Source of the DNA: Deltaproteobacteria bacterium
GTDB lineage: Bacteria; Desulfobacterota; Binatia; UBA9968
Assembly (NCBI GenBank): GCA_016874755.1
Contig: VGTH01000004.1
Span: 124,001-188,000, forward strand
DNA: 64,000 nucleotides
Direction of reading: 5' to 3'
Shown here: one piece after another, positions 1 through 64,000 of the stretch
Position numbering within the stretch: position 1 is the first letter of the stretch
Layout: each line of letters opens with the position of its first letter
Program-made: the position numbers and the translations under genes
Notes under the pieces: generated by a model
Seen by the model: the letters and a program-made list of their open reading frames with translations, nothing else
Databases searched by the model: none
Told to the model about the DNA's origin: nothing

Positions 1-11
1 TATACGCCAGG

Positions 12-1016
12 CTATTTCTTGTAAAGACTTGCAATGAAACCGGAGCTTTCAAGCTTGTTCATGACCGAGTGATCGACCAAGGCCTCGACCTTCACATCGG
101 CGACCTTTGGATTCTGTTGCGCCAGAAGTTTTTGCAAACGCTTCATGCCCTCGATCACGACATGAGGCGCGCGCTCATAGTTCTGAATCACCGCCTGATA
201 GGATTCCTCGACATCGGCTGGATTGGTCAAGCGTAGATTGGAGGCCAGAAGGCGGCTGACCAATTCTTTGTGCGCGGGATCGCTGATCAGAGATATCGCT
301 TCGATGGTTGCCTTCAAGTAGCCTTCTATGACTTGCGGCTTGGCTGCCATGGTGCGTCGCGCTGTGACCAGCATGTTTTGCGGCAGGGTTACACCGGCAG
401 TTTTCAGGTTATAGAGTTGCGTGAACCCCTTGTTGGCGTAGACCTCGCCCATGGAACCGCGCAGCGATGTCGCATCGACACTGCCGCTTTCCATCGCCAA
501 GCGCCGGTTCATTTCGGTGCCGGGTATGGTCAAAAAAGCGATCTTCGATTGAGCTGGATCGATATGCAGACCCTGCAGCGCCAACATCGATACCATGTGC
601 GACGTCGATCCAGGTCCGCTGACCGCGATGCGCTTACCGCGAAGGTCCTCGGGTTTCTTGATTTCGGGGCGCGCGTTCAATCGGTAATCGAGCTTTTGAT
701 TGAAGTTGGCGAGGCCGACCAGTTCCGTCGCTCCCCCTAGACCGGCGTTGATCAGATGACCGGGACCGATGATCGCGGCGTCGATCTCCCCGGCAAGCAG
801 CGCAGCGATCGCGAGCGGATTGCGCGGCATCAAGATAAACTGCATGTCGATGCCATATTTCTTGAACAGCCCGCGCTCCCGAGCGACCCAGACATGAGTC
901 ATGGTCTCGCTGGTGACGCTCGAAGAGAGATTGGATTTGGTTTGCGCGCTAGTGGGCTTTGGCGCACAGACCGAAACGAAGAAAATCGCGATGGCAAGCA
1001 GCGCGGTGCTACGCAT
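12..1016 (-). CDS. NMT1/THI5-like ABC solute-binding protein
   Basis: Periplasmic binding protein of the SsuA/TauA/NMT1 superfamily, which captures a small organic ligand for an ABC importer; the ligand cannot be told from sequence. The first 25 or so residues form a signal peptide with a hydrophobic core ending near PTSAQ. The mature part shows the family pattern: an early 'RERGLFKKYGID' segment and a central 'KKPEDLRGKRIAV' hinge motif. I start it at the ATG at 1016, with GGAG about 9 nt upstream; the longer frame from 1043 would begin inside a palindromic repeat. It is the last gene of a leftward operon behind VOC, cupin and VOC genes. No permease or ATPase gene lies nearby. Confidence 0.88.
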   Translation of the reverse strand: MRSTALLAIAIFFVSVCAPKPTSAQTKSNLSSSVTSETMTHVWVARERGLFKKYGIDMQFILMPRNPLAIAALLAGEIDAAIIGPGHLINAGLGGATELVGLANFNQKLDYRLNARPEIKKPEDLRGKRIAVSGPGSTSHMVSMLALQGLHIDPAQSKIAFLTIPGTEMNRRLAMESGSVDATSLRGSMGEVYANKGFTQLYNLKTAGVTLPQNMLVTARRTMAAKPQVIEGYLKATIEAISLISDPAHKELVSRLLASNLRLTNPADVEESYQAVIQNYERAPHVVIEGMKRLQKLLAQQNPKVADVKVEALVDHSVMNKLESSGFIASLYKK

Positions 1017-1028
1017 GAAATTTTCTCC

Positions 1029-1058
1029 GTAGGGGCGATTCATGAATCGCCCCTACGT
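1029..1058. repeat. 30-bp perfect palindrome
   Basis: Fifteen bases (starting CGTAGGGGCGATTCA) are followed at once by their exact reverse complement. It fills most of the spacer between the stop of the VOC gene at 1069 and the ribosome site of the binding-protein gene. Similar 'TAGGGGCGA...TCGCCCCTA' palindromes are common dispersed intergenic elements in environmental bacterial genomes (general knowledge). It is the only copy I see in this window. Confidence 0.85.
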
Positions 1059-1068
1059 CTGTACTGCG

Positions 1069-1461
1069 TTATTCCGGCTTTTTCTCGCCGAGCGGAATAT
1101 TGACCTGAAAACCGTGCTCAGAGATGTCGAAGAAATTGCCGTCGACGTCGGAACCACGGGTTTCCGCATAGGGCCGGCCATTGGGACGTGCCTTGGGCAG
1201 CTTATTGGGATTGATTTTTTTCATGCGCTCGACGATCTTTTCGCCGTCCTCCACCTCGAAGCCGAAGTGATAGAGGCCGGGCCGCGATTGCTGATCGTGA
1301 TTGGGCAATATGGCGAGGTTGAAGTAGCCGTCGGTTAGAAAAATCGCGCCGCCTTCTTCTTTCGCTTTGTGCAGCACCTGCATTTCGAAGACATCGCAAT
1401 AGAACGACGCGAGCTTGCCGGTGTCTTCGGTGCGAATCGCCAAGTGTTTCAATTTGGGCAT
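1069..1461 (-). CDS. VOC family protein (glyoxalase/dioxygenase fold), copy 1
   Basis: Small single-domain vicinal-oxygen-chelate protein of 130 residues. The likely metal ligands are visible: His6 in 'KHLAIRTEDTG', His in 'GLYHFGFEVED' and Glu in 'FFDISEHG'. Members of this superfamily include glyoxalases, extradiol dioxygenases and epimerases; the substrate here is unknown. The start ATG at 1461 has GGAG six bases upstream. It is a close paralogue of the gene at 1871-2263, sharing long identical stretches such as 'LAIRTEDTGKLASFY', and the two flank a cupin gene in one operon. A dimer or heterodimer built from the two copies is possible, but that is inference. Confidence 0.85.
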   Translation of the reverse strand: MPKLKHLAIRTEDTGKLASFYCDVFEMQVLHKAKEEGGAIFLTDGYFNLAILPNHDQQSRPGLYHFGFEVEDGEKIVERMKKINPNKLPKARPNGRPYAETRGSDVDGNFFDISEHGFQVNIPLGEKKPE

Positions 1462-1482
1462 GATGGGCTCCTTAAATTTTAT

Positions 1483-1836
1483 TTAGGCTTTGCCTTCGGC
1501 GCGGGTAATGCCGATGCCAAACGGCTCCGAACGATTGCCGAACAAAATCATCGGTTCTTTGCTCTTGTTGATGAGCTGGTAGTATTCCTTGGCCGCGAAG
1601 AACACGATGTCATTTTTCTTGACCACGCGCTCGCCGCCTTTAAGGTCTTTGATCGAACACTCGCCTTGGACGACTAAGAACGTCTCCGGATTCTGGTGAA
1701 AATGCATCGGCGTCTCACCCCCCGGCTCGAAATAGAGCATCCAAGTGCGAAAGTTATCGGTGCCGAAGAAGTGGCTGTTGCGAATGTTATGCGTGCGCGC
1801 TTCGTCGATTTTTTTGTCTAGGTTCAAGACTTCCAT
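1483..1836 (-). CDS. Single-domain cupin protein
   Basis: A 117-residue cupin. Cupin motif 1 is readable as 'MHFHQNPETFLVVQG' (HxH and a downstream Glu) and is followed by 'VVKKNDIVFFAA', so a mononuclear metal site is plausible. Small cupins of this type act as dioxygenases, isomerases or ligand sensors; no specific reaction can be assigned. The gene lies between two paralogous VOC genes on the same strand, with spacers of 34 and 21 nt, so co-transcription is very likely and a shared ring-cleavage or aldehyde pathway is a reasonable inference. Confidence 0.82.
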   Translation of the reverse strand: MEVLNLDKKIDEARTHNIRNSHFFGTDNFRTWMLYFEPGGETPMHFHQNPETFLVVQGECSIKDLKGGERVVKKNDIVFFAAKEYYQLINKSKEPMILFGNRSEPFGIGITRAEGKA

Positions 1837-1870
1837 GATCGCCTCTGCTTGCGGTCACCCGCGTCACTCG

Positions 1871-2263
1871 CTAACTCTTCTTTTTGTCGCCCACCGCCTC
1901 GGCGATCATGAAGCCATGCTCCGAAATATCGAACAGGTTGCCGTCGGGATCGGAGCTGCGGGTTTCGGCGTAAAGCCGATCGGCGGGACGTTGCTTGGGC
2001 GCCTTCTTGGGATCGACCTTGCGCAGCCGTTCGGCGATTTTCTCATAGTTCTCCACCTGAAAACCGAAATGATACAGCCCATTGGGGGCGTTTTGCTCAT
2101 GGTTGGGCAAGATCGCCAGGTTAAGATATCCATCGGTCATATAGATCGCCCCGCCCTCTTCCCTGTCCTTGTTGAGGATCTCCATTTCAAAAACGTCCTT
2201 GTAAAAGGAAGCGAGCTTGCCGGTGTCTTCGGTGCGAATCGCCAAATGGCGGATCTTAGGCAT
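1871..2263 (-). CDS. VOC family protein, copy 2
   Basis: Paralogue of the gene at 1069-1461, with the same candidate metal ligands: His near the N-terminus in 'IRHLAIRTEDTG', His in 'GLYHFGFQVEN' and Glu in 'LFDISEHGF'. I start it at the ATG at 2263 rather than the open frame's earlier start at 2278, because GGAGG lies about 6 nt upstream and the residues MPKIRH match the MPKLKH start of copy 1. It is the first gene of the operon VOC - cupin - VOC - binding protein. The 150 nt between it and the DHH gene should carry the promoter, though I cannot point to clear boxes. Confidence 0.85.
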   Translation of the reverse strand: MPKIRHLAIRTEDTGKLASFYKDVFEMEILNKDREEGGAIYMTDGYLNLAILPNHEQNAPNGLYHFGFQVENYEKIAERLRKVDPKKAPKQRPADRLYAETRSSDPDGNLFDISEHGFMIAEAVGDKKKS

Positions 2264-2414
2264 AAGTGACCTCCGCAAAAAAAATTAGACTGCCTCACCC
2301 TTAATCCCCATTGCTAAGAGTTGTCAAGGTGCGGCGAATACACCTAAGGACCGAGCAAAGCTTGCAGCGGAGAGCTTGGAATCGTGAGGAGGGTGGCGAA
2401 GAAGAGGGTGCGCG

Positions 2415-3815
2415 TTAGTGCAAATCGAGTGGAATCTGATCACGATCCGCGATCATTGGCACCATGGCGTCGCGGATCGCTTTTTCGCTGACTTCGCCGA
2501 ACTTTTCTTTGAAGCGGTCCACGGGAACAACGGCTTTGGCCATGGCGCGGTGGCCGCCGGCGCTGCCGATATCGTCGTAGAGTCTCTTCACGATGTCGCC
2601 GGCGCTCTTGACGTAGCCGACGTTACGCACCGAAATGACGACGCGGTCGTCTACCAGGCCCGACACAACGCTCCAATCGACGCCTTCGATCTGCAGGCAG
2701 AACTCGGCCATTTGCGGGATCACGTCTTCGCGGTTCACTTCGCCCAGGTGAATGACCGCAACGCCATTGTCGACGTCCAAGTGGCTCAGCGCCCGACCCA
2801 TGGACTCTAAATCTTCGCGCGGCAGTGCCGGCCGCTCGATGCGCGTGATCATGGCTTTGTTGGCGATCGGGTAGAGATAGTTGAAAGCGCCCAGGTCGGC
2901 CAGATTGCTGCCGCGCTCGAGAAACAGGGTGTCGGTTTTGATGCCGTAAAGCAGGGCTGTGGCCAAGCGCTGCGACGGTTCCATACCGGTGGCGCGCAAA
3001 TATTCCGTAAAAATCGTCGACGTAGAGCCGTAGCCCGTGCGTAAATCGGCGTAGCGCGCTTTGAACGCCGCGCGCTTAGGATGATGGTCGACGACCAAAT
3101 CAACCCGCCCCAAGGGCTGCTCGAAGTAAGGCGGCTGGACATCGACCAGAGCCAGGCGCGCGCCCTCCTGGTGCAGATCTTCCGGCGTTATCCGTTCGAT
3201 CTGAATCTCAAGCAATTGTATCATCGCAAGATTTTCCGGACGGGTCACTTGGCCGAACGTAACAATCGGGGTGGTCGTGCGATTGCGTCCCAGGAGTTCG
3301 CGCAGGGCCAGAGCGCTGCCGATGGCGTCAGGGTCGGGATCGTGCTGCAACAGAATGTGAACTTTTTCGCCCTCGGCGAACAGCGAGCGAATGCGCTCAA
3401 TTTTTTTGACGTTGAGTGTGTCGAGTAGTTGCGTCGCGCAAAACTGCTCGAAGATGTCGGCCAACTGCAGGTGACGGAGCAACGGGTCGGGCGGTTCTTT
3501 TTTCTTGCCGTTTTTCTCCGACGTCAACGATACGATCGAGAGGTTTTTGTCGAGGCTGCGCAACAGTTGGCAAACGCGCTGTTGCACCTCCGCGTCACGG
3601 ACAAAGACGATCGCCTGGTCGACGTGGTGCAGCTTGATCTTTTTGTAGGTCTCTTCTTTGAGAAGGTCGCCCTGCGCCACTTTGCCGCCGCGCCTGCGAA
3701 CGCCGCGCGCAACGGCGTTGTTCTGCACCAAATAGCGCACCTCGCCTTGTTCGGCGGCCACGTTGCGCATGAACTGAAATAGAAGATCGTCCTCGCAGAT
3801 AGCTAGATATTGCAT
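2415..3815 (-). CDS. DHH-family phosphoesterase with TrkA-N-like N-terminal domain
   Basis: About 466 residues. Residues 1-110 resemble a Rossmann-type TrkA-N/RCK domain (beta strand 'MQYLAICEDDLLFQF', then 'AVARGVRRRGGKVAQGD'). The rest is a DHH phosphoesterase of the NrnA/RecJ-like group: 'HDPDPDAIGSALAL' supplies the Asp pair, 'VDHHPKRA' the DHH motif, and 'SAGGHRAMAK' is the DHHA1 signature. The family hydrolyses nanoRNA, pAp or cyclic dinucleotides; which applies is unknown. An ATG at 3815 with a GGGGG ribosome site is preferred over an in-frame TTG at 3827. Transcribed away from the M24 gene. Confidence 0.85.
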   Translation of the reverse strand: MQYLAICEDDLLFQFMRNVAAEQGEVRYLVQNNAVARGVRRRGGKVAQGDLLKEETYKKIKLHHVDQAIVFVRDAEVQQRVCQLLRSLDKNLSIVSLTSEKNGKKKEPPDPLLRHLQLADIFEQFCATQLLDTLNVKKIERIRSLFAEGEKVHILLQHDPDPDAIGSALALRELLGRNRTTTPIVTFGQVTRPENLAMIQLLEIQIERITPEDLHQEGARLALVDVQPPYFEQPLGRVDLVVDHHPKRAAFKARYADLRTGYGSTSTIFTEYLRATGMEPSQRLATALLYGIKTDTLFLERGSNLADLGAFNYLYPIANKAMITRIERPALPREDLESMGRALSHLDVDNGVAVIHLGEVNREDVIPQMAEFCLQIEGVDWSVVSGLVDDRVVISVRNVGYVKSAGDIVKRLYDDIGSAGGHRAMAKAVVPVDRFKEKFGEVSEKAIRDAMVPMIADRDQIPLDLH

Positions 3816-3993
3816 AGTAGCCCCCAAAGGGGCCTAACGTGGCAACGGCGACGGGGTCGGAATGGCGCGATGGGCAGTGGTTGACACGGATCGGACTCTA
3901 TCATCACCCATTTTGCATTTCCAGTGGCGGGAGTTTGAAGCCCAGGAGCGATGCAGTTAAGGTGAGCAAAACTAAAAAACGAGAGTAAGGCCT

Positions 3994-5223
3994 ATGATCA
4001 ACAGCGGTGAACGTGGTTTTGGTTTACCTAAATTCAGCTTGGCGGAACGCGAGCGGCGCTGGCATCGTGTGCGCGAGTTGATGCGCCAGGAAAAACTCGA
4101 TGCCCTCATCGGTTTTCCCAACCAAAGCCATTGGGATCAGTTCCAAGCGGACATCCGTTACTTGACGCATATCGGTGGCCACCAAACGGAAGTTGCGGTG
4201 GTGTTTCCCCAGTGCGGCGACGTGACCGCGTTCGTGCGTGGCGGCAACGAAGTAGAATGGTGGTCGATTGCCCAGGATTGGGTGTTGGATATCCGCACGT
4301 CGCGGCGCGAGTGGAGTCCGCCGGTGATCGCGCGCATGAAGGAATTGAAGCTTGACGGCGCGCGTATCGGGGTTTCCGGTCTGAGCGGTTTGTTGCGCGC
4401 CCCCGAAGGAACCGTCGTCACCGGAATGCTCGACAAAGTGCGCGAGGCTTTTCCGAAAGCACGGTTCGAGAACGCGACAGAGCTGTTGCAGGACGCCCGT
4501 TCGGTTAAAGGCGGCGAAGAAGTGGCTTGGATCGAGCGCGCCGCGGAAATTCTCGACAAAGTGGTGGCGGCGATTCTCGCTAAGGCGAAGCCCGGCGTGA
4601 TGGAAAACGATATGGTCGCGACGATCTGGCAAACGATCATCTCCAACGGCGGCGACTATCCCTCGATGACCCACTGGGGCGCCGGCGCCGGAGTGCCGTG
4701 GGCGTGCCGCATTGCGCCGCATCGGTCGCTGCAAGCAGGCGACATGATCAACACGGAGTTGGAAGCGAAATATGGCGGTTATATTGCGCAAACCGTTCAA
4801 GCCGCGTGCCTGGGCAAGATTGCTCCTGAGCTCAAACGCGGATTCGACGCCAGCGTCAAAGTCTTCAACGAACTAGTAAAGTTCATGAAACCGGGTGTGA
4901 CGTATCGGGAAGTCATTGCGTTCTACCAAAAGCTCGTGCGCGAAGCCGGACTCATCCCGAAAGGGATGTTGCTGCACGGCCGCGGCATCGGCGAAGACCG
5001 CCCGCAGGTGACCGGCGAAGTCGCCGGCGATATGTACACCAGCGCCACCTACACGCAGCACCTCGACATACCGCTCGTCGAAGGCAACGTGTTTGTCCTC
5101 AAGCCCGGGGCGATGGCCGCGGATGAGCCCGACTCGATCCGCTGCGGCGATACGGTGGTAATCGAAAAGAATGGCTCGCGCCGTCTCGGTAAACGAGTTT
5201 TCGAGTTCCCGGAAATTATTTGA
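3994..5223 (+). CDS. M24 (aminopeptidase P/creatinase-fold) protein without metal ligands
   Basis: A 409-residue pita-bread-fold protein: creatinase-type N-terminal domain to about residue 165, then the M24 domain. Against the five metal ligands of aminopeptidase P/prolidase (D, D, H, E, E), this protein reads E in 'INTELEAKYGGY', Q in 'YIAQTVQ', R in 'HGRGIGED', K in 'FVLKPGA' and G in 'IRCGDTV'. All five appear replaced, so dimetal peptidase activity is unlikely. Creatinase is a known metal-free member, so hydrolysis of a small amide such as a creatine analogue is one possibility. Spacing to the next VOC gene is 84 nt on the same strand. Confidence 0.82.
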   Translation: MINSGERGFGLPKFSLAERERRWHRVRELMRQEKLDALIGFPNQSHWDQFQADIRYLTHIGGHQTEVAVVFPQCGDVTAFVRGGNEVEWWSIAQDWVLDIRTSRREWSPPVIARMKELKLDGARIGVSGLSGLLRAPEGTVVTGMLDKVREAFPKARFENATELLQDARSVKGGEEVAWIERAAEILDKVVAAILAKAKPGVMENDMVATIWQTIISNGGDYPSMTHWGAGAGVPWACRIAPHRSLQAGDMINTELEAKYGGYIAQTVQAACLGKIAPELKRGFDASVKVFNELVKFMKPGVTYREVIAFYQKLVREAGLIPKGMLLHGRGIGEDRPQVTGEVAGDMYTSATYTQHLDIPLVEGNVFVLKPGAMAADEPDSIRCGDTVVIEKNGSRRLGKRVFEFPEII

Positions 5224-5307
5224 AATTTTTCTCGTGGCGTTTGCAAAATCTGTTGACGACACGGACGGCTTCACATAGTTTGCTGCAAAATCGTTTGGAG
5301 GTCATTC

Positions 5308-6219
5308 ATGGTCGCAGAAGTTAAGAACGGCGTCGAGACCATCGATCACATCGCCATTCCGGTGCGCGATCTGCCGGCCAATCAAAACTTCTATGTGGAT
5401 GTCCTCGATCTCAAGTACAAAACCACGCGCAAAAATCCCGACGGGAGTCCGCGCCAAACCTACGTGCTCGCTGGCGATAATATTATCGGCCTACACTTGC
5501 CCGGCGTCAGTGCGGCGGCTTCGGCGAGCGCGGGGCCGCGCATCGGCGTCGGTGTATCCGACGAGAAGTTCGACTGTGTCAAAATCAATCTCGCCAATGC
5601 AAACCACCCTTTTCGCGGCCCGGTGGAGCACCCTTTAGATGCCCCATTTGTCAGGTCCATTTATTTCGATGATCCCGACGGCAATCATCTAGAGTTTTGC
5701 GTGCGCCGCCGGCCACCGGCATTTGAGTGCATTAGCCATACCGTTTTCGAGACTCGGGATATGAACAAAGCGCTGACTTTTTTCGGTGAGGTGTTAGGCA
5801 CCGGGTCTCCGATGGCCTGCGGCGACGAGTGGTACATCCCGACCCAAAACGGCCAGATGATCGCGCTCGTCGAAGTAAAAGAACTATCCGAGAGGAGCAA
5901 GAAGCACGGCCGCGGCTGCCACATGGCGATGAACGTGCCGCAGGAAGATTTCGACGCCATGGTCGCGCTGGTCGACCGTTACGGCGGCAAATCGCAAGGC
6001 GATAAACGGGCCGAAGACGGCCTGCGCCCGGAGGGCGAACGCAGTATCTATCTTTTCGATCCCGACAATAATCGTCTGCAGATCACCGCACTCTCACCTG
6101 ATCACAAAGATGACGAGCTGCTTTCCGACGAGGAAAAGTGGCGCCGCATCATCGCCGCGCGCAAAGAGCAAGGCAAAGGGCTGACGCGTTGGGAGAGCGG
6201 CGGCAAGAAACTGATCTAA
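5308..6219 (+). CDS. Two-domain VOC protein (extradiol dioxygenase-like)
   Basis: A 303-residue protein with two VOC modules, residues about 10-135 ('DHIAIPVRDLP' to 'GNHLEFCVRR') and 140-255 ('ISHTVFETRD' to 'NNRLQITAL'). Two tandem modules are the layout of catechol 2,3-dioxygenase-type enzymes. In the second module His is present in 'GRGCHMAMNV', but the C-terminal ligand Glu is replaced by Gln in 'RLQITAL', so full extradiol dioxygenase chemistry is uncertain. The tail from residue 265 is charged. The start has GGAGG about 7 nt upstream. Probably co-transcribed with the M24 gene before it. Confidence 0.82.
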   Translation: MVAEVKNGVETIDHIAIPVRDLPANQNFYVDVLDLKYKTTRKNPDGSPRQTYVLAGDNIIGLHLPGVSAAASASAGPRIGVGVSDEKFDCVKINLANANHPFRGPVEHPLDAPFVRSIYFDDPDGNHLEFCVRRRPPAFECISHTVFETRDMNKALTFFGEVLGTGSPMACGDEWYIPTQNGQMIALVEVKELSERSKKHGRGCHMAMNVPQEDFDAMVALVDRYGGKSQGDKRAEDGLRPEGERSIYLFDPDNNRLQITALSPDHKDDELLSDEEKWRRIIAARKEQGKGLTRWESGGKKLI

Positions 6220-6282
6220 CCTGCGCACTGCGTTTTTGACTCGCTACCTCGACACGCCACCGGATAAATTGTAAAACCACGC

Positions 6283-7290
6283 ATGCAATTTTCCGTGTGT
6301 CGCATTCGACTATCCACGCCAATAGCTGTATTGCTTGTCGCAGCGAATTTATTTTTCGATTGCGCCGGCGCGCAGGAGCGCCGCGAGATAAGAATGGCCT
6401 ATGTCTCGCCGAGCAACAGCCAGTCGATTTCTTGGATCGCCAAAGAGACCGGCATCTTTGCCAAGAACGGTCTCAACGTCGAGATGATCTACATGTCGGG
6501 CGGCCGCTCGACGCAGGCTTTGGTCGCGCAGAGCATTGAATTTTCTTCCAACGCAGGCCCACCGATTGTTCAAGCCGGGTTGGCGGGAACCGACGTGGCG
6601 TTGATTATCAGCTCCATTGGCGTGCCGATCTTTTCGGTGATCACCCGGCCGGAAATTCAAAAACCGGAAGACTTTCGCGGCAAAGTGTTTGGCGCCTCCG
6701 GGCTCAACAACCTTTCCTATTTTATTGCACGCCGAGTATTAAAAAAGTGGGGATTGGAGCCTGACAAAGACGTCAAGCTGATCGCCGCCCGCGAACGCTT
6801 TCCGGCGCTGCAGCAAAATATCATTCAAGGCACGTTACTCTCGCCGCCGGAAAATTTCGCCGCGCAAAAAGCGGGTTTTAAAAGCTTGGCAGAAACCGCC
6901 GACATGGGGATCAGCTACTCCTACGCAGGCATTATCACGACCAAGAAACTGATCCGCGAGCAGCCGGACGTGGTTCAGCGTTTCGTCCGCTCCTATGTTG
7001 AAGGTTTATCGGTCTATCTCAAAGACATGGAAACCGCGCTGCGTGTTGTCGGCAAGTACGCGCGCATCACCGATCGCAAAGTGCTCGAGGAGGCCTACGC
7101 GCCGTTTGCCAAGCACTGGCGTAGAGCGCCGTTGCCCGACCGCGAAGGCATCAAGACCATCTTAGAAGATCTTGTTGCGATGGAGCCTAAAGCGAAGGGC
7201 GCCGATCCGGATAGTTTTTTCGATCCCAGCTTCGTGCGCCGATTGGTGCAAGAGGGATTCGTCGACAAGCTTTACGGAGACAAGAAATGA
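6283..7290 (+). CDS. NMT1/THI5-like ABC solute-binding protein
   Basis: Second binding protein of the NMT1 group, 335 residues, with a signal peptide ending near 'FFDCAGAQE'. Diagnostic stretches are 'SWIAKETGIFAKNGLNVEM' after the first strand and 'QKPEDFRGKVFGASG' in the hinge region. The stop overlaps the start of the LLM oxidoreductase gene (ATGA at 7287-7290), which indicates translational coupling and suggests that the ligand is, or is related to, that enzyme's substrate. No transporter membrane or ATPase genes are adjacent. Confidence 0.87.
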   Translation: MQFSVCRIRLSTPIAVLLVAANLFFDCAGAQERREIRMAYVSPSNSQSISWIAKETGIFAKNGLNVEMIYMSGGRSTQALVAQSIEFSSNAGPPIVQAGLAGTDVALIISSIGVPIFSVITRPEIQKPEDFRGKVFGASGLNNLSYFIARRVLKKWGLEPDKDVKLIAARERFPALQQNIIQGTLLSPPENFAAQKAGFKSLAETADMGISYSYAGIITTKKLIREQPDVVQRFVRSYVEGLSVYLKDMETALRVVGKYARITDRKVLEEAYAPFAKHWRRAPLPDREGIKTILEDLVAMEPKAKGADPDSFFDPSFVRRLVQEGFVDKLYGDKK

Positions 7291-8279
7291 AGTTCAGCCT
7301 GCACAGCGTCCACGGCGGCGTCAAAACCATCGATGAAATTCACAAACGCGCGCGCCGCGCCGAGGAGGCGGGCTACGACGGCATCTTTCTTGGCGAAAGC
7401 CATCTGAGCACCATCGACTCTTTTCAAACTCTGGCGAGCTGCGCGATGATTACACAGCGTCTGCTGCTTGGCATCGCGGTCACGAATATCGTCTTTCGTC
7501 ATCCAACGGTGATCGCTGGCGCCGCCGCGTCGCTAAACGAGATAGCCAAAGGCCGCGCGATCATGGGACTCGGCACCGGCGATGGGCCGGTTTACACCCA
7601 GGGGCTCAAAGCCACGCCGATGAAAGAGTTCGAAGACGGCGTCAAGCTCATCCGTAACCTGGCGCGCGGCAACGCGGCAACTTTTCCCACCGGCGAGGTC
7701 AATATCGGGTTTACGATCCATCAGCCGGCGCCGATCTATGTTTCCGCTGAAGGCCCGAAAGGTTTGCAGCTCGCCGGCCGCTGCGCCGATGGCGTGATCT
7801 TAGGCACTGGCTTCGATTTGCAGGTCTACGATTGGGCGAAGCAGAAAATCCGTGAGGGCGCTGCCGAAGCGGGCCGAAAAGAAGGCGACATTAAGATCAT
7901 CGCCGCTGGCATGCTGTGCGTCGACGAAGACGGCAAGAAAGCGCGCAAAGTAGTGCGTAACCGCATCGCCAACCGCGCCCATCACAATTTTCGCTTCACG
8001 TTCGAGACCGTGCCGCCGGCAGAACTGCCGGGAATCAAGAAATTCATGGCCGGCTTCGACGTCATGAAACCGATGGAAGACAGGGTCGACCCCGATCTCG
8101 TCAGCGATTACCTGGTGCAGCGTTTTTCGGTGGCCGGCAATCCGTCTGAATGCATCGCACGGATCGAGGAACTCCAAGCTGCCGGCGTCGAACATTTGAT
8201 GCTGACGCCGGCGCGCAAAGTCTACAGTGAGACGGTGGACATGTTCGCCGCCAAAGTGATTCCACACTTCAAGCACTAG
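7287..8279 (+). CDS. LLM-class flavin-dependent oxidoreductase
   Basis: A 330-residue TIM-barrel protein of the luciferase-like/F420-dependent methylene-H4MPT reductase superfamily. Recognisable parts are 'RRAEEAGYDGIFLGESHL' near the N-terminus, 'RAIMGLGTGDGP' at residues about 90-101, 'PIYVSAEGPKGLQLAGRCADG' split over residues 150-172, and 'FSVAGNPSECIARIEEL' near the C-terminus. Such enzymes use FMN or F420 to oxidise or reduce small organic molecules; the cofactor cannot be decided here. It overlaps the upstream binding-protein gene by 4 nt. Confidence 0.87.
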   Translation: MKFSLHSVHGGVKTIDEIHKRARRAEEAGYDGIFLGESHLSTIDSFQTLASCAMITQRLLLGIAVTNIVFRHPTVIAGAAASLNEIAKGRAIMGLGTGDGPVYTQGLKATPMKEFEDGVKLIRNLARGNAATFPTGEVNIGFTIHQPAPIYVSAEGPKGLQLAGRCADGVILGTGFDLQVYDWAKQKIREGAAEAGRKEGDIKIIAAGMLCVDEDGKKARKVVRNRIANRAHHNFRFTFETVPPAELPGIKKFMAGFDVMKPMEDRVDPDLVSDYLVQRFSVAGNPSECIARIEELQAAGVEHLMLTPARKVYSETVDMFAAKVIPHFKH

Positions 8280-8301
8280 CTGACGTAATCACACCATCTG
8301 G

Positions 8302-8318
8302 GCTCGGGCTACCCGAGC
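8302..8318. terminator. Short GC hairpin between convergent genes
   Basis: A 7-bp perfect stem (GCTCGGG/CCCGAGC) with a 3-nt loop lies where the LLM gene and the Smr gene meet tail to tail; the loop includes the Smr stop codon. No T-tract follows on either strand, so intrinsic termination is only possible. Confidence 0.3.
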
Positions 8319-8617
8319 TTCAACACGACCAGCGTCGCGCCCCAGCCGCCGGCCTCCAGAGGCGCGTCTTTGAACGAAGCCACCAGTGGGTGATTTGCGA
8401 GCAGCCGCTGGACAATGTTGCGCTGCACGCCAACGCCTTTGCCGTGAATAATGCGCACCTCAGGAAAACCGGCGGTGTGGCATTCGCGCAGATATTCGTC
8501 AACGACGCTGGGAATTTCTTTAGGTTGAAACGTATGCAGGTCGAGGGAGTCCTCTAGCGGGAGAACGATCGGCTCCGGAAATGGATCATCGGGGTTGGGG
8601 TCGTCAGTAGAGGCCAT
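8309..8617 (-). CDS. Smr/MutS2 C-terminal domain protein
   Basis: About 102 residues, nearly all Smr domain: the 'LDLHTF' motif at the front and 'RIIHGKGVG' in the middle, followed by the C-terminal strand 'WGATLVVL'. Stand-alone Smr proteins are nucleic-acid endonucleases or binders linked to ribosome rescue and recombination. I use the ATG at 8617 (residues MASTDD); a longer frame to 8761 overlaps the kinase gene and encodes no recognisable sequence. It starts 10 nt after the stop of the hybrid kinase and is probably in the same transcript. Confidence 0.85.
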   Translation of the reverse strand: MASTDDPNPDDPFPEPIVLPLEDSLDLHTFQPKEIPSVVDEYLRECHTAGFPEVRIIHGKGVGVQRNIVQRLLANHPLVASFKDAPLEAGGWGATLVVLKLG

Positions 8618-8627
8618 TCGCGCACCG

Positions 8628-11600
8628 CTAGGCTGATTTCGCACTGCTGGTGTCGCGCCGCTCGTGCGAAAGTTTTTGCAGAAGCTGAAGCAGGACATCG
8701 TATTTGATTGGTTTGGTGACATGCATGTCGAAACCGGCTTCCTTCGACCGATCGCGGTCACGACTCTGACCCCAACCGGTGAACGCGATCAAGATCATCT
8801 CTTTGCCCCAGGGCTGAGCGCGAATCCGGCGCGCGGCTTCATAACCGTTCAAGCGCGGCATGGCGATGTCGAGCACCGCGATGTCGGGATGGAATCGCTC
8901 CGCCACATGCACGGCTTCCAAGCCATCGTTGGCAGTCTCGACTTGATTGCCACTCTCCACCAAGAGCTTGGCGAGAGTGGTCGCGGATTCGGGGAAATCG
9001 TCAGCGATCAATATACGGTGGCCTAGTTGCGGCAGTTTGATTTTGTTGGCCGGCGGTATCGGCAGTGGCATAGGAGCGCACGGCTGCGCCAGCACCGGCA
9101 AACGGACGATGAACTCGCTGCCGCGATTGATGCCGTCGCTTTTGGCATCGACGCTACCGCCATGCATCTCGACCAAGCGGCGCACCAGCGTTAGCCCAAG
9201 CCCGAGCCCGCCCTCGGCCTGTAGATGCGAACGATCCACCTGGTAGAACATGTCGAACAGGTGCGGCAGGCTTTGCGCGGGGATCCCGGCGCCGTTGTCT
9301 CTGACCGAAACTACTACAGTGCCGTCATGATGCTGCTGGTTAATCCAGATGCTGCCGGCGCGCGGCGTATACTTGGCGGCGTTGTGCAACAAGTTCATGA
9401 AAACCTGGGTCAAGCGCATCTTGTCGCCGTCGATGTAAACCGGCGCGTCTTTCAGATCGAGCCATAGCTTGTGGTTTTGCTCGTCGATCTGAGTGCGGCA
9501 GGTGTCGATCGCCGCTCTGAGAATCTCGCCCAGCTCAAGCCGTTCCTTTTGCAGCTCGATTTTTTCCTGCGTGATGCGGCTGACGTCGAACAGATCGTCG
9601 GTCATGCGGGTTAGATAGTCGATTTGTTTTTCGACGATGCGATGGCTGCGCTGCACCTCGGCCGGTGACGCACCCGGGTGCCGCAGCAGGTCGATGACGT
9701 TGCGAATCAGCGCCAAGGGGTTGCGCAGCTCGTGGGCGAGGGTGGCGAGAAATTCGTCCTTGCGCCGGTCGGCATCGCGCAAAGCTTCTTCGAGCTGTTT
9801 ATGTTCTGTGATGTCACGCGCCACCGTCGATAGGTACTCGACTTTGCCGGCAGTGTTGCTATGGGCAAGGACCAGCTGCGACACGCGAACTTCCGTGCCA
9901 TCGCCCCCCAACAGCGCAGTCTCACCGCGCCATAAGCCGCGGGCGATCGCCTGTGGAATTGCCACCTCCGTGACGACGCGGGCGGCCCAGGGCGGGTGGA
10001 AATCAGCGATCGTGGTTCCCGTTATATCGGCACTCTCGCTAATGCCGACCATCTTGCGGCCGGCGCGGTTAAGATAGGTGGCGCGCGCGTTGGTATCTGC
10101 GGTGCCGACAAAGTCCGTTGTCTGCTCTAAGATCGCCACCAAGCGGCGCAGCTGTGCCTCGCTTTGGCGCAGCGCGGTGTCGAGGCGGAGTCGCTCAACG
10201 GCGAGCCAGGTGCGCTCCGCCACGGCCATCACTAGGGTTACTTCGCTGTCGCGCCACTCGCGCGGCCGTTGCGACGCAACGATCAACGACGAAGTCCAGC
10301 GGCCGTTGCTCAGCAGCGGCGCGACAACGTAAGCGCTCACGCCGAGCTTGACATAGTTCTCAGGATGCGCGGCGGTGCGTTGATCGGTCGCAATGTCGTT
10401 GACCACCACGCTCCAACCGGCGCGCGCCTCGCTGACGATGTCCGGGCCAAATAGATCTAAACCGTAGGTGCCGCTCAAGGAGCGAGCGTGACGGTGGTAG
10501 TCGCGCTGTACGATGAAACAATCGTGATCAGTATCGACTTCGGCGAAACCGGCGCGATCCACATTGAGATGCTCGCCCAACGCCACCGCGACTGCCCAGG
10601 GCAGCTCATCCGCTTCCGTGGCCAGCCGGATGCACTCGCCGACGTCGAGCATAAAAAGCGCATCTTGTTCGCTTCGCTTGCGCTGCGTAATGTCGCGTAC
10701 CGCCACGTTGACGCCGAGCACGCGACCGGTATCGTCTTTCACCGGATAATAACTAGAAACCCAGTAGCGATACTCGTCCGGTTTTGCTGGCGCATGGCCA
10801 CGCACTTCAACGTCGAGCACCGGCTGTCCCGTCTCGATGGCGCGCCGGTAGCGCGGCTCGACGGTCGCTGCCAAGCGGGGTACCAGCTCGCGAATCGTTT
10901 TGCCGATATGTTCTTCGGGTGAGCGGCCGTTTATGGCCGCCAGCGCGTCGTTTACCGTCACATAGCGGAGGTCGCAGTCGACAAAGGCCAGCGCAGCGGG
11001 GGCGGAGGCGTACACGCTCTTGAGCTGCGCTAAACGCTCATTGGCCAGCCGTTCGCTTTGGCGCAGCGCGTCCTCGGTTTGTTTGCGCTCGGTGACGTCC
11101 TCGCACACGATCAAAGCCTGAAGAACCCCGGTGTCATTCTTGACAATGCGCACCCACTCACGCACCCACAGGAGCGTGCCGTCCTTGCGCAGCTTGCGGA
11201 ACTCCCACTGGGTCAATTTACCTGGGTATTCGAAAGCCTGGGCAAACTGCGCCGCGACTGTGGCACGGTCGTCCTCGTGGAAGATATCGAACACCGAGCG
11301 ACCCACAAGCTCACCGGGACTGTAGCCCAATTGGGCAGCGCCAAAATCGTTGACGGAATGAACTAAGCCGCCGCGGTCGACGCTGAAGTACATCGACGGC
11401 GTGCCATGATAAAGCGTGCGGTAGCGTTCTTCGCTGTCGCGCAGCTCCTTTTGCGCGCTGCGGTGGCGGAACTCGAGCGCGGTAACGACCCACAACATCG
11501 AGACCGCAAAGCAATGGGTGACGATTTGCACCCAGGGTATGACTCCGGGCCGGGTCAGCGAGCCGATGTAAACGGCGACCGTCAACGCGGTGCATAGAGC

Positions 11601-11816
11601 CGCGAGCACCGCTTTGTCGCGCCCGTTGGGAGCGAGGATGATCAGGACCAACGCCGCCATATAGCAGACCGGCATGCTGATCACCATCGGCAGCCACATG
11701 TCGACATAAAACAGCGCCAACACGAAGAATGGCGCGGCATGCCAAAGCCGCGATCTCTTGCGCTCGGCAAACATCAAGTTTAGCGGGGTCGCTACGGTTG
11801 GATTGGCGTCTTGCAT
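8628..11816 (-). CDS. Membrane hybrid histidine kinase (PAS-PAS-GAF-PAS-HisKA-HATPase-REC)
   Basis: A 1062-residue sensor. Four or five membrane segments occupy residues about 25-115. Then come a PAS domain ('[14 protein letters not shown]'), a second PAS ('[12 protein letters not shown]'), a GAF domain ('[15 protein letters not shown]') and a third PAS ('[11 protein letters not shown]'). The phospho-acceptor is His695 in '[12 protein letters not shown]'; the ATPase shows N and G boxes ('NLLHNAAKY', 'VRDNGAGIP', 'GGLGLGL'). A C-terminal receiver has its phospho-Asp at residue 983 in 'AVLDIAMP'. No DNA-binding output is attached and no partner regulator is adjacent, so the phosphorelay partner lies elsewhere. 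Confidence 0.92.
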
Positions 11817-11992
11817 CGCTTGTCTCTAGCTCACGGCGGAAGCCTCAAAGATGAAAGCGGATATTAACAAACCGAGAAGATTCTATTCAAGAGATCGACT
11901 GTCCTATGGCTGCGGCCCTGTAAGCGCCACAACGGCTTGACAATGTGCAGATGGCAGACGATAGATGACGGAGAAACTTTCAGGAGAGTGGC

Positions 11993-13591
11993 ATGGCCAG
12001 TTCGAAAAAGTACTACCGGGATTTTCGTGAACATCTTAAAGCGCTCGAAGAGTGCGGGAAATTGGTGCGCATCAAGCGCGAAATCAACAAAGACACAGAG
12101 CTGATGCCGTTGGTGCGCTGGCAGTTTCGCGGCTTGGACGAACGGGACCGCAAAGCTTTCATGTTTGAAAACGTCGTCGATTCGAAGGGCCGCGAATATT
12201 CGATGCCGGTCACGGTGGGGACGCTGGCCGCAACGACAGAGATCTACGGCATCGGCATGATGTGCGATCCGGACCAAATCCACGTGCGCTGGAATCAAGC
12301 CCAGCTCAATCCAAAAGAACCCGTGAAGGTAACTTCGGCTCCAGTGCAGGAGGTGGTTTGGCAAGGAAACGATCTGCAAAACGGCCACGGTTTGGATATG
12401 ATTCCGGTGCCGATTTCGACGCCGGGCTTTGACAACGCTCCCTATCTCACTTCCGCCAACTGGATTACTAAAGATCCCGACACTGGAATTTACAACATCG
12501 GCAACTATCGAAGCCAAATCAAAGCGGGCAATCGCTGCGGCGGCTTTTTCATGGCGCAGCACATGGGGCAGCATTGGAAAAAATGCAAAGCGATGGGCAA
12601 ACCCCTCGAAGCGTGTATCGCCATCGGTGTTTTGCCGAGCATCGCCTATTCCGCCACCGCGAAGATTCCCTACGACTTCGATGAATATCGCTTGGCGGGC
12701 GGGCTGGCCGGCGAGCCGGTCGAAGTGGTGCAGGCTAAGACGGTTAATCTCCTGGTACCGGCTACCGCGGAAATCATCATCGAAGGCAAAATTCCCACTG
12801 ACACGATCGAACCGGAAGGCCCCTTCGGTGAATATCCCGGCTACATGGGCCATCGCTCGGTATCGCCGTTTTTGGAAGTGTCCTGCATTACCCATCGCAA
12901 GGACGCCATCTACACGGCTCTCATGAGCCAGTTCCCGCCCAGCGAATCAAGCAAGATTAAACACACCGGCACGGAAAAAATTATTTTTAAATTGCTGCGC
13001 CAGGACAGCGGCAACTCGGCGGTCATCGACGTGGCGCTGCATGACGAAGTGAGCGGCAGCGGCCAGGCCTACTGCGTTATCAAGATGAAAAACGCGACTA
13101 AAGCCGAAGCGTGGCGCGCGCTTTGGGCTTCGGCCGGTTTCACCGGCAGCTATGCCAAAGTATGCGTGGCCGTGGATGAGGATATCGACATTCACGATCC
13201 GGCGATGATCAACTGGGCGATTTGCTACAACATGCGCCCCGATGAAGACGTCGAAATCGCCAAAGGGAAAATGCCCGGGCTCGATCCGTCGACTTATCCG
13301 CCCAGCGGCGAAGGCCAGGCGAGCCAGCGGCAGTCTACTTCGGCGCTGCTGATCAACGCCGTGCGCCCGTGGCCGTACACGCCGGTGTCGCTGCCGAAGA
13401 AAGAGTTCATGGAACGCTCGAAACAAATCTGGGAGGAGCTCGAACTGCCGCCGCTCAAACCGCGCATGCCGTGGTATGGCTACAGCCTGGGCGCATGGAC
13501 CGACGCCGACGACGCTGAGGCGATGCTCGCCACCAAGGGCGATTACTACGAGACCGGCAAGAAACAGGTCGGCCAGCGAAAAAAAACCTAA
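11993..13591 (+). CDS. UbiD family decarboxylase
   Basis: A 532-residue UbiD-like enzyme. UbiD enzymes use prenylated FMN to decarboxylate (or carboxylate) aromatic and alpha,beta-unsaturated acids. The hallmark 'PEGPFGEYPGYMG' is present near residue 278, and 'VCVAVDEDIDIHDPAMINWA' near 385. Typical UbiD proteins are 450-520 residues, so the length is full. The ATG at 11993 follows an AGGAGAG site. No UbiX flavin prenyltransferase gene is in the window. The substrate is probably an aromatic or phenylacrylic acid, in keeping with the surrounding catabolic genes, but that is inference. Confidence 0.9.
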   Translation: MASSKKYYRDFREHLKALEECGKLVRIKREINKDTELMPLVRWQFRGLDERDRKAFMFENVVDSKGREYSMPVTVGTLAATTEIYGIGMMCDPDQIHVRWNQAQLNPKEPVKVTSAPVQEVVWQGNDLQNGHGLDMIPVPISTPGFDNAPYLTSANWITKDPDTGIYNIGNYRSQIKAGNRCGGFFMAQHMGQHWKKCKAMGKPLEACIAIGVLPSIAYSATAKIPYDFDEYRLAGGLAGEPVEVVQAKTVNLLVPATAEIIIEGKIPTDTIEPEGPFGEYPGYMGHRSVSPFLEVSCITHRKDAIYTALMSQFPPSESSKIKHTGTEKIIFKLLRQDSGNSAVIDVALHDEVSGSGQAYCVIKMKNATKAEAWRALWASAGFTGSYAKVCVAVDEDIDIHDPAMINWAICYNMRPDEDVEIAKGKMPGLDPSTYPPSGEGQASQRQSTSALLINAVRPWPYTPVSLPKKEFMERSKQIWEELELPPLKPRMPWYGYSLGAWTDADDAEAMLATKGDYYETGKKQVGQRKKT

Positions 13592-13671
13592 AAGACTATT
13601 AGCGACTAGGAACCGGCCGCTGTCTTTGATGGCGGCGCGGTCGCTTTCCCTGTCCTTTTCTATCTCGGTTC

Positions 13672-14424
13672 ATGGCATTAGATCCAACTCATATCCTGGT
13701 CGGTGTCGCCCTTTTGTTCGCGGCGTTCGTCAAGGGCGCCACCGGCCTGGGCTTTCCTCTCATTGCGACGCCGACCGTCGCGCTGCTGTTGGACATTCGC
13801 ATCGCGGTGACGATTCTTATCCTGCCCAATTTATTAATGGACGTCACGCAGGCGTTTCGCGACGGCTTTCCCCACGCGGTGTTCAAACGCTTCAGATCGA
13901 TGGTCGGGCTGACCGTCGTCGGTGTGTTCCTCGGCACCATGGTGCTGGTGATGCTGCCGCTATGGGCATTGAATCTGTGCCTTGGAATCATGGTGCTGGT
14001 TTTTGTCGCGTCGAATCTCACGAAGTTCGACTTCACGATCACGCCCGCGGCGGAGAAAATACTTTCACCGTTTTTTGGCTTCGTCAGCGGTTTTCTCAAT
14101 GGCATGACCAATGCCGCCGGGCCGACGCTGGCGATTTACTTTTACAGCTTGAAATTGGAGAAGCGCGACTTCGTCAAATCGATCGCCACGATCTTCGTGA
14201 TCACCAAAGCCACGCAATTAATCGCCGTCTCGACCTGGAATCTGTTCAACTGGGAGACGATCACGCTGTCGATGCAGGTTTTGCTTTTTACCTTGCTCGG
14301 TTTCTTCGCCGGCCTGAAGACCCAAGACCGAGTGAATCAAAAAACCTTCAATCGCGGTCTCCTAGTTTTGCTGACCATCATCGGCGTGATTTTGATTGCG
14401 CGGGCGATGCTGCAAACAGCTTAA
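13672..14424 (+). CDS. TauE/SafE family membrane transporter
   Basis: A 250-residue polytopic membrane protein of the sulfite exporter TauE/SafE group (DUF81). The first half contains 'AAFVKGATGLGFPLIATP' and the second half the related 'SGFLNGMTNAAGPTLAIY', the internal repeat typical of the family. Members export sulfite, sulfoacetate or other organic anions. It lies 80 nt after the UbiD gene, so it may move that enzyme's substrate or product. Its last bases overlap the stop of the converging hydrolase gene by 3 nt. Confidence 0.88.
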   Translation: MALDPTHILVGVALLFAAFVKGATGLGFPLIATPTVALLLDIRIAVTILILPNLLMDVTQAFRDGFPHAVFKRFRSMVGLTVVGVFLGTMVLVMLPLWALNLCLGIMVLVFVASNLTKFDFTITPAAEKILSPFFGFVSGFLNGMTNAAGPTLAIYFYSLKLEKRDFVKSIATIFVITKATQLIAVSTWNLFNWETITLSMQVLLFTLLGFFAGLKTQDRVNQKTFNRGLLVLLTIIGVILIARAMLQTA

Positions 14425-15143
14425 AGCGCCGGCGCGTAGAGATTGTCCGGCAGGCTGCGAATGTACTCGAGGGCCTCTTTGAGCGGCACCACGTCGGCGT
14501 ACTTCATGGCCATGTCAAAAAGATTGATCTTGTGCGACGCCTGGCCGCGGTCGAAGACGCATTCTTCGACCACCGAGACTTTCATGTTGTAGGAAAAGGC
14601 GTCGATGACGCTGGCACGGACGCAGCCGCTGGTGGTTGTGCCCGTGACGATCAAAGTGTCGGCATGAACTTCGGTCAGCATGCTCATGAGCGGCGTGCCG
14701 AAAAAGGCGCTCGGTTTTTGTTTGTGCACGACGATATCGCCCGGTTGCGGCGCGATCTCGGCGACGATTTGATTGGCTTTTTCCCATTGATCGGTCATGT
14801 CTTCGGTGCTGCGGCTGCTTTTCGCAGCCCAGCCGCCGATCAGCGTCGTGCTGTTTGAGCGGTTTTCTTCCGCCGTGGTGTAAAACGTCGGCAGATGTTT
14901 TTTGCGCGCTTCAGTCAGCAGCTCACGAATGTTATACACGCCGTCCCAGCCCTCTTCGCCGCAGCTGGTGCGAAAGCGCTTGACCGATTCCAAAATCGGC
15001 TCGGGCTTGTCACCGGTAAAATTGTAATTGACATCGATGATCAAGAGCGCGGGCCGCTGGCCAAAACCGGCCTTTTTGCCGAAACCTGAAAGCTTGAAAA
15101 CTTCTTTATCGCGCGGCGTCAGAATGTCGTCCCAACTGGCCAT
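14421..15143 (-). CDS. Isochorismatase-like cysteine hydrolase
   Basis: About 240 residues. The catalytic triad of the family is readable: Asp in 'LLIIDVNYNF', Lys in 'VVHKQKPSAFFGTPL' and Cys in 'TTTSGCVRASVIDAF', together with the cis-peptide region before the Cys. Relatives include N-carbamoylsarcosine amidase, nicotinamidase and isochorismatase; N-carbamoyl amide hydrolysis is a fair guess. The ATG at 15143 (MASWDD) has GGAGG upstream and is preferred over the open frame's earlier start at 15179. Converges on the TauE gene. Confidence 0.88.
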   Translation of the reverse strand: MASWDDILTPRDKEVFKLSGFGKKAGFGQRPALLIIDVNYNFTGDKPEPILESVKRFRTSCGEEGWDGVYNIRELLTEARKKHLPTFYTTAEENRSNSTTLIGGWAAKSSRSTEDMTDQWEKANQIVAEIAPQPGDIVVHKQKPSAFFGTPLMSMLTEVHADTLIVTGTTTSGCVRASVIDAFSYNMKVSVVEECVFDRGQASHKINLFDMAMKYADVVPLKEALEYIRSLPDNLYAPAL

Positions 15144-15254
15144 GGCGGATCCTCCCACTCGTTGATGCGCGATGTTCATAACAATCGCCGTGCTTTGTCA
15201 AGCTAGTGATTGCGCGCTCTTTTACTGATAGAAACGTTGAACGGTGAGCAAAAC

Positions 15255-15794
15255 ATGAAACGGTTATTCATTGTAATTCTAGTTGCATTGACAACCGGCT
15301 GCGGCATACCCGTCGCGGTCTGGACAACCGGTGAGGTGCCCTTCGTGCCGACGCCGCCGGAAGTGATCGACCGCATGCTGCAAATGGCTCAGGTAAAGAG
15401 CACTGATTCGATCTATGACATCGGCAGCGGCGATGGGGCGATCATTATTTACGCCGCGAAAAAATACGGCGCGCGCGGCGTCGGCATCGAAATCGACCGC
15501 GATTTGGTCTTGAAAGCGCGCAACAAAGCGTTTGTCGAAAAAGTGGAACATCTGGTCGAGTTCCGCGAGCAGGACGCTTTTACGGTGGACGTGTCGCCGG
15601 CAACCGTCGTGACGCTCTACATGCTACCCGAGTTCAACGCCAAGTTAGCACCCATCTTGGAGCGCCAGCTCAAACCGGGAACTCGAGTGGTCTCGCATGA
15701 CTACGAGATTCGCGGCTGGGTGCCCGACCGCGTCGAGGACATGCCTGGCCACGTGCTCCACAAGCACACGATCCTGTTGTTTGAAATCCGTTGA
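15255..15794 (+). CDS. Membrane-anchored class I SAM methyltransferase
   Basis: About 179 residues. The start at 15255 gives a lipoprotein-like leader with lipobox 'LTTGC' at residue 16. Next is 'VPFVPTPPEVIDRML', then SAM motif I 'IYDIGSGDGAIIIYAA' and 'GVGIEIDRDLV' (motif II acidic residue). The 'PFVPTP...' stretch before a DIGSGDG motif recalls the FAM173-type lysine methyltransferases, whose mitochondrial members methylate the ATP synthase c subunit; that is a resemblance I recall, not a proven orthology. Whether the leader is cleaved or serves as a membrane anchor is unclear, since SAM is cytoplasmic. Stands alone between convergent and divergent neighbours. Confidence 0.8.
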   Translation: MKRLFIVILVALTTGCGIPVAVWTTGEVPFVPTPPEVIDRMLQMAQVKSTDSIYDIGSGDGAIIIYAAKKYGARGVGIEIDRDLVLKARNKAFVEKVEHLVEFREQDAFTVDVSPATVVTLYMLPEFNAKLAPILERQLKPGTRVVSHDYEIRGWVPDRVEDMPGHVLHKHTILLFEIR

Positions 15795-15804
15795 TCTGGG
15801 CAGT

Positions 15805-16941
15805 CTAGAACTCTGGCAAGTCGTAAAAGCGTGTCGGATTGGTTTCCAAAATCTTGGTTTTCGCCGCGTCGCTGATATCTTTGCGATCCGTCAAAGTTTT
15901 TGCGGCGAATCGTTCGCGGTCGCCGTGCGGCATGTCGGAAGCGAACATCAGTTGTGTGTCGCCGACCAAATCGAGAACTTGCGGCAGCAGAATGTCTTCG
16001 ACTTCGGAGCTGAAATACAGGTTGCCCTTCTTGATGTATTCTTCCGGCGCCAGTTTCTGTATCGGCGCCGTGCGCGAAACGATGTTAGACAGGTTCTTGC
16101 CGGAGTGCTGAAAGCGATGGTGCAACCGTTCGAGAATGAAATGCACCCACAGGCAGCCGGCCTCTAGGTAAACAACGCGCAGCTTTGGAAACTTGTCGAA
16201 GATGCCGCCGCTCATCATCGACACCATGCCCATCAACACCGGCATCAAAAAGGGAATGACGCCCGAGGGATAGATGTGCGTGTAAAGATTGTTCAGCGAC
16301 GGACAGGCCCAACCAACATGCACCGCCAGCGGCAAGTTTTCGCTTTCCATCGCTTCATAGAATGGCAGAAGGCTGGCGTCGTCGAGCAGCCGATCGCCGG
16401 CGGTGCCGAGAATCATCATGCCGACGGCTCCCAGCTTTTTTGCTTCCTTCACTTGTTTAACCGCTGCGGGAATGTCGTCGAGGTTCGCCACACCCACCCA
16501 CTTGAGCCGCTCATGGCGGCCCAGCACATCACCCAACCAACGGTTGTACGCGTCGCACATGGCCGAGACATAGGCGGGATTGCTGCTGAGCGGATAGGCA
16601 AGAAAAAGCGTCGGGTACATCACTTGGATCGCGATATTTTCTTCATCCATGATCTGTAAGCGTTCACTCAGATTGGTCAGCTCCATGCTGCCGACCGTGT
16701 CAGGTTTCCGCTGCGCGTGGCGCACCGGTTTACCGTTATAGCTTGTAGGCGTGCCTAAATTGTTGCAGCCGCGGCCGACGCGGCGCGGCAGGAGCTGCTC
16801 ATCGATCATCCAATAGGCGAGGCCTTCTTCGGGGCCGGGCACAACGACGGGTCGAAACGGGCGAAACTCGGGGGCGAAATATTTATCGCTGAAAGTGATC
16901 GGGTTTTCTTCGACGTGGCCGTCAGCATCGATGACACGCAT
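15805..16941 (-). CDS. Amidohydrolase family protein (ACMSD-like), copy 1
   Basis: A 378-residue amidohydrolase-2 type TIM barrel. The N-terminal 'VIDADGHVEE' replaces the classical HxH, as in many members of this subgroup; a His in 'LPLAVHVGW' and the late Asp/His in 'FASDMPHGD' complete the likely metal site. The family includes aminocarboxymuconate semialdehyde decarboxylase and related decarboxylases or hydrolases. GGAGG precedes the ATG at 16941. A paralogue lies 211 nt upstream on the same strand. Confidence 0.87.
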   Translation of the reverse strand: MRVIDADGHVEENPITFSDKYFAPEFRPFRPVVVPGPEEGLAYWMIDEQLLPRRVGRGCNNLGTPTSYNGKPVRHAQRKPDTVGSMELTNLSERLQIMDEENIAIQVMYPTLFLAYPLSSNPAYVSAMCDAYNRWLGDVLGRHERLKWVGVANLDDIPAAVKQVKEAKKLGAVGMMILGTAGDRLLDDASLLPFYEAMESENLPLAVHVGWACPSLNNLYTHIYPSGVIPFLMPVLMGMVSMMSGGIFDKFPKLRVVYLEAGCLWVHFILERLHHRFQHSGKNLSNIVSRTAPIQKLAPEEYIKKGNLYFSSEVEDILLPQVLDLVGDTQLMFASDMPHGDRERFAAKTLTDRKDISDAAKTKILETNPTRFYDLPEF

Positions 16942-17152
16942 GGGGAATTCCTCCGCTTGATTTAGCTGTTTTTCTTATAACAAGAGGAGTTTGCGCGATT
17001 CAACCACAAAGCGATGTCAGAGTGACGGAGCGCTGAAGCAAGTCAATTGGGGCACGCGGCGATGATTCGCCGCGGGAAAAAGGACCGGGGGGATGGTCCC
17101 ATAGCGTGAGGAAAAATCCGCCTCGGTCTTTCTTGCAACGCGGGAAGAGAAA

Positions 17153-18163
17153 TTAGTTCCAGCCGTAGAGCCGCTTGGCGTTTTCTCCGAGTATCCGCTT
17201 CTTGCTTTGTTCAGATAGATCCTTGCGCTCGCGAATGGTTTTCGTCACATAGGGAAACATGCCGTCCCAGTGCGGGTAGTCTGACGCAAAAATAATCTTA
17301 TCATCGCCAAGGTGCTCGATCGCAAAGGGCAGGGTTTTCTCCTCGGGCTCGAAGGCGAAGAACCAGTTGCCTTGACTGATATATTCACTGGGTTTGTGTT
17401 TGCACAGCGGCGCTTCGACTTTGCCGCGCTTTTCCCACTCTTCGTCCATCCGTTCGATCCAATAGGGCGCCCAGCCGACGCCGCATTCGAGAAACGAGAT
17501 GCGCAGTTTGGGAAACTTCTCTGGCACGCCAGCATACATCAAGCCGGCAAATTGAATAACGGTCTCCACCGGGCGGCCGATGGTGTGCATAAAGATAAAA
17601 CTGTCAAAGCGTTTGTCGCCCGCCGGCGTCTCGCGCCGATTGTGCACGCTGAGGGGAACATTTAAGCGCTGCATTTCTTCGTAAAGCGGCCAGAAAGTTT
17701 TTGAGCCGAGGTGCTCTTTGGTGCCTTGGGTCGCCACGGCGATGGAGCAAAGGCCAAGCTTAGTCACCGCACGGTTGGCTTCAGCAACTGCCGCCTCGGG
17801 ATCTTGCAGCGCCACCAGGCCTACCGCTTTCAGACGCGGGCTGTGTTTGCAAACTTCGGCGGCGTAGTCGTTGTAGGCGCGCGCGTAGGCGACTGCGTAG
17901 TCGCGCTCCATGAAACCGTTAACGGCGAAGCTGCTGGTCGGAAACAGCACGGCGACGTCGATGCTTTCTTTGGTCATGTCGGTCAGGCGAGTCGGAATGT
18001 CAACTTCCTCCAGGCCGCCCACTAAACCGCCCAGATTGGTGTCCAAGCCGTCGGAGGGCAGCAACCTGCCGCCGCGTTTGTTGAAAGGTTCGGTTAAGTA
18101 TTTTCTGATATCGGAATCTTTTTCGACGATATGGCCGTCGGCATCGATCGTGTTCATGTTCAT
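17153..18163 (-). CDS. Amidohydrolase family protein (ACMSD-like), copy 2
   Basis: A 336-residue paralogue of the preceding amidohydrolase, with the same landmarks: 'TIDADGHIVEK' at the start, 'LNVPLSVHNRRE' in the middle and 'IIFASDYPHWDG' near the C-terminus. The ATG at 18163 has GGGAGG 6-7 nt upstream. The 211-nt gap to copy 1 holds no gene I can recognise. Two paralogues side by side suggest successive steps, or variant substrates, of one ring-cleavage or decarboxylation pathway. Confidence 0.87.
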   Translation of the reverse strand: MNMNTIDADGHIVEKDSDIRKYLTEPFNKRGGRLLPSDGLDTNLGGLVGGLEEVDIPTRLTDMTKESIDVAVLFPTSSFAVNGFMERDYAVAYARAYNDYAAEVCKHSPRLKAVGLVALQDPEAAVAEANRAVTKLGLCSIAVATQGTKEHLGSKTFWPLYEEMQRLNVPLSVHNRRETPAGDKRFDSFIFMHTIGRPVETVIQFAGLMYAGVPEKFPKLRISFLECGVGWAPYWIERMDEEWEKRGKVEAPLCKHKPSEYISQGNWFFAFEPEEKTLPFAIEHLGDDKIIFASDYPHWDGMFPYVTKTIRERKDLSEQSKKRILGENAKRLYGWN

Positions 18164-18256
18164 GGCATGCCTCCCTTGAGTTTCGAGCTTCGCACAAAGC
18201 TTAGTCGTTAGCGGTTATTGCTGTCAAATTCTCTCTAGGGCTAGAGAAATCTTCGG

Positions 18257-18284
18257 AGTCCTTCGACTGGCTCAGGACGAACGG
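18257..18284 (+). repeat. Dispersed intergenic repeat (CTTCGAC...CAGGACGAACGG), single arm
   Basis: A single arm of the same repeat that occurs as inverted pairs at 29165-29262 and 38581-38697. It sits between the divergent amidohydrolase and moaA genes, just after a short near-palindrome at 18232-18247 (TCTCTAG/CTAGAGA). This core is a widespread dispersed intergenic motif in many bacterial genomes. Confidence 0.75.
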
Positions 18285-18418
18285 ATCAGATGCTGTCAAT
18301 TGCACACATTGCGGCCTCTTTGGCTCCTTGCGCTTTGCCCTTTGCGCTTGCCTCCCTGCTCCGCGCTCCCTGCCGTGCCGCCTTGCACCCCCAAATGCGA
18401 TATTGCATATTGACTGTG

Positions 18419-19429
18419 ATGCTCGTCGACACTTTCAAACGCCCGGTGAAAGACCTGCGGATTTCGGTCACCGACCGGTGCAATTTCCGCTGCACCTATT
18501 GCATGCCATTGGACGAGTACGAGTGGATCCATAAGAGGGAAATTCTCACTTTTGAGGAGATCACCCGGCTCGCGACCCTGTTTGTCTCTCTCGGTGTCGA
18601 GAAAATTCGCCTGACCGGCGGTGAGCCGCTGGTGCGCCAGGACCTACATCAACTGGTGGCCAAGCTCTCTGCCATCGATGGTCTCAAAGACATTTGCTTG
18701 ACGACCAATGGCGCGCTGCTGGCGGAAAAGATCGCGGCGCTGAAAGACGCCGGTCTTAAGCGCGTCAATATCAGCGTCGATTCGTTGGATCCCGGGAAGT
18801 TTCGGCGCATCACCAAACGGGGAGATTTGGACAAGGTGCTCGACGGCGTCTTTGCCGCAAAGCAGCATGGACTTGCGCCGATCAAACTGAACGCGGTAGT
18901 AGAGCGCGGCGTCAATGACGATGACATTCTCCCGTTGGTCGAGTTTTGCCGCGAGCATGGGTTCGCCATGCGCTTCATTGAGTACATGGACGTTGGCAAT
19001 GCCAACAATTGGACTTCGGCCAAGCTGGTTTCCAAAAAAGAAATCATCGAGATCATCCACTCGCGCTATCCGCTCAAAGAAATCGGCCGCGCCGATGGCC
19101 ACGCGCCGTCGGTGGATTACGAATTTGTCGACGGTAAAGGCGATATCGGCGTCATCGCCTCGGTCACCGAGCCGTTTTGTTCGAGCTGCACGCGGGCGCG
19201 CATCACTGCCGATGGCAAGTTTGTGACGTGTCTCTTCTCACAAGTGGGCCACGATCTTAAAGCCAAGCTGCGCAGCGGCGCTTCGGACGATGAACTCTTG
19301 CAACTGCTTAGTTCCATCTGGGGCCAACGCACCGATCGCTATTCCGAAGAGCGCCTGCGCGCGATGCGCTCGGCCAACTACGATCCCAAAGAGCATAAGA
19401 AGATCGAGATGATTTCTTTGGGCGGTTGA
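18419..19429 (+). CDS. moaA: GTP 3',8-cyclase MoaA
   Basis: Radical-SAM enzyme that starts molybdenum cofactor synthesis by converting GTP to 3',8-cyclo-GTP. The N-terminal [4Fe-4S] motif is 'CNFRCTYC'; the second, C-terminal cluster is bound by 'FCSSCTRARITADGKFVTC'. The protein ends in the conserved Gly-Gly dipeptide needed for activity. I start it at the ATG at 18419 (MLVDTFKRPV, about 336 residues, the family length); the open frame reaches 18290, but that part is low-complexity intergenic sequence. No other moa gene is in the window. Converges on an MFS gene, one base apart. Confidence 0.95.
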   Translation: MLVDTFKRPVKDLRISVTDRCNFRCTYCMPLDEYEWIHKREILTFEEITRLATLFVSLGVEKIRLTGGEPLVRQDLHQLVAKLSAIDGLKDICLTTNGALLAEKIAALKDAGLKRVNISVDSLDPGKFRRITKRGDLDKVLDGVFAAKQHGLAPIKLNAVVERGVNDDDILPLVEFCREHGFAMRFIEYMDVGNANNWTSAKLVSKKEIIEIIHSRYPLKEIGRADGHAPSVDYEFVDGKGDIGVIASVTEPFCSSCTRARITADGKFVTCLFSQVGHDLKAKLRSGASDDELLQLLSSIWGQRTDRYSEERLRAMRSANYDPKEHKKIEMISLGG

Positions 19430-20695
19430 TCAAACCCGCGCCCGCGCGTTCTCGCGAACCTCGAACTTTCGCACTGAGCCAACCGCCGCCAAGCTGGCGG
19501 CGACCACCGTCACCAGCGCGCCGCCTAGTGCCGTCGACGCGACCGGGCCTATGGCCGACGCCACTGCGCCGGCTTCGAATTGCCCGAGCTGCGGCCCGGT
19601 GTTGGTAAACATGCTGTTGACGCTTGTGACGCGTCCACGGATTTCGTCGGGCGTTACCAGTTGATTGATGGTGTTGCGCAGCACAAAGCTCACGGTATTC
19701 GCCGCGCCCGCTCCGGCGAGCATGAGAAACGATAGCCAGAAGGAATGCGAGATGCCGAAGAGCGCCGTGAAGATTCCATAGGCAGCGACAGCCATTAGAA
19801 CCCATATGCCCGCACGCTGCGGGGGCCTGCGCACGCTCATGACCGCGCCCATGACGAGCGCTCCGACCGAATTGGCGGTGTAGAGTAATCCGAGTCCCTG
19901 CGGGCCGACGTTTAAGATGTCGCGGGCGTAGACTGGCAGGAGCGCCCGGCCGCTACCGAAAAAATTTTGCGCGAAATCCAACGCCATCATGGCGAGGATC
20001 ACCGGATGCGCCCAGACAAACTCCACGCCTTCGCGCAGCGCTTTCATGGAGACCGCGCCGCGTCCGCCAGCCGTCTGCACCAGCGGGCGCATCATCGCCA
20101 ACGCGGCCAACATTGCCAACCATGATAACGCATCGACGACGTAGCACAGCGCGGCGCCGCTGTGGGCAAGCAACAAACCCGCCAAGGAAGGGCCGACGAT
20201 ATTGGCCACCTGCCGTTGGGTGCTGCTCAAGGCCAGCGCGTTGGTGAGATCGCTGCGCGGCACGATGTTGGGAATAATCGCGGTCCGTGCCGGCTGCTCA
20301 AGGGCGCTGAACAGGGCGAGAAATAGACTGGCGGCATAGAGCACCCAAGGCGACACTTGCCCCCAAAGGGTTAGCAGCACGAGAACGACCGAGACAATCA
20401 ATTGGCCGATCTGCGTCGCAATCAAAAGCTGACGCCGATTGACAGCGTCCGCCAGCAAGCCGCCGAACAGTAGCAACACCAACATCGGTGCACCGCGCGC
20501 CAAGCCGAGCATGCCCAACTGCAGCGGCGAGTTGGTCAGCTCGTAGATCTGCCACGCCATCGCCACGGTGGTGAACTGGGTGCCGACCAACGATAAAACC
20601 GAACCGCCCCAGTAAATGGCAAATTCACGATGCCGCAGCGCGGAGATCGGTGTGCGTCTTTCGTCGGGTCCTTTGACCGAGGCTTTATCGTTCAT
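19430..20695 (-). CDS. MFS transporter (EntS-like MFS_3 group)
   Basis: About 421 residues with twelve hydrophobic segments. 'FAIYWGGSVLSLVGTQFTT' at the start and 'LPVYARDILNVGPQGLGLL' in the middle are typical of the MFS_3 (enterobactin exporter-like) group, mostly drug or siderophore exporters. The start is placed at the ATG at 20695 (MNDKAS); an upstream ATG at 20731 and a longer frame to 20869 have no better ribosome site. Divergent from another MFS gene with 130 nt between them. Confidence 0.82.
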   Translation of the reverse strand: MNDKASVKGPDERRTPISALRHREFAIYWGGSVLSLVGTQFTTVAMAWQIYELTNSPLQLGMLGLARGAPMLVLLLFGGLLADAVNRRQLLIATQIGQLIVSVVLVLLTLWGQVSPWVLYAASLFLALFSALEQPARTAIIPNIVPRSDLTNALALSSTQRQVANIVGPSLAGLLLAHSGAALCYVVDALSWLAMLAALAMMRPLVQTAGGRGAVSMKALREGVEFVWAHPVILAMMALDFAQNFFGSGRALLPVYARDILNVGPQGLGLLYTANSVGALVMGAVMSVRRPPQRAGIWVLMAVAAYGIFTALFGISHSFWLSFLMLAGAGAANTVSFVLRNTINQLVTPDEIRGRVTSVNSMFTNTGPQLGQFEAGAVASAIGPVASTALGGALVTVVAASLAAVGSVRKFEVRENARARV

Positions 20696-20825
20696 CGATT
20701 TTCCGAGAAGCGCCAGCTTCGCACTGCTCATGCCAATTGTCGAGCCAACAGGTGAATCTGTATGAGAGACACGGTATGACTTAAGTTGGCGTGGCGAAGA
20801 ATTTCTCCTACCGCAGCAGATTCCA

Positions 20826-22034
20826 ATGACCTTCAAACTATCGCGCGATGGCTGGCTGCTACTTGTCACCTGCGCGGTGCGTTCGTTTGCCTACGGCTTT
20901 CTCTCGGTCATTCTCGGTCTGTATCTCGATGCGCTTGGCCTCAGCGCGGCGACAATCGGTTGGATCTTTACCGCCGCGTTGGCCGGCGGCGCGGTGATGA
21001 CGCTGCTCTTGACCAGCGTCGCCGATACGATGGGGCGAAAATTCCTGCTGGTCGTCGGCGCTTTGTTGATGGCTGCGGCAGGTGTGGCATTCGCTGTCAC
21101 GAGTAATCCGTGGTTTCTAGCCATCGCGGCAGTTCTCGGCACCATCAGTCCGTCTGGAAAAGACATCGGGCCTTTTCTTTCGATAGAACAAGCGATCCTG
21201 CCGCAAACGACCGACGATCGAAATCGAACGACAATATTCTCCGTCTACAACCTTGTGGGGTCATTGGCAGGAGCGCTGGGCGCGCTTGCCGTCGCCGCGC
21301 CATCGTTCTTCTTGTTTTCCCAATTGGAAGGCTATCGGTATCTGATCTGGGGATACGTCTGTTGCGCTCTGCTGCTAGCGTTTTTGTTTGGCTTACTTTC
21401 ACCCAGTGTGGAAGGTGCGAGAAAGCGCGACCCCGCAGCGCCAAGAGCTGGTTTGAATCGTTCGCGCGGTATCGTGATCAAATTGGCTGCGCTCTTTTCA
21501 CTCGACGCGTTCGCCGGTGCGTTTATCGTGCAGAGCATCATGGCTTACTGGTTCTATCTGCGCTACAACGTCGATCTGAAATCGCTCGGCGGTATCTTCT
21601 TCGGCACGAATGTGCTCGCGGCGCTGTCATTTCTTGCTGCGCCAGCCATCGCGCGGCGCTATGGTTTGCTCAACACGATGGTCTTTACTCATCTACCGTC
21701 GAATGTGTTGCTCTTATTGGTGCCGCTGATGCCCAGCGTCGAGTGGGCGGTGGCGGTGCTTTTGTTGCGTCATCTGCTATCGCAAATGGACGTGCCGACG
21801 CGACAATCCTACACGATGGCGGTCGTCGAACCCGACGAACGCGCCGCGTCCGCCGGCGTGCTCTCCGTCGCACGGAATGTCGGAGCAGCCGTTGCGCCGT
21901 TGTTTACAGGAGCGATCCTCGCGGCGCCCGCGCTAGGGTTGCCGTTCTTACTCGCCGGCGGACTGAAGATTGTTTACGATTTGTGGATCTTCGGGGTCTT
22001 CCGGCATGTGAAGCCGCCGGAGGAGCAGCGATAA
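20826..22034 (+). CDS. MFS transporter
   Basis: A 402-residue, twelve-helix major facilitator protein. The loop between helices 2 and 3 carries 'SVADTMGRKFLLVVG', the family's signature motif A. Helices from 'LLLVTCAVRSFAYGFLSV' to 'LPFLLAGGLKIVYDLWIF' span the protein. The substrate is unknown. Its 3' end abuts a degraded gene on the other strand (22040-22236). It is divergent from the other MFS gene; the two share only general MFS features and do not look like recent duplicates. Confidence 0.85.
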   Translation: MTFKLSRDGWLLLVTCAVRSFAYGFLSVILGLYLDALGLSAATIGWIFTAALAGGAVMTLLLTSVADTMGRKFLLVVGALLMAAAGVAFAVTSNPWFLAIAAVLGTISPSGKDIGPFLSIEQAILPQTTDDRNRTTIFSVYNLVGSLAGALGALAVAAPSFFLFSQLEGYRYLIWGYVCCALLLAFLFGLLSPSVEGARKRDPAAPRAGLNRSRGIVIKLAALFSLDAFAGAFIVQSIMAYWFYLRYNVDLKSLGGIFFGTNVLAALSFLAAPAIARRYGLLNTMVFTHLPSNVLLLLVPLMPSVEWAVAVLLLRHLLSQMDVPTRQSYTMAVVEPDERAASAGVLSVARNVGAAVAPLFTGAILAAPALGLPFLLAGGLKIVYDLWIFGVFRHVKPPEEQR

Positions 22035-22039
22035 TTCTG

Positions 22040-22236
22040 CCAAGCTTTCGCCAGATAGCAACTGTGGCCGCAGCCAGAAAATGCTTGCTCCATATCGAGC
22101 TTGCGCGAGGGCGTGATCGAAAAGGCCTCGCGATTCGGCCGGGCACTCTTCTAAGCGAAGCTATCGTCGATTATCGGCATCACATCGACGTCGTTAGGCG
22201 CTTGCTTTGCCGTGACGAACAAATCGGCTGACGTGT
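22040..22236 (-). pseudogene. Frameshifted remnant of a small nucleotidyltransferase-like family gene
   Basis: Reading leftward, one frame gives 'LFVTAKQAPNDVDVMPI' then 'IDDSFA' and a stop; the next frame continues with 'CPAESRGLFDHALAQARYG' and 'ASIFWLRPQLL'. Joined, these match my memory of an uncharacterised bacterial family with a 'GSFVTAKPxPNDVD' and 'DHxxAQxxYGASIFW' pattern. The upstream two thirds and the normal C-terminus are not recognisable. I therefore call a decayed fragment. The rest of the gene-free stretch 22035-22469 shows nothing else I can name. Confidence 0.45.
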
Positions 22237-22469
22237 CCGGTCCGCAAAGCAAGATCAACAAGGTGAACTAAGCGGCGGCTGCAGACATTGCGCGGTCCTG
22301 TTGGTGAGCCGAATCGCTCCAACACCTCGGCCAATGAGCTCGGTGTACGCCAACCACCAAATCACCCTGTGCATGAAATCAAGTAAAGGCATTCGTCTCT
22401 TAGCATGCCGACGCTGGAGGATTTCGGTCTACCTCTCGACATCCGAAACAGAGTTCAAGCACGAGGCAA

Positions 22470-23534
22470 CTACAGCCGAAATCGCCGCGCGAAGATTTTC
22501 AACTTTCCCTCCCGCGCGGTCCACACCATGAGATACTCACCTGGCTGATCGGTGGCGATAATCTTGCCGGAATAACTCGGGCGATTTTCGTTGGTCAGTT
22601 GCAGCACCGGCGCAGAGTTGTTGGACAGATCGCGAACCAAGATCGCGCCGTCGGGACTCGATCGGCCCGAAGTCCAACTGAGGTAGAATCGCCGCTGTTC
22701 ACGATCGCTGAAAACATGGGGCACAAGGTCAAGATATTGTGAGTTGGGATCAGTTGGAGAAACAACAACGGGCTTCGACCACGTGACTCCGTCGCGTGAG
22801 TTGGCCATGACGATTTCCGCTGAGCCGTCTTTGACGTAATCCAACAGCGGCGAGCCGGGACGGTAGCGCGTCCAAACCATGACGCGATCACCGTTCGCGT
22901 TTGCCAACACGTGGGGAAAATCATCTTCCTCCGGACTTCTCGTGATTTGCTGGGGCGCAAACCAGTTTTTTCCGTTATCGTGCGACTGAACTGCAAACAA
23001 TTCGCGATTGCCGGTGCGACCGGACGACCAAACAATCCACAGAACACCCTTGGCATCTTCGTAAACCGTCGGCGCCCAGTCTTTGCCTTCTTTTGTGATG
23101 GTCGTCGGTCGGGCCCAGGTGTGACCATCGGATGAGTTGGTATAGAAAATATCACGCCGCCCGCCGGCTCTTTGCAGCCGAAACCATCCTAAATGAAAGG
23201 TGCCGTCGCGTGACTGAGTAAGCGATGGATAAAAGTTTTCCCCGGGTCCGTCCGGAATACGCCTTTCGTTGGTCCAAAGTCGTCCATCGCGCGAGCTGCG
23301 CATCGTGAGATTGGCCTGGTTGCCTTGCTTTGCCGACCAGACCACATAAAACTGACGGTCGCGTCCCACGATCAGCGTCGGATCTTCGTCGTCATCCGCA
23401 CTGTGACTCACGCGCACCGGCGCAGATAGGTCAAGATTCGTGATCGGTGAGGTATCGAACGCTTGGCGCGGCGGCGCGCACGCGCTAAGTAGGAAGATCG
23501 CCGACAACAGAAAACCTAACATGAACTTGAACAT
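22470..23534 (-). CDS. Sialidase-like (BNR/Asp-box) lipoprotein
   Basis: About 354 residues. The leader 'MLGFLLSAIFLLSACAPP' ends in the lipobox LLSAC, so the protein should be lipidated. The mature part is a beta-propeller with Asp-box repeats: 'SRDGRLW', 'SSDGHTW', 'SHDNGKNW' and 'SRDGVTW'. Such propellers occur in sialidases and in non-enzymatic carbohydrate-binding or photosynthesis-assembly proteins; catalytic sialidase residues are not evident. The start at 23534 is chosen for its signal peptide; the open frame continues upstream to 23756 over the divergent chrA gene. Confidence 0.8.
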   Translation of the reverse strand: MFKFMLGFLLSAIFLLSACAPPRQAFDTSPITNLDLSAPVRVSHSADDDEDPTLIVGRDRQFYVVWSAKQGNQANLTMRSSRDGRLWTNERRIPDGPGENFYPSLTQSRDGTFHLGWFRLQRAGGRRDIFYTNSSDGHTWARPTTITKEGKDWAPTVYEDAKGVLWIVWSSGRTGNRELFAVQSHDNGKNWFAPQQITRSPEEDDFPHVLANANGDRVMVWTRYRPGSPLLDYVKDGSAEIVMANSRDGVTWSKPVVVSPTDPNSQYLDLVPHVFSDREQRRFYLSWTSGRSSPDGAILVRDLSNNSAPVLQLTNENRPSYSGKIIATDQPGEYLMVWTAREGKLKIFARRFRL

Positions 23535-23552
23535 ACCAGAGTAGTCGACTCG

Positions 23553-24740
23553 ATGACCAACGAATTGAAGAAAGGCAGTTTTCTTGAAGTTCTGGGCGTC
23601 GCCCTGCGCTTGGGACTCACTTCCTTCGGTGGGCCGATCGCACATCTTGGCTACTTTCGCGACGAATACGTGACGCGGCGCAAATGGCTCGATGAGCGCA
23701 GCTATGCCGATGTGGTTGCGCTGTGCCAATTTTTGCCGGGGCCGGCGAGCAGCCAAGTGGGCATGGCGATCGGCATCGCGCGCGCGGGATTGCCCGGAGC
23801 ATTAGCCGCATGGTTGGGATTTACTTTGCCTTCGGCTTTGTTGCTGGTCGCGTTCGCGTTCGGGATTAATGCGCTCGGCGGCGCGGCCGACAGCGGTTGG
23901 TTGCATGGACTGAAAGTCGTGGCGGTGGCCGTGGTCGCCCAAGCCGTTTGGGGCATGGCGAAAGGATTGTGTCCCGATCGACAACGGGCAACCATCGGGA
24001 TCGTCGCGGCGATAATAACGTTAACTTGGCCAACGGCGGCGGGGCAGTTGGCTGCGATCTTCGGCGCAGGAATCGTTGGCTGGCTGCTCTTGCCGCCGAC
24101 GGCACTGGGCAGCGACTCGCATGCTCGGTTTCCCGTGAGCAAGCAAGTCGGTGTGTTCGCATGGGTAATTTTTTTCGTGTTACTTTTCGGCTTGCCAATA
24201 TTAACTCAAATTTCCGGGAGCAAATCGCTGCACGTGTTCGACGGCTTTTTTCGCGTCGGTTCGCTAGTCTTCGGCGGCGGCCACGTCGTGCTGCCATTGC
24301 TGCAAACAGAGGTCGTTGGCCCCGGTTGGTTGACCAATGAACAGTTCGTCGCCGGCTACGGCGCAACCCAGGCTGTGCCCGGGCCGTTGTTCACTTTTTC
24401 GGCTTATATCGGCGCAGTGATGAATGGTTGGACCGGTGCTTTGCTGACGCTAATCGCAATTTTCTTGCCGTCCTTTTTGCTCGTCGTCGGTGCCCTGCCG
24501 TTTTGGGATTCGCTCCGCGCCAACGGGAAATTCCAATCGGCATTGAGCGGTATCAATGCCGCTGTCGTAGGGTTGTTGCTGGCTGCGCTCTACAAGCCGG
24601 TGTGGACCAGCGCGATCCTCACGCCCGCGGATTTCACTCTCGGGCTGACGGCCTTCGGGTTATTGATGTATTGGAAGTGGCCGCCGTGGGTTGTGGTTGT
24701 CTTGAGCGCTGTGAGTGGGGAGATCCTCTCAAACGTCTGA
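23553..24740 (+). CDS. chrA: Chromate transporter ChrA (long, two-domain form)
   Basis: A 395-residue CHR-family membrane protein with both halves. The N-terminal half has 'LGLTSFGGPIAHLGYFRDE' and 'CQFLPGPASSQVGMAIG'; the C-terminal half has the matching 'GSLVFGGGHVVLPLLQTE' and 'GATQAVPGPLFTFSAYIG'. Long ChrA proteins export chromate in antiport with sulfate or protons. Only 18 nt separate its start from the start of the divergent lipoprotein gene, so at least one of the two promoters must lie inside the other gene. Confidence 0.92.
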   Translation: MTNELKKGSFLEVLGVALRLGLTSFGGPIAHLGYFRDEYVTRRKWLDERSYADVVALCQFLPGPASSQVGMAIGIARAGLPGALAAWLGFTLPSALLLVAFAFGINALGGAADSGWLHGLKVVAVAVVAQAVWGMAKGLCPDRQRATIGIVAAIITLTWPTAAGQLAAIFGAGIVGWLLLPPTALGSDSHARFPVSKQVGVFAWVIFFVLLFGLPILTQISGSKSLHVFDGFFRVGSLVFGGGHVVLPLLQTEVVGPGWLTNEQFVAGYGATQAVPGPLFTFSAYIGAVMNGWTGALLTLIAIFLPSFLLVVGALPFWDSLRANGKFQSALSGINAAVVGLLLAALYKPVWTSAILTPADFTLGLTAFGLLMYWKWPPWVVVVLSAVSGEILSNV

Positions 24741-25125
24741 TTTTTCCGTGCGATGACGCTGGGACCGAAAGTTTCTTGGTAGCGCTATTGTTCGCATGCA
24801 CCTCCGAGGATAGACTCGCAGCATACCCACTGTCGTGTTCGCGTTCTGTGGAGGAGTCATCGGAATGTCAGGCGGATAGACCCGTTTGCATCTCTTCGAA
24901 AAGAGTCTTGGCACCTGTTCGTCAGTCAGAATTCTTGCGCATAATAGGCGACTACCCCGGCTGCTGTCAAAGTTTTTTCGATTGACGGCAAAGCTTTCGG
25001 TAGCTTTAGGGGGAACTTCAGACCAGAGTGGCAGGCAATAGGCGGGTGAACAGCAGGGCAGCACGCCAATCTGCGCCCCAAGCGCGGGCGGAGATTGGCG
25101 AGAGGGAAGCAAGAATTAGCGCATC
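24741..25125. other. Gene-free spacer
   Basis: A 385-nt stretch between the ends of the convergent chrA and cyclophilin genes. Open frames on both strands cross it, but none has a ribosome site, a recognisable domain or a typical composition. I see no strong hairpin followed by a T-tract, no repeat and no RNA gene. Confidence 0.5.
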
Positions 25126-25719
25126 TCAGTAGCTGCCTCTGGTAATGACGATTTCTTTGATCGTTACGTCTTTGACAGGGCGATTGTTAAAGTCACGAGG
25201 GACGTTACCAATCGCAACAACCACATCTTGGCCTCTAATCACTTCTCCAAAAACGCTGTGTCTATTGTCCAGATTCGGCGTCGCTACGTGCGTGATGAAG
25301 AACTGGCTGCCGTTGGTGTTCGGCCCGGCGTTGGCCATTGAGAGAATGCCGGCCTTGGAATGTTTCAGATCGGGATGAAACTCATCGGCAAAGCGATAGC
25401 CCGGCCCGCCGGTGCCGTTGCCGAGCGGGTCGCCGCCCTGAATCATGAAGCCGGGGATAACTCGATGAAAAATCGTGCCGCTGTACAGGGGCTTTTTTAC
25501 CTTTTCTTGGGTTTTCGGATCGGTCCATTCCTTCGAGCCGTTTGCCAGGCCGACAAAATTAGCGACGGTATTGGGCGCTTTGTCTTCGAAAAGCTGCACG
25601 ACGATGTCGCCCATGCTGGTTTTGAAAGTCGCGTAGACCGGACCTTTTTTGTCCTGGGCATGGGCGCTGACAATAGCTAGACCTATCGTTAATGCTGCGA
25701 TCGCGAAAATCTTTTTCAC
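25126..25719 (-). CDS. Secreted cyclophilin-type peptidyl-prolyl isomerase
   Basis: A 197-residue protein with a signal peptide (residues 1-22, ending AHAQ) and one cyclophilin domain. Key stretches are '[17 protein letters not shown]' with the catalytic Arg, '[12 protein letters not shown]' and '[12 protein letters not shown]'. It should catalyse proline cis-trans isomerisation in the periplasm, like PpiA. The start is GTG with AGGAGG 5 nt upstream. It is probably co-transcribed with the binding-protein gene that ends 17 nt downstream of its start region. Confidence 0.93.
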
Positions 25720-25736
25720 CGGTTCCTCCTGGTTTA

Positions 25737-26684
25737 TTACTTCTGTCCTAGCTCAGCCATGATTTCATTGACGAAACGCAGATCCATATATTCACGGGCC
25801 GGCCGCTTCGCTTTGATGTTCAGTGCGGTGGCTTGCCACTGGGCCATTAGCTCGACACCTTTTTCCGTCGGCACCGGCACCAGCGCTTCTTTGACAAGAT
25901 TGTAAGCGTCGAGGGCGGCGTCGCGGTCCATGCGAAAATGTTTAACCATTGTATGCACCGCATCGTCGCGGTTCTCCCGGGTGTGGAGGACGCCGCGAAC
26001 GATGGCGCGGGTCATGCGTTTTACCAATTGCGGATTTTCTTTAATGGTCTTGCCGGTGGCGGCAAGACCGCTGAAGGAGGTGTCTTTAAATAGGTCGGCC
26101 AGGTTGGCAATGCGCTTGAAGCCGGCTTTGATGGCGACGTAATCGGAGGGCGGCGCCAACAAACCCGCTTGCACGATGCCCTGTTGCATGGCGGCGATCT
26201 TCGGTTGACTGCCGGGAATGCTGACGTATTGGACATCTTTCTCGGGGTTCATCTTATAGAGTTCTAACAGCGCCTTGGTGCCGGCAAAGGTCGAACCGCC
26301 GAAGCTGACGCCGATTTTTTTGCCCTTGAGGTCGGTGACACTCTTGATGTCCGGCGTGACCATCATCGAAAACGTCGGCCGGCCAACCATTTGCGCGAGC
26401 AGAATAATATCGCTGCCCTCCCAAATCGAAGGCATCTGCGGGCCCACCGAGAAGATGAAATGAATTTGATTGCCGATCAGGGCCTGCACCGCGGTGACCG
26501 CGTTACGCACAGAAATTAGCTCAGCATCGAGCCCCTCGCGCTTGTAAAAGCCCTTTTCTAGGGCAACGAAAGCCGGTAAGAACTGTACGTTGGCGGACGG
26601 GTAGGCGCCGCGCACCGGCTCGGCTCCGGCATGGGTGCAATGGAGCAAAATCGACGCCGCAATGATGCCAATGAACTGCTTCAT
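25737..26684 (-). CDS. NMT1/THI5-like ABC solute-binding protein
   Basis: A 315-residue periplasmic binding protein. The signal peptide is '[16 protein letters not shown]' and onward to about residue 21; the mature start '[19 protein letters not shown]' and the hinge '[16 protein letters not shown]' are typical of the group. The ATG at 26684 has AAAGGAG upstream and is preferred over the frame's earlier start at 26714. It resembles the protein at 6283-7290 more than the one at 12-1016. The following gene on the strand is the cyclophilin, 17 nt away. No permease or ATPase is near. Confidence 0.88.
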
Positions 26685-26873
26685 GGGGCTCCTTTGGACA
26701 GAATTTTGCCACAATAGTTTCAGCCAAACGGCATGGTGCTTGGGAATGTCGGGCTTCGGATTATTCCTCCAAGCTAAACAAAGGTCGCACAGGGGTCAAG
26801 CAGGGCTACGACTTTTTGACAATAGGGTGGCTGGATGGTATAGCAAACTTGCTCAAACAAAGGACTGACTTCA

Positions 26874-27479
26874 ATGGCATGGTTCGATCGCAATGTCGGC
26901 GGTAAAAAGGGTCAAGAGGAAGAGCGCCCGGTGGTGCACGAAGCACCGGCAGCGCCGGTGACAGCGGCTCCGACGCCAACGCCGCCGCCGGTGCAGGCAC
27001 AAACACCGACGCCGAAGCCGCCCGAGCCTGCGCCAACGGTGGCGAAAGATACTCCGCCGCGGGTGCCCGACCCAGCACCGTCGCTGGTTGCGGCCTTACA
27101 TAAAGGGAGCAGGGTTAGCGGTCAGCTGATTTTTCAAGGCGCGGCGCGTATCGACGGCAGCGTCGATGGCGAGATCCAGTGCCATGGTAAGCTGACCATC
27201 GGCGAAGGCGCCGAAGTTAAGGCCAAGATTTCTGGCCAAATCGTAGTTGTGCAGGGCCGGGTCGAAGGTAACGTCACGGCAAAAGAAAAAGTGGAGCTGC
27301 TTGCGCCGGCGCGCTTGTTCGGTAACATCAGTGCGCCGCGCTTGACGATTACAGAGGGCGTGGTTTTTGACGGCGACTGTTCGATGGGGGTAGGTAAGCC
27401 AAAGAGCACGGTTGCCGGGTCACAGAGCGCTAGCGCCGAGAAGGCGGGTGCGGCGCAGAAGGTACCAGCCGAGTCATAA
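26874..27479 (+). CDS. Bactofilin
   Basis: A 201-residue cytoskeletal bactofilin. Residues about 20-68 are a proline-, alanine- and threonine-rich linker. The core, residues about 70-170, is the right-handed beta-helix domain: 'KGSRVSGQLIFQGAARIDGS', then 'GEIQCHGKLTIGEGAEVKA' and 'GNVTAKEKVELLAPARLFG'. Bactofilins polymerise into membrane-associated filaments that organise cell shape or chromosome partitioning. Its place just before the ATP synthase genes matches the order in many Deltaproteobacteria. Confidence 0.92.
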   Translation: MAWFDRNVGGKKGQEEERPVVHEAPAAPVTAAPTPTPPPVQAQTPTPKPPEPAPTVAKDTPPRVPDPAPSLVAALHKGSRVSGQLIFQGAARIDGSVDGEIQCHGKLTIGEGAEVKAKISGQIVVVQGRVEGNVTAKEKVELLAPARLFGNISAPRLTITEGVVFDGDCSMGVGKPKSTVAGSQSASAEKAGAAQKVPAES

Positions 27480-27641
27480 ACTTTACGACTTCGTTCGCTG
27501 TTCGCCTCATCTCTTAGTTCCTACGTTCATTCCTTAGGTTGAAGGTAGGTTTTTTATATTGGGTGGCTCACGGGCCGCCCGAAGGATCACGGCAACCGCT
27601 GTGTTGGCCGGCTTGTTGATGGTAACGCTAATCGAAAGCGC

Positions 27642-28070
27642 ATGATTCATTTAGACATAAGCATCCTCTATCAGGTAGTGTTGTTCGTCGTCCTTTGGAT
27701 GATCCTGAGCAAGCTATTCTTCAAGCCCTACATAAGTTTGCTGGAAGAGCGGGAACGCAAGACCACCGGCGCACAGCTTGATTCCTCCGACCTTGAACAC
27801 GACGCTGCTCATTTAAAAGCCCAATACGAAGAGCGCATGGCCAAAGCGCAGGCGTCTGCCTATGCCGCCAAAGACGCGCTGCTTCAGGACGCGCGCCAGC
27901 AGCGCGAAAAAATTCTCGCCCAAGCCCGAGAAGATGCCGCGAAAAATCTCGACCAGGTGCGCCGCGACGTCGTCGCCGCACTGGCGCAGGAGAAGCAGCT
28001 CGCCGACGCGGAGGTTTCCCGCGTCGCCCAGGACATGGTGAGTAAGGTTCTGGGGAGGAGCGTGTCGTGA
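27642..28070 (+). CDS. atpF2: ATP synthase subunit b'
   Basis: The first gene of the F1 operon, 142 residues: one N-terminal membrane helix ('LYQVVLFVVLWMILSKLFF') followed by a long charged helix that forms the peripheral stalk. It starts with 'MIHLDISIL', typical of the b' form of Deltaproteobacteria. The presence of both b' and b means the stalk is probably a heterodimer. The stop overlaps the GTG start of the next gene. Confidence 0.9.
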   Translation: MIHLDISILYQVVLFVVLWMILSKLFFKPYISLLEERERKTTGAQLDSSDLEHDAAHLKAQYEERMAKAQASAYAAKDALLQDARQQREKILAQAREDAAKNLDQVRRDVVAALAQEKQLADAEVSRVAQDMVSKVLGRSVS

Positions 28071-28609
28071 GCCTGTTGGACCTTCTCGCTCCCGCCCAGG
28101 CGTGGGCGGCAGGTGGCGCCGGTCATCATCCGTCGATCGCCGATCTCATCTGGCCGCTCGGCAACTTTCTCATTTACCTGTTCATCATCGTTAAATTCGC
28201 ACTGCCGTTGGTGCGCGATTTTCTGCGCTCGCGCCGCCAGGAAGTGGTCGAGACGGTGCAATCCGCCTCCGCCAAAAAACAGGCCGCCGAAGCCCTAGTC
28301 AGCGAATACAAAGGCAAGATCGCCGGCCTCGACAAAGAAATCCAAACACTCGAAAACACTTTGCGTGACGAAGGTCAGCGCGAAAAGACCAAGCTTGTCG
28401 ACGAAGCCAACGCGATGGCGACAAAAATTAAAGACGATGCGCGCTTTCTCGCCGACCAAGAAGTTAAGATGGCGCGGCAAAAAGTGCGCGAAGAGATGGC
28501 CAATCGCGCCGAAGCGAGCGCGCGCGAGTTGGTCCAGCGCAACCTCTCGGCGGCTGACCAGGGCCGTTTGGTGGACGACTTCATTCAAAGCATTGGACAG
28601 GCCCGATGA
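28067..28609 (+). CDS. atpF: ATP synthase subunit b
   Basis: A 180-residue stalk subunit. After a short N-terminal stretch with alanine- and glycine-rich sequence, the membrane helix 'LIWPLGNFLIYLFIIVKFA' (residues about 27-45) leads into a long amphipathic helix ('VETVQSASAKKQAAEAL'). It uses a GTG start inside the end of the b' gene and overlaps the atpH start by ATGA, so the three genes b', b and delta are translationally coupled. Confidence 0.92.
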   Translation: MSLLDLLAPAQAWAAGGAGHHPSIADLIWPLGNFLIYLFIIVKFALPLVRDFLRSRRQEVVETVQSASAKKQAAEALVSEYKGKIAGLDKEIQTLENTLRDEGQREKTKLVDEANAMATKIKDDARFLADQEVKMARQKVREEMANRAEASARELVQRNLSAADQGRLVDDFIQSIGQAR

Positions 28610-29145
28610 TCGAAGGCAGCCTAGCGAGACGTTATTCCCGCGCGCTTTTCCAGCTGGCCAACGAGGCCCGTCAGGAAGACGGCGTCGGCACGGAGATCGA
28701 GCAGTTCAATGCGGCCTATAACAGCTCTGAGCTGCAGCAAGTTCTAACCAACCCGGCCTTCGGCGTCGATGTCCGCAAAAAAATTCTCAGCCAAGTGATG
28801 CAGTCGCAGCAGTTTTCGTCGTTGACCGTGCGCTTTCTGTCGCTGCTTTTGGAACGCGATCGGCTGGCGCATCTGGGCGGCATCGTTAGCTGCTATCGTC
28901 GATTGTTGAATCAAGCCAAGGGGCGTGTCGAAGCCAAGGTGGTCAGTGCCAGCGCCCTCGATGACGGTATGGTCGAGCGCGTGCGCACGCAGCTGCGGGG
29001 CATATCCGGCAAGGAAGTCGTGCTGCAGCAGGAGGTCGATCCTAACCTGCTGGGCGGCCTGCTGGTCGAGTTGGAAGGCAAAGTTTACGACGGCAGCGTG
29101 CGCACCCAATTGGAAAAGATGAAGCAGCGCATCGCCCGCGCCTAG
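28606..29145 (+). CDS. atpH: ATP synthase subunit delta
   Basis: A 179-residue delta (OSCP) subunit that links the stalk to the top of F1. The N-terminal 'SLARRYSRALFQLANE' and the C-terminal 'VVLQQEVDPNLLGGLLVEL' signature (family form 'DPxLIGGxxxxxG') are both present. The start overlaps atpF by 4 nt. It is followed by a 144-nt spacer containing an inverted-repeat element before atpA. Confidence 0.94.
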   Translation: MIEGSLARRYSRALFQLANEARQEDGVGTEIEQFNAAYNSSELQQVLTNPAFGVDVRKKILSQVMQSQQFSSLTVRFLSLLLERDRLAHLGGIVSCYRRLLNQAKGRVEAKVVSASALDDGMVERVRTQLRGISGKEVVLQQEVDPNLLGGLLVELEGKVYDGSVRTQLEKMKQRIARA

Positions 29146-29164
29146 TGTGTGAAAAGTAGCAGCT

Positions 29165-29262
29165 GAAAACGGAACATGCTTCGACAAGCTCGGCATGAGC
29201 GGTCAACGGACATACATCCGAGTCCGTTCGTCCTGAGACCTGTCGAAGGACTCCGACAGTGT
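29165..29262. repeat. Inverted-repeat element in the atpH-atpA spacer
   Basis: One arm around 29175-29202 reads CATGCTTCGACAAGCTCGGC and onward to ATGAGCGG; the other arm (29224-29253) is its imperfect reverse complement, CCGTTCGTCCTGAGACCTGT and onward. The whole can fold into a long hairpin. Related elements are at 38581-38697 and 18257-18284. The atpA ribosome site (AAGGAG) lies just after it and is intact. Confidence 0.85.
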
Positions 29263-29289
29263 TTCGTGGAGTTTCTAAGGAGCAAATAG

Positions 29290-30797
<1,508 letters not shown>

Positions 30798-30798
<1 letters not shown>

Positions 30799-30860
30799 TT
30801 TCGAGTTTTGGGTTTCGAGTTTCGTGTTGAACCCGTAACCCGAAACGCGAAACTCGAAAC
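30798..30860. repeat. Inverted repeat of GTTTCGAGTTT units in the atpA-atpG spacer
   Basis: Direct GTTTCGAGTTT-type units on the left face reverse-complement AAACTCGAAAC units on the right, so the whole 63 nt can form a hairpin. It begins at the atpA stop codon and ends 12 nt before the atpG start. A second copy of the same family lies at 31738-31800. Confidence 0.88.
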
Positions 30861-30871
30861 ACCACGAACCC

Positions 30872-33236
<2,365 letters not shown>

Positions 33237-33306
33237 GAAGGCAACAGGCGAAAGGCAACAGGCAACAGGAAGAGATTCGGAGGCCGGGAGGCCCTGTTGC
33301 CTGGGA
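33237..33306. repeat. GGCAACAGG repeat with inverted copy in the atpD-atpC spacer
   Basis: Three GCAACAGG units in direct order (33241 onward) are followed by CCCTGTTGCC at about 33292-33302, the reverse complement, so a hairpin can form. The family differs from the GTTTCGAG elements of the two previous spacers. It ends 7 nt before the atpC ATG, and no ribosome site is visible there. Confidence 0.8.
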
Positions 33307-33313
33307 TTTCAGA

Positions 33314-33730
33314 ATGGCAGACAAAATCAGACTGAGAGTGGTGACGCCTAGCCGAATGCTCCTCGACGAGGAGGTCGACGAAGTCACTGGGCCGGGCGAG
33401 TTGGGTGAGTTCGGCGTGTTGCCGAACCACATTGCGTTTCTGACCAACTTGGTCCCCGGCGAGATGACTTATCTGCAGGGCGGCACACGTCATGTGCTGT
33501 CGGTCAGCGGCGGCTATGCCGAGGTGCTCGACAACGTGATGACCGTTTTGTCGCCTGCGGCCGAGTTCGCCACCGAGATTGACACCGCCCGTGCGCAGCG
33601 CGCCAAGGAGCGCGCCGAGAAACGCATGGGCGAGGTGAGCTGGGAAGACGCCGAGTTTGCGGGACTCGAAGAAGCGCAGCGCCGGGCCAACGCGCGGCTG
33701 CAGGTTGCTACCCGTCAAGCGAGAAGATAA
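33314..33730 (+). CDS. atpC: ATP synthase subunit epsilon
   Basis: A 138-residue epsilon subunit: N-terminal beta-sandwich ('LRVVTPSRMLLDEEVDEVT', then 'GELGEFGVLPNHIAFLT') and a C-terminal two-helix domain ('AQRAKERAEKRM', 'AQRRANARLQVA'). Epsilon couples the rotor and can inhibit ATP hydrolysis. No clear Shine-Dalgarno sequence precedes the ATG, because the repeat element fills the spacer. Last gene of the operon; no atpB, atpE or atpI is in the window. Confidence 0.94.
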   Translation: MADKIRLRVVTPSRMLLDEEVDEVTGPGELGEFGVLPNHIAFLTNLVPGEMTYLQGGTRHVLSVSGGYAEVLDNVMTVLSPAAEFATEIDTARAQRAKERAEKRMGEVSWEDAEFAGLEEAQRRANARLQVATRQARR

Positions 33731-33764
33731 AAAGAGGCAAGCATAGAAAGAAGGAGAACGCCTT

Positions 33765-34898
33765 ATGGCCGAAGCAGCAAAACAAGAACCCGTCATTACT
33801 ATGTGGAGTAAGGAATTTACCTACGACCGCTGGATGAAATCGAAGGGCATTCCGATCCACAAGGGTTATTTCATTCCCGATCTGCGCACCATCGAGTTGG
33901 AATGGTGGGAAGAACGCGGCGCCAAATCCGCGTTCATTCAGCTGCTGGGCCAAGAGGGTGTCAGCGCCTCGCGCGTCACCGAAGTGCCGCCGGGGAAATC
34001 GTTGCCGCCGGTAAAGTTTGCCCTCGACGAGATCATCTATGTCTTAACCGGCCGCGGTTTAACCACGGTTTGGGCCAACGACAACAGACCGAAAAAGAAT
34101 TTCGAATACCAGGAACATTCGATGTTCTTGGTGCCGCGCAATCACTGGCACGTCTTCAGCAACATGACCGGCGATAAGCCGCTGCGGCTGTTTCATTACA
34201 GCTACATGCCGATGGCGATGTCTGCGCTTCCCGAGCCAGACATGTATTTCAACAACCCCTACGAACCGAAAATCACCGCCGATCAAGGCGACTTCTATTC
34301 GGAAGCGAAGATGGTTCAAGCGAAAGACGCCGACGAAGGCTTGGGCATGCGCGCCTTCTGGTACGGCAATTTCTTCCCCGACATGCGCGCCTGGAACAAG
34401 CTCGACGCCAACGAGCGGCGCGGCGCCGGCGGCAAGAGCGTGTTCATGCAGTTCCCCAATTCTGAATTGACCGCCCACATGTCGGTGTTCGCGCCGAAGA
34501 CTTATAAAAAGGCGCACCGTCACGGCCCCGGCCGCGCCATCATCATCCCCGCCGGCGAAGGCTATTCGATCATGTGGGAAGAGGGCAAAGAAAAGATCGT
34601 CTGCCCGTGGCACGAGTGCAGCATGATCACCCCGCCGGATAAATGGTTCCATCAACATTTTAACGCCGGCGGCGACATGGCACGCTACTTGGCGCTCCAT
34701 CCGCCGATGCAGTTCCACGGCCATGCGGAAAAAGTCGAAGACCGGGCCAAAGATCAGATCGAGTACCCGAACGAAGATCCGTTCATTCGCAAGAAGTTCG
34801 AAGACGAGTTGGGCAAGCGCGGCATCAAGAGCGAAATGCCGGCCGAATGCTACAGCAATCCAGAGTACGAGTGGTCGAAGGCGATGGGCAAACAATAG
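33765..34898 (+). CDS. Two-domain cupin protein (bicupin), copy 1
   Basis: A 377-residue protein with two cupin modules. The N-terminal module (residues about 75-150) has 'FALDEIIYVLTGRG' and 'NHWHVFSN' but lacks the HxH pair. The C-terminal module (about 235-325) has a convincing metal site: 'KKAHRHGPGRAIIIPAGEG' and 'KWFHQHFNAGG'. Layout and length resemble gentisate 1,2-dioxygenase-type bicupins, though the reaction is unknown. GGAG precedes the ATG. A close paralogue lies at 38734-39870, on the far side of a EutA-like gene and two EamA genes. Confidence 0.85.
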   Translation: MAEAAKQEPVITMWSKEFTYDRWMKSKGIPIHKGYFIPDLRTIELEWWEERGAKSAFIQLLGQEGVSASRVTEVPPGKSLPPVKFALDEIIYVLTGRGLTTVWANDNRPKKNFEYQEHSMFLVPRNHWHVFSNMTGDKPLRLFHYSYMPMAMSALPEPDMYFNNPYEPKITADQGDFYSEAKMVQAKDADEGLGMRAFWYGNFFPDMRAWNKLDANERRGAGGKSVFMQFPNSELTAHMSVFAPKTYKKAHRHGPGRAIIIPAGEGYSIMWEEGKEKIVCPWHECSMITPPDKWFHQHFNAGGDMARYLALHPPMQFHGHAEKVEDRAKDQIEYPNEDPFIRKKFEDELGKRGIKSEMPAECYSNPEYEWSKAMGKQ

Positions 34899-34934
34899 GC
34901 AGAATTACCAATCAACGACAAAAAAGGTCGGTTT

Positions 34935-34972
34935 GGAATCCCCGCTCCAGCGAGCGGGGATTCCTGTTATTG
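34935..34972 (+). terminator. 13-bp stem hairpin after bicupin 1
   Basis: GGAATCCCCGCTC (34935-34947) pairs perfectly with GAGCGGGGATTCC (34952-34964) across a 4-nt loop. The following TGTTATTGG is only weakly T-rich, so it is either an intrinsic terminator or an mRNA-stabilising hairpin. The remaining 245 nt up to the EutA-like gene hold nothing else I recognise. Confidence 0.6.
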
Positions 34973-35217
34973 GCGCCCGAGAATTTTGAGGTGCAGCGAG
35001 ATTGAGGCACAATCCTTCCGGACCGAAGGCAACAGAGTTGCGCTTACATGCCGCGATGTTGGGGCGACCTACGGATCGCCTGCGCTTTGCGAAGGACAGG
35101 GAAAGGGTCGAAAGATTGCACCAAGTGTCGAAGAACAACACGCGAGATTTGCGCTGAGGCCTTCACTCCTCCAGGATTGCACCGCAATCTCGCACTACCC
35201 AATCGTAGGAAAATAAA

Positions 35218-36762
35218 ATGGCAGAAAAAATACAGAGGCTACCCATGCACGACGATATTTACGATCACGACCATCCGGATAATTTTATTATCAAAGAAGA
35301 TGAGATCGTCACCGACATCGAAGGCTTGGAGATGTTCTCGCTTAAAAGCGTGGGCATTGACATCGGCTCTTCGACGTCGCACTTGATCTTTTCTTTGATC
35401 ACCCTGCGGCGCGAAGGCGCGTCGCTGTCGGGCAAATTCCGGGTGACCAATCGCGAGGTGCTCTATCGCTCGCCGATCATGCTGACGCCCTATCTGTCGC
35501 CGACCAAGATCGACACCGACAAGGTCAACGCTTTTATTCAGAACGCCTACAAGGAAGCCGGTTTGACGCCGGAAGACGTCGACACCGGCGCGGTCATCAT
35601 CACCGGCGAAGCGTTAAAAAAAGAGAACGCCCAGCCGATCGTCGAGAACTTCGCCAAGTACTCGGGCAAGTTCATCTGCGCTGCCGCAGGCCATAATCAC
35701 GAAGCGCTGCTCGCCGCTTATGGCTGCGGCGCCGTCGATCTGTCGAAGTCGGAACACAAAACCGTGCTCAACGTCGACATGGGTGGCGGGACGACGAAGT
35801 TCTCGCTCGTGGAAGACGGGGTGGTGACACAGACCGCGTCGATCAGCATCGGCGCGCGCCTGATCGCCTTCGACGAGAAAGATAAGATCACCCGCGTCGA
35901 AGACCCCGGCGGCACGATGATGAAAGAGCTTGGCCATGCGGTTGCGGTCGGTCAGACAATTTCCGATAAAATGAAAGAAGACTTCGGCGCCTACATGGCG
36001 AAGATTCTTTTCGAGACTATCGAGCAGGGGCCGACTTCACCAATGGCGAAATCGTTGATGGTCACGGCGCCGTTTGTCAATTACACCGGCTTCAAACAAG
36101 TGCAGCACCTGGTCTTCTCAGGTGGCGTGTCGGAGCATGTCTACGATCACGATCCCAAATCCTACGGCGACATTGGCCCAGTGCTCGGCCGCAACGTGCG
36201 CGATTATCTGAAAAAACTGCCCAAAGACGTCCTGCGCGAACCGGTGGAAGGCATCCGCGCCACCGTCATCGGCGCCGGTGAATACACCATCCAAGCGAGC
36301 GGCAACACCAGCTATGTGTCCAATGAGAAGGCTCTGCCGGTGCATGGTTTGAAAGTCATTCAAGCGCCGGTGCGCGAGGGCGAGTCGGTGGCGGCCGCGC
36401 TGCGGCAATCGCTGCGCAAGTTCGACCTGGAACACTTCACTGCCGGCCTTGCGCTGTCGCTCACGGTCGCCGGCGTGCCCGACTATCAATCGGTGCGGCG
36501 CATCGCCGAAGGCATTGCCGAGATTCTGAAAGACGCCGACGATGCCAAGTGCCCGCTCTATCTGACGTTGGATCTCGACATCGCCAAATCTCTTGGCGGC
36601 ATGTTGAAGGATGAGTTGAAAGTCAGCCGCGACATCATCGCCGTCGACGGCATCGAAGTCGGTGACTTGGATTATATCGACATCGGCGAATGTCTCGGCA
36701 TCACCGAAGTTATTCCGGTCACCGTCAAGTCGCTGATGTTCCCGACCTCAAGCAGCGACTAA
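35218..36762 (+). CDS. eutA: EutA-like ethanolamine ammonia-lyase reactivase
   Basis: A 514-residue ASKHA-fold ATPase. 'VGIDIGSSTSHLIFS' (residues about 45-59) and 'NVDMGGGTTKFSLVEDG' (about 182-198) are the phosphate-binding motifs, and 'VFSGGVSEH' is the third. EutA removes damaged cobalamin from ethanolamine ammonia-lyase. It is about 45 residues longer than enteric EutA, owing to an acidic, His/Asp-rich N-terminal extension. No eutB or eutC gene is in the window; the neighbours are bicupins and EamA transporters, so its client enzyme is either distant or different. Confidence 0.85.
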   Translation: MAEKIQRLPMHDDIYDHDHPDNFIIKEDEIVTDIEGLEMFSLKSVGIDIGSSTSHLIFSLITLRREGASLSGKFRVTNREVLYRSPIMLTPYLSPTKIDTDKVNAFIQNAYKEAGLTPEDVDTGAVIITGEALKKENAQPIVENFAKYSGKFICAAAGHNHEALLAAYGCGAVDLSKSEHKTVLNVDMGGGTTKFSLVEDGVVTQTASISIGARLIAFDEKDKITRVEDPGGTMMKELGHAVAVGQTISDKMKEDFGAYMAKILFETIEQGPTSPMAKSLMVTAPFVNYTGFKQVQHLVFSGGVSEHVYDHDPKSYGDIGPVLGRNVRDYLKKLPKDVLREPVEGIRATVIGAGEYTIQASGNTSYVSNEKALPVHGLKVIQAPVREGESVAAALRQSLRKFDLEHFTAGLALSLTVAGVPDYQSVRRIAEGIAEILKDADDAKCPLYLTLDLDIAKSLGGMLKDELKVSRDIIAVDGIEVGDLDYIDIGECLGITEVIPVTVKSLMFPTSSSD

Positions 36763-36788
36763 CAATGTGCCGCTGCGCGAGTCTCAAG

Positions 36789-36818
36789 AGGCCTCGCTAA
36801 ACGCGGGGCCTTTTTTTT
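36789..36818 (+). terminator. Intrinsic terminator after eutA-like gene
   Basis: GGCCTCG and CGGGGCC form a stem with one G-T pair around a CTAAACG loop, followed by eight T residues. It ends only 5 nt before the ATG of the EamA gene, so that gene either depends on read-through or has a promoter inside this very short region. Confidence 0.78.
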
Positions 36819-36822
36819 GCTC

Positions 36823-37683
36823 ATGGCCGAATACTATTCCCTTCAAGCCGCGCTGCTTTTTTCCATCGCGCACATTTTCGTGCGCCGCGGCCTGGTCGGT
36901 TCCAATGCCCTGACCGGTTCCGTTATTTCCCTTGGCACCAGCGCAGTGCTTTTCTGCACGATGGCTTTGTTGTGGGTACCGATCGCGCAGCATTGGAGGC
37001 CGGAGCTGGGCTATTTCATCGCCGGCGGCTTCTTTGCGCCGGCCATCGGGCAGACGCTCGGTTATATCGGCATGGAGCGCATCGGCGTCGCGCGCGCCTC
37101 GCCGATTGTCAATACGTCACCGCTCTTCTCATCGATCTTGGCGGTTTTGCTCCTCGGTGAAATCTGGGTGCAGCAGAACATCGCCGGCACACTGCTGGTG
37201 ATTCTGGGCGTGGTTATCTTGTCATCGAGCAGCGCAGCCAAAGAGCAATGGCACAAGAAGGATTTGATCTTTCCGATCCTTGCCGCTTTGGCGTTTGGCA
37301 TTTCTACGACGCTGCGCAAAACCGGATTGACCACGGTGCCGGTGCCGCTGTTGGCGGCGGCGGTGACGGTGGGCACGGCGTTTTTCGTCGTGCTCGGCAT
37401 CGTCCGGCTGCGCGGCGGCTTCCAAAAACTAAATTTCACCAAGACCAGCAGCGCCTGGATGTTCGCCGGCGCCATCGTCAACTCCGGCGCGATCCTGTCG
37501 TTTTTTTCCGCGTTAAGCGTCGGCAGCATCGTGCGGGTGGAGCCGCTGGTGGCTTGCAATCCGCTGCTGACGATGATCTGGGCGTCGATTTTCTTGCGCC
37601 AAATCGAAACTCTGTCGAGCCGAAGTGTGCTCGGCGGCTTAGTCACCGTGGCCGGCACGGTACTGGTAGTGATGGTCAAGTAG
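36823..37683 (+). CDS. EamA/DMT family transporter, copy 1
   Basis: A 286-residue drug/metabolite transporter with ten predicted helices and the internal EamA duplication ('GYIGMERIGVARASPIVNTS' in the first half, 'ALSVGSIVRVEPLVACNPLL' in the second). The ATG at 36823 has no visible ribosome site and directly follows a terminator. It is followed 7 nt later by a homologous gene of the same length. The substrate is unknown; export or uptake of the metabolite handled by the flanking bicupins is plausible. Confidence 0.85.
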   Translation: MAEYYSLQAALLFSIAHIFVRRGLVGSNALTGSVISLGTSAVLFCTMALLWVPIAQHWRPELGYFIAGGFFAPAIGQTLGYIGMERIGVARASPIVNTSPLFSSILAVLLLGEIWVQQNIAGTLLVILGVVILSSSSAAKEQWHKKDLIFPILAALAFGISTTLRKTGLTTVPVPLLAAAVTVGTAFFVVLGIVRLRGGFQKLNFTKTSSAWMFAGAIVNSGAILSFFSALSVGSIVRVEPLVACNPLLTMIWASIFLRQIETLSSRSVLGGLVTVAGTVLVVMVK

Positions 37684-37690
37684 GCAGGCC

Positions 37691-38551
37691 CTGGACATCT
37701 ATTTTTCCTTTCAAGCGGCGCTGTACTTCTCGATCGCCCATATCCTGATTCGGCGCGGGCTGACTGAGTCGAACGCGATGACCGGCGCGTTCATCTCGCT
37801 GTCCATGAGCGCCGTCGTGCTCTGGTGCGCGCTGCCGTTTTTCGTGCCGCTTTCGGCACTGGCCGATCCCGCCATATTGATCTTTGTTGCGGCGGGAATT
37901 TTTGCACCGGGTATCGGCCGGACTTTGAGCTATGTCGGTATCGAAAGAATCGGCGTGGCGCGCTCGGTGCCGATTGTTAACTCCTCGCCGATCTTCGCAT
38001 CGGTTTTTGCGGTGATCTTTCTCGCCGAAGCCTGGGTGCTACAAAATATCGTCGGCACCCTGCTGGTGATCGGCGGCATTGTGATACTTTCCATGGCCAA
38101 GCCGGCCCAAGGCGAATGGCGCAAGATCGATATCATCTATCCTTTGATCGGCGCGGTCGCGTTCGGCATCTCCACGACGCTGCGTAAGGCCGGGCTCGGT
38201 TACATCAATATCCCGCTGCTCGCCGCGGCGATGACGGCGGGTGCCGGCGCGCTGTTCTCGTTGGCGTTGCTCAAGTATCAAGGCGGCAGCAAGGCTTTTA
38301 AACTCACGCGCAATAGCGCCGCCTGGCTGTTTCCCGCGGGAGCTTTTAATACCGCGGCGATGCTGTCGGTATTCTTCGCCTTGAGCCACGGCAAAGTCGT
38401 CATCGTCGAGCCGCTGGTAAGCTCCAATCCGGTGTTGACGCTGACGCTGACGGCAATTTTCCTACGCGACGTCGAGTCGATCTCGCTGCGGGTCATCATC
38501 GGTTCCGCGCTGACGGTGACCGGGACGATCTTGGTGGTGCTGGTGAAATGA
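37691..38551 (+). CDS. EamA/DMT family transporter, copy 2 (probable CTG start)
   Basis: Paralogue of copy 1, with 'GIERIGVARSVPIVNSSPIF' and 'ALSHGKVVIVEPLVSSNPVL' aligning directly. The first ATG (37778) would remove 29 residues and the first helix. In the same frame upstream the sequence reads DIYFSFQAALYFSIAHI, matching copy 1's AEYYSLQAALLFSIAHI, and the position of copy 1's Met is taken by a CTG codon at 37691. With that start the protein has 286 residues, identical in length to copy 1. A stop at 37670-37672 rules out a much earlier start. It probably works as a pair with copy 1. Confidence 0.82.
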   Translation: MDIYFSFQAALYFSIAHILIRRGLTESNAMTGAFISLSMSAVVLWCALPFFVPLSALADPAILIFVAAGIFAPGIGRTLSYVGIERIGVARSVPIVNSSPIFASVFAVIFLAEAWVLQNIVGTLLVIGGIVILSMAKPAQGEWRKIDIIYPLIGAVAFGISTTLRKAGLGYINIPLLAAAMTAGAGALFSLALLKYQGGSKAFKLTRNSAAWLFPAGAFNTAAMLSVFFALSHGKVVIVEPLVSSNPVLTLTLTAIFLRDVESISLRVIIGSALTVTGTILVVLVK

Positions 38552-38580
38552 GCGCTATGGGATGATAGATTATCAGCTTT

Positions 38581-38697
38581 GCTGAAAAACCGATCGGGGT
38601 CCTTCGACAAGCTCAGGACGAACGGAATTGAAGTCTCAAACATGTCACAAAATCCGTTCATGCTGAGCTTGTCGAAGCATTCTTCGGGGTTTTCAGC
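38581..38697. repeat. 117-nt inverted-repeat element
   Basis: Starts with GCTGAAAA and ends with TTTTCAGC. Inside, GTCCTTCGACAAGCTCAGGA and onward to CGAACGG (38599-38625) faces CCGTTCATGCTGAGCTTGTC and onward (about 38653-38682), the near-perfect reverse complement. It is the most complete copy of the family also found at 29165-29262 and 18257-18284. It separates the second EamA gene from bicupin 2. Confidence 0.88.
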
Positions 38698-38733
38698 AGA
38701 ATCATTACCTAGATCTACTTTTTGGAGGAAATC

Positions 38734-39870
38734 ATGTCGAAGGCGATGCAGGGCGAGCGAAAAATGTGGAGCAAAGTGTACACCTACGACGAATGGATGG
38801 AAGCCCAGGGCGTGCCCATCTATCGCGGCTACTACATCGAGGATCTGCGCACGTTGCAGTTAGGGTGGTGGGATGCGCGGCAGTGCCATTCGGCATTCAT
38901 TCAATTGGTCGGGCAGGAAGGCGTGACTTCTGCCCGGGTGACCGAGATCCCCGCCGGCAAGACGCTGCCACCGCTCAAGTTCGCTCTCGATGAAATTGTT
39001 TACGTTGTCGAAGGCCGCGGCCTGACAACGATTTGGGCAGGAGATAAACGGCCGCGCAAGACCTTTGAGTGGCAAAAGCACAGCATGTTCTTGCTGCCGC
39101 ACAATTACACCCATCAGTTCACCAATATGCAGGGCGACAAGCCGGTGCGTTTGCTGCACTATAATTACATGCCGCTGACGTTATCAGGCGTGCGCGATGT
39201 CAATTTCATCTTCGGCAGCAATTACGAAAGCAACGACATCCAGAACGAGATGGATTTTTACTCCGAAGCCAAGATGGTCTCACAGAACCAGCTCGACGAG
39301 ACTTGGGGCCGGCGTGCCTACTGGTTCGGCAATTTCTTTCCCGACATGCGCGCCTGGGATAAGCTCGACACCAATGCGCGCCGGGGAGCCGGCGGGCGCA
39401 GCGTTTACATTCAATTTCCCGATTCAGAAATGTCGTGCCACATGTCGGTGTTCGACGCGCGGTTGTACAAGAAAGCGCACCGCCACGGCCCCGGCCGCGT
39501 CATTGTGATTCCGGTCGGGGAGGGCTACTCGATCATGTGGGAAGAGGGCAAAGAAAAGGTCGTGGTGCCGTGGCACGAAGCCAGCCTCTTCGTGCCGCCG
39601 AACAAATGGTTTCATCAACACTTCAACGCCGGCGGCGAACCGGCACGCTACCTGGCGCTTCACCCGCCCATGCAGTTCCACGGCCATGCGGAAAAAGTCG
39701 AAGACCGTGCCAAGGATCAGATCGAGTACTGCAACGAAGACAAATGGGTACGCGAAAAATTCGAGGGCGAGCTGGCGAGCCGCGGGCTGACTTCACTAAT
39801 GCCGCCGGAGGCGTATTCCAATCCCGATTTTGAATGGAACTGGAAGCCGTTTGTGCAGAGCGCGAAATAG
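38734..39870 (+). CDS. Two-domain cupin protein (bicupin), copy 2
   Basis: A 378-residue paralogue of the bicupin at 33765-34898, co-linear over its whole length. The C-terminal metal site is again 'KKAHRHGPGRVIVIPVGEG' with 'KWFHQHFNAGG'; the N-terminal module has 'FALDEIVYVVEGRG' without HxH. The ATG at 38734 lies 5 nt after GGAGG; an in-frame TTG at 38722 overlaps that site. Conservation of both copies around one locus suggests two related substrates or a hetero-oligomer. Confidence 0.85.
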   Translation: MSKAMQGERKMWSKVYTYDEWMEAQGVPIYRGYYIEDLRTLQLGWWDARQCHSAFIQLVGQEGVTSARVTEIPAGKTLPPLKFALDEIVYVVEGRGLTTIWAGDKRPRKTFEWQKHSMFLLPHNYTHQFTNMQGDKPVRLLHYNYMPLTLSGVRDVNFIFGSNYESNDIQNEMDFYSEAKMVSQNQLDETWGRRAYWFGNFFPDMRAWDKLDTNARRGAGGRSVYIQFPDSEMSCHMSVFDARLYKKAHRHGPGRVIVIPVGEGYSIMWEEGKEKVVVPWHEASLFVPPNKWFHQHFNAGGEPARYLALHPPMQFHGHAEKVEDRAKDQIEYCNEDKWVREKFEGELASRGLTSLMPPEAYSNPDFEWNWKPFVQSAK

Positions 39871-39892
39871 GAGCCGCGCACATTTTAGTCGG

Positions 39893-39921
39893 AAAGCCCC
39901 GCTCAACGCGGGGCTTTTTTT
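39893..39921 (+). terminator. Strong intrinsic terminator after bicupin 2
   Basis: AAAGCCCCGC pairs perfectly with GCGGGGCTTT across a TCAAC loop, with a run of T residues to 39921. The hairpin can also serve the converging binding-protein gene, since the A residues on the left give that strand a T-tract. Confidence 0.9.
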
Positions 39922-39936
39922 GGACGTGGTGAGCGG

Positions 39937-40839
39937 CTATGCCGCCTTCACCGCGCCGGCCACGGCCCATTCGGCGGCGATCTCGCGCACCTGGGCGGAT
40001 TTTCCCGGCGCGACTTGGCCGACCAGTTTGCTCAGGTGTGCGAGATCGATCTGCAGCGACTCGTCCATGTGACCAAGATATTGCTCAAAGACTTTGTCGG
40101 CTAAGAGCTGACCGTGGCCGAACTTGGTCTTCAACAACTCGATCACTTTGGCCCGGTTGGCTTTGGCATAAACGATGCCCTCGCGATGGGCGGTAACAAA
40201 AGCTTTGAAATCGGCGGCCCGGTCCCGGGCAAGCTGCGCTGTGGTTTCGATGGAAATACATAGCGGGTCATCGACGATATCGGGCCAGGCGCTGAGACGG
40301 CGACACCCCTTTTCCTCGGCGACGAAGCCATAGGGGCGCGGCACCAGCGCCGCGGTGGCTCTCTTATCCAAGAGACGGTGAAACGCCTCTTGGTCGCTGG
40401 CGACGAGGTCGAGTTTGACATCGCTGCCGATGGTCAGACCGCCGATCTGTTGAAATGTTGCGCCGAGCGGCACACCGCGCGCCGGCCCCTCGCGACAGAC
40501 CACCGTGCCGCCCTTTAGATCCGCAATTTCTTTGATCGCGCCATCGGCGACCAACCAGTAGGGGCAACTGTTCATGGCGCAGCCCAGCAATCGGCTTGCC
40601 TTGGTGTCCAGAAAATGCGGCAGCGATGCGCGCGCGACGACGAACGAAATCTGCGCTTCTCCGGTTCCCAGTCGGCGATAACGTTCTTCGGTACCCTGCA
40701 CGTGGTTCCACGACACTTCGAGCCCGTGCTTGGCGTAGATGCCGGCATCGATGGCCAAGTAACCGGTAATGTCGCGCGCGAACTTTGGCTCAATGCCTTC
40801 GAGATGACCGTACATGCAATTGATTTTGGTTATCGACAC
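39937..40839 (-). CDS. NMT1/THI5-like binding protein without signal peptide
   Basis: A 300-residue solute-binding-fold protein: 'GYLAIDAGIYAKHGLEVSW' near the N-terminus and 'IADLKGGTVVCREGPARG' in the middle. Unlike the other binding proteins here it has no hydrophobic leader; the best start is GTG at 40839 with AAGGAG 7 nt upstream, giving a soluble N-terminus. It may therefore be cytoplasmic, like the THI5 pyrimidine synthases that share this fold, or it may act as a sensor or enzyme. Divergent from a cupin gene. Confidence 0.78.
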   Translation of the reverse strand: MSITKINCMYGHLEGIEPKFARDITGYLAIDAGIYAKHGLEVSWNHVQGTEERYRRLGTGEAQISFVVARASLPHFLDTKASRLLGCAMNSCPYWLVADGAIKEIADLKGGTVVCREGPARGVPLGATFQQIGGLTIGSDVKLDLVASDQEAFHRLLDKRATAALVPRPYGFVAEEKGCRRLSAWPDIVDDPLCISIETTAQLARDRAADFKAFVTAHREGIVYAKANRAKVIELLKTKFGHGQLLADKVFEQYLGHMDESLQIDLAHLSKLVGQVAPGKSAQVREIAAEWAVAGAVKAA

Positions 40840-41021
40840 AGCGTTTCTCCTTCGACGTGTGCGCTCAAACGACAGCCACAAGCACGAGTCACGAACAATG
40901 AATTACGACCTTCTATAGTACGCTTGGCTGTGCGGTACAAACTTCGCCTTGACAGAACTTTGACAACGGGACTAGAGTCACGCCGTCTGAAGCACCAACC
41001 CCATTTTAGAAGGAGGTTACG

Positions 41022-41453
41022 ATGAAAGTTTTAGACGTGTTGGAAACGTCCAAGGGGCGCAAGAAAGGCCAGCGGCGCATTGATTTATTTCGCCGCGAAA
41101 ATTTAGAAACGTGGATCTTGATCTTCCCACCCGGCGATGTGCAGCGCATGCACAACCATCCCTCGGACCGGACCTACTATGTGCTCACCGGCAAGGGCAT
41201 CATGAAAGGGCGCAACGAGACCCATGAGCTGAGGCAGGGGGAAATCATTAGTATCCCTGCGCATGAGTTTTACGAAGGCTCGAACCCGTTCGACGAACCG
41301 ATGATTTTGCTGGGCAATAGCCACAAGGCGACGGCAGAAGATCTTGCTAAAGCCGGCGGCCAGCGCAATGAAATTGACGATAAGACCGGCAAGCGCGTCA
41401 TCTTTCAGCATGGCGGCGGTCAGGACATGGGCGTCTTGGCTGACTGGAATTAA
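41022..41453 (+). CDS. Single-domain cupin protein
   Basis: A 143-residue cupin: 'RMHNHPSDRTYYVLTGKGIM' carries the HxH and downstream residues of motif 1, and 'LRQGEIISIPAHEFYEGSN' is motif 2 with its His. A mononuclear metal site is likely. AGAAGGAGG stands in ideal position before the ATG. The C-terminal part from residue 105 is charged and outside the barrel. Divergent from the leaderless binding-protein gene, so the 182 nt between them should hold both promoters. Confidence 0.83.
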   Translation: MKVLDVLETSKGRKKGQRRIDLFRRENLETWILIFPPGDVQRMHNHPSDRTYYVLTGKGIMKGRNETHELRQGEIISIPAHEFYEGSNPFDEPMILLGNSHKATAEDLAKAGGQRNEIDDKTGKRVIFQHGGGQDMGVLADWN

Positions 41454-41631
41454 CAGCGTCGAGTTTTACTCGCACAGGGCCGTTACCTCCAACAACGGGG
41501 CTGACGCCAGGCCCAACGCGCGGCTGGGTTACCACCGGTCGCGCGTCCCAGTCTTCATCGATCGCTCCACAAATTCCTCTAAACGATCAAAAATTACGCG
41601 GCTCTTTTTCGGTCATCAGCACAAGATCTCG

Positions 41632-41665
41632 GCGCGCCGACGGCGCCGAAAACGGCGCGCTTTTC
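41632..41665 (+). terminator. GC-rich hairpin with T-tract after the cupin gene
   Basis: GCGCGCCG (41632-41639) and CGGCGCGC (41653-41660) form an 8-bp stem followed by TTTTC, then more T-rich sequence. It lies 180 nt after the cupin stop, in a 260-nt spacer in which I see nothing else. It could equally be an upstream element of the penicillin-binding protein gene. Confidence 0.45.
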
Positions 41666-41713
41666 GCATAGTTTTTCGCTTCGGTTGTGATATAAGTTCC
41701 CTGGCGTAGACCC

Positions 41714-44700
41714 ATGAACGGCAAGTCCATCCCTAGCGAGCTCTCTCAAGTTCGGGCCTCCAAATTTCGCTGGTTTCCCGCATGGCGTGGCCCGATTAGG
41801 TGGCGCCGTTGGCTGCTGCTGCTGGCCATTCTGCTCGCCGTTTGCGTTTTCGTCGAGATTCAAACCTCCGTGGTTCAGTCCTGGGTATTCACGCGCACCA
41901 ATCAAGAAGTGCATTACAAAATTGCGCCGGGCGCCAGTCCAAGCATTGCGTTTCCGCGCGGCGGACCTTTGGATGAGCGGCGCGGTTACACCAAGTTGGG
42001 GAATTTTCGCGCACGGCTGGAAAACCAGGGCTACCGGGTTGCGCTGCAAGCGCAGCAATCGGAGATGATGGTATTTCTGCTGAACCGAAACATCTCGCCA
42101 CCCTATCGCGAACCGGTGGAGACCGGCATGGCGGTCAGCGGCAAAGACGGCACTGCGCTGTTTCGTTACGCGCAGGGCGATTTCTTGTTCAATAAAGCCA
42201 GCGATATTCCGCAGCTGGTCACCAAGACACTGCTCTTCCTGGAAAACCGCGACCTCGACCAGCCGGCAACGGATTGGCAGAACCCGGTGATCGAGTGGAA
42301 TCGCATGTTTAAGGCGATGCTGTATTACATCGGCTCGAAGCTCTATCTGCCGGTGCCGGTACAAGGTGGCAGCACGCTGGCGGTGCAGCTGGAAAAATTT
42401 CGCCACTCGCCCAATGGCCGCACCGATACGCCGCTGGAAAAGGTGCGCCAAGTGTTTGGCGCAAGTTTGAAAGCGTATCGCGCTGGAAAAAACACCCGGG
42501 AATGGCGCGAGCAGTTGATCGTCGATTATCTCAATTCCGTGCCGTTGGCGGCGGCGCCCGGCTACGGCGAGATCCACGGTCTTGGCGAAGGACTCTACGC
42601 CTGGTTCGGCACTTCTTTGAGCGATGCCGTCAAGGCCATCGAGATGCCGGGCATCACAGTGCCCAAAGTGCGGGCTTTCAAGTAGATACTTTCTTTGCTC
42701 GTGTCGGTGCGCTCGCCATCGGTGTTTCTCGTTGAGGAGCGTGAGTCGCTGGAAGAAAAAGTCGGGCAGTTTACCCGGCTCATGGCGCGCGAAGGTTTGA
42801 TCGATTGGGAGTTCGCCACGGTGCTGCAAGAAACACCGGTGCAGTTTCTCGGCAAAGGCCCGGTCTCGCCACAGGCTTCATCGGTCCAGAACAAAGCAGC
42901 CAACGCCATTCGCACGTCGATGATGGAATATCTAGGCCTAACAAATCTTTATGATTTGAATCGGCTGCACCTGGACGTCGAGAGCACCATCGATGTGCCG
43001 CTGCAGAAAAAGATCACCGATTTTCTCCATACGCTGACACAGCGGGAGGTGATTCGCGCCAACGGGCTCACCGGCAAGTACTTGCTGGAAGATGCCGACC
43101 CGCAGAAGGTGGTGTATTCGTTCCTACTGGTCGAGCCTGCCGCCGACGGCAAGAAAATCCGTGTGCAAGCGGACAATCTCGGCAGCCCGCTCGACTTCAA
43201 CAAAAGTGTCAAGCTCGAGCTCGGCAGCCCCGCCAAACTGCGCACGGTGGCGCACTATATGGAGCTGATGGGCGAACTGCATAAGGATTTATTTCCGCTG
43301 GACGCAGAGGGTTTGAGAAATACTGCCGAGCAAGCGCGCGACCCTCTGACCAAATGGGCGGCGGCGGTCCTGCTGCAAAATAAAAAACTTGCGCTCGAGC
43401 CGTTTTTGGAGCGCGCCATGAATCGGCGCTACTCCGCGAGCCCGTGGGAACAATTTTATACCGGCGGCGGCATGCACACGTTCGAGAACTTCGACAAAAG
43501 CGACAACGAAAGAATCCTGCCGCTGCGCGATGCTTTCCGGAACTCGACCAACTTGGTTTTCATCCGTCTGATGCGCGAGCTGGTTTACTACCATCGCGCC
43601 CGGCTCGACTACAACGCCGACGAGCTGCTCGCCAATCCGGAAAACGAGCGGCGCAAAAAAATGCTTCAGGAGTTGGCCGACGAAGATTCGAGCGCGATCC
43701 TGCGGCGCGCCTTTCAGAGCTATCGCGGTCAAACCGCAGAGCAGATCGCTGCTCGCCTGTTGGGTACAAAAACCAACGTCGAGCGACATCTGGCGATCTT
43801 GTTCTTTGCCTGGAAGCTCGGCAATGACGAAGCCACTTTGGCCGCGTGGTTCAAACAGAATCAAGTGGAACTTGCCGAAGAGGACGTCGGTAAACTCTTT
43901 CAAGCCTACGCTAACCCGCGCTTAACGCTGCTCGATTACGCCTATCTCCTTAGCTTCAATCCGCTGGAGTTGTGGTGCGCCGGAGAGTTTCGCCAGCAGC
44001 CCAACCTTTCCTGGGAACAACTCTATGGGCGCAGCAGCGAAACCCGCCGTTTAGCGGCGACCTGGCTTTTGAACCCAAACAACCGGCGCGCTCAAGAATC
44101 GCGCTTGCGCACGCGTGTGGAAAAGGAAGCGTTCGCTCGCATGACGCCTTACTGGCAGAGATTGGGTTTTCCGTTTAAGACCCTGGTTCCGTCTTACGCC
44201 ACGGCGATCGGCAGTTCGTCGGACCGGCCCACGGCACTAGCCGAGCTGGTTGGCATCATCGTCAACGACGGCGTGCGCCGCCAGCCGACCAGTCTGACCA
44301 ACATTCACTTTGCAACTGGCACGCCCTACGAGACCCACTTCGAGCAACAGAAAGAAAAAGGCAGCGTCGTGCTGCTGCCGGAGGTGGCGCGCGCTATCCG
44401 TAAAGCGATGGCCGCCGTGGTCGAAGGGGGCACAGCGCGCACCCTGCACGGCGTGTTTAAATCGGCCGACGGCAAGATCATTGCGACTGGCGGCAAGACC
44501 GGTTCCGGCGACAACCGTTTTGAAACCTACAATCGCTTCGGTGCCGTAACGTCATCGCGCGCGACCAACCGCACCGCGACCTTTGTCTTTTACATCGGCG
44601 ATCGCTACTACGGTGTCGTCACCGCTTACGTGCAGGGACGCGAGGCGGCCAACTACAAATTCACCAGTGCATTACCGGTGACCGTGTTGCGCCTGCTGGC

Positions 44701-44836
44701 GCCAAGCATCATGGAAACCATGAACAGCAATGTTGGCATGATCAATCCCGCCGCTGTCAAAGTGCCGGACAAAACGGCTACGCAAAACGTCGGTCACGCC
44801 GGAGCGCCGCGGGACGCCAAGGCGCAAATCTATTAG
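41714..44836 (+). pseudogene. Penicillin-binding protein (GT51 transglycosylase/transpeptidase) with in-frame amber codon
   Basis: One continuous reading frame of 1041 codons interrupted only by TAG at codon 324 (42683-42685). Membrane helix at residues about 36-52. The GT51 part has the catalytic Glu in 'LLFLENRDLDQP', then 'QGGSTLAVQLEKF' and 'REQLIVDYLNSVPLA'. After the TAG the frame continues 'ILSLLVSVRSPSVFLVEE', the expected linker, to the transpeptidase-like part with 'FRNSTNLVFIRL' (SxN) and 'GGKTGSGDN' (KTG); the active-site SxxK is not evident. A CAG-to-TAG change is the simplest explanation. It may be a dead gene, a read-through gene or a sequencing error. Without read-through, only a 323-residue GT51 protein is made. 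Confidence 0.8.
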
Positions 44837-44855
44837 CCACTTGGCTACGCCGGCT

Positions 44856-45542
44856 CTAAGTGCCGCGCCGGTTGCCAAACAATTCGATGTGCAGGCGCGG
44901 TGTGAAACCGTAGCCGGTTTTTTTGCAGAGCTCGACGATCCAAGCCGATTTCTGGCGCAGTTCGTCTCGCCGGTTGCCTTCGGGCATGAGCAAAACTCGC
45001 GTCGGGTCGACGCTTCTTAGCATACGGATCAAAGTGCGGATCTCGCTGAAATCTTCTGCTTGCTGCACGACGAATTTCAATTGGTAGTCATAACCATCGA
45101 CGAATTGTTGCAAGACCTCTAGGTTACTCCGGCGCGCTTCGTGCATCGCGGCGAATTTTCCCCGCTGTTTTTTCCACGGCGTCGAATTGGCGAGCTTCGG
45201 GCTCAGCGAGATCAGGTCGCAATCTACGACTTTGAAGATCGTCGCCGCGGTTTCGATGGTGATATGTTTGCCGCGGCGCTTTAACGCCGCCGTGAGTTTG
45301 CCCAGCTCGGGCGCTATAAACGGTTCGCCGCCGGTCACGACCACGTGACGGGCGGGATATTTGCTTATCTCTTTGAGGATTTCACTCAAAGACCACTCTC
45401 TGCCCGTCGGACGCCAAGACGTGTAAGGCGTGTCGCACCAAATGCAGCGCAGGTTGCAGCCCGAAGTGCGCACGAACACTGAGGGCACGCCGACCAGTCT
45501 CCCTTCGCCCTGGATGGAATAGAAGATCTCCGCGATTCGCAT
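44856..45542 (-). CDS. queE: 7-carboxy-7-deazaguanine synthase QueE
   Basis: A 228-residue radical-SAM enzyme that contracts 6-carboxytetrahydropterin to 7-carboxy-7-deazaguanine in queuosine and deazapurine synthesis. 'YSIQGEGRLVGVPSVFVR' is the family's substrate region and 'CNLRCIWC' binds the [4Fe-4S] cluster; 'VVVTGGEPFI' follows. The length is typical. No other que gene lies in the window. It is divergent from uvrA. Confidence 0.94.
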   Translation of the reverse strand: MRIAEIFYSIQGEGRLVGVPSVFVRTSGCNLRCIWCDTPYTSWRPTGREWSLSEILKEISKYPARHVVVTGGEPFIAPELGKLTAALKRRGKHITIETAATIFKVVDCDLISLSPKLANSTPWKKQRGKFAAMHEARRSNLEVLQQFVDGYDYQLKFVVQQAEDFSEIRTLIRMLRSVDPTRVLLMPEGNRRDELRQKSAWIVELCKKTGYGFTPRLHIELFGNRRGT

Positions 45543-45665
45543 AGTCGCAACTTAACAAGGCGGCGCGGCTGGTGCCACCTGCTTTTGTTTCGCTTGCCGG
45601 CTGTGATAAGTGTGTAAGCTTCGCACGGAGCGAAGAGAGACTCAGTAGTAACAGCAGAGCGCGTC

Positions 45666-48600
45666 ATGACCCAGAACGCTATTCATATCCGCGGCGCCAA
45701 GCAGAACAATTTGAAAAATCTCGACATCGAGATTCCGCTCAATGCTTTAACCGTGATTACCGGCGTCAGCGGCTCGGGCAAGTCGACGCTCGCCTTCGAC
45801 ATTCTCTATGCCGAGGGACAGCGGCGCTACGTCGAGAGTTTTTCCGCCTATGCGCGGCAATTTCTCGACCGTATGGACAAGCCCGACGTCGAGAGCATCG
45901 AAGGCATTCCGCCGACCATCGCCATCGACCAGAGCCGGCCAGTGAAGACCTCGCGCTCGACGGTCGGCACCATGACCGAGCTGCACGACCATTTCAAATT
46001 ATTATTTTCGAAAATCGCTGTGCTTTACTGCCGCGGCTGCGAGCGCGTGGTTGAACGCGACGGCGCGCCGTCGGTGCTGAAGAAAATATTGAATCTTGCC
46101 GAAGGCACACCGATGGTTCTGACGTTTGCGTTGTCGCCGTCGACGCTGCCGTGGGAAGAGGTGCGGTCCAATCTCCAGCGCGCCGGCTTCCACCGCCTGC
46201 TCGACGGTGAAACTTTGCGCGATCTTGAACAGCTGAACGAGGCGCCCGCAGGCGCGGAGTTGTTGCAGATCGTCGTCGACCGCTTCGCCTATCGCGCGGA
46301 GAATCGCAAACGCATCGCCGATTCGCTGGAACAAGCGTTTCACTACGGCAAAGGCCAGCTGACGCTGCATTTGCCCCAGGACAACTGGCGGCGCGAGCCG
46401 TTTAGCAATCATTTGCACTGCCCGCATTGCGATATCGCCTACCGCGATCCGGTGCCGAATATTTTTTCTTTCAATAGCCCGTTAGGCGCATGTGAAGCTT
46501 GCCGGGGCTTTGGCCGGGTGATGGACATTGACATGGACCTGGTGATTCCCGACCCGGGCAAATCGCTCGCCGACGGCGCGATCCGGCCGTGGATCAATCG
46601 CACACGGCGCACGCGCCGTTTGCTCGACTTTTGCGAGCGCCATCGGGTGCCGACCAAGAAACCCTGGGGCGAACTAACCGACAAGCAAAAACAGTTGGTC
46701 GTCGACGGCGACGGCGACTACAAGGGCATCCGCGGCTGGTTTCGCCGGCTCGAGCGTAAAAGCTACCGCATGCATGTGCGCGTCATGCTGGCGCGCTACC
46801 GGGCCTATTTAACATGCCCGGATTGCAGCGGCAGCCGCTTGAAACCGGACGCGCTGCACTATCGCATCGACGGCAAGGACATCGCCCAGGTCAACGCCAT
46901 GAGCGTCGGTGCAGCGGCGCAGTTCTTCAACGATTTGAAACCAGCCGGCGCGCTGGACCAGGTGGCGAGCTTGATCCTCGACGAGATTCGCCGCCGCTTG
47001 AACTATTTGCTTGGCGTTGGCTTGGAATATCTCACCCTAGATCGCCAGTCGCGCACGCTTTCCGGCGGCGAGTTGGAGAGGGTGGATTTGACGACCGCCA
47101 TCGGGTCGTCGTTGGTGAACACGCTTTACGTGCTCGACGAACCTTCGATCGGTCTGCATCCGCGCGACAGCCGGCGCTTGGTCGAGATTCTGCATCGACT
47201 GCGCGCCAACAAAAATACCGTCGTGGTTGTCGAGCATGATCCCGAGATCATCAAAGAGTGCGATCACATCATCGACCTCGGCCCGAAAGCCGGCGAGCAG
47301 GGCGGCGAGATCATGTTCGCCGGCAGCTACGATGCACTGTTGAAAGACGAAAACTCGTTGACCGCGGCTTATCTCAGCCAGCGCAAAGCGATCCCGATGC
47401 CGGCCCGCAGCCGCAAGCCGTTATTTCAACGGGCGATCAAAATCAGGGGTGCCTGCGCCAATAATCTCAAAAATATCGATGTCGAAATTCCGCTCGGCTT
47501 GTTCGTTTGCATCACCGGTGTTTCTGGTTCGGGCAAATCCAGCTTTGTCGAAGACGTCCTGCACAAGAATTTGAAAAAACTCAAAGAGGCGCCGACGGCC
47601 GGCGTGGTCGATTGCGCGGCCATCGACGGCGTCGACAAGATTTCCGAAGTGGTGATGGTCGATCAGTCGCCGGTGGGCACGACGCCGCGGTCGAATCCGG
47701 CGACGTATATGAAAGCTTTCGACGGCATTCGCAAGCTCTTCGCCACCGCCGATCTGTCCAAACTGCGCGGTTACACGCCGTCGACTTTTTCTTTCAACAT
47801 CGAAGGCGGCCGCTGCGAATCGTGCCGCGGCGAAGGCTACGAGAAAGTCGAGATGCAGTTTCTCTCGGACGTCTACACGACTTGTCCGGAGTGCCATGGC
47901 AGCCGCTACCGCGAAGAAATTCTCGAAGTCACTTATCGCAACAAGAACATTCGCGAGGTGCTCGATCTGACGGTCACCGAGGCGTTGGAATTTTTCAAAG
48001 ACGTCAGCGAAATCAAGGCGGCCATCGAGCCGCTGCGCGCCGTGGGATTGGAATACGTTCGATTGGGGCAGCCGCTGACGACATTGTCCGGCGGCGAGTC
48101 GCAGCGTTTGAAACTTGCGGCGCATATGGCGCGCGCTAGAAAGTCGGGCACGCTGTTTATTTTCGACGAGCCAACCACCGGGTTGCACTTCCACGACATC
48201 GAACGGCTGCTGTGGGCCTTTAACGAGCTGATCGAGCAAGGCCACTCCATCGTTGTCATCGAACACAACATGGAAGTGGTGAAATGCGCCGATCATATCA
48301 TCGACCTCGGCCCGGAGGGCGGCGACCGCGGTGGTGAAATCATCGCCACCGGGACGCCGCAGCAAATCGCGGCGGTGAAAGCGTCGCATACCGGTGTCTA
48401 TCTGCGGTCCTATGTCGATCGAAACAGCGCGTCGCCGTTTGCCGCGACTCTGGAAAAAGCGGCGCAGGAGGCGGACGCCGCGGCGGCGGTGCTCGACGAA
48501 AACGCCATCGCCATCGTCGGCGCCAAGGAACACAATCTAAAAAACATCAGCCTGAACATTCCGCGCGACCGCTTTGTCGTGATCACTGGTCTCAGCGGTT

Positions 48601-51338
48601 CAGGAAAATCGTCACTCGCCTTCGATATCATCTACGCCGAAGGACAGCGGCGTTATATCGACAGCTTGTCTGCTTACGCGCGGCAATTTTTGGAAGTGAT
48701 GGCGCGGCCCAATGTCGACCTGCTCTCGGGCATTCCGCCGACGGTGGCGATCGAGCAGCGGCTCAGCCAGGGCGGCAAGAAATCGACTGTCGCCACGGTC
48801 ACGGAGATTTACCATTATCTGCGACTACTCTACTCCAAAGTCGGCAAGCAGCACTGTGTCCAGTGCGGCCGGCAGATTCACTCGCTGACGCGCAGTCAAA
48901 TTCTTGACCGCGTCGCGCGCTCCTATCGCGGCAAGGAAGTGATGATCTTGAGCCCAATCATCCGCGGCCGCAAAGGTTTTCACAAGGAAGTGATCTCGGG
49001 CGCGCGCCGCTTGGGCTATCGGCGCGCGCGCATCGACGGCAAGTTGGTCGACCTGCGTGCGCCCGAGTTAACCAACGGCCTAGAGCGTTTCAAAGAGCAC
49101 GACATCGACGTCGTCATCGGCAAGGGCAAAGCTGGCAGCCGCGAGGTCGAAGCGATGGTCGATCACGGTCTGCGCTTGGGCAACGGTGTGATTCACCTGA
49201 TTTCGGAGGGCGGCGAGCAGGTGTTCAATCAGAAACTGTTTTGCTTGCAATGCGGCATCGGCTACGAGCCGCTCGATCCGCGGCTGTTTTCGTTTAACAG
49301 CCGCCAGGGAGCATGCGCGCAATGCAGCGGCATGGGTTTTCAGTGGGACTTCGATGCCGATTTGATCCTTGCCGACCCGCGCAAATCGGTGCGCGAAACG
49401 CTCGACGTCATCGGCGAATCCTTTAGCTTGAACGCGGCCCATTTGCGGCGCGCCATGGAGCGGCTGAGCGAAAAGCTCGAAGCGCGCTGTGAGATGGACA
49501 CACCATTCGCCAAGCTGAGCAAAAAAGAACAGGAAGAGGTTCTTCACGGCGGCACCGGCCGCGGCAGCGCGCGCGGCATCATTCCCTTCCTGCGCGAAAT
49601 TTGGGGCGACGGCGAGGATGAAGCCAATCAAGAACTGAGCGAGCTGCTTTCGGAAACGGCGTGCAGCGCTTGCCAGGGGCTGCGCCTGAACCCACGCGCG
49701 CAGGCGGTGCGCGTCGATGGCAAGTCGATCTCGCAGGTGACGGCTTTTTCCGTCGAAGCGGCGAAAGAGTATTTCGATTCTTTAGAGTTGGCGCAGGGCG
49801 ACAACGGCAGCGCCGAGCGCGACCGCGCCGTCGCCGACAAGATCTTGCGCGAAATTCAGCAGCGGTTGGCGTTTCTCGCCGAAGTCGGCTTGCCTTATCT
49901 GACCCTGGACCGGCGCGCCGATACTCTGTCGGGCGGCGAGGCGCAGCGCATTCGTCTGGCGGCGCAGCTGGGCTCGAACCTGCGCGGTGTCTGTTACATC
50001 CTCGACGAACCGACCATCGGCTTACATCCGCGCGACAACGACATGCTCTTGCGGACATTGAAACGGCTCGAAGAAGTCGGCAATAGCGTGCTCGTAGTCG
50101 AGCATGACGAAGCGACGATGGAATCGGCCGACCTGATCATCGACTTGGGTCCGGGCGCCGGCGTGCGCGGCGGCACGGTGGTTTCCATCGGCACGCCGGA
50201 GGAGATTCGCAAGAATCCCAATTCGCTGACGGGCGCCTATCTGCGCGCACAGCACAAACGGCTCGGGCCCGAGCGCGCGTTGAAAAAAGCCAATTGGCTG
50301 ACCATCAAAGGCGCCAAGGCGAACAATTTGAAGAACGTCGACGTGCGGTTGCCGCTGGGCATGTGGACATGCGTGACGGGAATTTCTGGTTCGGGCAAGA
50401 GCACGCTGGTCAAAGAAGTGCTTTACAAAGGGCTCAAGTTGAAGCTCGGCCAATTTGCCGGACGACCCGGCGTTTACAAAGAGATCGTCGGTTGGGAGAA
50501 GTTGGAACGTATCGTCGAAGTCGATCAAACCCCGATCGGCAAGACGCCGCGCTCGGTGCCCGCCTCCTACGTCGGATTGCTCGACGAAATCCGCAAGCTC
50601 TACACGCTGACGCCGGAAGCGCGGCTGCGCGGCTACACGCCGAGCCGGTTTTCGTTCAACGTCAAAGGCGGCCGCTGCGAGGAGTGCGCCGGGCAGGGGA
50701 AGATTCGCAAGGAGATGAACTTTCTCCCCGATGTTTTTATCGACTGCGAAGCCTGCAATGGCCAGCGCTTCAACGAGGAGACATTGAGCATCCGCTTCAA
50801 CGACAAGAGTATTTCGGATGTTTTTCGCATGACCGTCGAAGAAGCGGTGCCGTTTTTCCAGGCGTTTCCGAAAATCGCCCGGCCGCTGAAAATCCTCGAC
50901 GACATCGGCATGGGCTACATCACCCTCGGTCAGGCGAGCAACACGCTGTCGGGCGGTGAAGCGCAGCGCATCAAGCTTGCCTATGAGCTGGGGAAGGAAT
51001 CCCACGGCAAAACGCTCTACGTGTTGGATGAGCCGACCACCGGTTTGCACTTTGCCGACGTGGAAAAGCTGATCCAGATTCTTCACCGCCTGGTCGACAT
51101 GGGGAATACGGTGGTCACCATCGAGCACAATCTCGACATCGTTAAGGACGCCGATTACCTGGTTGACCTGGGTCCCGAAGGCGGTCAGGACGGCGGCCGC
51201 GTGGTCGCTTGCGGCACGCCGGCGGAAATCATCCAGGACGGCAAGCAGTCTTTCACCGCGCGCTTCTTGCGTGACTATCTCAATGGCGGTGCCAAACCCG
51301 TCAACTCAAAGAGACGGCGCGAATCGGTGACGGCTTAG
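45666..51338 (+). CDS. uvrA: Tandem (double-length) excinuclease subunit UvrA
   Basis: At 1890 residues this is two UvrA proteins joined head to tail, copy 1 to about residue 930 and copy 2 from about 945. Four Walker A motifs start at residues 33, 618, 975 and 1572, each of the form GxSGSGKS. Each copy has both zinc modules: 'CPHCDIAYRDP...CEACRG' and 'CESCRG...CPECHG' in copy 1, 'CLQCGIGYEP...CAQCSG' and 'CEECAG...CEACNG' in copy 2. Normal UvrA is about 940 residues and dimerises; here the dimer is covalent. Such tandem UvrAs are known in chlamydiae. The first signature motif deviates (LSGGELERVDL). It recognises DNA lesions for nucleotide excision repair. Confidence 0.95.
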   Translation: MTQNAIHIRGAKQNNLKNLDIEIPLNALTVITGVSGSGKSTLAFDILYAEGQRRYVESFSAYARQFLDRMDKPDVESIEGIPPTIAIDQSRPVKTSRSTVGTMTELHDHFKLLFSKIAVLYCRGCERVVERDGAPSVLKKILNLAEGTPMVLTFALSPSTLPWEEVRSNLQRAGFHRLLDGETLRDLEQLNEAPAGAELLQIVVDRFAYRAENRKRIADSLEQAFHYGKGQLTLHLPQDNWRREPFSNHLHCPHCDIAYRDPVPNIFSFNSPLGACEACRGFGRVMDIDMDLVIPDPGKSLADGAIRPWINRTRRTRRLLDFCERHRVPTKKPWGELTDKQKQLVVDGDGDYKGIRGWFRRLERKSYRMHVRVMLARYRAYLTCPDCSGSRLKPDALHYRIDGKDIAQVNAMSVGAAAQFFNDLKPAGALDQVASLILDEIRRRLNYLLGVGLEYLTLDRQSRTLSGGELERVDLTTAIGSSLVNTLYVLDEPSIGLHPRDSRRLVEILHRLRANKNTVVVVEHDPEIIKECDHIIDLGPKAGEQGGEIMFAGSYDALLKDENSLTAAYLSQRKAIPMPARSRKPLFQRAIKIRGACANNLKNIDVEIPLGLFVCITGVSGSGKSSFVEDVLHKNLKKLKEAPTAGVVDCAAIDGVDKISEVVMVDQSPVGTTPRSNPATYMKAFDGIRKLFATADLSKLRGYTPSTFSFNIEGGRCESCRGEGYEKVEMQFLSDVYTTCPECHGSRYREEILEVTYRNKNIREVLDLTVTEALEFFKDVSEIKAAIEPLRAVGLEYVRLGQPLTTLSGGESQRLKLAAHMARARKSGTLFIFDEPTTGLHFHDIERLLWAFNELIEQGHSIVVIEHNMEVVKCADHIIDLGPEGGDRGGEIIATGTPQQIAAVKASHTGVYLRSYVDRNSASPFAATLEKAAQEADAAAAVLDENAIAIVGAKEHNLKNISLNIPRDRFVVITGLSGSGKSSLAFDIIYAEGQRRYIDSLSAYARQFLEVMARPNVDLLSGIPPTVAIEQRLSQGGKKSTVATVTEIYHYLRLLYSKVGKQHCVQCGRQIHSLTRSQILDRVARSYRGKEVMILSPIIRGRKGFHKEVISGARRLGYRRARIDGKLVDLRAPELTNGLERFKEHDIDVVIGKGKAGSREVEAMVDHGLRLGNGVIHLISEGGEQVFNQKLFCLQCGIGYEPLDPRLFSFNSRQGACAQCSGMGFQWDFDADLILADPRKSVRETLDVIGESFSLNAAHLRRAMERLSEKLEARCEMDTPFAKLSKKEQEEVLHGGTGRGSARGIIPFLREIWGDGEDEANQELSELLSETACSACQGLRLNPRAQAVRVDGKSISQVTAFSVEAAKEYFDSLELAQGDNGSAERDRAVADKILREIQQRLAFLAEVGLPYLTLDRRADTLSGGEAQRIRLAAQLGSNLRGVCYILDEPTIGLHPRDNDMLLRTLKRLEEVGNSVLVVEHDEATMESADLIIDLGPGAGVRGGTVVSIGTPEEIRKNPNSLTGAYLRAQHKRLGPERALKKANWLTIKGAKANNLKNVDVRLPLGMWTCVTGISGSGKSTLVKEVLYKGLKLKLGQFAGRPGVYKEIVGWEKLERIVEVDQTPIGKTPRSVPASYVGLLDEIRKLYTLTPEARLRGYTPSRFSFNVKGGRCEECAGQGKIRKEMNFLPDVFIDCEACNGQRFNEETLSIRFNDKSISDVFRMTVEEAVPFFQAFPKIARPLKILDDIGMGYITLGQASNTLSGGEAQRIKLAYELGKESHGKTLYVLDEPTTGLHFADVEKLIQILHRLVDMGNTVVTIEHNLDIVKDADYLVDLGPEGGQDGGRVVACGTPAEIIQDGKQSFTARFLRDYLNGGAKPVNSKRRRESVTA

Positions 51339-51342
51339 TGCT

Positions 51343-51723
51343 GTGGCGAGTAGAATCGTTTCGTTGCTGAGTTACGCCCTGTGGCTGCGCTGCCCGCGCT
51401 GTGGCATCGGCAAGCTTTATGAGAAGCTCTTTCGCATGCGCGCCCGCTGCGCGCGCTGCGACCTCAAGTTTGAAAGAGAGCAGGGCTATTTTGTCGGCGC
51501 GATTTACATTAACTACGCGGCCACGGTCGGTGTTGCGGTGCCAGGGTTCTTCCTACTGGACGCTTTCGCGGGCTGGACCATCGATCAGCAGCTGTCGCTC
51601 TGGGTGCCCTTTGCCGTCATCTTTCCGGTGATGTTTTTCCACCACTCACGCAGCGTGTGGCTCGCGTTTGATCATTTTTTCGACCCGCCGGACAGGTTGT
51701 ATCCCGTGCCGCCGAAAAATTAA
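51343..51723 (+). CDS. DUF983 membrane protein
   Basis: A 126-residue protein of the DUF983 family: two N-terminal CxxC pairs ('LRCPRCGIGKLY' and 'ARCARCDLKFERE') followed by two membrane helices ('AATVGVAVPGFFLLDAFA' and 'LWVPFAVIFPVMFF'). The function of the family is unknown. The GTG start is only 5 nt after the uvrA stop, so the two genes are very likely translated from one message. Confidence 0.85.
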   Translation: MASRIVSLLSYALWLRCPRCGIGKLYEKLFRMRARCARCDLKFEREQGYFVGAIYINYAATVGVAVPGFFLLDAFAGWTIDQQLSLWVPFAVIFPVMFFHHSRSVWLAFDHFFDPPDRLYPVPPKN

Positions 51724-51737
51724 GGGGTCTGGCGTCT

Positions 51738-51765
51738 CGCGGCTACTTGCCGCGCCTCTTGTTCC
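51738..51765 (+). terminator. Small hairpin between convergent DUF983 and TfoX-N genes
   Basis: CGCGGC and GCCGCG (51738-51743, 51749-51754) enclose a 5-nt loop and are followed by CTCTTGTTCCTTT. The T-tract is interrupted, so termination is only possible. Confidence 0.3.
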
Positions 51766-51766
51766 T

Positions 51767-52105
51767 TTAGGTCTCTTTTGTCGCTTTTTTCCTCTGAGCT
51801 TGCACCGCCCGCCGCGCCCACTGGCAAAGCTCGTCGCTATTCTCCAGCACATCCACCGGCACCTGATAGTAGCTTTTTATTGTCTGTCGCGCGTTGGGCC
51901 TAAACGGTTTCATCTTGCGCTTGCGGTACTCATCGACCGTCGTCTCGTCTATTTTGAAATAAAGCTTGCCTTTGTTGACGACGGCAAAGCAGGTTTCGGC
52001 TTGGTACAAGGCGAAGCTGCCGAACATGCGGCGCGCTTCGACGTCTTCTAGTGCTTGCAGCTGGTCGAGCACGAAATCTCTGAATGATTCGTCTTTCTGG
52101 TTCAT
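51767..52105 (-). CDS. TfoX N-terminal domain protein
   Basis: A 112-residue protein consisting of the TfoX-N domain: 'DVEARRMFGSFALYQAETCF', then 'GKLYFKIDETT' and 'VLENSDELCQWARRAV'. TfoX (Sxy) regulates competence in gamma-proteobacteria, but stand-alone N-domains are widespread and mostly unstudied. The ATG overlaps the stop of the upstream EamA gene (ATGA), so the two are co-translated. A lysine-rich tail ends the protein. Confidence 0.88.
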   Translation of the reverse strand: MNQKDESFRDFVLDQLQALEDVEARRMFGSFALYQAETCFAVVNKGKLYFKIDETTVDEYRKRKMKPFRPNARQTIKSYYQVPVDVLENSDELCQWARRAVQAQRKKATKET

Positions 52106-52962
52106 CCGATGGCCAAAAAAATTAGCCCTAGCACCATGGCGCCGGCCGCGGTTAGCCGGCGCGTGGCATCGCCTTCGGCGAGCAGCCGCGTGCCCATGAT
52201 CGTGCCGATGAGAATGCTGATCTCACGCGCCGGTGCGACGTAGCTGACCGGCGTAAATTGCATCGCTGTCAAGACGAGAATGTAAGAGAGCGGTATCAGC
52301 GCCGCGATGCTGATCGCTTCGTAGCGGTGCTCGCGCCATTCAATCTTTGTCTGCGGCCAAAAGTGAATGGCAAAAGGTGTCAGCATGATCGCCCGTCCGA
52401 GGTTGGCGCCCCAATCGAGAGCAAGCGGCGAAAGCGCGAAGCGGCTGACCGCGTGTTTGTCCCACAGTGTATAGGCCGCGATGAACAAACCGGTGATGAG
52501 CGCGTACATGATTGCCCGGCGGCTTCCTTGCGCACGAAAGTTCGCGCCGCTGAAACTCAGCAATGCAACACCGGCGAGAATCAGCGCGGTGCCGAGCATG
52601 GCTAACCACGACGGCCGCTCGCCGAGAAAAACAATCGCCGCGAGGCTCGATAGCAGCGGTCCTGTGCCGCGCGCCAGCGGATAGACGAGCGACAAATCGC
52701 CGACGCGGTAGCCCTGGTTGAGCAGGAGAAAATAGGCCGTGTGCAGTGCCGCGCTGCCGGCCATCAGACCGATCTGCATGAAGCCGATTTCGATCTCCCA
52801 CACGACGATCATGCCGATCGTCAGTGGCGCGTAGAGCACTGCTGATGCCACCGCAACGATCCAAGTAAACGTCGCGTGGCCGCTCGCTTGTTTGTTCAGC
52901 AGGTTCCAGGTCGCGTGGATGAAGGCGGCGACCAGAATGAGAATGAGGGCCCAGAGAGTCAC
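52102..52962 (-). CDS. EamA/DMT family transporter
   Basis: A 286-residue, ten-helix drug/metabolite transporter, distinct from the two near 37-38 kb. Typical stretches are 'AAFIHATWNLLNKQASG' at the start, 'LVYPLARGTGPLLSSLAAI' in the first half and 'YVAPAREISILIGTIMGT' in the second. The start is GTG at 52962 without a clear ribosome site. The substrate is unknown. Operon partner of the TfoX-N gene. Confidence 0.87.
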   Translation of the reverse strand: MTLWALILILVAAFIHATWNLLNKQASGHATFTWIVAVASAVLYAPLTIGMIVVWEIEIGFMQIGLMAGSAALHTAYFLLLNQGYRVGDLSLVYPLARGTGPLLSSLAAIVFLGERPSWLAMLGTALILAGVALLSFSGANFRAQGSRRAIMYALITGLFIAAYTLWDKHAVSRFALSPLALDWGANLGRAIMLTPFAIHFWPQTKIEWREHRYEAISIAALIPLSYILVLTAMQFTPVSYVAPAREISILIGTIMGTRLLAEGDATRRLTAAGAMVLGLIFLAIG

Positions 52963-52982
52963 GGCATTAAGCGGAAATAGCT

Positions 52983-53477
52983 CTATCCATCAAGTGCGAT
53001 TGAGTCGCCGACGCGAATCACACCGCCGCGGAGTACCTCGGCGCGCAAGCCGCCGCGATGGATTAGGCCGCGCATGACCCCTTTGATGCTGAGTTGTTCC
53101 AAGTGCATGCATGGCTCGCACAGGCGCGTGCCACGCAGTACAACCTCGCCAACGCGAAACTCGCGTTCAACGAGATGATTGAGGGCAACGCCGCGCGTTA
53201 TGAGATTGCGTCGCGAAAGCCCGGGATCGAGAGCGATTTGATACTCGCGCTGCAGCGCTTCGAGCGCCTCGATTTCAATCAACGTCACATCGCGGCCATT
53301 GCCGGGATGGTTGGAGTAAGTGCCAAGCTGGGCCGCGTAGCGATCGCCCTCAAGCCCTTTGCCGGGCCAGGCTTGCACGCTGGCAACTGTTTGCATCGGC
53401 GCCGCCGCTGTTGGCGCAATGTGGATCGACAGGACTGTGCCCCATCCGTAGCGCGTGTTTTCTGCTGAAAATTCCAT
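52983..53477 (-). CDS. MOSC domain protein
   Basis: A 164-residue single MOSC domain. The family Cys is seen in 'TRLCEPCMHLEQLS', with 'GKGLEGDRYAAQLG' and 'RRNLITRGVALNHLV' before it, matching the YiiM/MOSC pattern. MOSC domains transfer sulfur or reduce N-hydroxylated compounds, and many bind molybdenum cofactor; moaA in this window fits that use. The gene ends 21 nt before the start of the EamA gene on the same strand. Confidence 0.88.
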   Translation of the reverse strand: MEFSAENTRYGWGTVLSIHIAPTAAAPMQTVASVQAWPGKGLEGDRYAAQLGTYSNHPGNGRDVTLIEIEALEALQREYQIALDPGLSRRNLITRGVALNHLVEREFRVGEVVLRGTRLCEPCMHLEQLSIKGVMRGLIHRGGLRAEVLRGGVIRVGDSIALDG

Positions 53478-53599
53478 TTGACACTAACCTTTGCTTTGTT
53501 TCCAGATAAATCACTCTAGGCAGCTTCGCAGCAAAAAGTGGTTTTGCCTGGGAGTTCCAGCGGTTGTCCTGGTGCCCAGTGTGGATGATCATATCTAAC

Positions 53600-54073
53600 A
53601 TGGATACGACCTTCGACCTCGGCAATCTTCTAGTGCCCACGCCACAAGGTGGGTTGCGTATAGGCAACACACGCGTTTCGCTCGACAGCGTTGTCTACGC
53701 CTACCGCGACGGTGCCACCCCAGAAGAAATTTGCCAAGACTACAGAGCGCTGTCCCTTGCCCAAGTCTACGCCACCATCGCCTGCTACCTGAACAACCGC
53801 GATCAGGTCGACCGCTATCTCGAAAATTCAGAGCAGTGCGCTGAAGTTATTCGTCAGGATCTCGACAGCCGTCACAAAGAATTCCTTAAAGACCTGCGCC
53901 AGCGCCTCGACGTTGCGCGCCAAGCGCCAACGCGCCGCTGGCGCAGTCAAATACCTCTTCGACCAAGACTTCAATGGTCGTATTGTTCAGGGTGTCCATC
54001 GAAGGTCGCCGAGCTGCGATACGGTGACCGCACAGGAAGTCGGTCTATCCGAGGCGCCCGACCCGGGATGTGA
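53600..54073 (+). CDS. DUF433 antitoxin-like protein (run-on C-terminus)
   Basis: Residues 1-110 are a DUF433 protein: 'GGLRIGNTRVSLDSVVYAYR' followed by 'GATPEEICQDYRALSLAQV' and a helical tail 'FLKDLRQRLDVARQA'. These proteins are antitoxins of PIN-like (DUF5615) toxins. The frame continues another 45 or so residues that are simply the toxin's DNA read in the wrong frame, so the natural stop seems to be lost. I start it at the ATG at 53600 (MDTTFD). The toxin behind it is broken. Confidence 0.75.
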   Translation: MDTTFDLGNLLVPTPQGGLRIGNTRVSLDSVVYAYRDGATPEEICQDYRALSLAQVYATIACYLNNRDQVDRYLENSEQCAEVIRQDLDSRHKEFLKDLRQRLDVARQAPTRRWRSQIPLRPRLQWSYCSGCPSKVAELRYGDRTGSRSIRGARPGM

Positions 54074-54295
54074 GAATGGTCAGCAGCTGAAGCGCGACTG
54101 GTGGTTTCGCATGACCACCGAACCATGCGAGCGTACGCAGAGGAACGGTTAGGTTCCCAACTACCGATGCGTAGTCTCATCTTAATCCATCAACCGGCTA
54201 ACGTAGGAGAGGCGATTGACAGCTTGGTGCTGGTCGCCGAAAGCTCTGCCGCCGAAGAATGGGATGTTAAGATCGTGTTCCTGCCGTTTAAGTAG
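53946..54295 (+). pseudogene. Frameshifted DUF5615 PIN-like toxin
   Basis: In one frame the sequence reads 'VKYLFDQDFNGRIVQGV' and onward to 'LSEAPDP'; in the next frame it resumes 'EWSAAEARLVVSHDHRTM' and ends 'IVFLPFK'. The family has three residues between PDP and EW, but only 8 nt are present there (54066-54073), so one base has been deleted. The expected start codon is GTC, not ATG or GTG. The gene is therefore dead, although the antitoxin half is intact. Confidence 0.75.
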
Positions 54296-54321
54296 CTGAG
54301 CAATCGTTCGCCGATTCGCTC

Positions 54322-55188
54322 TCATGCTGACGTCTTCTTCTTGCTCACCAACCCGGTGACTTCCGGCGTCTGCATGCCTTCTTTGAGGAGATTGCAGCTG
54401 CCTTGCTCGAGAATCTCCTGGGCCAATTTCTTGGCGCCGCTGATCGCGGCTTTTAGAAATCCCGAGCCGTAGCTGACGCGGGCAACGCCGAGGTCCTGCA
54501 ACTCCTTGACGCCGGGGGATTGCGGCCCGGCGAGAATGCTGATCGGTGCTTTGACTTCTTTGGCGACTCGGCCGATGGTCTCGGCGCCGTGAAGGTTTAA
54601 ATAGAAAATGCAGTCGCCGCCGGCTGCCGCATAGGCGTTGCCGCGCTTGATCGCCTCGTCAAGAATTTTTTTCGGGTCATCTTTCATGACGTGGAACGCA
54701 TCGACGCGGGCATTTAAAAAAAACTCACTGCCGAGGTCTTTTTTGGTTGCCATCACCGAACTGATCTTGCGCAGGTGCTGCGCCATCTCGACCAAACCAC
54801 TGCCGCCTTTGCCGGTGCTGTCTTCGAGGTTCATGCCGGCGACGCCGCGCGCGACCAGCGCGCGCACGGTCTCTTGGACGCCGTGCTCATCGCCATAACC
54901 TTTCTCGCCGTCAGCGTTGAACGGAACCGACACAGCCGCTGCGAACTGGCCGGAGGTCTCGACAAAAAGATCGCGGCTCATCACTTCGCCGTCCGGATAG
55001 CCGAGCGCTGCGGCGATACCGCCGCTGGTGCCTTGGATCGCTGGGAAACCAAGGTGTTGGAAAAGCAGTGCGCTCAAGACATCGTAGGCACCGGGCATAA
55101 CCAAAATCTCCGGCGCGCGCACCAGCTCGCGCAGGCGGCGGCTCTTGGCGTTGGCGGCGGCTAAGATCTCGGCAGCTATGGGTTCCAT
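54322..55188 (-). CDS. Isocitrate lyase/PEP mutase family enzyme
   Basis: About 288 residues. 'VMPGAYDVLSALLFQHLGF' near the start, 'PFNADGEKGYGDE' (catalytic loop region with Asp) and 'GVAGMNLEDSTGKGG' (metal-binding Glu-Asp) identify the PEP mutase/isocitrate lyase superfamily, which makes or breaks C-C or P-C bonds next to a carboxylate, as in methylisocitrate or oxaloacetate chemistry. The ATG at 55188 has GGAGG upstream. The reaction is unassigned. It is downstream of the SRPBCC gene on the same strand. Confidence 0.9.
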   Translation of the reverse strand: MEPIAAEILAAANAKSRRLRELVRAPEILVMPGAYDVLSALLFQHLGFPAIQGTSGGIAAALGYPDGEVMSRDLFVETSGQFAAAVSVPFNADGEKGYGDEHGVQETVRALVARGVAGMNLEDSTGKGGSGLVEMAQHLRKISSVMATKKDLGSEFFLNARVDAFHVMKDDPKKILDEAIKRGNAYAAAGGDCIFYLNLHGAETIGRVAKEVKAPISILAGPQSPGVKELQDLGVARVSYGSGFLKAAISGAKKLAQEILEQGSCNLLKEGMQTPEVTGLVSKKKTSA

Positions 55189-55258
55189 GGGGACACCTCC
55201 AGGATCGATGCGGTATCGTATGCCAGCACACCGATGCATCGCAAGCAGGACCAGCAGA

Positions 55259-55741
55259 CTATTTTGCTGCAGAGCTGTAGTGCGCTAGCTCGGCGCGCAG
55301 CGACCTCTCGCCCTGCGCCATGGCCCAGCGATGATTCGCAGCAAAGATCGGCTTGAGAATAAACGACAAATAACGCAGCAGCGGCTTGTCAGCGCGAATC
55401 TGCCAGTCGTAGCGAATGTTGGCCCAAGCGCCGTCCTGTTTGAATGTCCAGCGACCCGTGCCGACAAAGTCACCCCACGCTTCGAGCGCGAGGCCGTGCG
55501 GAAAATTCACCTCGGTGACACGGAACTGCCAGCGCAGCGTGTAAGGTAGCCAGCCGCGCGTGTAGAGATCGACGATTTTGCCAACGCCTTTTTCATTGCC
55601 GGGCGAGAGCTCGCGCACATCGAGATAGACCGACGGCCACCAACGTGGCAGGTCGGCGGCGTTGCTGATGATGCGATAAACCTCTTCGATTTTGGCTTCG
55701 ATGCGCCAATGCGTGACGAAACGATAATCGTTGCTCGCCAT
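55259..55741 (-). CDS. SRPBCC family protein
   Basis: A 160-residue START/polyketide-cyclase-like protein. The first strand and helix, 'THWRIEAKIEEVYRIISNAA', and 'LPRWWPSVYLDVRELSPG' are typical; the C-terminal helix is 'MAQGERSLRAELAHY'. The fold forms a hydrophobic ligand pocket; no reaction is known. It starts 7 nt after the nitroreductase-like gene, so the two are one transcript. Confidence 0.85.
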   Translation of the reverse strand: MASNDYRFVTHWRIEAKIEEVYRIISNAADLPRWWPSVYLDVRELSPGNEKGVGKIVDLYTRGWLPYTLRWQFRVTEVNFPHGLALEAWGDFVGTGRWTFKQDGAWANIRYDWQIRADKPLLRYLSFILKPIFAANHRWAMAQGERSLRAELAHYSSAAK

Positions 55742-55747
55742 CTGTGG

Positions 55748-57091
55748 TTACGGCTTTTTGTGCCAATTCACCAGATGTTCGCGCTCGTTGATAGACAAAG
55801 CGTCTGCGCGGTAATGGCGGTCATAGAAGTCGATATCGAGATGACCGGCCTGGAAACCAAGCACTGTGCGAAATGGCGGCAAGTAGGCAGGGAAGCGGCC
55901 GTAGCGGCCATGAATGTATTCACAGTAGGCCACCGTGGCAGCGATGGTAGCAGCGCTGATGTCTGCGACATCATTCGATATCTTTGCCGGATTGCGCCAG
56001 GCGCTATTTTGCGCGCCGCCACGAAACAAACCCTGCGCGCCGTACTTCACGTCGATCACCGCTTCAACCGCCGCTTTCATTGTCGGGTAATAGGGCGGGC
56101 AATAAGGCTGCAGCAAAACGTTGCCGTCGCGCTCCAAGCCCACCGCATAGGGCACGTGTTGATTGCGCCCAAGTAAAGTCATGACTGCGCGCGTCAGGCG
56201 ATTGGCGCCAAGATAGTTGCCCACCGGCATTTCGTTCATGCGGAAATCGAGCGCCTGAAACCAGCCGTATTCATGCTCGGCAAAATTGGGAAAGCCGCCG
56301 AGTCCCAATGCTTGCGCCATGAGACCGAGGTTTTGCAGCATCATGCCTTGCTCGGCGGTGACGAACTCTGTGACCATCGTCTCCAAGCGTTGCACGGTCA
56401 GCACGCGCCCACTGGCCGGATTGTCAATCAGGTGGCCGCCGCGGCTACGACTGAATTGCTTCAATCCCGCCGGTTGGAAATTGGCCCGCTCGTCTACCAC
56501 AAATGCCCCGGTGTGCTCGTTGAAAACCTCCAGCAAGCCGTTGATGTACATGAAGGTCAGCTCGTTGATCGGCAGAAAATAAGTCGTGCCCGGCGTGTAG
56601 AGCGACCACCGATTGACGTTGACGTTGAAAAATGGCACCAGCGGCGGCGCAGCGCGGCCGTGCTTAATCTTGATTCGGCTTTGGCGGTAGAGCTCGGTGT
56701 AATTGCCCTGGTGCGCCGCGTCGATCAGTTGGGGAATCGCGCTGGGTAGAAAATCCTGCGGCCGTTTGATCACGTAAGTCGCGTCGTCGTTGGTCACCAC
56801 CAGCGACACGGTCTGAATCGCATCGCCGCTGGCGATGGTTCGTCCCAACGAGCGCGCGACAATGGCGCCGCCCTGAGCCGCGTCAAAGTTCAGATCGAGC
56901 AGCGCGTGGCCGGTGATGCCCGCCGCCGCGAAAACCAGCAGAGCTTCTTCCTCTTCGGTGAGCGGCAGCGGCGCGTGCTGACTGTGAAAAGCCAGCGGCC
57001 CGCTCGCCATTTTCATCCCTAGGCTGAAACGGCGGGAGCGGCGTTGGATTAGAGCATCGATGAGAGGATAGGCACGAAGTTCCTTGTTCAC
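55748..57091 (-). CDS. Nitroreductase-like protein of unknown function
   Basis: A 447-residue protein. The N-terminal 'LIDALIQRRSRRFSLGM' and the later 'MLQNLGLMAQALGLGG' resemble the FMN-binding start and the 'lAAealGL' helix of nitroreductases, and 'AAGITGHALLDL' also fits that fold. The middle, with 'YTPGTTYFLPINELTFMYIN', is not something I can place. The probable start is GTG without a good ribosome site. A flavin oxidoreductase role is possible, not shown. A terminator lies just upstream of it. Confidence 0.6.
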   Translation of the reverse strand: MNKELRAYPLIDALIQRRSRRFSLGMKMASGPLAFHSQHAPLPLTEEEEALLVFAAAGITGHALLDLNFDAAQGGAIVARSLGRTIASGDAIQTVSLVVTNDDATYVIKRPQDFLPSAIPQLIDAAHQGNYTELYRQSRIKIKHGRAAPPLVPFFNVNVNRWSLYTPGTTYFLPINELTFMYINGLLEVFNEHTGAFVVDERANFQPAGLKQFSRSRGGHLIDNPASGRVLTVQRLETMVTEFVTAEQGMMLQNLGLMAQALGLGGFPNFAEHEYGWFQALDFRMNEMPVGNYLGANRLTRAVMTLLGRNQHVPYAVGLERDGNVLLQPYCPPYYPTMKAAVEAVIDVKYGAQGLFRGGAQNSAWRNPAKISNDVADISAATIAATVAYCEYIHGRYGRFPAYLPPFRTVLGFQAGHLDIDFYDRHYRADALSINEREHLVNWHKKP

Positions 57092-57108
57092 TGCGCCAAC
57101 CGATCTAG

Positions 57109-57151
57109 CAAAACAAAAACTGCGCCTGGTTGGGGCTCAGCCAGACGCAGT
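57109..57151 (-). terminator. Intrinsic terminator after the ferredoxin gene
   Basis: On the minus strand ACTGCGTCTGG pairs with CCAGGCGCAGT (one mismatch), followed by TTTTTGTTTT. It lies between the end of the ferredoxin gene and the start of the nitroreductase-like gene, so the latter must have its own promoter or use read-through. Confidence 0.7.
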
Positions 57152-57184
57152 CTCAAGATAGCAAAGAACGCCAGCGGTGCGGTC

Positions 57185-57505
57185 TCAAGCCACGCCGGTG
57201 TCGAGCAGCTGGCAGATCATGTCTTTTAGAGATGGATCGATGGTGTCGAGGCGGCTCACGGCGGGACCACCAGCCAACGATGCGACGATCTCCGGCAGGT
57301 CTTCCTTTTTCACGCCGGCGTACCAATTCTTTTGCGGGTGAACAACAACGTTGGGACCGAAGTCGCAGCCGCCAAAGCAGATATATTCCTTCACTTCGGC
57401 ATCGACACCTTTTGCCGCGACCTGTTCTTTTAGCTCCTTGAGCAAAGCTTCCGAGCCGCGGCTCAGACAATCGACGTTTTGGCACACATAGCAGGTTTGT
57501 TTCAT
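57185..57505 (-). CDS. Thioredoxin-like [2Fe-2S] ferredoxin
   Basis: A 106-residue protein with the NuoE-like thioredoxin-fold ferredoxin layout. Two Cys in 'YVCQNVDCLSRGS' and two in 'YICFGGCDFGPNVVVHP' supply the four [2Fe-2S] ligands. Such proteins carry electrons for oxidoreductases such as formate dehydrogenase or hydrogenase subunits. It stands alone, with a terminator behind it, and its partner is unknown. Confidence 0.88.
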   Translation of the reverse strand: MKQTCYVCQNVDCLSRGSEALLKELKEQVAAKGVDAEVKEYICFGGCDFGPNVVVHPQKNWYAGVKKEDLPEIVASLAGGPAVSRLDTIDPSLKDMICQLLDTGVA

Positions 57506-57589
57506 TGCTAACTGTCCCCTTGTTCAGATGATTCCAACTATTTATGGAAAAGCCCCGAGGCAGTCAAACGCCCGCAACTTGCTAGCGCG

Positions 57590-58729
57590 TTATCGTGCAT
57601 CGATGGCCTGGATGGCGATTTTGAACCCGCTTTCGACATCATCGTATTCCGGCCGGGTAGCGTCGAAATATTTGCGGCCTTCAATTAGTTTATTGTGCAA
57701 CTGGACGTCGTTTTTGGGGATGTCGATGCGCGCCGAATTGGGCGGCTCGTCGGGGTCGCCGAGTTTCTGCAGCGCCATCTGTCCCTTGCGCGAGAGGAAC
57801 CAGTTGACGAAAACTTTCGCGGCGTTGGGGTTGGGGCCGTTGCTTGGCAACGTCAGCGTGCCGCCACCCACCGAGAAGCTGGCTCCTTCCTTCCACAGAC
57901 TGGTGTCGAAGATTTCGATCGGTAAGCCCTGATTCTTCGCCTTGAGTGCGCCGGAGCAGCCAAAGCAGATGGCGAATTTGCTTTGCGCCAACCAGTCGAT
58001 CATCTGGCGCGAGTCGCGGCTGAGGGTCATGCCCTTGTTGCCGAAGAATTGTTTGAGGAACGCCGGGCCGAGCTCGGGCTGGTAATAGAAAAACTGCATG
58101 GTGGAGCCGATTTCCGTCTTCGTTTTCGGATCGAGGCCGACGATTCGGTTGCGCCACTTGGGCGAAAGCAAGTCGTAGTAAGAGCTGAGCTCCTGCGGAT
58201 TGACCAGTGTGGTGTTGTAATAGAGCTGCGCCGCGCTGGCATTGGCGATATAGGTCACAACGTATTTGCCTTCGGCATCCAGGTAGCGAATCTTGCCGCC
58301 ATACCATTTCGATGCATCGATAACTTCCGGCAGCATCAAGGCCGGCTGGATCGGCTCCAACGCTTTGGCTTGCTGATGGAGAATTCGATAGTTGGACGAG
58401 CCCAGGCCAACCACATCGGCAAGAAATTTTCCCGCGCGCCGCTCAGTCGTGATGCGCGTGACGATCTGCGCGCCGGTGCCAGTGAGAAGGTAAGGGCGAA
58501 TCTCGGGGAAATCTTTGCGGAACTCATCGAGCACCTTGCCGTAGCGGTACATGTAGATGTTGACCTTGCCCTCTTTCTTGGCGGCCTCGAGGGTGGCTTC
58601 CCATTGACGTTGGGCGGGGAATTCTGCCGCATTGGCGGCGAGTGCGATGCCGATTAGGATCAACGCGAGAGTAAGCGCTGTGATGTAAATCCGACGCTCA
58701 GCGGTTGGCTGGTGCACAACTACCTCCAA
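57590..58729 (-). CDS. Iron-type ABC solute-binding protein (SBP type 1)
   Basis: A 379-residue periplasmic binding protein with a long signal peptide ('ALTLALILIGIALAANA', residues about 18-35). The mature start 'QWEATLEAAKKEGKVNIYM' and 'NAAKVFVNWFLSRKGQ' near the C-terminus are typical of the AfuA/FbpA-like group that binds ferric iron, phosphonates or other anions. It differs from the four NMT1-type proteins in the window. It lies 75 nt after the anti-sigma gene and may be in that operon. No ABC membrane genes are near. Confidence 0.87.
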   Translation of the reverse strand: MEVVVHQPTAERRIYITALTLALILIGIALAANAAEFPAQRQWEATLEAAKKEGKVNIYMYRYGKVLDEFRKDFPEIRPYLLTGTGAQIVTRITTERRAGKFLADVVGLGSSNYRILHQQAKALEPIQPALMLPEVIDASKWYGGKIRYLDAEGKYVVTYIANASAAQLYYNTTLVNPQELSSYYDLLSPKWRNRIVGLDPKTKTEIGSTMQFFYYQPELGPAFLKQFFGNKGMTLSRDSRQMIDWLAQSKFAICFGCSGALKAKNQGLPIEIFDTSLWKEGASFSVGGGTLTLPSNGPNPNAAKVFVNWFLSRKGQMALQKLGDPDEPPNSARIDIPKNDVQLHNKLIEGRKYFDATRPEYDDVESGFKIAIQAIDAR

Positions 58730-58804
58730 CGAATCGGCGGGCTTGATTAGCTACGCTGCCAAATGACGACGCCGTCGTCAAATGGCAGATCGCGATAGAA
58801 GATC

Positions 58805-59539
58805 TTACGAGGGCTTCGATACGAGCACCATGGGACCGGTGGGGGCGGTGGTGGTGCCGGCGGGTTCGAGGGTGACTGCAAAGGTCTCGACGGGTTTGTT
58901 GTCGCCCGGGGGGTTGATGTGCAACCCACCACTACCCTTGGCATCGGTTTTGATCGTACCGACGTACCGCGGCGCGGAGTTCTGCGCGATGGTCCAGACC
59001 GCATACATGTTTCCTGCGGCCGCGGTCGGCAAATCGCTCGCGAAAATATGCCCCTCGCCGGATGGGTTCCAGAGAAAACGGCCTTTGGCGTTGGGTGTCG
59101 GGCCGCTGCCATAGAGGGGATAGTCGCGTGTCGCCGGGTCGCGCAGTAGATCGATGACTTGGCTATAAACCGTATGGCGCGGCTCGTATTGCATTCGGTA
59201 ATAGCCGCCGCCGATGGCGAGGCCAACGATGCCGGCGGCGATGGTTCCCATCACTTTCAGCCACGGCCTTGGTTGTTTGCCTTGTGCCGGTGCGATTGGC
59301 ACGACCTTTTCGCTGCCGATTTGCTCCATCAAGTGAGTCTTTACGGTCGGTGGCGGATTTAACTGTCGCAGCGAGCGCGGCAAGAGATTCACCGCCTCGC
59401 GGGTTTCCCGCAGGTGGGACTCACAGACGATGCAGTCGGCCGCAAGGTGAGCTTCGAGGTCTTTGAGTTCCGCACCGTCGAGGGCCCCGAGCGCGTAGCT
59501 GTCGACGCGCTCGAGCCAGTTATCGTGGTCGCTGACCAT
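58805..59539 (-). CDS. RskA-type membrane anti-sigma factor
   Basis: A 244-residue anti-sigma factor. The N-terminal zinc-binding anti-sigma domain has 'HLAADCIVCESHL' (the HxxxCxxC motif), one membrane helix at residues about 97-113 ('GTIAAGIVGLAIGGGYY') and a periplasmic RskA-like domain ending in 'FAVTLEPAGTTTAPTGPMVL'. It should hold the adjacent sigma factor at the membrane until an outside signal. Its ATG shares one base with the sigma factor's stop (TAATG). Confidence 0.9.
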   Translation of the reverse strand: MVSDHDNWLERVDSYALGALDGAELKDLEAHLAADCIVCESHLRETREAVNLLPRSLRQLNPPPTVKTHLMEQIGSEKVVPIAPAQGKQPRPWLKVMGTIAAGIVGLAIGGGYYRMQYEPRHTVYSQVIDLLRDPATRDYPLYGSGPTPNAKGRFLWNPSGEGHIFASDLPTAAAGNMYAVWTIAQNSAPRYVGTIKTDAKGSGGLHINPPGDNKPVETFAVTLEPAGTTTAPTGPMVLVSKPS

Positions 59540-60099
59540 TATGCTGCCTGGGTCCCCAACATGTCTCTTAGACGCTGCATGCCGCTGCGCATTCTAGTTT
59601 TTACCGTGCCCAAGGGCTCATTTAATTTATCGGCGATCTCCGATTGGCTTAAACCGTCGAAATAGGCCAGCTCCAGCACACGCCGCTGCGCTTCCGGCAG
59701 AGTGGCCAGCGCGCTATTCATCGTCAGCTTGGTCTCCGACTCGGACGCGCTCGCTTCCACATTGTCCCCCGACTCCGCCTTTGCGGGATCGTCGGTGAGA
59801 ACAAAGCTCTTTTCCATTCTACGTATGGAACGGAGCCTATCGATTGCCCGGCTGCGGGCAATGTTGATCAGCCAGGCTTCCGGTGTGCCGCGCTCGCGGC
59901 TGTAGTTAGCTGCTTGCCGCCACACTTGCATGAACACTTCCTGTAACAAGTCTTCAGCATCCGATTGGGCGCGCAGCATGCGCAAGGCAAGTGAATAAAC
60001 TAGAGACGAGTAGCGATCGTAGAATTGACTGAAGGCGTCGCGATCTTGCGTCGCAATTTGTTGGATCAAGACAATCGGCTCAGCGGCGGAGGTGGCCAT
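59539..60099 (-). CDS. ECF RNA polymerase sigma factor (sigma-70 family)
   Basis: A 186-residue extracytoplasmic-function sigma factor. Region 2 reads 'DRYSSLVYSLALRML' and 'DAEDLLQEVFMQVW', with 'PEAWLINIARSRAIDRLR' for -10 recognition; region 4 is 'LPEAQRRVLELAYFDGLS' and 'EPLGTVKTRMRSGM', the helix-turn-helix. It is sandwiched between two different anti-sigma genes, 32 nt after a ChrR-type one and overlapping an RskA-type one. The likely targets are the three divergent secreted-protein genes. Confidence 0.93.
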   Translation of the reverse strand: MATSAAEPIVLIQQIATQDRDAFSQFYDRYSSLVYSLALRMLRAQSDAEDLLQEVFMQVWRQAANYSRERGTPEAWLINIARSRAIDRLRSIRRMEKSFVLTDDPAKAESGDNVEASASESETKLTMNSALATLPEAQRRVLELAYFDGLSQSEIADKLNEPLGTVKTRMRSGMQRLRDMLGTQAA

Positions 60100-60131
60100 G
60101 ACGGTTTCCGTTTTGTCCTTTGTCGGTTCGG

Positions 60132-60686
60132 CTACTCCAACATGTCGTTATGCATAGTGGTCTTCAGGAGCATCAACGAACCTTCATCGGTGCGGGTGTC
60201 AAAGTGATAGCTGTTCGGTTCGGCCCGGTGATAGTCGCCTTTACGCAGCAATCGGCCGCCGCAATAGCAGCTTCCTTCCAGAACCAACAGCTCTTCGGTG
60301 TTGGTATGGCGATGATTGGCGTAGCGGGAGCCCGGCACCATGCGGCATAGCGCGGTGACGACGCCGGTTTTTTCGTCGCGGTGCAGCACCTTGACGAAAA
60401 TCCCCGGTGCCATCTCCGGCCAATCGCCCTCGGCGGCATGGACAAAGAGTAAGCCTGCCTTGTCTGAGCCGATGCGCTCTAAGAGCCGTGCTTTCTGTTT
60501 CGATGCTGGGGCTACGGGCGCCAGTGAGGTTGGTAGATGCGCAAGAGCCGCGCTCGATTCCTTGACCGTTTTTTGGCAAAGGGCACAACCTGAGGCAAGA
60601 TGCCCTTCAAAATCGCGCAGTTCTTCGCCCTCCAAAACCCCCAGAGCAAAGAACTCAGCCTTTTCTTGCCACTCTTCGTGTTCCAA
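60132..60686 (-). CDS. ChrR-like anti-sigma factor with cupin domain
   Basis: A 184-residue, two-domain anti-sigma. The N-terminal zinc domain has 'GHLASGCALCQKTV' (HxxxCxxC); the C-terminal cupin has 'YANHRHTNTEELLVLEGSCY' and a late His in 'PNSYHFDTRTDEG'. ChrR of Rhodobacter releases sigma-E on singlet oxygen stress, and this protein has the same layout. First gene of the operon, ending 32 nt before the sigma gene. Confidence 0.9.
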   Translation of the reverse strand: MEHEEWQEKAEFFALGVLEGEELRDFEGHLASGCALCQKTVKESSAALAHLPTSLAPVAPASKQKARLLERIGSDKAGLLFVHAAEGDWPEMAPGIFVKVLHRDEKTGVVTALCRMVPGSRYANHRHTNTEELLVLEGSCYCGGRLLRKGDYHRAEPNSYHFDTRTDEGSLMLLKTTMHNDMLE

Positions 60687-60956
60687 GATTTTCCCTAAAA
60701 TCAGGTCATTCTAGACCACAGGTTTCCGTGGCGCAAACAAACCCTTTACACACTACGAATGAGGCCTGGTTATCGGATTTCGCGGGCGGATTGTGCGCCA
60801 AAATTAACGAAAATTTTTCCTGTCATAAATCCGCGACAAAACCTCCAACGTATTCACGATAGAAACGACGGTGCCATATGCGATGCCTTCACCCTCCCTG
60901 AACGGGCTTCCTATACGTCAGCCAGGGTACATTCGTTCGCTTTGAAAGGAGATTCC
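60687..60956. promoter_or_regulatory. Divergent promoter region of the sigma/anti-sigma and secreted-protein genes
   Basis: The 270-nt spacer between divergent genes must hold both promoters. Rightward, CCAAC at about 60845-60849 and CGAC at 60866-60869 are spaced by 16 nt, as in many ECF promoters (AAC-N16-CGT type). Leftward, GGAAAC and CTGA around 60700-60735 are spaced by 17 nt. These are weak pattern matches only. AAAGGAG for the PEP-CTERM-like gene lies at the right edge. Confidence 0.3.
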
Positions 60957-60958
60957 GT

Positions 60959-61630
60959 GTGAAAAATAAGCCGAAGGAGATTCAAAACCCTTGGGTTCTA
61001 TGTAGTTTGTCGATCGCTGTCGTTCTGGCTTTGGCGTTCCCGAAGCCGGCTTCGGCTGTGTTGGTGAATATCAACAGCAGCGCTTTGAACGGCACCGCGG
61101 CACGCTTAGACTTCCAGCTGCTCGATGGTGATCTAACAGCGAATAACTCGGCGACGATCGCCGCGCTGAGCACGAACGGAACGTTGCAGGGAAGAGATTG
61201 CAGCGTCGGTTGCGCCGGCGGCCCGCCGTTCGTTATCAACGACGCGCTCGGGTTAGGACAATTCATACAAGATCTGCTGTTGAGCACCGTGTTGTCGTTC
61301 GATCTTGGGTTAACGAACAACTTTGCCGGCGGGGACGCCGATTTGCTGGTGCTGAACTTGCTCGATCCAAATAATAATTTCAGCCTGATCGATACCGATC
61401 TCGATGCCCTAAGCGCGGCGGTGCCCTATCAAGACGCGTTGTTGGTGTTCAATTTTCAGACTGGGCAGTTCTTATTTCCTAATGTTTCGAGCCCGGCGAT
61501 CAGCGCTGCGCGCGTGGCGGAGCCCAATGGTGCACTGCTGTTTGGCGTCGGCTTGATTGCTTTGGCCACCGTCGTTCGTCGCAGGGCGCATTACTGCGCG
61601 GTCGCAGCATCGATCAAAGTAAACAAATAA
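60959..61630 (+). CDS. PEP-CTERM-like exported protein
   Basis: A 223-residue secreted protein: signal peptide to about residue 33 ('LALAFPKPASA'), an Asn/Asp-rich, low-Cys mature domain, and a C-terminal tail 'AEPNGALLFGVGLIALA' followed by VVRRR. That tail has the PEP-CTERM plan (xPEP-like motif, hydrophobic helix, Arg cluster), with AEP for PEP. Such proteins are processed by exosortase and sorted to the surface or matrix. The GTG start has AAAGGAG upstream. No exosortase gene is in the window. Confidence 0.78.
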   Translation: MKNKPKEIQNPWVLCSLSIAVVLALAFPKPASAVLVNINSSALNGTAARLDFQLLDGDLTANNSATIAALSTNGTLQGRDCSVGCAGGPPFVINDALGLGQFIQDLLLSTVLSFDLGLTNNFAGGDADLLVLNLLDPNNNFSLIDTDLDALSAAVPYQDALLVFNFQTGQFLFPNVSSPAISAARVAEPNGALLFGVGLIALATVVRRRAHYCAVAASIKVNK

Positions 61631-61649
61631 CTTACAGGAGGAGTGTCCG

Positions 61650-63302
61650 ATGAAATCGCTAAAGGAAAGATTTCGCTACCTAGTCTTGTTTCTCGTTGCC
61701 TCGCTCACGGTTGGCTCGCCGACGCTGACAGTGTGGGCCGCCAATCACCGCGAGGCGCCGATTACGGCATTGGATCAGAAGGCAGACATTACAGACTGGT
61801 TCGCGTTCGTCAGCTACGACGACCCGACCAAAGTGACAATGCTGCTAAACGTCGATCCATTACTCGAACCGGCCAATGGTCCCAACTATTTTCCCTTCGA
61901 TCCGGAAATTCTTTATGAGATGAAAATCGATAACAATCAGGACGGCAAGGACGACGTAATATTTCAGTTCCGCTTCAATACGGAAATTCGCTTGCCGGGG
62001 GTCTTTACCAGTTTTGTCGGAGTCGGAGGAGGTGGTTCAGTCGCGCCAGGCAATTCTCCCGCACCGGTGCCGCCCGGCGCGCTCATCGTGCCGGGAGAAA
62101 TCACCAAGTTGGACGGTCCTGGTTCAGAAGGGTTGAGCTTGCGCCAGAACTACACGGTGACGATGCTTAAGCGCAATGGTAACGGCAACTCGTGGCAGAC
62201 CACTAACCTTACGGGAAACCGCAAGCTCTTCGCGGTACCCAGCAACGTCGGCCCGCGCACTATGCCGAGGTACGACGATCTCGCTCGTGAAGGCATTTAC
62301 AATCTAGGCAATGGAGTCAAAGTCTTCGCCGGCACCGTCGACGATCCGTTTTACATCGATCTCGGCGCGGCATTCGATACGTTTAATTTTCGTCCCAGCG
62401 CATTCGGCACGAACGTGCCCGGCGTGCTCACCGATGCTCAGGATGCCGACGACACGCGCAACTTCGCACCTGACGCGGTGGCAGGTTTTAACGTCAATAC
62501 GATTGCCATCGAGGTGCCGATTACGCTGCTCACGAGCGACGGCGCAATGCACCCGGCCAACAATCCCAAAGCCTTGATCGGGACCTATGGCACCACGTCA
62601 CGCCCGCGCACCAAGGTTTTGCCGAGCAAGCCTGGTGGCAAACCGGCGTTGTCGGCCAACTATGTGCAAATTCAACGCATGGGCAATGCGCTGATCAACG
62701 AACTGATCATCGGCCCCGGCGATAAAGATAAGTTCAGCATGAGCGAGCCCAAAAACGATGCGCAGTTTGCCAATTATTTTCTCGATCCAGTCCTGGCGCG
62801 GGTGCTCAACTCCCTCTATGGCGGCGCGGTGCCGATCCCGACGCCACCGCGCGTGAATCCAGCTAACCCAGCTCAAGATCTCGGACCTTTAGCGTTCTAT
62901 TCGACGCTGCTCTGTCCTGGTTGCCAGAATCTACAGCCGGGACCCATTGCCGACTTCCTGCGCCTGAACACCGGCATTCCTCCGACAGCGAAGGCTAACC
63001 GCAAGCGGCTCGGCGCCCTAGCCGGCGACTTTGGCGGCTATCCCAACGGCCGGCGGGTTTCCGACGACGTAACCGACATTTCGGCGCGCGCGGTGGTGGG
63101 AGTTTTGGCGGGCGGCGTGTTCGCCAACTTCCCGAACAATCGCATTGGCGATGCGGTCAACAGCAATGACCGGCCGTATCAGGAAACCTTTCCGTACGTG
63201 GCGTTCGCCAACAGCGGCCGCAACAGCCGGCACCAAAATCCAGGAACCCCCGGTTGTGCCGACGCGCTGTCGTTTCTGGCGAAGGATTGTCCAGTTGATT
63301 GA
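61650..63302 (+). CDS. DUF4331 exported protein
   Basis: A 550-residue DUF4331 protein with a signal peptide (residues 1-34, 'VLFLVASLTVGSPTLTVWA'). 'NHREAPITALDQKADITDWF' is the family's start, which places a conserved Asp/Asn cluster at the front; 'PGSEGLSLRQNYTVTMLK' and 'DDTRNFAPDAVAGFNVNT' follow. The family is extracellular, of unknown function. AGGAGG lies about 10 nt upstream. It is 19 nt after the PEP-CTERM-like gene and 69 nt before the TPR gene, so the three are likely co-transcribed. Confidence 0.9.
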   Translation: MKSLKERFRYLVLFLVASLTVGSPTLTVWAANHREAPITALDQKADITDWFAFVSYDDPTKVTMLLNVDPLLEPANGPNYFPFDPEILYEMKIDNNQDGKDDVIFQFRFNTEIRLPGVFTSFVGVGGGGSVAPGNSPAPVPPGALIVPGEITKLDGPGSEGLSLRQNYTVTMLKRNGNGNSWQTTNLTGNRKLFAVPSNVGPRTMPRYDDLAREGIYNLGNGVKVFAGTVDDPFYIDLGAAFDTFNFRPSAFGTNVPGVLTDAQDADDTRNFAPDAVAGFNVNTIAIEVPITLLTSDGAMHPANNPKALIGTYGTTSRPRTKVLPSKPGGKPALSANYVQIQRMGNALINELIIGPGDKDKFSMSEPKNDAQFANYFLDPVLARVLNSLYGGAVPIPTPPRVNPANPAQDLGPLAFYSTLLCPGCQNLQPGPIADFLRLNTGIPPTAKANRKRLGALAGDFGGYPNGRRVSDDVTDISARAVVGVLAGGVFANFPNNRIGDAVNSNDRPYQETFPYVAFANSGRNSRHQNPGTPGCADALSFLAKDCPVD

Positions 63303-63371
63303 CGTGATAAACCTGGCGAGCTGCCGCACCGACGAAGTGCGGCGGCTCGTTGGAGCAAAGTAAGGCCTGCA

Positions 63372-64000
63372 ATGGTGATGAAACTTACAGCAAGAACTTT
63401 AGTCATAGTCGGGGTTTTTGCAGTCATCGTGTGGCCCGGAGTCGGCCGAGCGGCATCATCTGCGACGGACCGGCTCATCGCCCAAGCGCAATATAAGATC
63501 CAGCGCAATCCCAACAACGCCCAGGCGTACTACGAGCTGGGCGATGCGCATATTCAGAAAGCTCGTGCGAGCGGCGACATGAGCCAGTTTGATCTCGCCG
63601 AGAAAGCGCTGAGAAAGTCGCTCGATATCAATCCAAAACAGAGCGGCGTGTTGCGCCATCTCGCGCACGTGTTGTCGTCGCGCCACGATTTTGCCGGCGC
63701 TGCCGTAGAAGCGCAAAAAGCGATTGCCTTGAACGACAAAGATGCCGACGCCTACGCGGTCTTAGGCGACGCCTATCTCGACATGGGCAAGTACGCCGAA
63801 GCGGAAGATACTTACAAGAAAATGATCGGCTTGAAGGAAAGCCTGTCGACCTACAGTCGGCTCTCGGGATTGAAGAGTCTAAAAGGCGATAGCGACGGGG
63901 CCATCGCCGATCTCAAGAAGGCGATCGCGCTTGGCATCGAGCAAAACCAACCGGCTGAAAGCGTCGCCTGGGCGGAATGGCAGTTGGGCATGGAGCACTT
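63372..64000 (+). CDS. TPR-repeat exported protein (5' part, cut by window end)
   Basis: Open from the ATG at 63372 to the window edge, 209 codons visible. A signal peptide ('TARTLVIVGVFAVIVWPG') is followed by tetratricopeptide repeats: 'NPNNAQAYYELGDAHIQKA', 'NPKQSGVLRHLAHVLSSRH', 'NDKDADAYAVLGDAYLDMG' and more. DUF4331 genes are often followed by a secreted TPR protein; the pair may form a surface complex. The C-terminus lies outside the window. Confidence 0.85.
   Translation, partial: MVMKLTARTLVIVGVFAVIVWPGVGRAASSATDRLIAQAQYKIQRNPNNAQAYYELGDAHIQKARASGDMSQFDLAEKALRKSLDINPKQSGVLRHLAHVLSSRHDFAGAAVEAQKAIALNDKDADAYAVLGDAYLDMGKYAEAEDTYKKMIGLKESLSTYSRLSGLKSLKGDSDGAIADLKKAIALGIEQNQPAESVAWAEWQLGMEH

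Follow-up and report, generated by a model that had tools for sequence, protein, structure and literature searches.

Organization of the locus

The window, the whole 64,000-nucleotide stretch of DNA that was analysed, contains a five-gene locus on the forward strand. The gene order given in the earlier note (bicupin, EutA-like, EamA, EamA, bicupin) was confirmed, with all five ORFs present. The features are as follows:

33765..34898, + strand: bicupin A, 377 aa, type I, the upstream partner of the EutA-like gene; C-terminal-cupin site H251/H253/H296 (+H298)
34935..34964, + strand: 13-bp hairpin 3' of bicupin A with a poor T tract (terminator scan and folding, z -4.0)
35245..36762, + strand: EutA-like ASKHA ATPase, 505 aa, with an N-terminal His/Asp-rich tail; the ORF opens at 35218
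36786..36814, + strand: intrinsic-terminator-like hairpin 3' of the EutA-like gene with a T8 tail (terminator scan and folding, z -3.8)
36817..37683, + strand: EamA-family transporter 1; start at 36817 (TTG) or 36823 (ATG)
37694..38551, + strand: EamA-family transporter 2; homologous coding from about 37694, where there is no ATG, GTG or TTG; first ATG at 37778
38722..39870, + strand: bicupin B, 382 aa; start at 38722 (TTG) or 38734 (ATG)
~39893..39917, + strand: terminator-like hairpin 3' of bicupin B with a T tract (folding, z -4.8; missed by the terminator scan)

The most likely start of the EutA-like gene is 35245 (MHDDIYDHDHPDNF) rather than 35218, since several orthologues begin there and an AGAGG lies upstream. 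The three hairpins, which had been placed after both bicupins and the EutA-like gene, were all more stable than shuffled sequences; the terminator scan gave 12 sites in total, no excess over shuffles (9.1, sd 3.0). Bicupin A and the EutA-like gene are 346 nt apart, with the first hairpin in between. Each of the two transporters scored about 86 bits against Pfam EamA. Only 10 of 80 scanned loci had an EamA gene within six genes of EutA, and the EamA genes were therefore rejected as core members. The conserved unit is the bicupin plus the EutA-like gene; the “symmetric” layout, EamA genes included, elaborates on it locally.

The EutA-like ATPase and the bicupins

The EutA-like protein matched the Pfam EutA profile (PF06277) with 404 bits (cut-off 27) over positions 3–474 of 475, that is, over its full length. 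It resembles the EutA reactivase (PF06277; NCBIfam PRK10719 models) in this full-length match, in its ASKHA core and in its conserved motifs. In contrast to the reactivase, it occurs in a genome without EutB, has a bicupin as its partner and scores below the cut-offs of all four NCBIfam EutA models that it matched (best 353 bits vs. 598). It also carries a 34-residue His/Asp-rich extension before the first ASKHA motif, where the models have only a few residues. The ATPase motif residues were invariant or nearly so across the aligned EutA-like proteins, and at least 90% of 63 of them have His as residue 2. A Foldseek search recovered the ASKHA fold, with Ppx/GppA on top and DnaK and 1hux also among the matches, while a sequence search for solved relatives of EutA gave MreB as the best match (E 0.0013) and no EutA structure. 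In a quick, unrooted tree with long branches, a branch (97*) set 91 EutA-like rows off from the EutB-linked L170, L171 and L177.

The tail of the window protein has three His within its first 10 residues (MHDDIYDHDH), and residues 1–23 have a pLDDT below 50 in the predicted structure. An N-terminal His/Asp-rich tail is usual in bicupin-type EutA-like proteins, some of which have a poly-His C-terminus. At least three His in one tail were found in 63 of the 71 measurable proteins outside the DUF4175-linked subfamily and in 18/18 of the DUF4175 type, compared to 0/3 EutB-linked and 0/5 AFOR-type EutA proteins. Outside the DUF4175 type, His makes up 9.7% of the N-terminal extension vs. 2.0% of the core. 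The tail is missing in the C60-type EutA proteins (e.g., L034 and L199) and in L118 and L136. Tails are longest in the DUF4175-linked subfamily, yet a bicupin was nearby in 0/18 cases. Fusion of EutA to an extra domain, considered for the long frames of L214 and L157, was rejected because the extra N-terminal residues precede an internal Met that matches the orthologue starts. An open frame of 1065 aa was observed in L206.

Bicupins A and B are paralogues with 66% identity and identical metal-site residues. Bicupin A passed the Pfam Cupin_2 cut-off (32.4 vs. 27.2), and bicupin B fell just under it (27.1). The earlier note had described a conserved C-terminal metal site in both, and this was borne out: H251, H253, H296 and H298 (bicupin A numbering, C-terminal cupin) were invariant in 64 aligned bicupins, a set that includes both window copies. 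In the N-terminal motif region (columns 78–96), HxH occurred in only 1/64. The AlphaFold2 model of bicupin A (pLDDT 88.9) has a bicupin fold. VIA-align ranked gentisate/salicylate dioxygenases at the top (3bu7: Z 20.6, rmsd 4.2, 271 aligned residues), with seed globulins and oxalate decarboxylase at most 2 Z units behind; Foldseek placed oxalate decarboxylase, MncA and seed globulins on top, with a TM of about 0.45. Bicupin A gave no match to the NCBIfam gentisate models TIGR02272 and MabB at E 0.01, and bicupin B scored 22 bits against the 650-bit cut-off for MabB. A named dioxygenase identity by NCBIfam model was thus rejected, no bicupin matching above cut-off.

The window bicupin has the same fold as gentisate and salicylate 1,2-dioxygenases (3bu7, 2phd), at 9–16% identity, and shares with 3bu7 the KAHRH...GxGYS-like motif of the C-terminal cupin. 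Gentisate dioxygenase binds iron in its N-terminal cupin; in 3bu7 an HRH motif is found there, whereas the invariant metal residues of the window family are C-terminal. Bicupin paralogues of the genome sit among Rieske, Amidohydro_2, UbiD and NMT1-type genes, which, together with the dioxygenase-like structure, suggests aromatic or related catabolism. The bicupin most likely is a gentisate-dioxygenase-like, iron-type oxygenase of such catabolism; this enzyme class is a lead, not an identification, because seed globulins and oxalate decarboxylase follow so closely. According to a published study, SAR202-VII-2 has many predicted gentisate dioxygenases (PMC6123686).

Linkage of the two families across genomes

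A gene-neighbourhood comparison, proposed in the earlier note as a check, linked the EutA-like gene to this bicupin family in other genomes. A bicupin adjoined the EutA-like ORF in 65 of 94 cases, or 65 of 76 without the DUF4175-linked subfamily, in a count of loci that were not dereplicated. In 59 of these the two genes share a strand and lie no more than 400 nt apart; in the other six the bicupin is on the opposite strand, at a distance of up to 1.5 kb. Outside the DUF4175-linked subfamily, 11 ORFs had no bicupin inside these limits. The gap between the two genes had a median of 55 nt and was 30 nt or less in 20/53 pairs. Among 40 EutA neighbourhoods from genomes of the same order, a bicupin adjoined EutA in 11/11 of the window type and 10/10 of the C60 type. 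The class of the Chloroflexota genome G446 gave 14/25, with a bicupin within 2 kb for three more and none for 8/25.

Such pairs are present in Binatia, Chloroflexota, Pseudomonadota and Actinomycetota; the two genes stay linked in several phyla where the remaining neighbours differ. In many Binatia loci the type I pair lies downstream of the atp operon, so the linkage is partly inherited. Most bicupins have no adjoining EutA: the window's own genome has 27 bicupin matches and four full-length EutA-like genes, and bicupin copy number ranges from 3 to 33 per genome in the order. Either one ATPase serves several bicupins, therefore, or most bicupins need none.

The EutA and bicupin trees agree beyond taxonomy. 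Their distances correlated with r = 0.45 over 36 dereplicated pairs, a value reached in 0/5000 permutations and equally unmatched when partners were shuffled only within taxonomic groups. The mixed remaining group showed no correlation (nine pairs, r = 0.03, p = 0.30) and a weak one after post hoc re-pairing in two-EutA arrays (r = 0.31, 298/5000 as high). Type I EutA is mostly found beside type I bicupins, and in both L114 and L123 two EutA genes that differ in type are each accompanied by a type-matched bicupin. The exceptions are L161 and L157, where a type I bicupin lies beside other EutA types, and L120, where a type I EutA has only another bicupin type beside it.

At the genome level, bicupins occurred in 3/395 genomes of a phylum sample, exactly the three with bicupin-type EutA. 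The class of G446 was represented by 29 genomes: 11 had EutA, each together with a bicupin, and two had a bicupin only (Fisher p = 2e-6). In neither sample did bicupin-type EutA occur in a genome without a bicupin.

Function of the ATPase

To our knowledge, EutA-type repair ATPases are known only as helpers of a vitamin-B12 enzyme. One study describes how EutA, with a cobalamin enzyme as its client, exchanges AdoCbl for Co(II)Cbl (PMC9426561). The observation that EutA is present here without EutBC held up: a genome-wide search, made for EutB, found no eutB. The earlier note's reading would have failed if eutBC lay elsewhere in the genome and EutA–bicupin linkage were not conserved; eutB is absent and the linkage is conserved. 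Within the actin/Hsp70 (ASKHA) fold, the window protein belongs to the EutA branch, but it does not serve ethanolamine ammonia-lyase. The amino-alcohol pathway or substrate suggested in the earlier note was dropped, since eutB is absent from the genome, the scanned neighbours include no ethanolamine gene, and the bicupin is structurally gentisate/salicylate-dioxygenase-like. The same note had the ATPase serving a different cobalamin or metal enzyme. Conserved linkage to the bicupin indicates a different metal enzyme; for the cobalamin alternative, no client was found among the Pfam-scanned neighbours.

The partnership of the EutA-like protein and the bicupin is well supported. Beyond it, we infer physical binding, metal loading or repair, the nature of the metal and the substrate. 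The explanation we favour, at about even odds, is that the locus encodes a bicupin metalloenzyme together with its own chaperone, which would use ATP to load or repair the metal site. In such a mechanism the flexible His/Asp-rich tail of the EutA-like protein would collect a metal ion, the ATPase would bind the bicupin and open it through its use of ATP, and the mononuclear metal of the C-terminal cupin (His251/253/296) would be loaded or swapped. HypB, UreE and SlyD are His-tailed metallochaperones, and the window system has in common with them a flexible His-rich tail and a helper encoded beside a metalloenzyme; the EutA-like fold is different, and the metal role here is predicted. The activator of 2-hydroxyglutaryl-CoA dehydratase (component A, 1hux) has the same nucleotide-binding fold and a metal-centre enzyme as its partner. 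Activators of this type carry an iron-sulfur cluster, and the partner here is a cupin.

Several other explanations must be weighed against a metal-loading or repair chaperone. If the EutA-like protein were a general Hsp70-like chaperone that helps the bicupin to fold or assemble, with no metal role, this would fit the ASKHA fold, the DnaK match, the adjacency and pairing with the bicupin, and the bicupin-linked EutA types that have no His tails; we consider it unlikely, as most members are His/Asp-tailed and the client's metal-binding histidines are invariant. ASKHA folds also include sugar kinases and Ppx/GppA, and the EutA-like protein might be a catalytic kinase or phosphatase acting on a pathway substrate, with ATPase and bicupin as successive enzymes. 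Consecutive enzymes would also give close pairing, and Ppx/GppA led the Foldseek matches, but the full-length EutA profile scored 404 bits against 20.5 for Ppx/GppA (Pfam cut-off 27), gene contexts vary between phyla, and the His-rich tails would be left without a role; this seems somewhat less probable again.

Slightly more doubtful still is that the EutA-like protein reactivates a cobalamin enzyme other than EutBC elsewhere in the genome, sharing only a metabolic pathway with the bicupin. The known EutA client is a cobalamin enzyme (PMC9426561), and a single ATPase for many unlinked bicupins would be odd. However, EutB was found in 0/35 searched genomes of the same order and in 3/42 other genomes with the loci, there were no corrinoid enzymes among 48 neighbour proteins scanned with Pfam, and the partner that tracks EutA subtype is the bicupin. 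In addition, a separate EutA branch goes with AFOR, a non-cobalamin enzyme, in 21/25 loci. Adjacency by descent or through catabolic islands alone, with no functional link, would account for the repeated position after the atp operon in Binatia; it is very improbable given the linkage in several phyla amid different neighbours, the agreement of the trees beyond taxonomy and the genome-level co-occurrence.

More tentatively, and with the doubts outweighing the support, the EutA family might comprise general machines that use ATP to repair or load metal centres, with branches for AdoCbl-dependent EutBC and for tungsten aldehyde ferredoxin oxidoreductase; a large branch, His-tailed to collect metal, would serve a previously unrecognised, multi-phylum family of bicupin oxygenases. 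We know of no ATPase for the loading or repair of mononuclear non-haem oxygenases; if the chaperone reading is true, these enzymes own a dedicated one. No link of EutA to cupins, AFOR or metal delivery was found in the open-licence PMC literature; the paper recovered for EutA with cupins is about the Eut microcompartment of C. difficile, and the one for EutA with metallochaperones is about ectoine EutA. Full-length EutA matches occur in genomes without ethanolamine ammonia-lyase, where a function assigned by name would be wrong. Under the chaperone reading, the large expansion of bicupins among uncultured bacteria of soils and the sea would also become testable, and named strains with the loci include Marinobacter algicola DG893 (L106) and Phytohabitans maris (L136).

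The window locus and its bicupin paralogues

The genome (5.56 Mb, completeness 99.55%) includes the window as part of contig C4. The gene order described in the earlier note, bicupin A, a EutA-like ATPase gene, two EamA genes and bicupin B (33765–39870), is present in full, 3′ of the atp operon. The hairpins that had been placed 3′ of bicupin A, the EutA-like gene and bicupin B were all recovered by folding, and the first two also by a terminator scan. The EutA-like gene most likely starts at 35245. In the second EamA gene, homologous coding sequence (37694–37778) precedes the first ATG, and the start there is likely non-ATG (CTG). A short inverted repeat-like sequence was seen by eye between this gene and bicupin B (38598–38690), and bicupin B is followed by a minus-strand gene for an NMT1-like substrate-binding protein and by a small single-domain cupin (39937–41453).

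The closest structures to the bicupin model (pLDDT 88.9) were gentisate and salicylate dioxygenases (Z 20.6 and 20.4), while seed globulins and oxalate decarboxylase scored lower (Z 17.7–18.8). Residues H251, H253, H296 and H298 were invariant across 64 aligned bicupins, and HxH occurred in the N-terminal cupin motif region of one of the 64. The EutA-like model (pLDDT 84.7) is an ASKHA ATPase, in which the motifs DIGSST, DxGGGT and SGG are invariant or nearly so in the alignment.

Bicupin A has 27 matches in the genome at E ≤ 0.001, and the bicupin family profile has 25 at E ≤ 1e-30; genomes of the same order carry 3 to 33 copies. Two of the 27 (C22:26285–27346 and C2:130182–131195) have one in-frame stop each, perhaps reflecting ongoing expansion and decay. 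Rieske, Amidohydro_2, UbiD and NMT1-type genes adjoin paralogous bicupins in this genome, which suggests that the bicupin pathway is one of aromatic catabolism.

EutB, which the earlier note proposed to look for outside the window, proved absent: PF06751 had no match in this genome or in any of 35 order genomes, and of 42 other genomes with EutA-like loci only three contained one (two Acidocella and one Acidobacteria MAG), with the E. coli positive control found in each case. EutA-like genes were present in all 35 order genomes at E ≤ 1e-40 (1 to 6 matches per genome), and four full-length copies occur in this genome.

Adjacency of EutA-like genes and bicupins

Public genomes were scanned with these four paralogues, and the best 80 loci among the matches listed were taken, a sample that is biased to relatives of the queries and not dereplicated. 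Adding our own genome, E. coli and further retrieved loci gave 102 EutA ORFs: eight references (E. coli, two more EutB-linked and five linked to aldehyde ferredoxin oxidoreductase, AFOR) and 94 EutA-like ORFs. A same-strand bicupin lay within 400 nt of 59 of the 94, and an opposite-strand bicupin within 1.5 kb of six more, so that the linkage for which the earlier note had suggested a neighbourhood search is conserved in other genomes. By chance, such adjacency would be expected at an estimated ≈1% (27 bicupins in some 5000 genes, two neighbours). The other 29 comprised 18 from a DUF4175-linked subfamily and 11 others, among them our C13 gene, 1.8 kb downstream of which lies a same-strand bicupin. 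In a separate gene call, a bicupin was found at most six genes from EutA in 55 of the best 80 loci listed. The next commonest families (138, 470 and 286 aa; 13–15 of these loci) agree in size and order with the window's atp genes, indicating shared descent.

Two further samples partly overlap the 80 loci, with the same genomes recurring. The order sample held 40 EutA neighbourhoods, all 38 listed for ten order genomes and one each from G406 and G419. Here a bicupin adjoined 11/11 genes of the window type, 10/10 of the C60 type and 2/5 of the C13 type, with another 2/5 within 2.5 kb. Among genes with C59 as best match, 3/14 had an adjacent bicupin and one more had one within 2.5 kb; these four share only 43–45% identity with C59 and represent a further type, and none of the ten close to C59 had a bicupin at either distance. 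In the class of the Chloroflexota genome G446 (29 genomes), 14 of 25 EutA matches had a same-strand adjacent bicupin, three more had one within 2 kb, and eight had none (one at a contig edge).

At L035:6806–8375, two Haem_oxygenas_2 (iron-containing redox enzyme) genes separate a C13-type EutA from its bicupin. In Marinobacter algicola (L106:5235–6743), a second EutA-like gene, split into two ORFs, adjoins a bicupin at a locus that also holds an intact pair.

Pairing and co-occurrence

The gap in 53 adjacent pairs had a median of 55 nt and was ≤30 nt in 20. EutA and bicupin tree distances were correlated over 36 dereplicated pairs (r 0.45; 0/5000 permutations), again with 0/5000 when shuffling was confined to taxonomic groups. 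Taken separately, r was 0.95 for Binatia (n = 9, 0/5000; here the group of the genome's nearest public relatives, MAGs that carry the labels Binatia, Deltaproteobacteria or 'Syntrophobacter sp. SbD2'), 0.35 for Chloroflexota (n = 17, p 0.0006) and 0.03 for the mixed remainder (n = 9, p 0.30). The pairing rule, upstream bicupin first, assigns one bicupin to both EutA genes in Acidocella arrays; post hoc re-pairing in two of these (L114, L123) gave r 0.31 for the remainder (298/5000 as high) and 0.54 for the whole set (0/5000).

The trees (quick or FastTree) have long branches, and weight was placed on the pairing and not on deep forks. Type I EutA (38 rows) mostly stands beside a single clade of bicupins, type I (47 rows, support 100), an association spanning Binatia, Chloroflexota, Pseudomonadota and Phytohabitans. 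Two EutA and two bicupin genes alternate, EutA first, in the Acidocella loci L114 and L123, and their types match; this order recurs in L117, where the contig end cuts the last bicupin, and in L120 (Rhizobiales) two EutA genes flank a single bicupin. The exceptions are L161 and L157, in which type I bicupins stand beside other EutA types.

In a 395-genome phylum sample, with only 3–4 candidates scored per genome, bicupins (E ≤ 1e-30) occurred in exactly three genomes (G000, G198 and G305), the same three that carry bicupin-type EutA, and were absent from five genomes with AFOR-type and two with EutB-linked EutA. In the class of G446, all 11 genomes with EutA had a bicupin, two had a bicupin alone and 16 had neither (Fisher p 2e-6, kinship ignored). 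That the EutA-like protein and the bicupin are partners is well supported and very probable.

Proposed role, His-rich tails and other EutA branches

As described in PMC9426561, EutA acts on ethanolamine ammonia-lyase by swapping AdoCbl for Co(II)Cbl. In the simplest transfer of this idea, the EutA-like ATPase would open the bicupin and load or exchange its metal; we give such a role in metal loading or repair about an even chance. In the portion of the open-licence literature covered, no link between EutA and cupins, AFOR or metal delivery came up.

In EutA-like proteins the first ASKHA motif is preceded by an extension that often starts MHD and is often His- and Asp-rich (window, MHDDIYDHDHPDNF; L101, MHDDHDHGHDHEHG), and that might help in metal loading or exchange. 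N-terminal of their match start at window residue 41–42 (numbering from 35218), the four NCBIfam EutA models extend by only ≈5 residues. Residues 1–23 of the window tail are predicted to be disordered (pLDDT under 50), and some members (L124, L160, L123) have C-terminal poly-His. A count of at least three His, either in the 45 residues that precede the first ASKHA motif or in the C-terminal 22, was reached in 63/71 rows outside the DUF4175 type (two further rows lacked the motif), in 18/18 of the DUF4175 type, and in 0/5 AFOR-type and 0/3 EutB-linked EutA. The C60 type is tail-less, yet bicupin-linked in 10/10 of the order sample, so the tail is common but not essential.

A branch present in 27/85 genomes of the class of G273 was traced from five tail-less EutA genes of the phylum search, near which no EutB was found. 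We examined 25 of its loci, two of which lie outside the class and the other 23 in these 27 genomes. AFOR, a family of tungsten enzymes, and a 4Fe-4S protein lay close to EutA in 21, in varying order and orientation, most with a 97-aa protein close by; AFOR was not seen in four, one a short contig. Neither EutB nor a bicupin was found in the 25. A EutA branch is thus tied to metal enzymes of a second kind. At the loci of this branch (L172–L175, L178–L197), AFOR is accompanied by a ferredoxin-like protein, and the 97-aa protein appears zinc-ribbon-like from its cysteines.

The DUF4175-linked subfamily without a bicupin comprises L033:11803–13377 and 17 related loci (L124–L145), and has the longest C-terminal poly-His tails. 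In L033, DUF4175 and MoxR-type genes flank the EutA-like gene on one side, and a DUF4175-sized gene was seen in 12 loci of the subfamily. On the other side, the relatives carry genes for a metallo-beta-lactamase-fold protein, a 61-aa membrane-like peptide, and TPR, 4Fe-4S and PYC_OADA-domain proteins.
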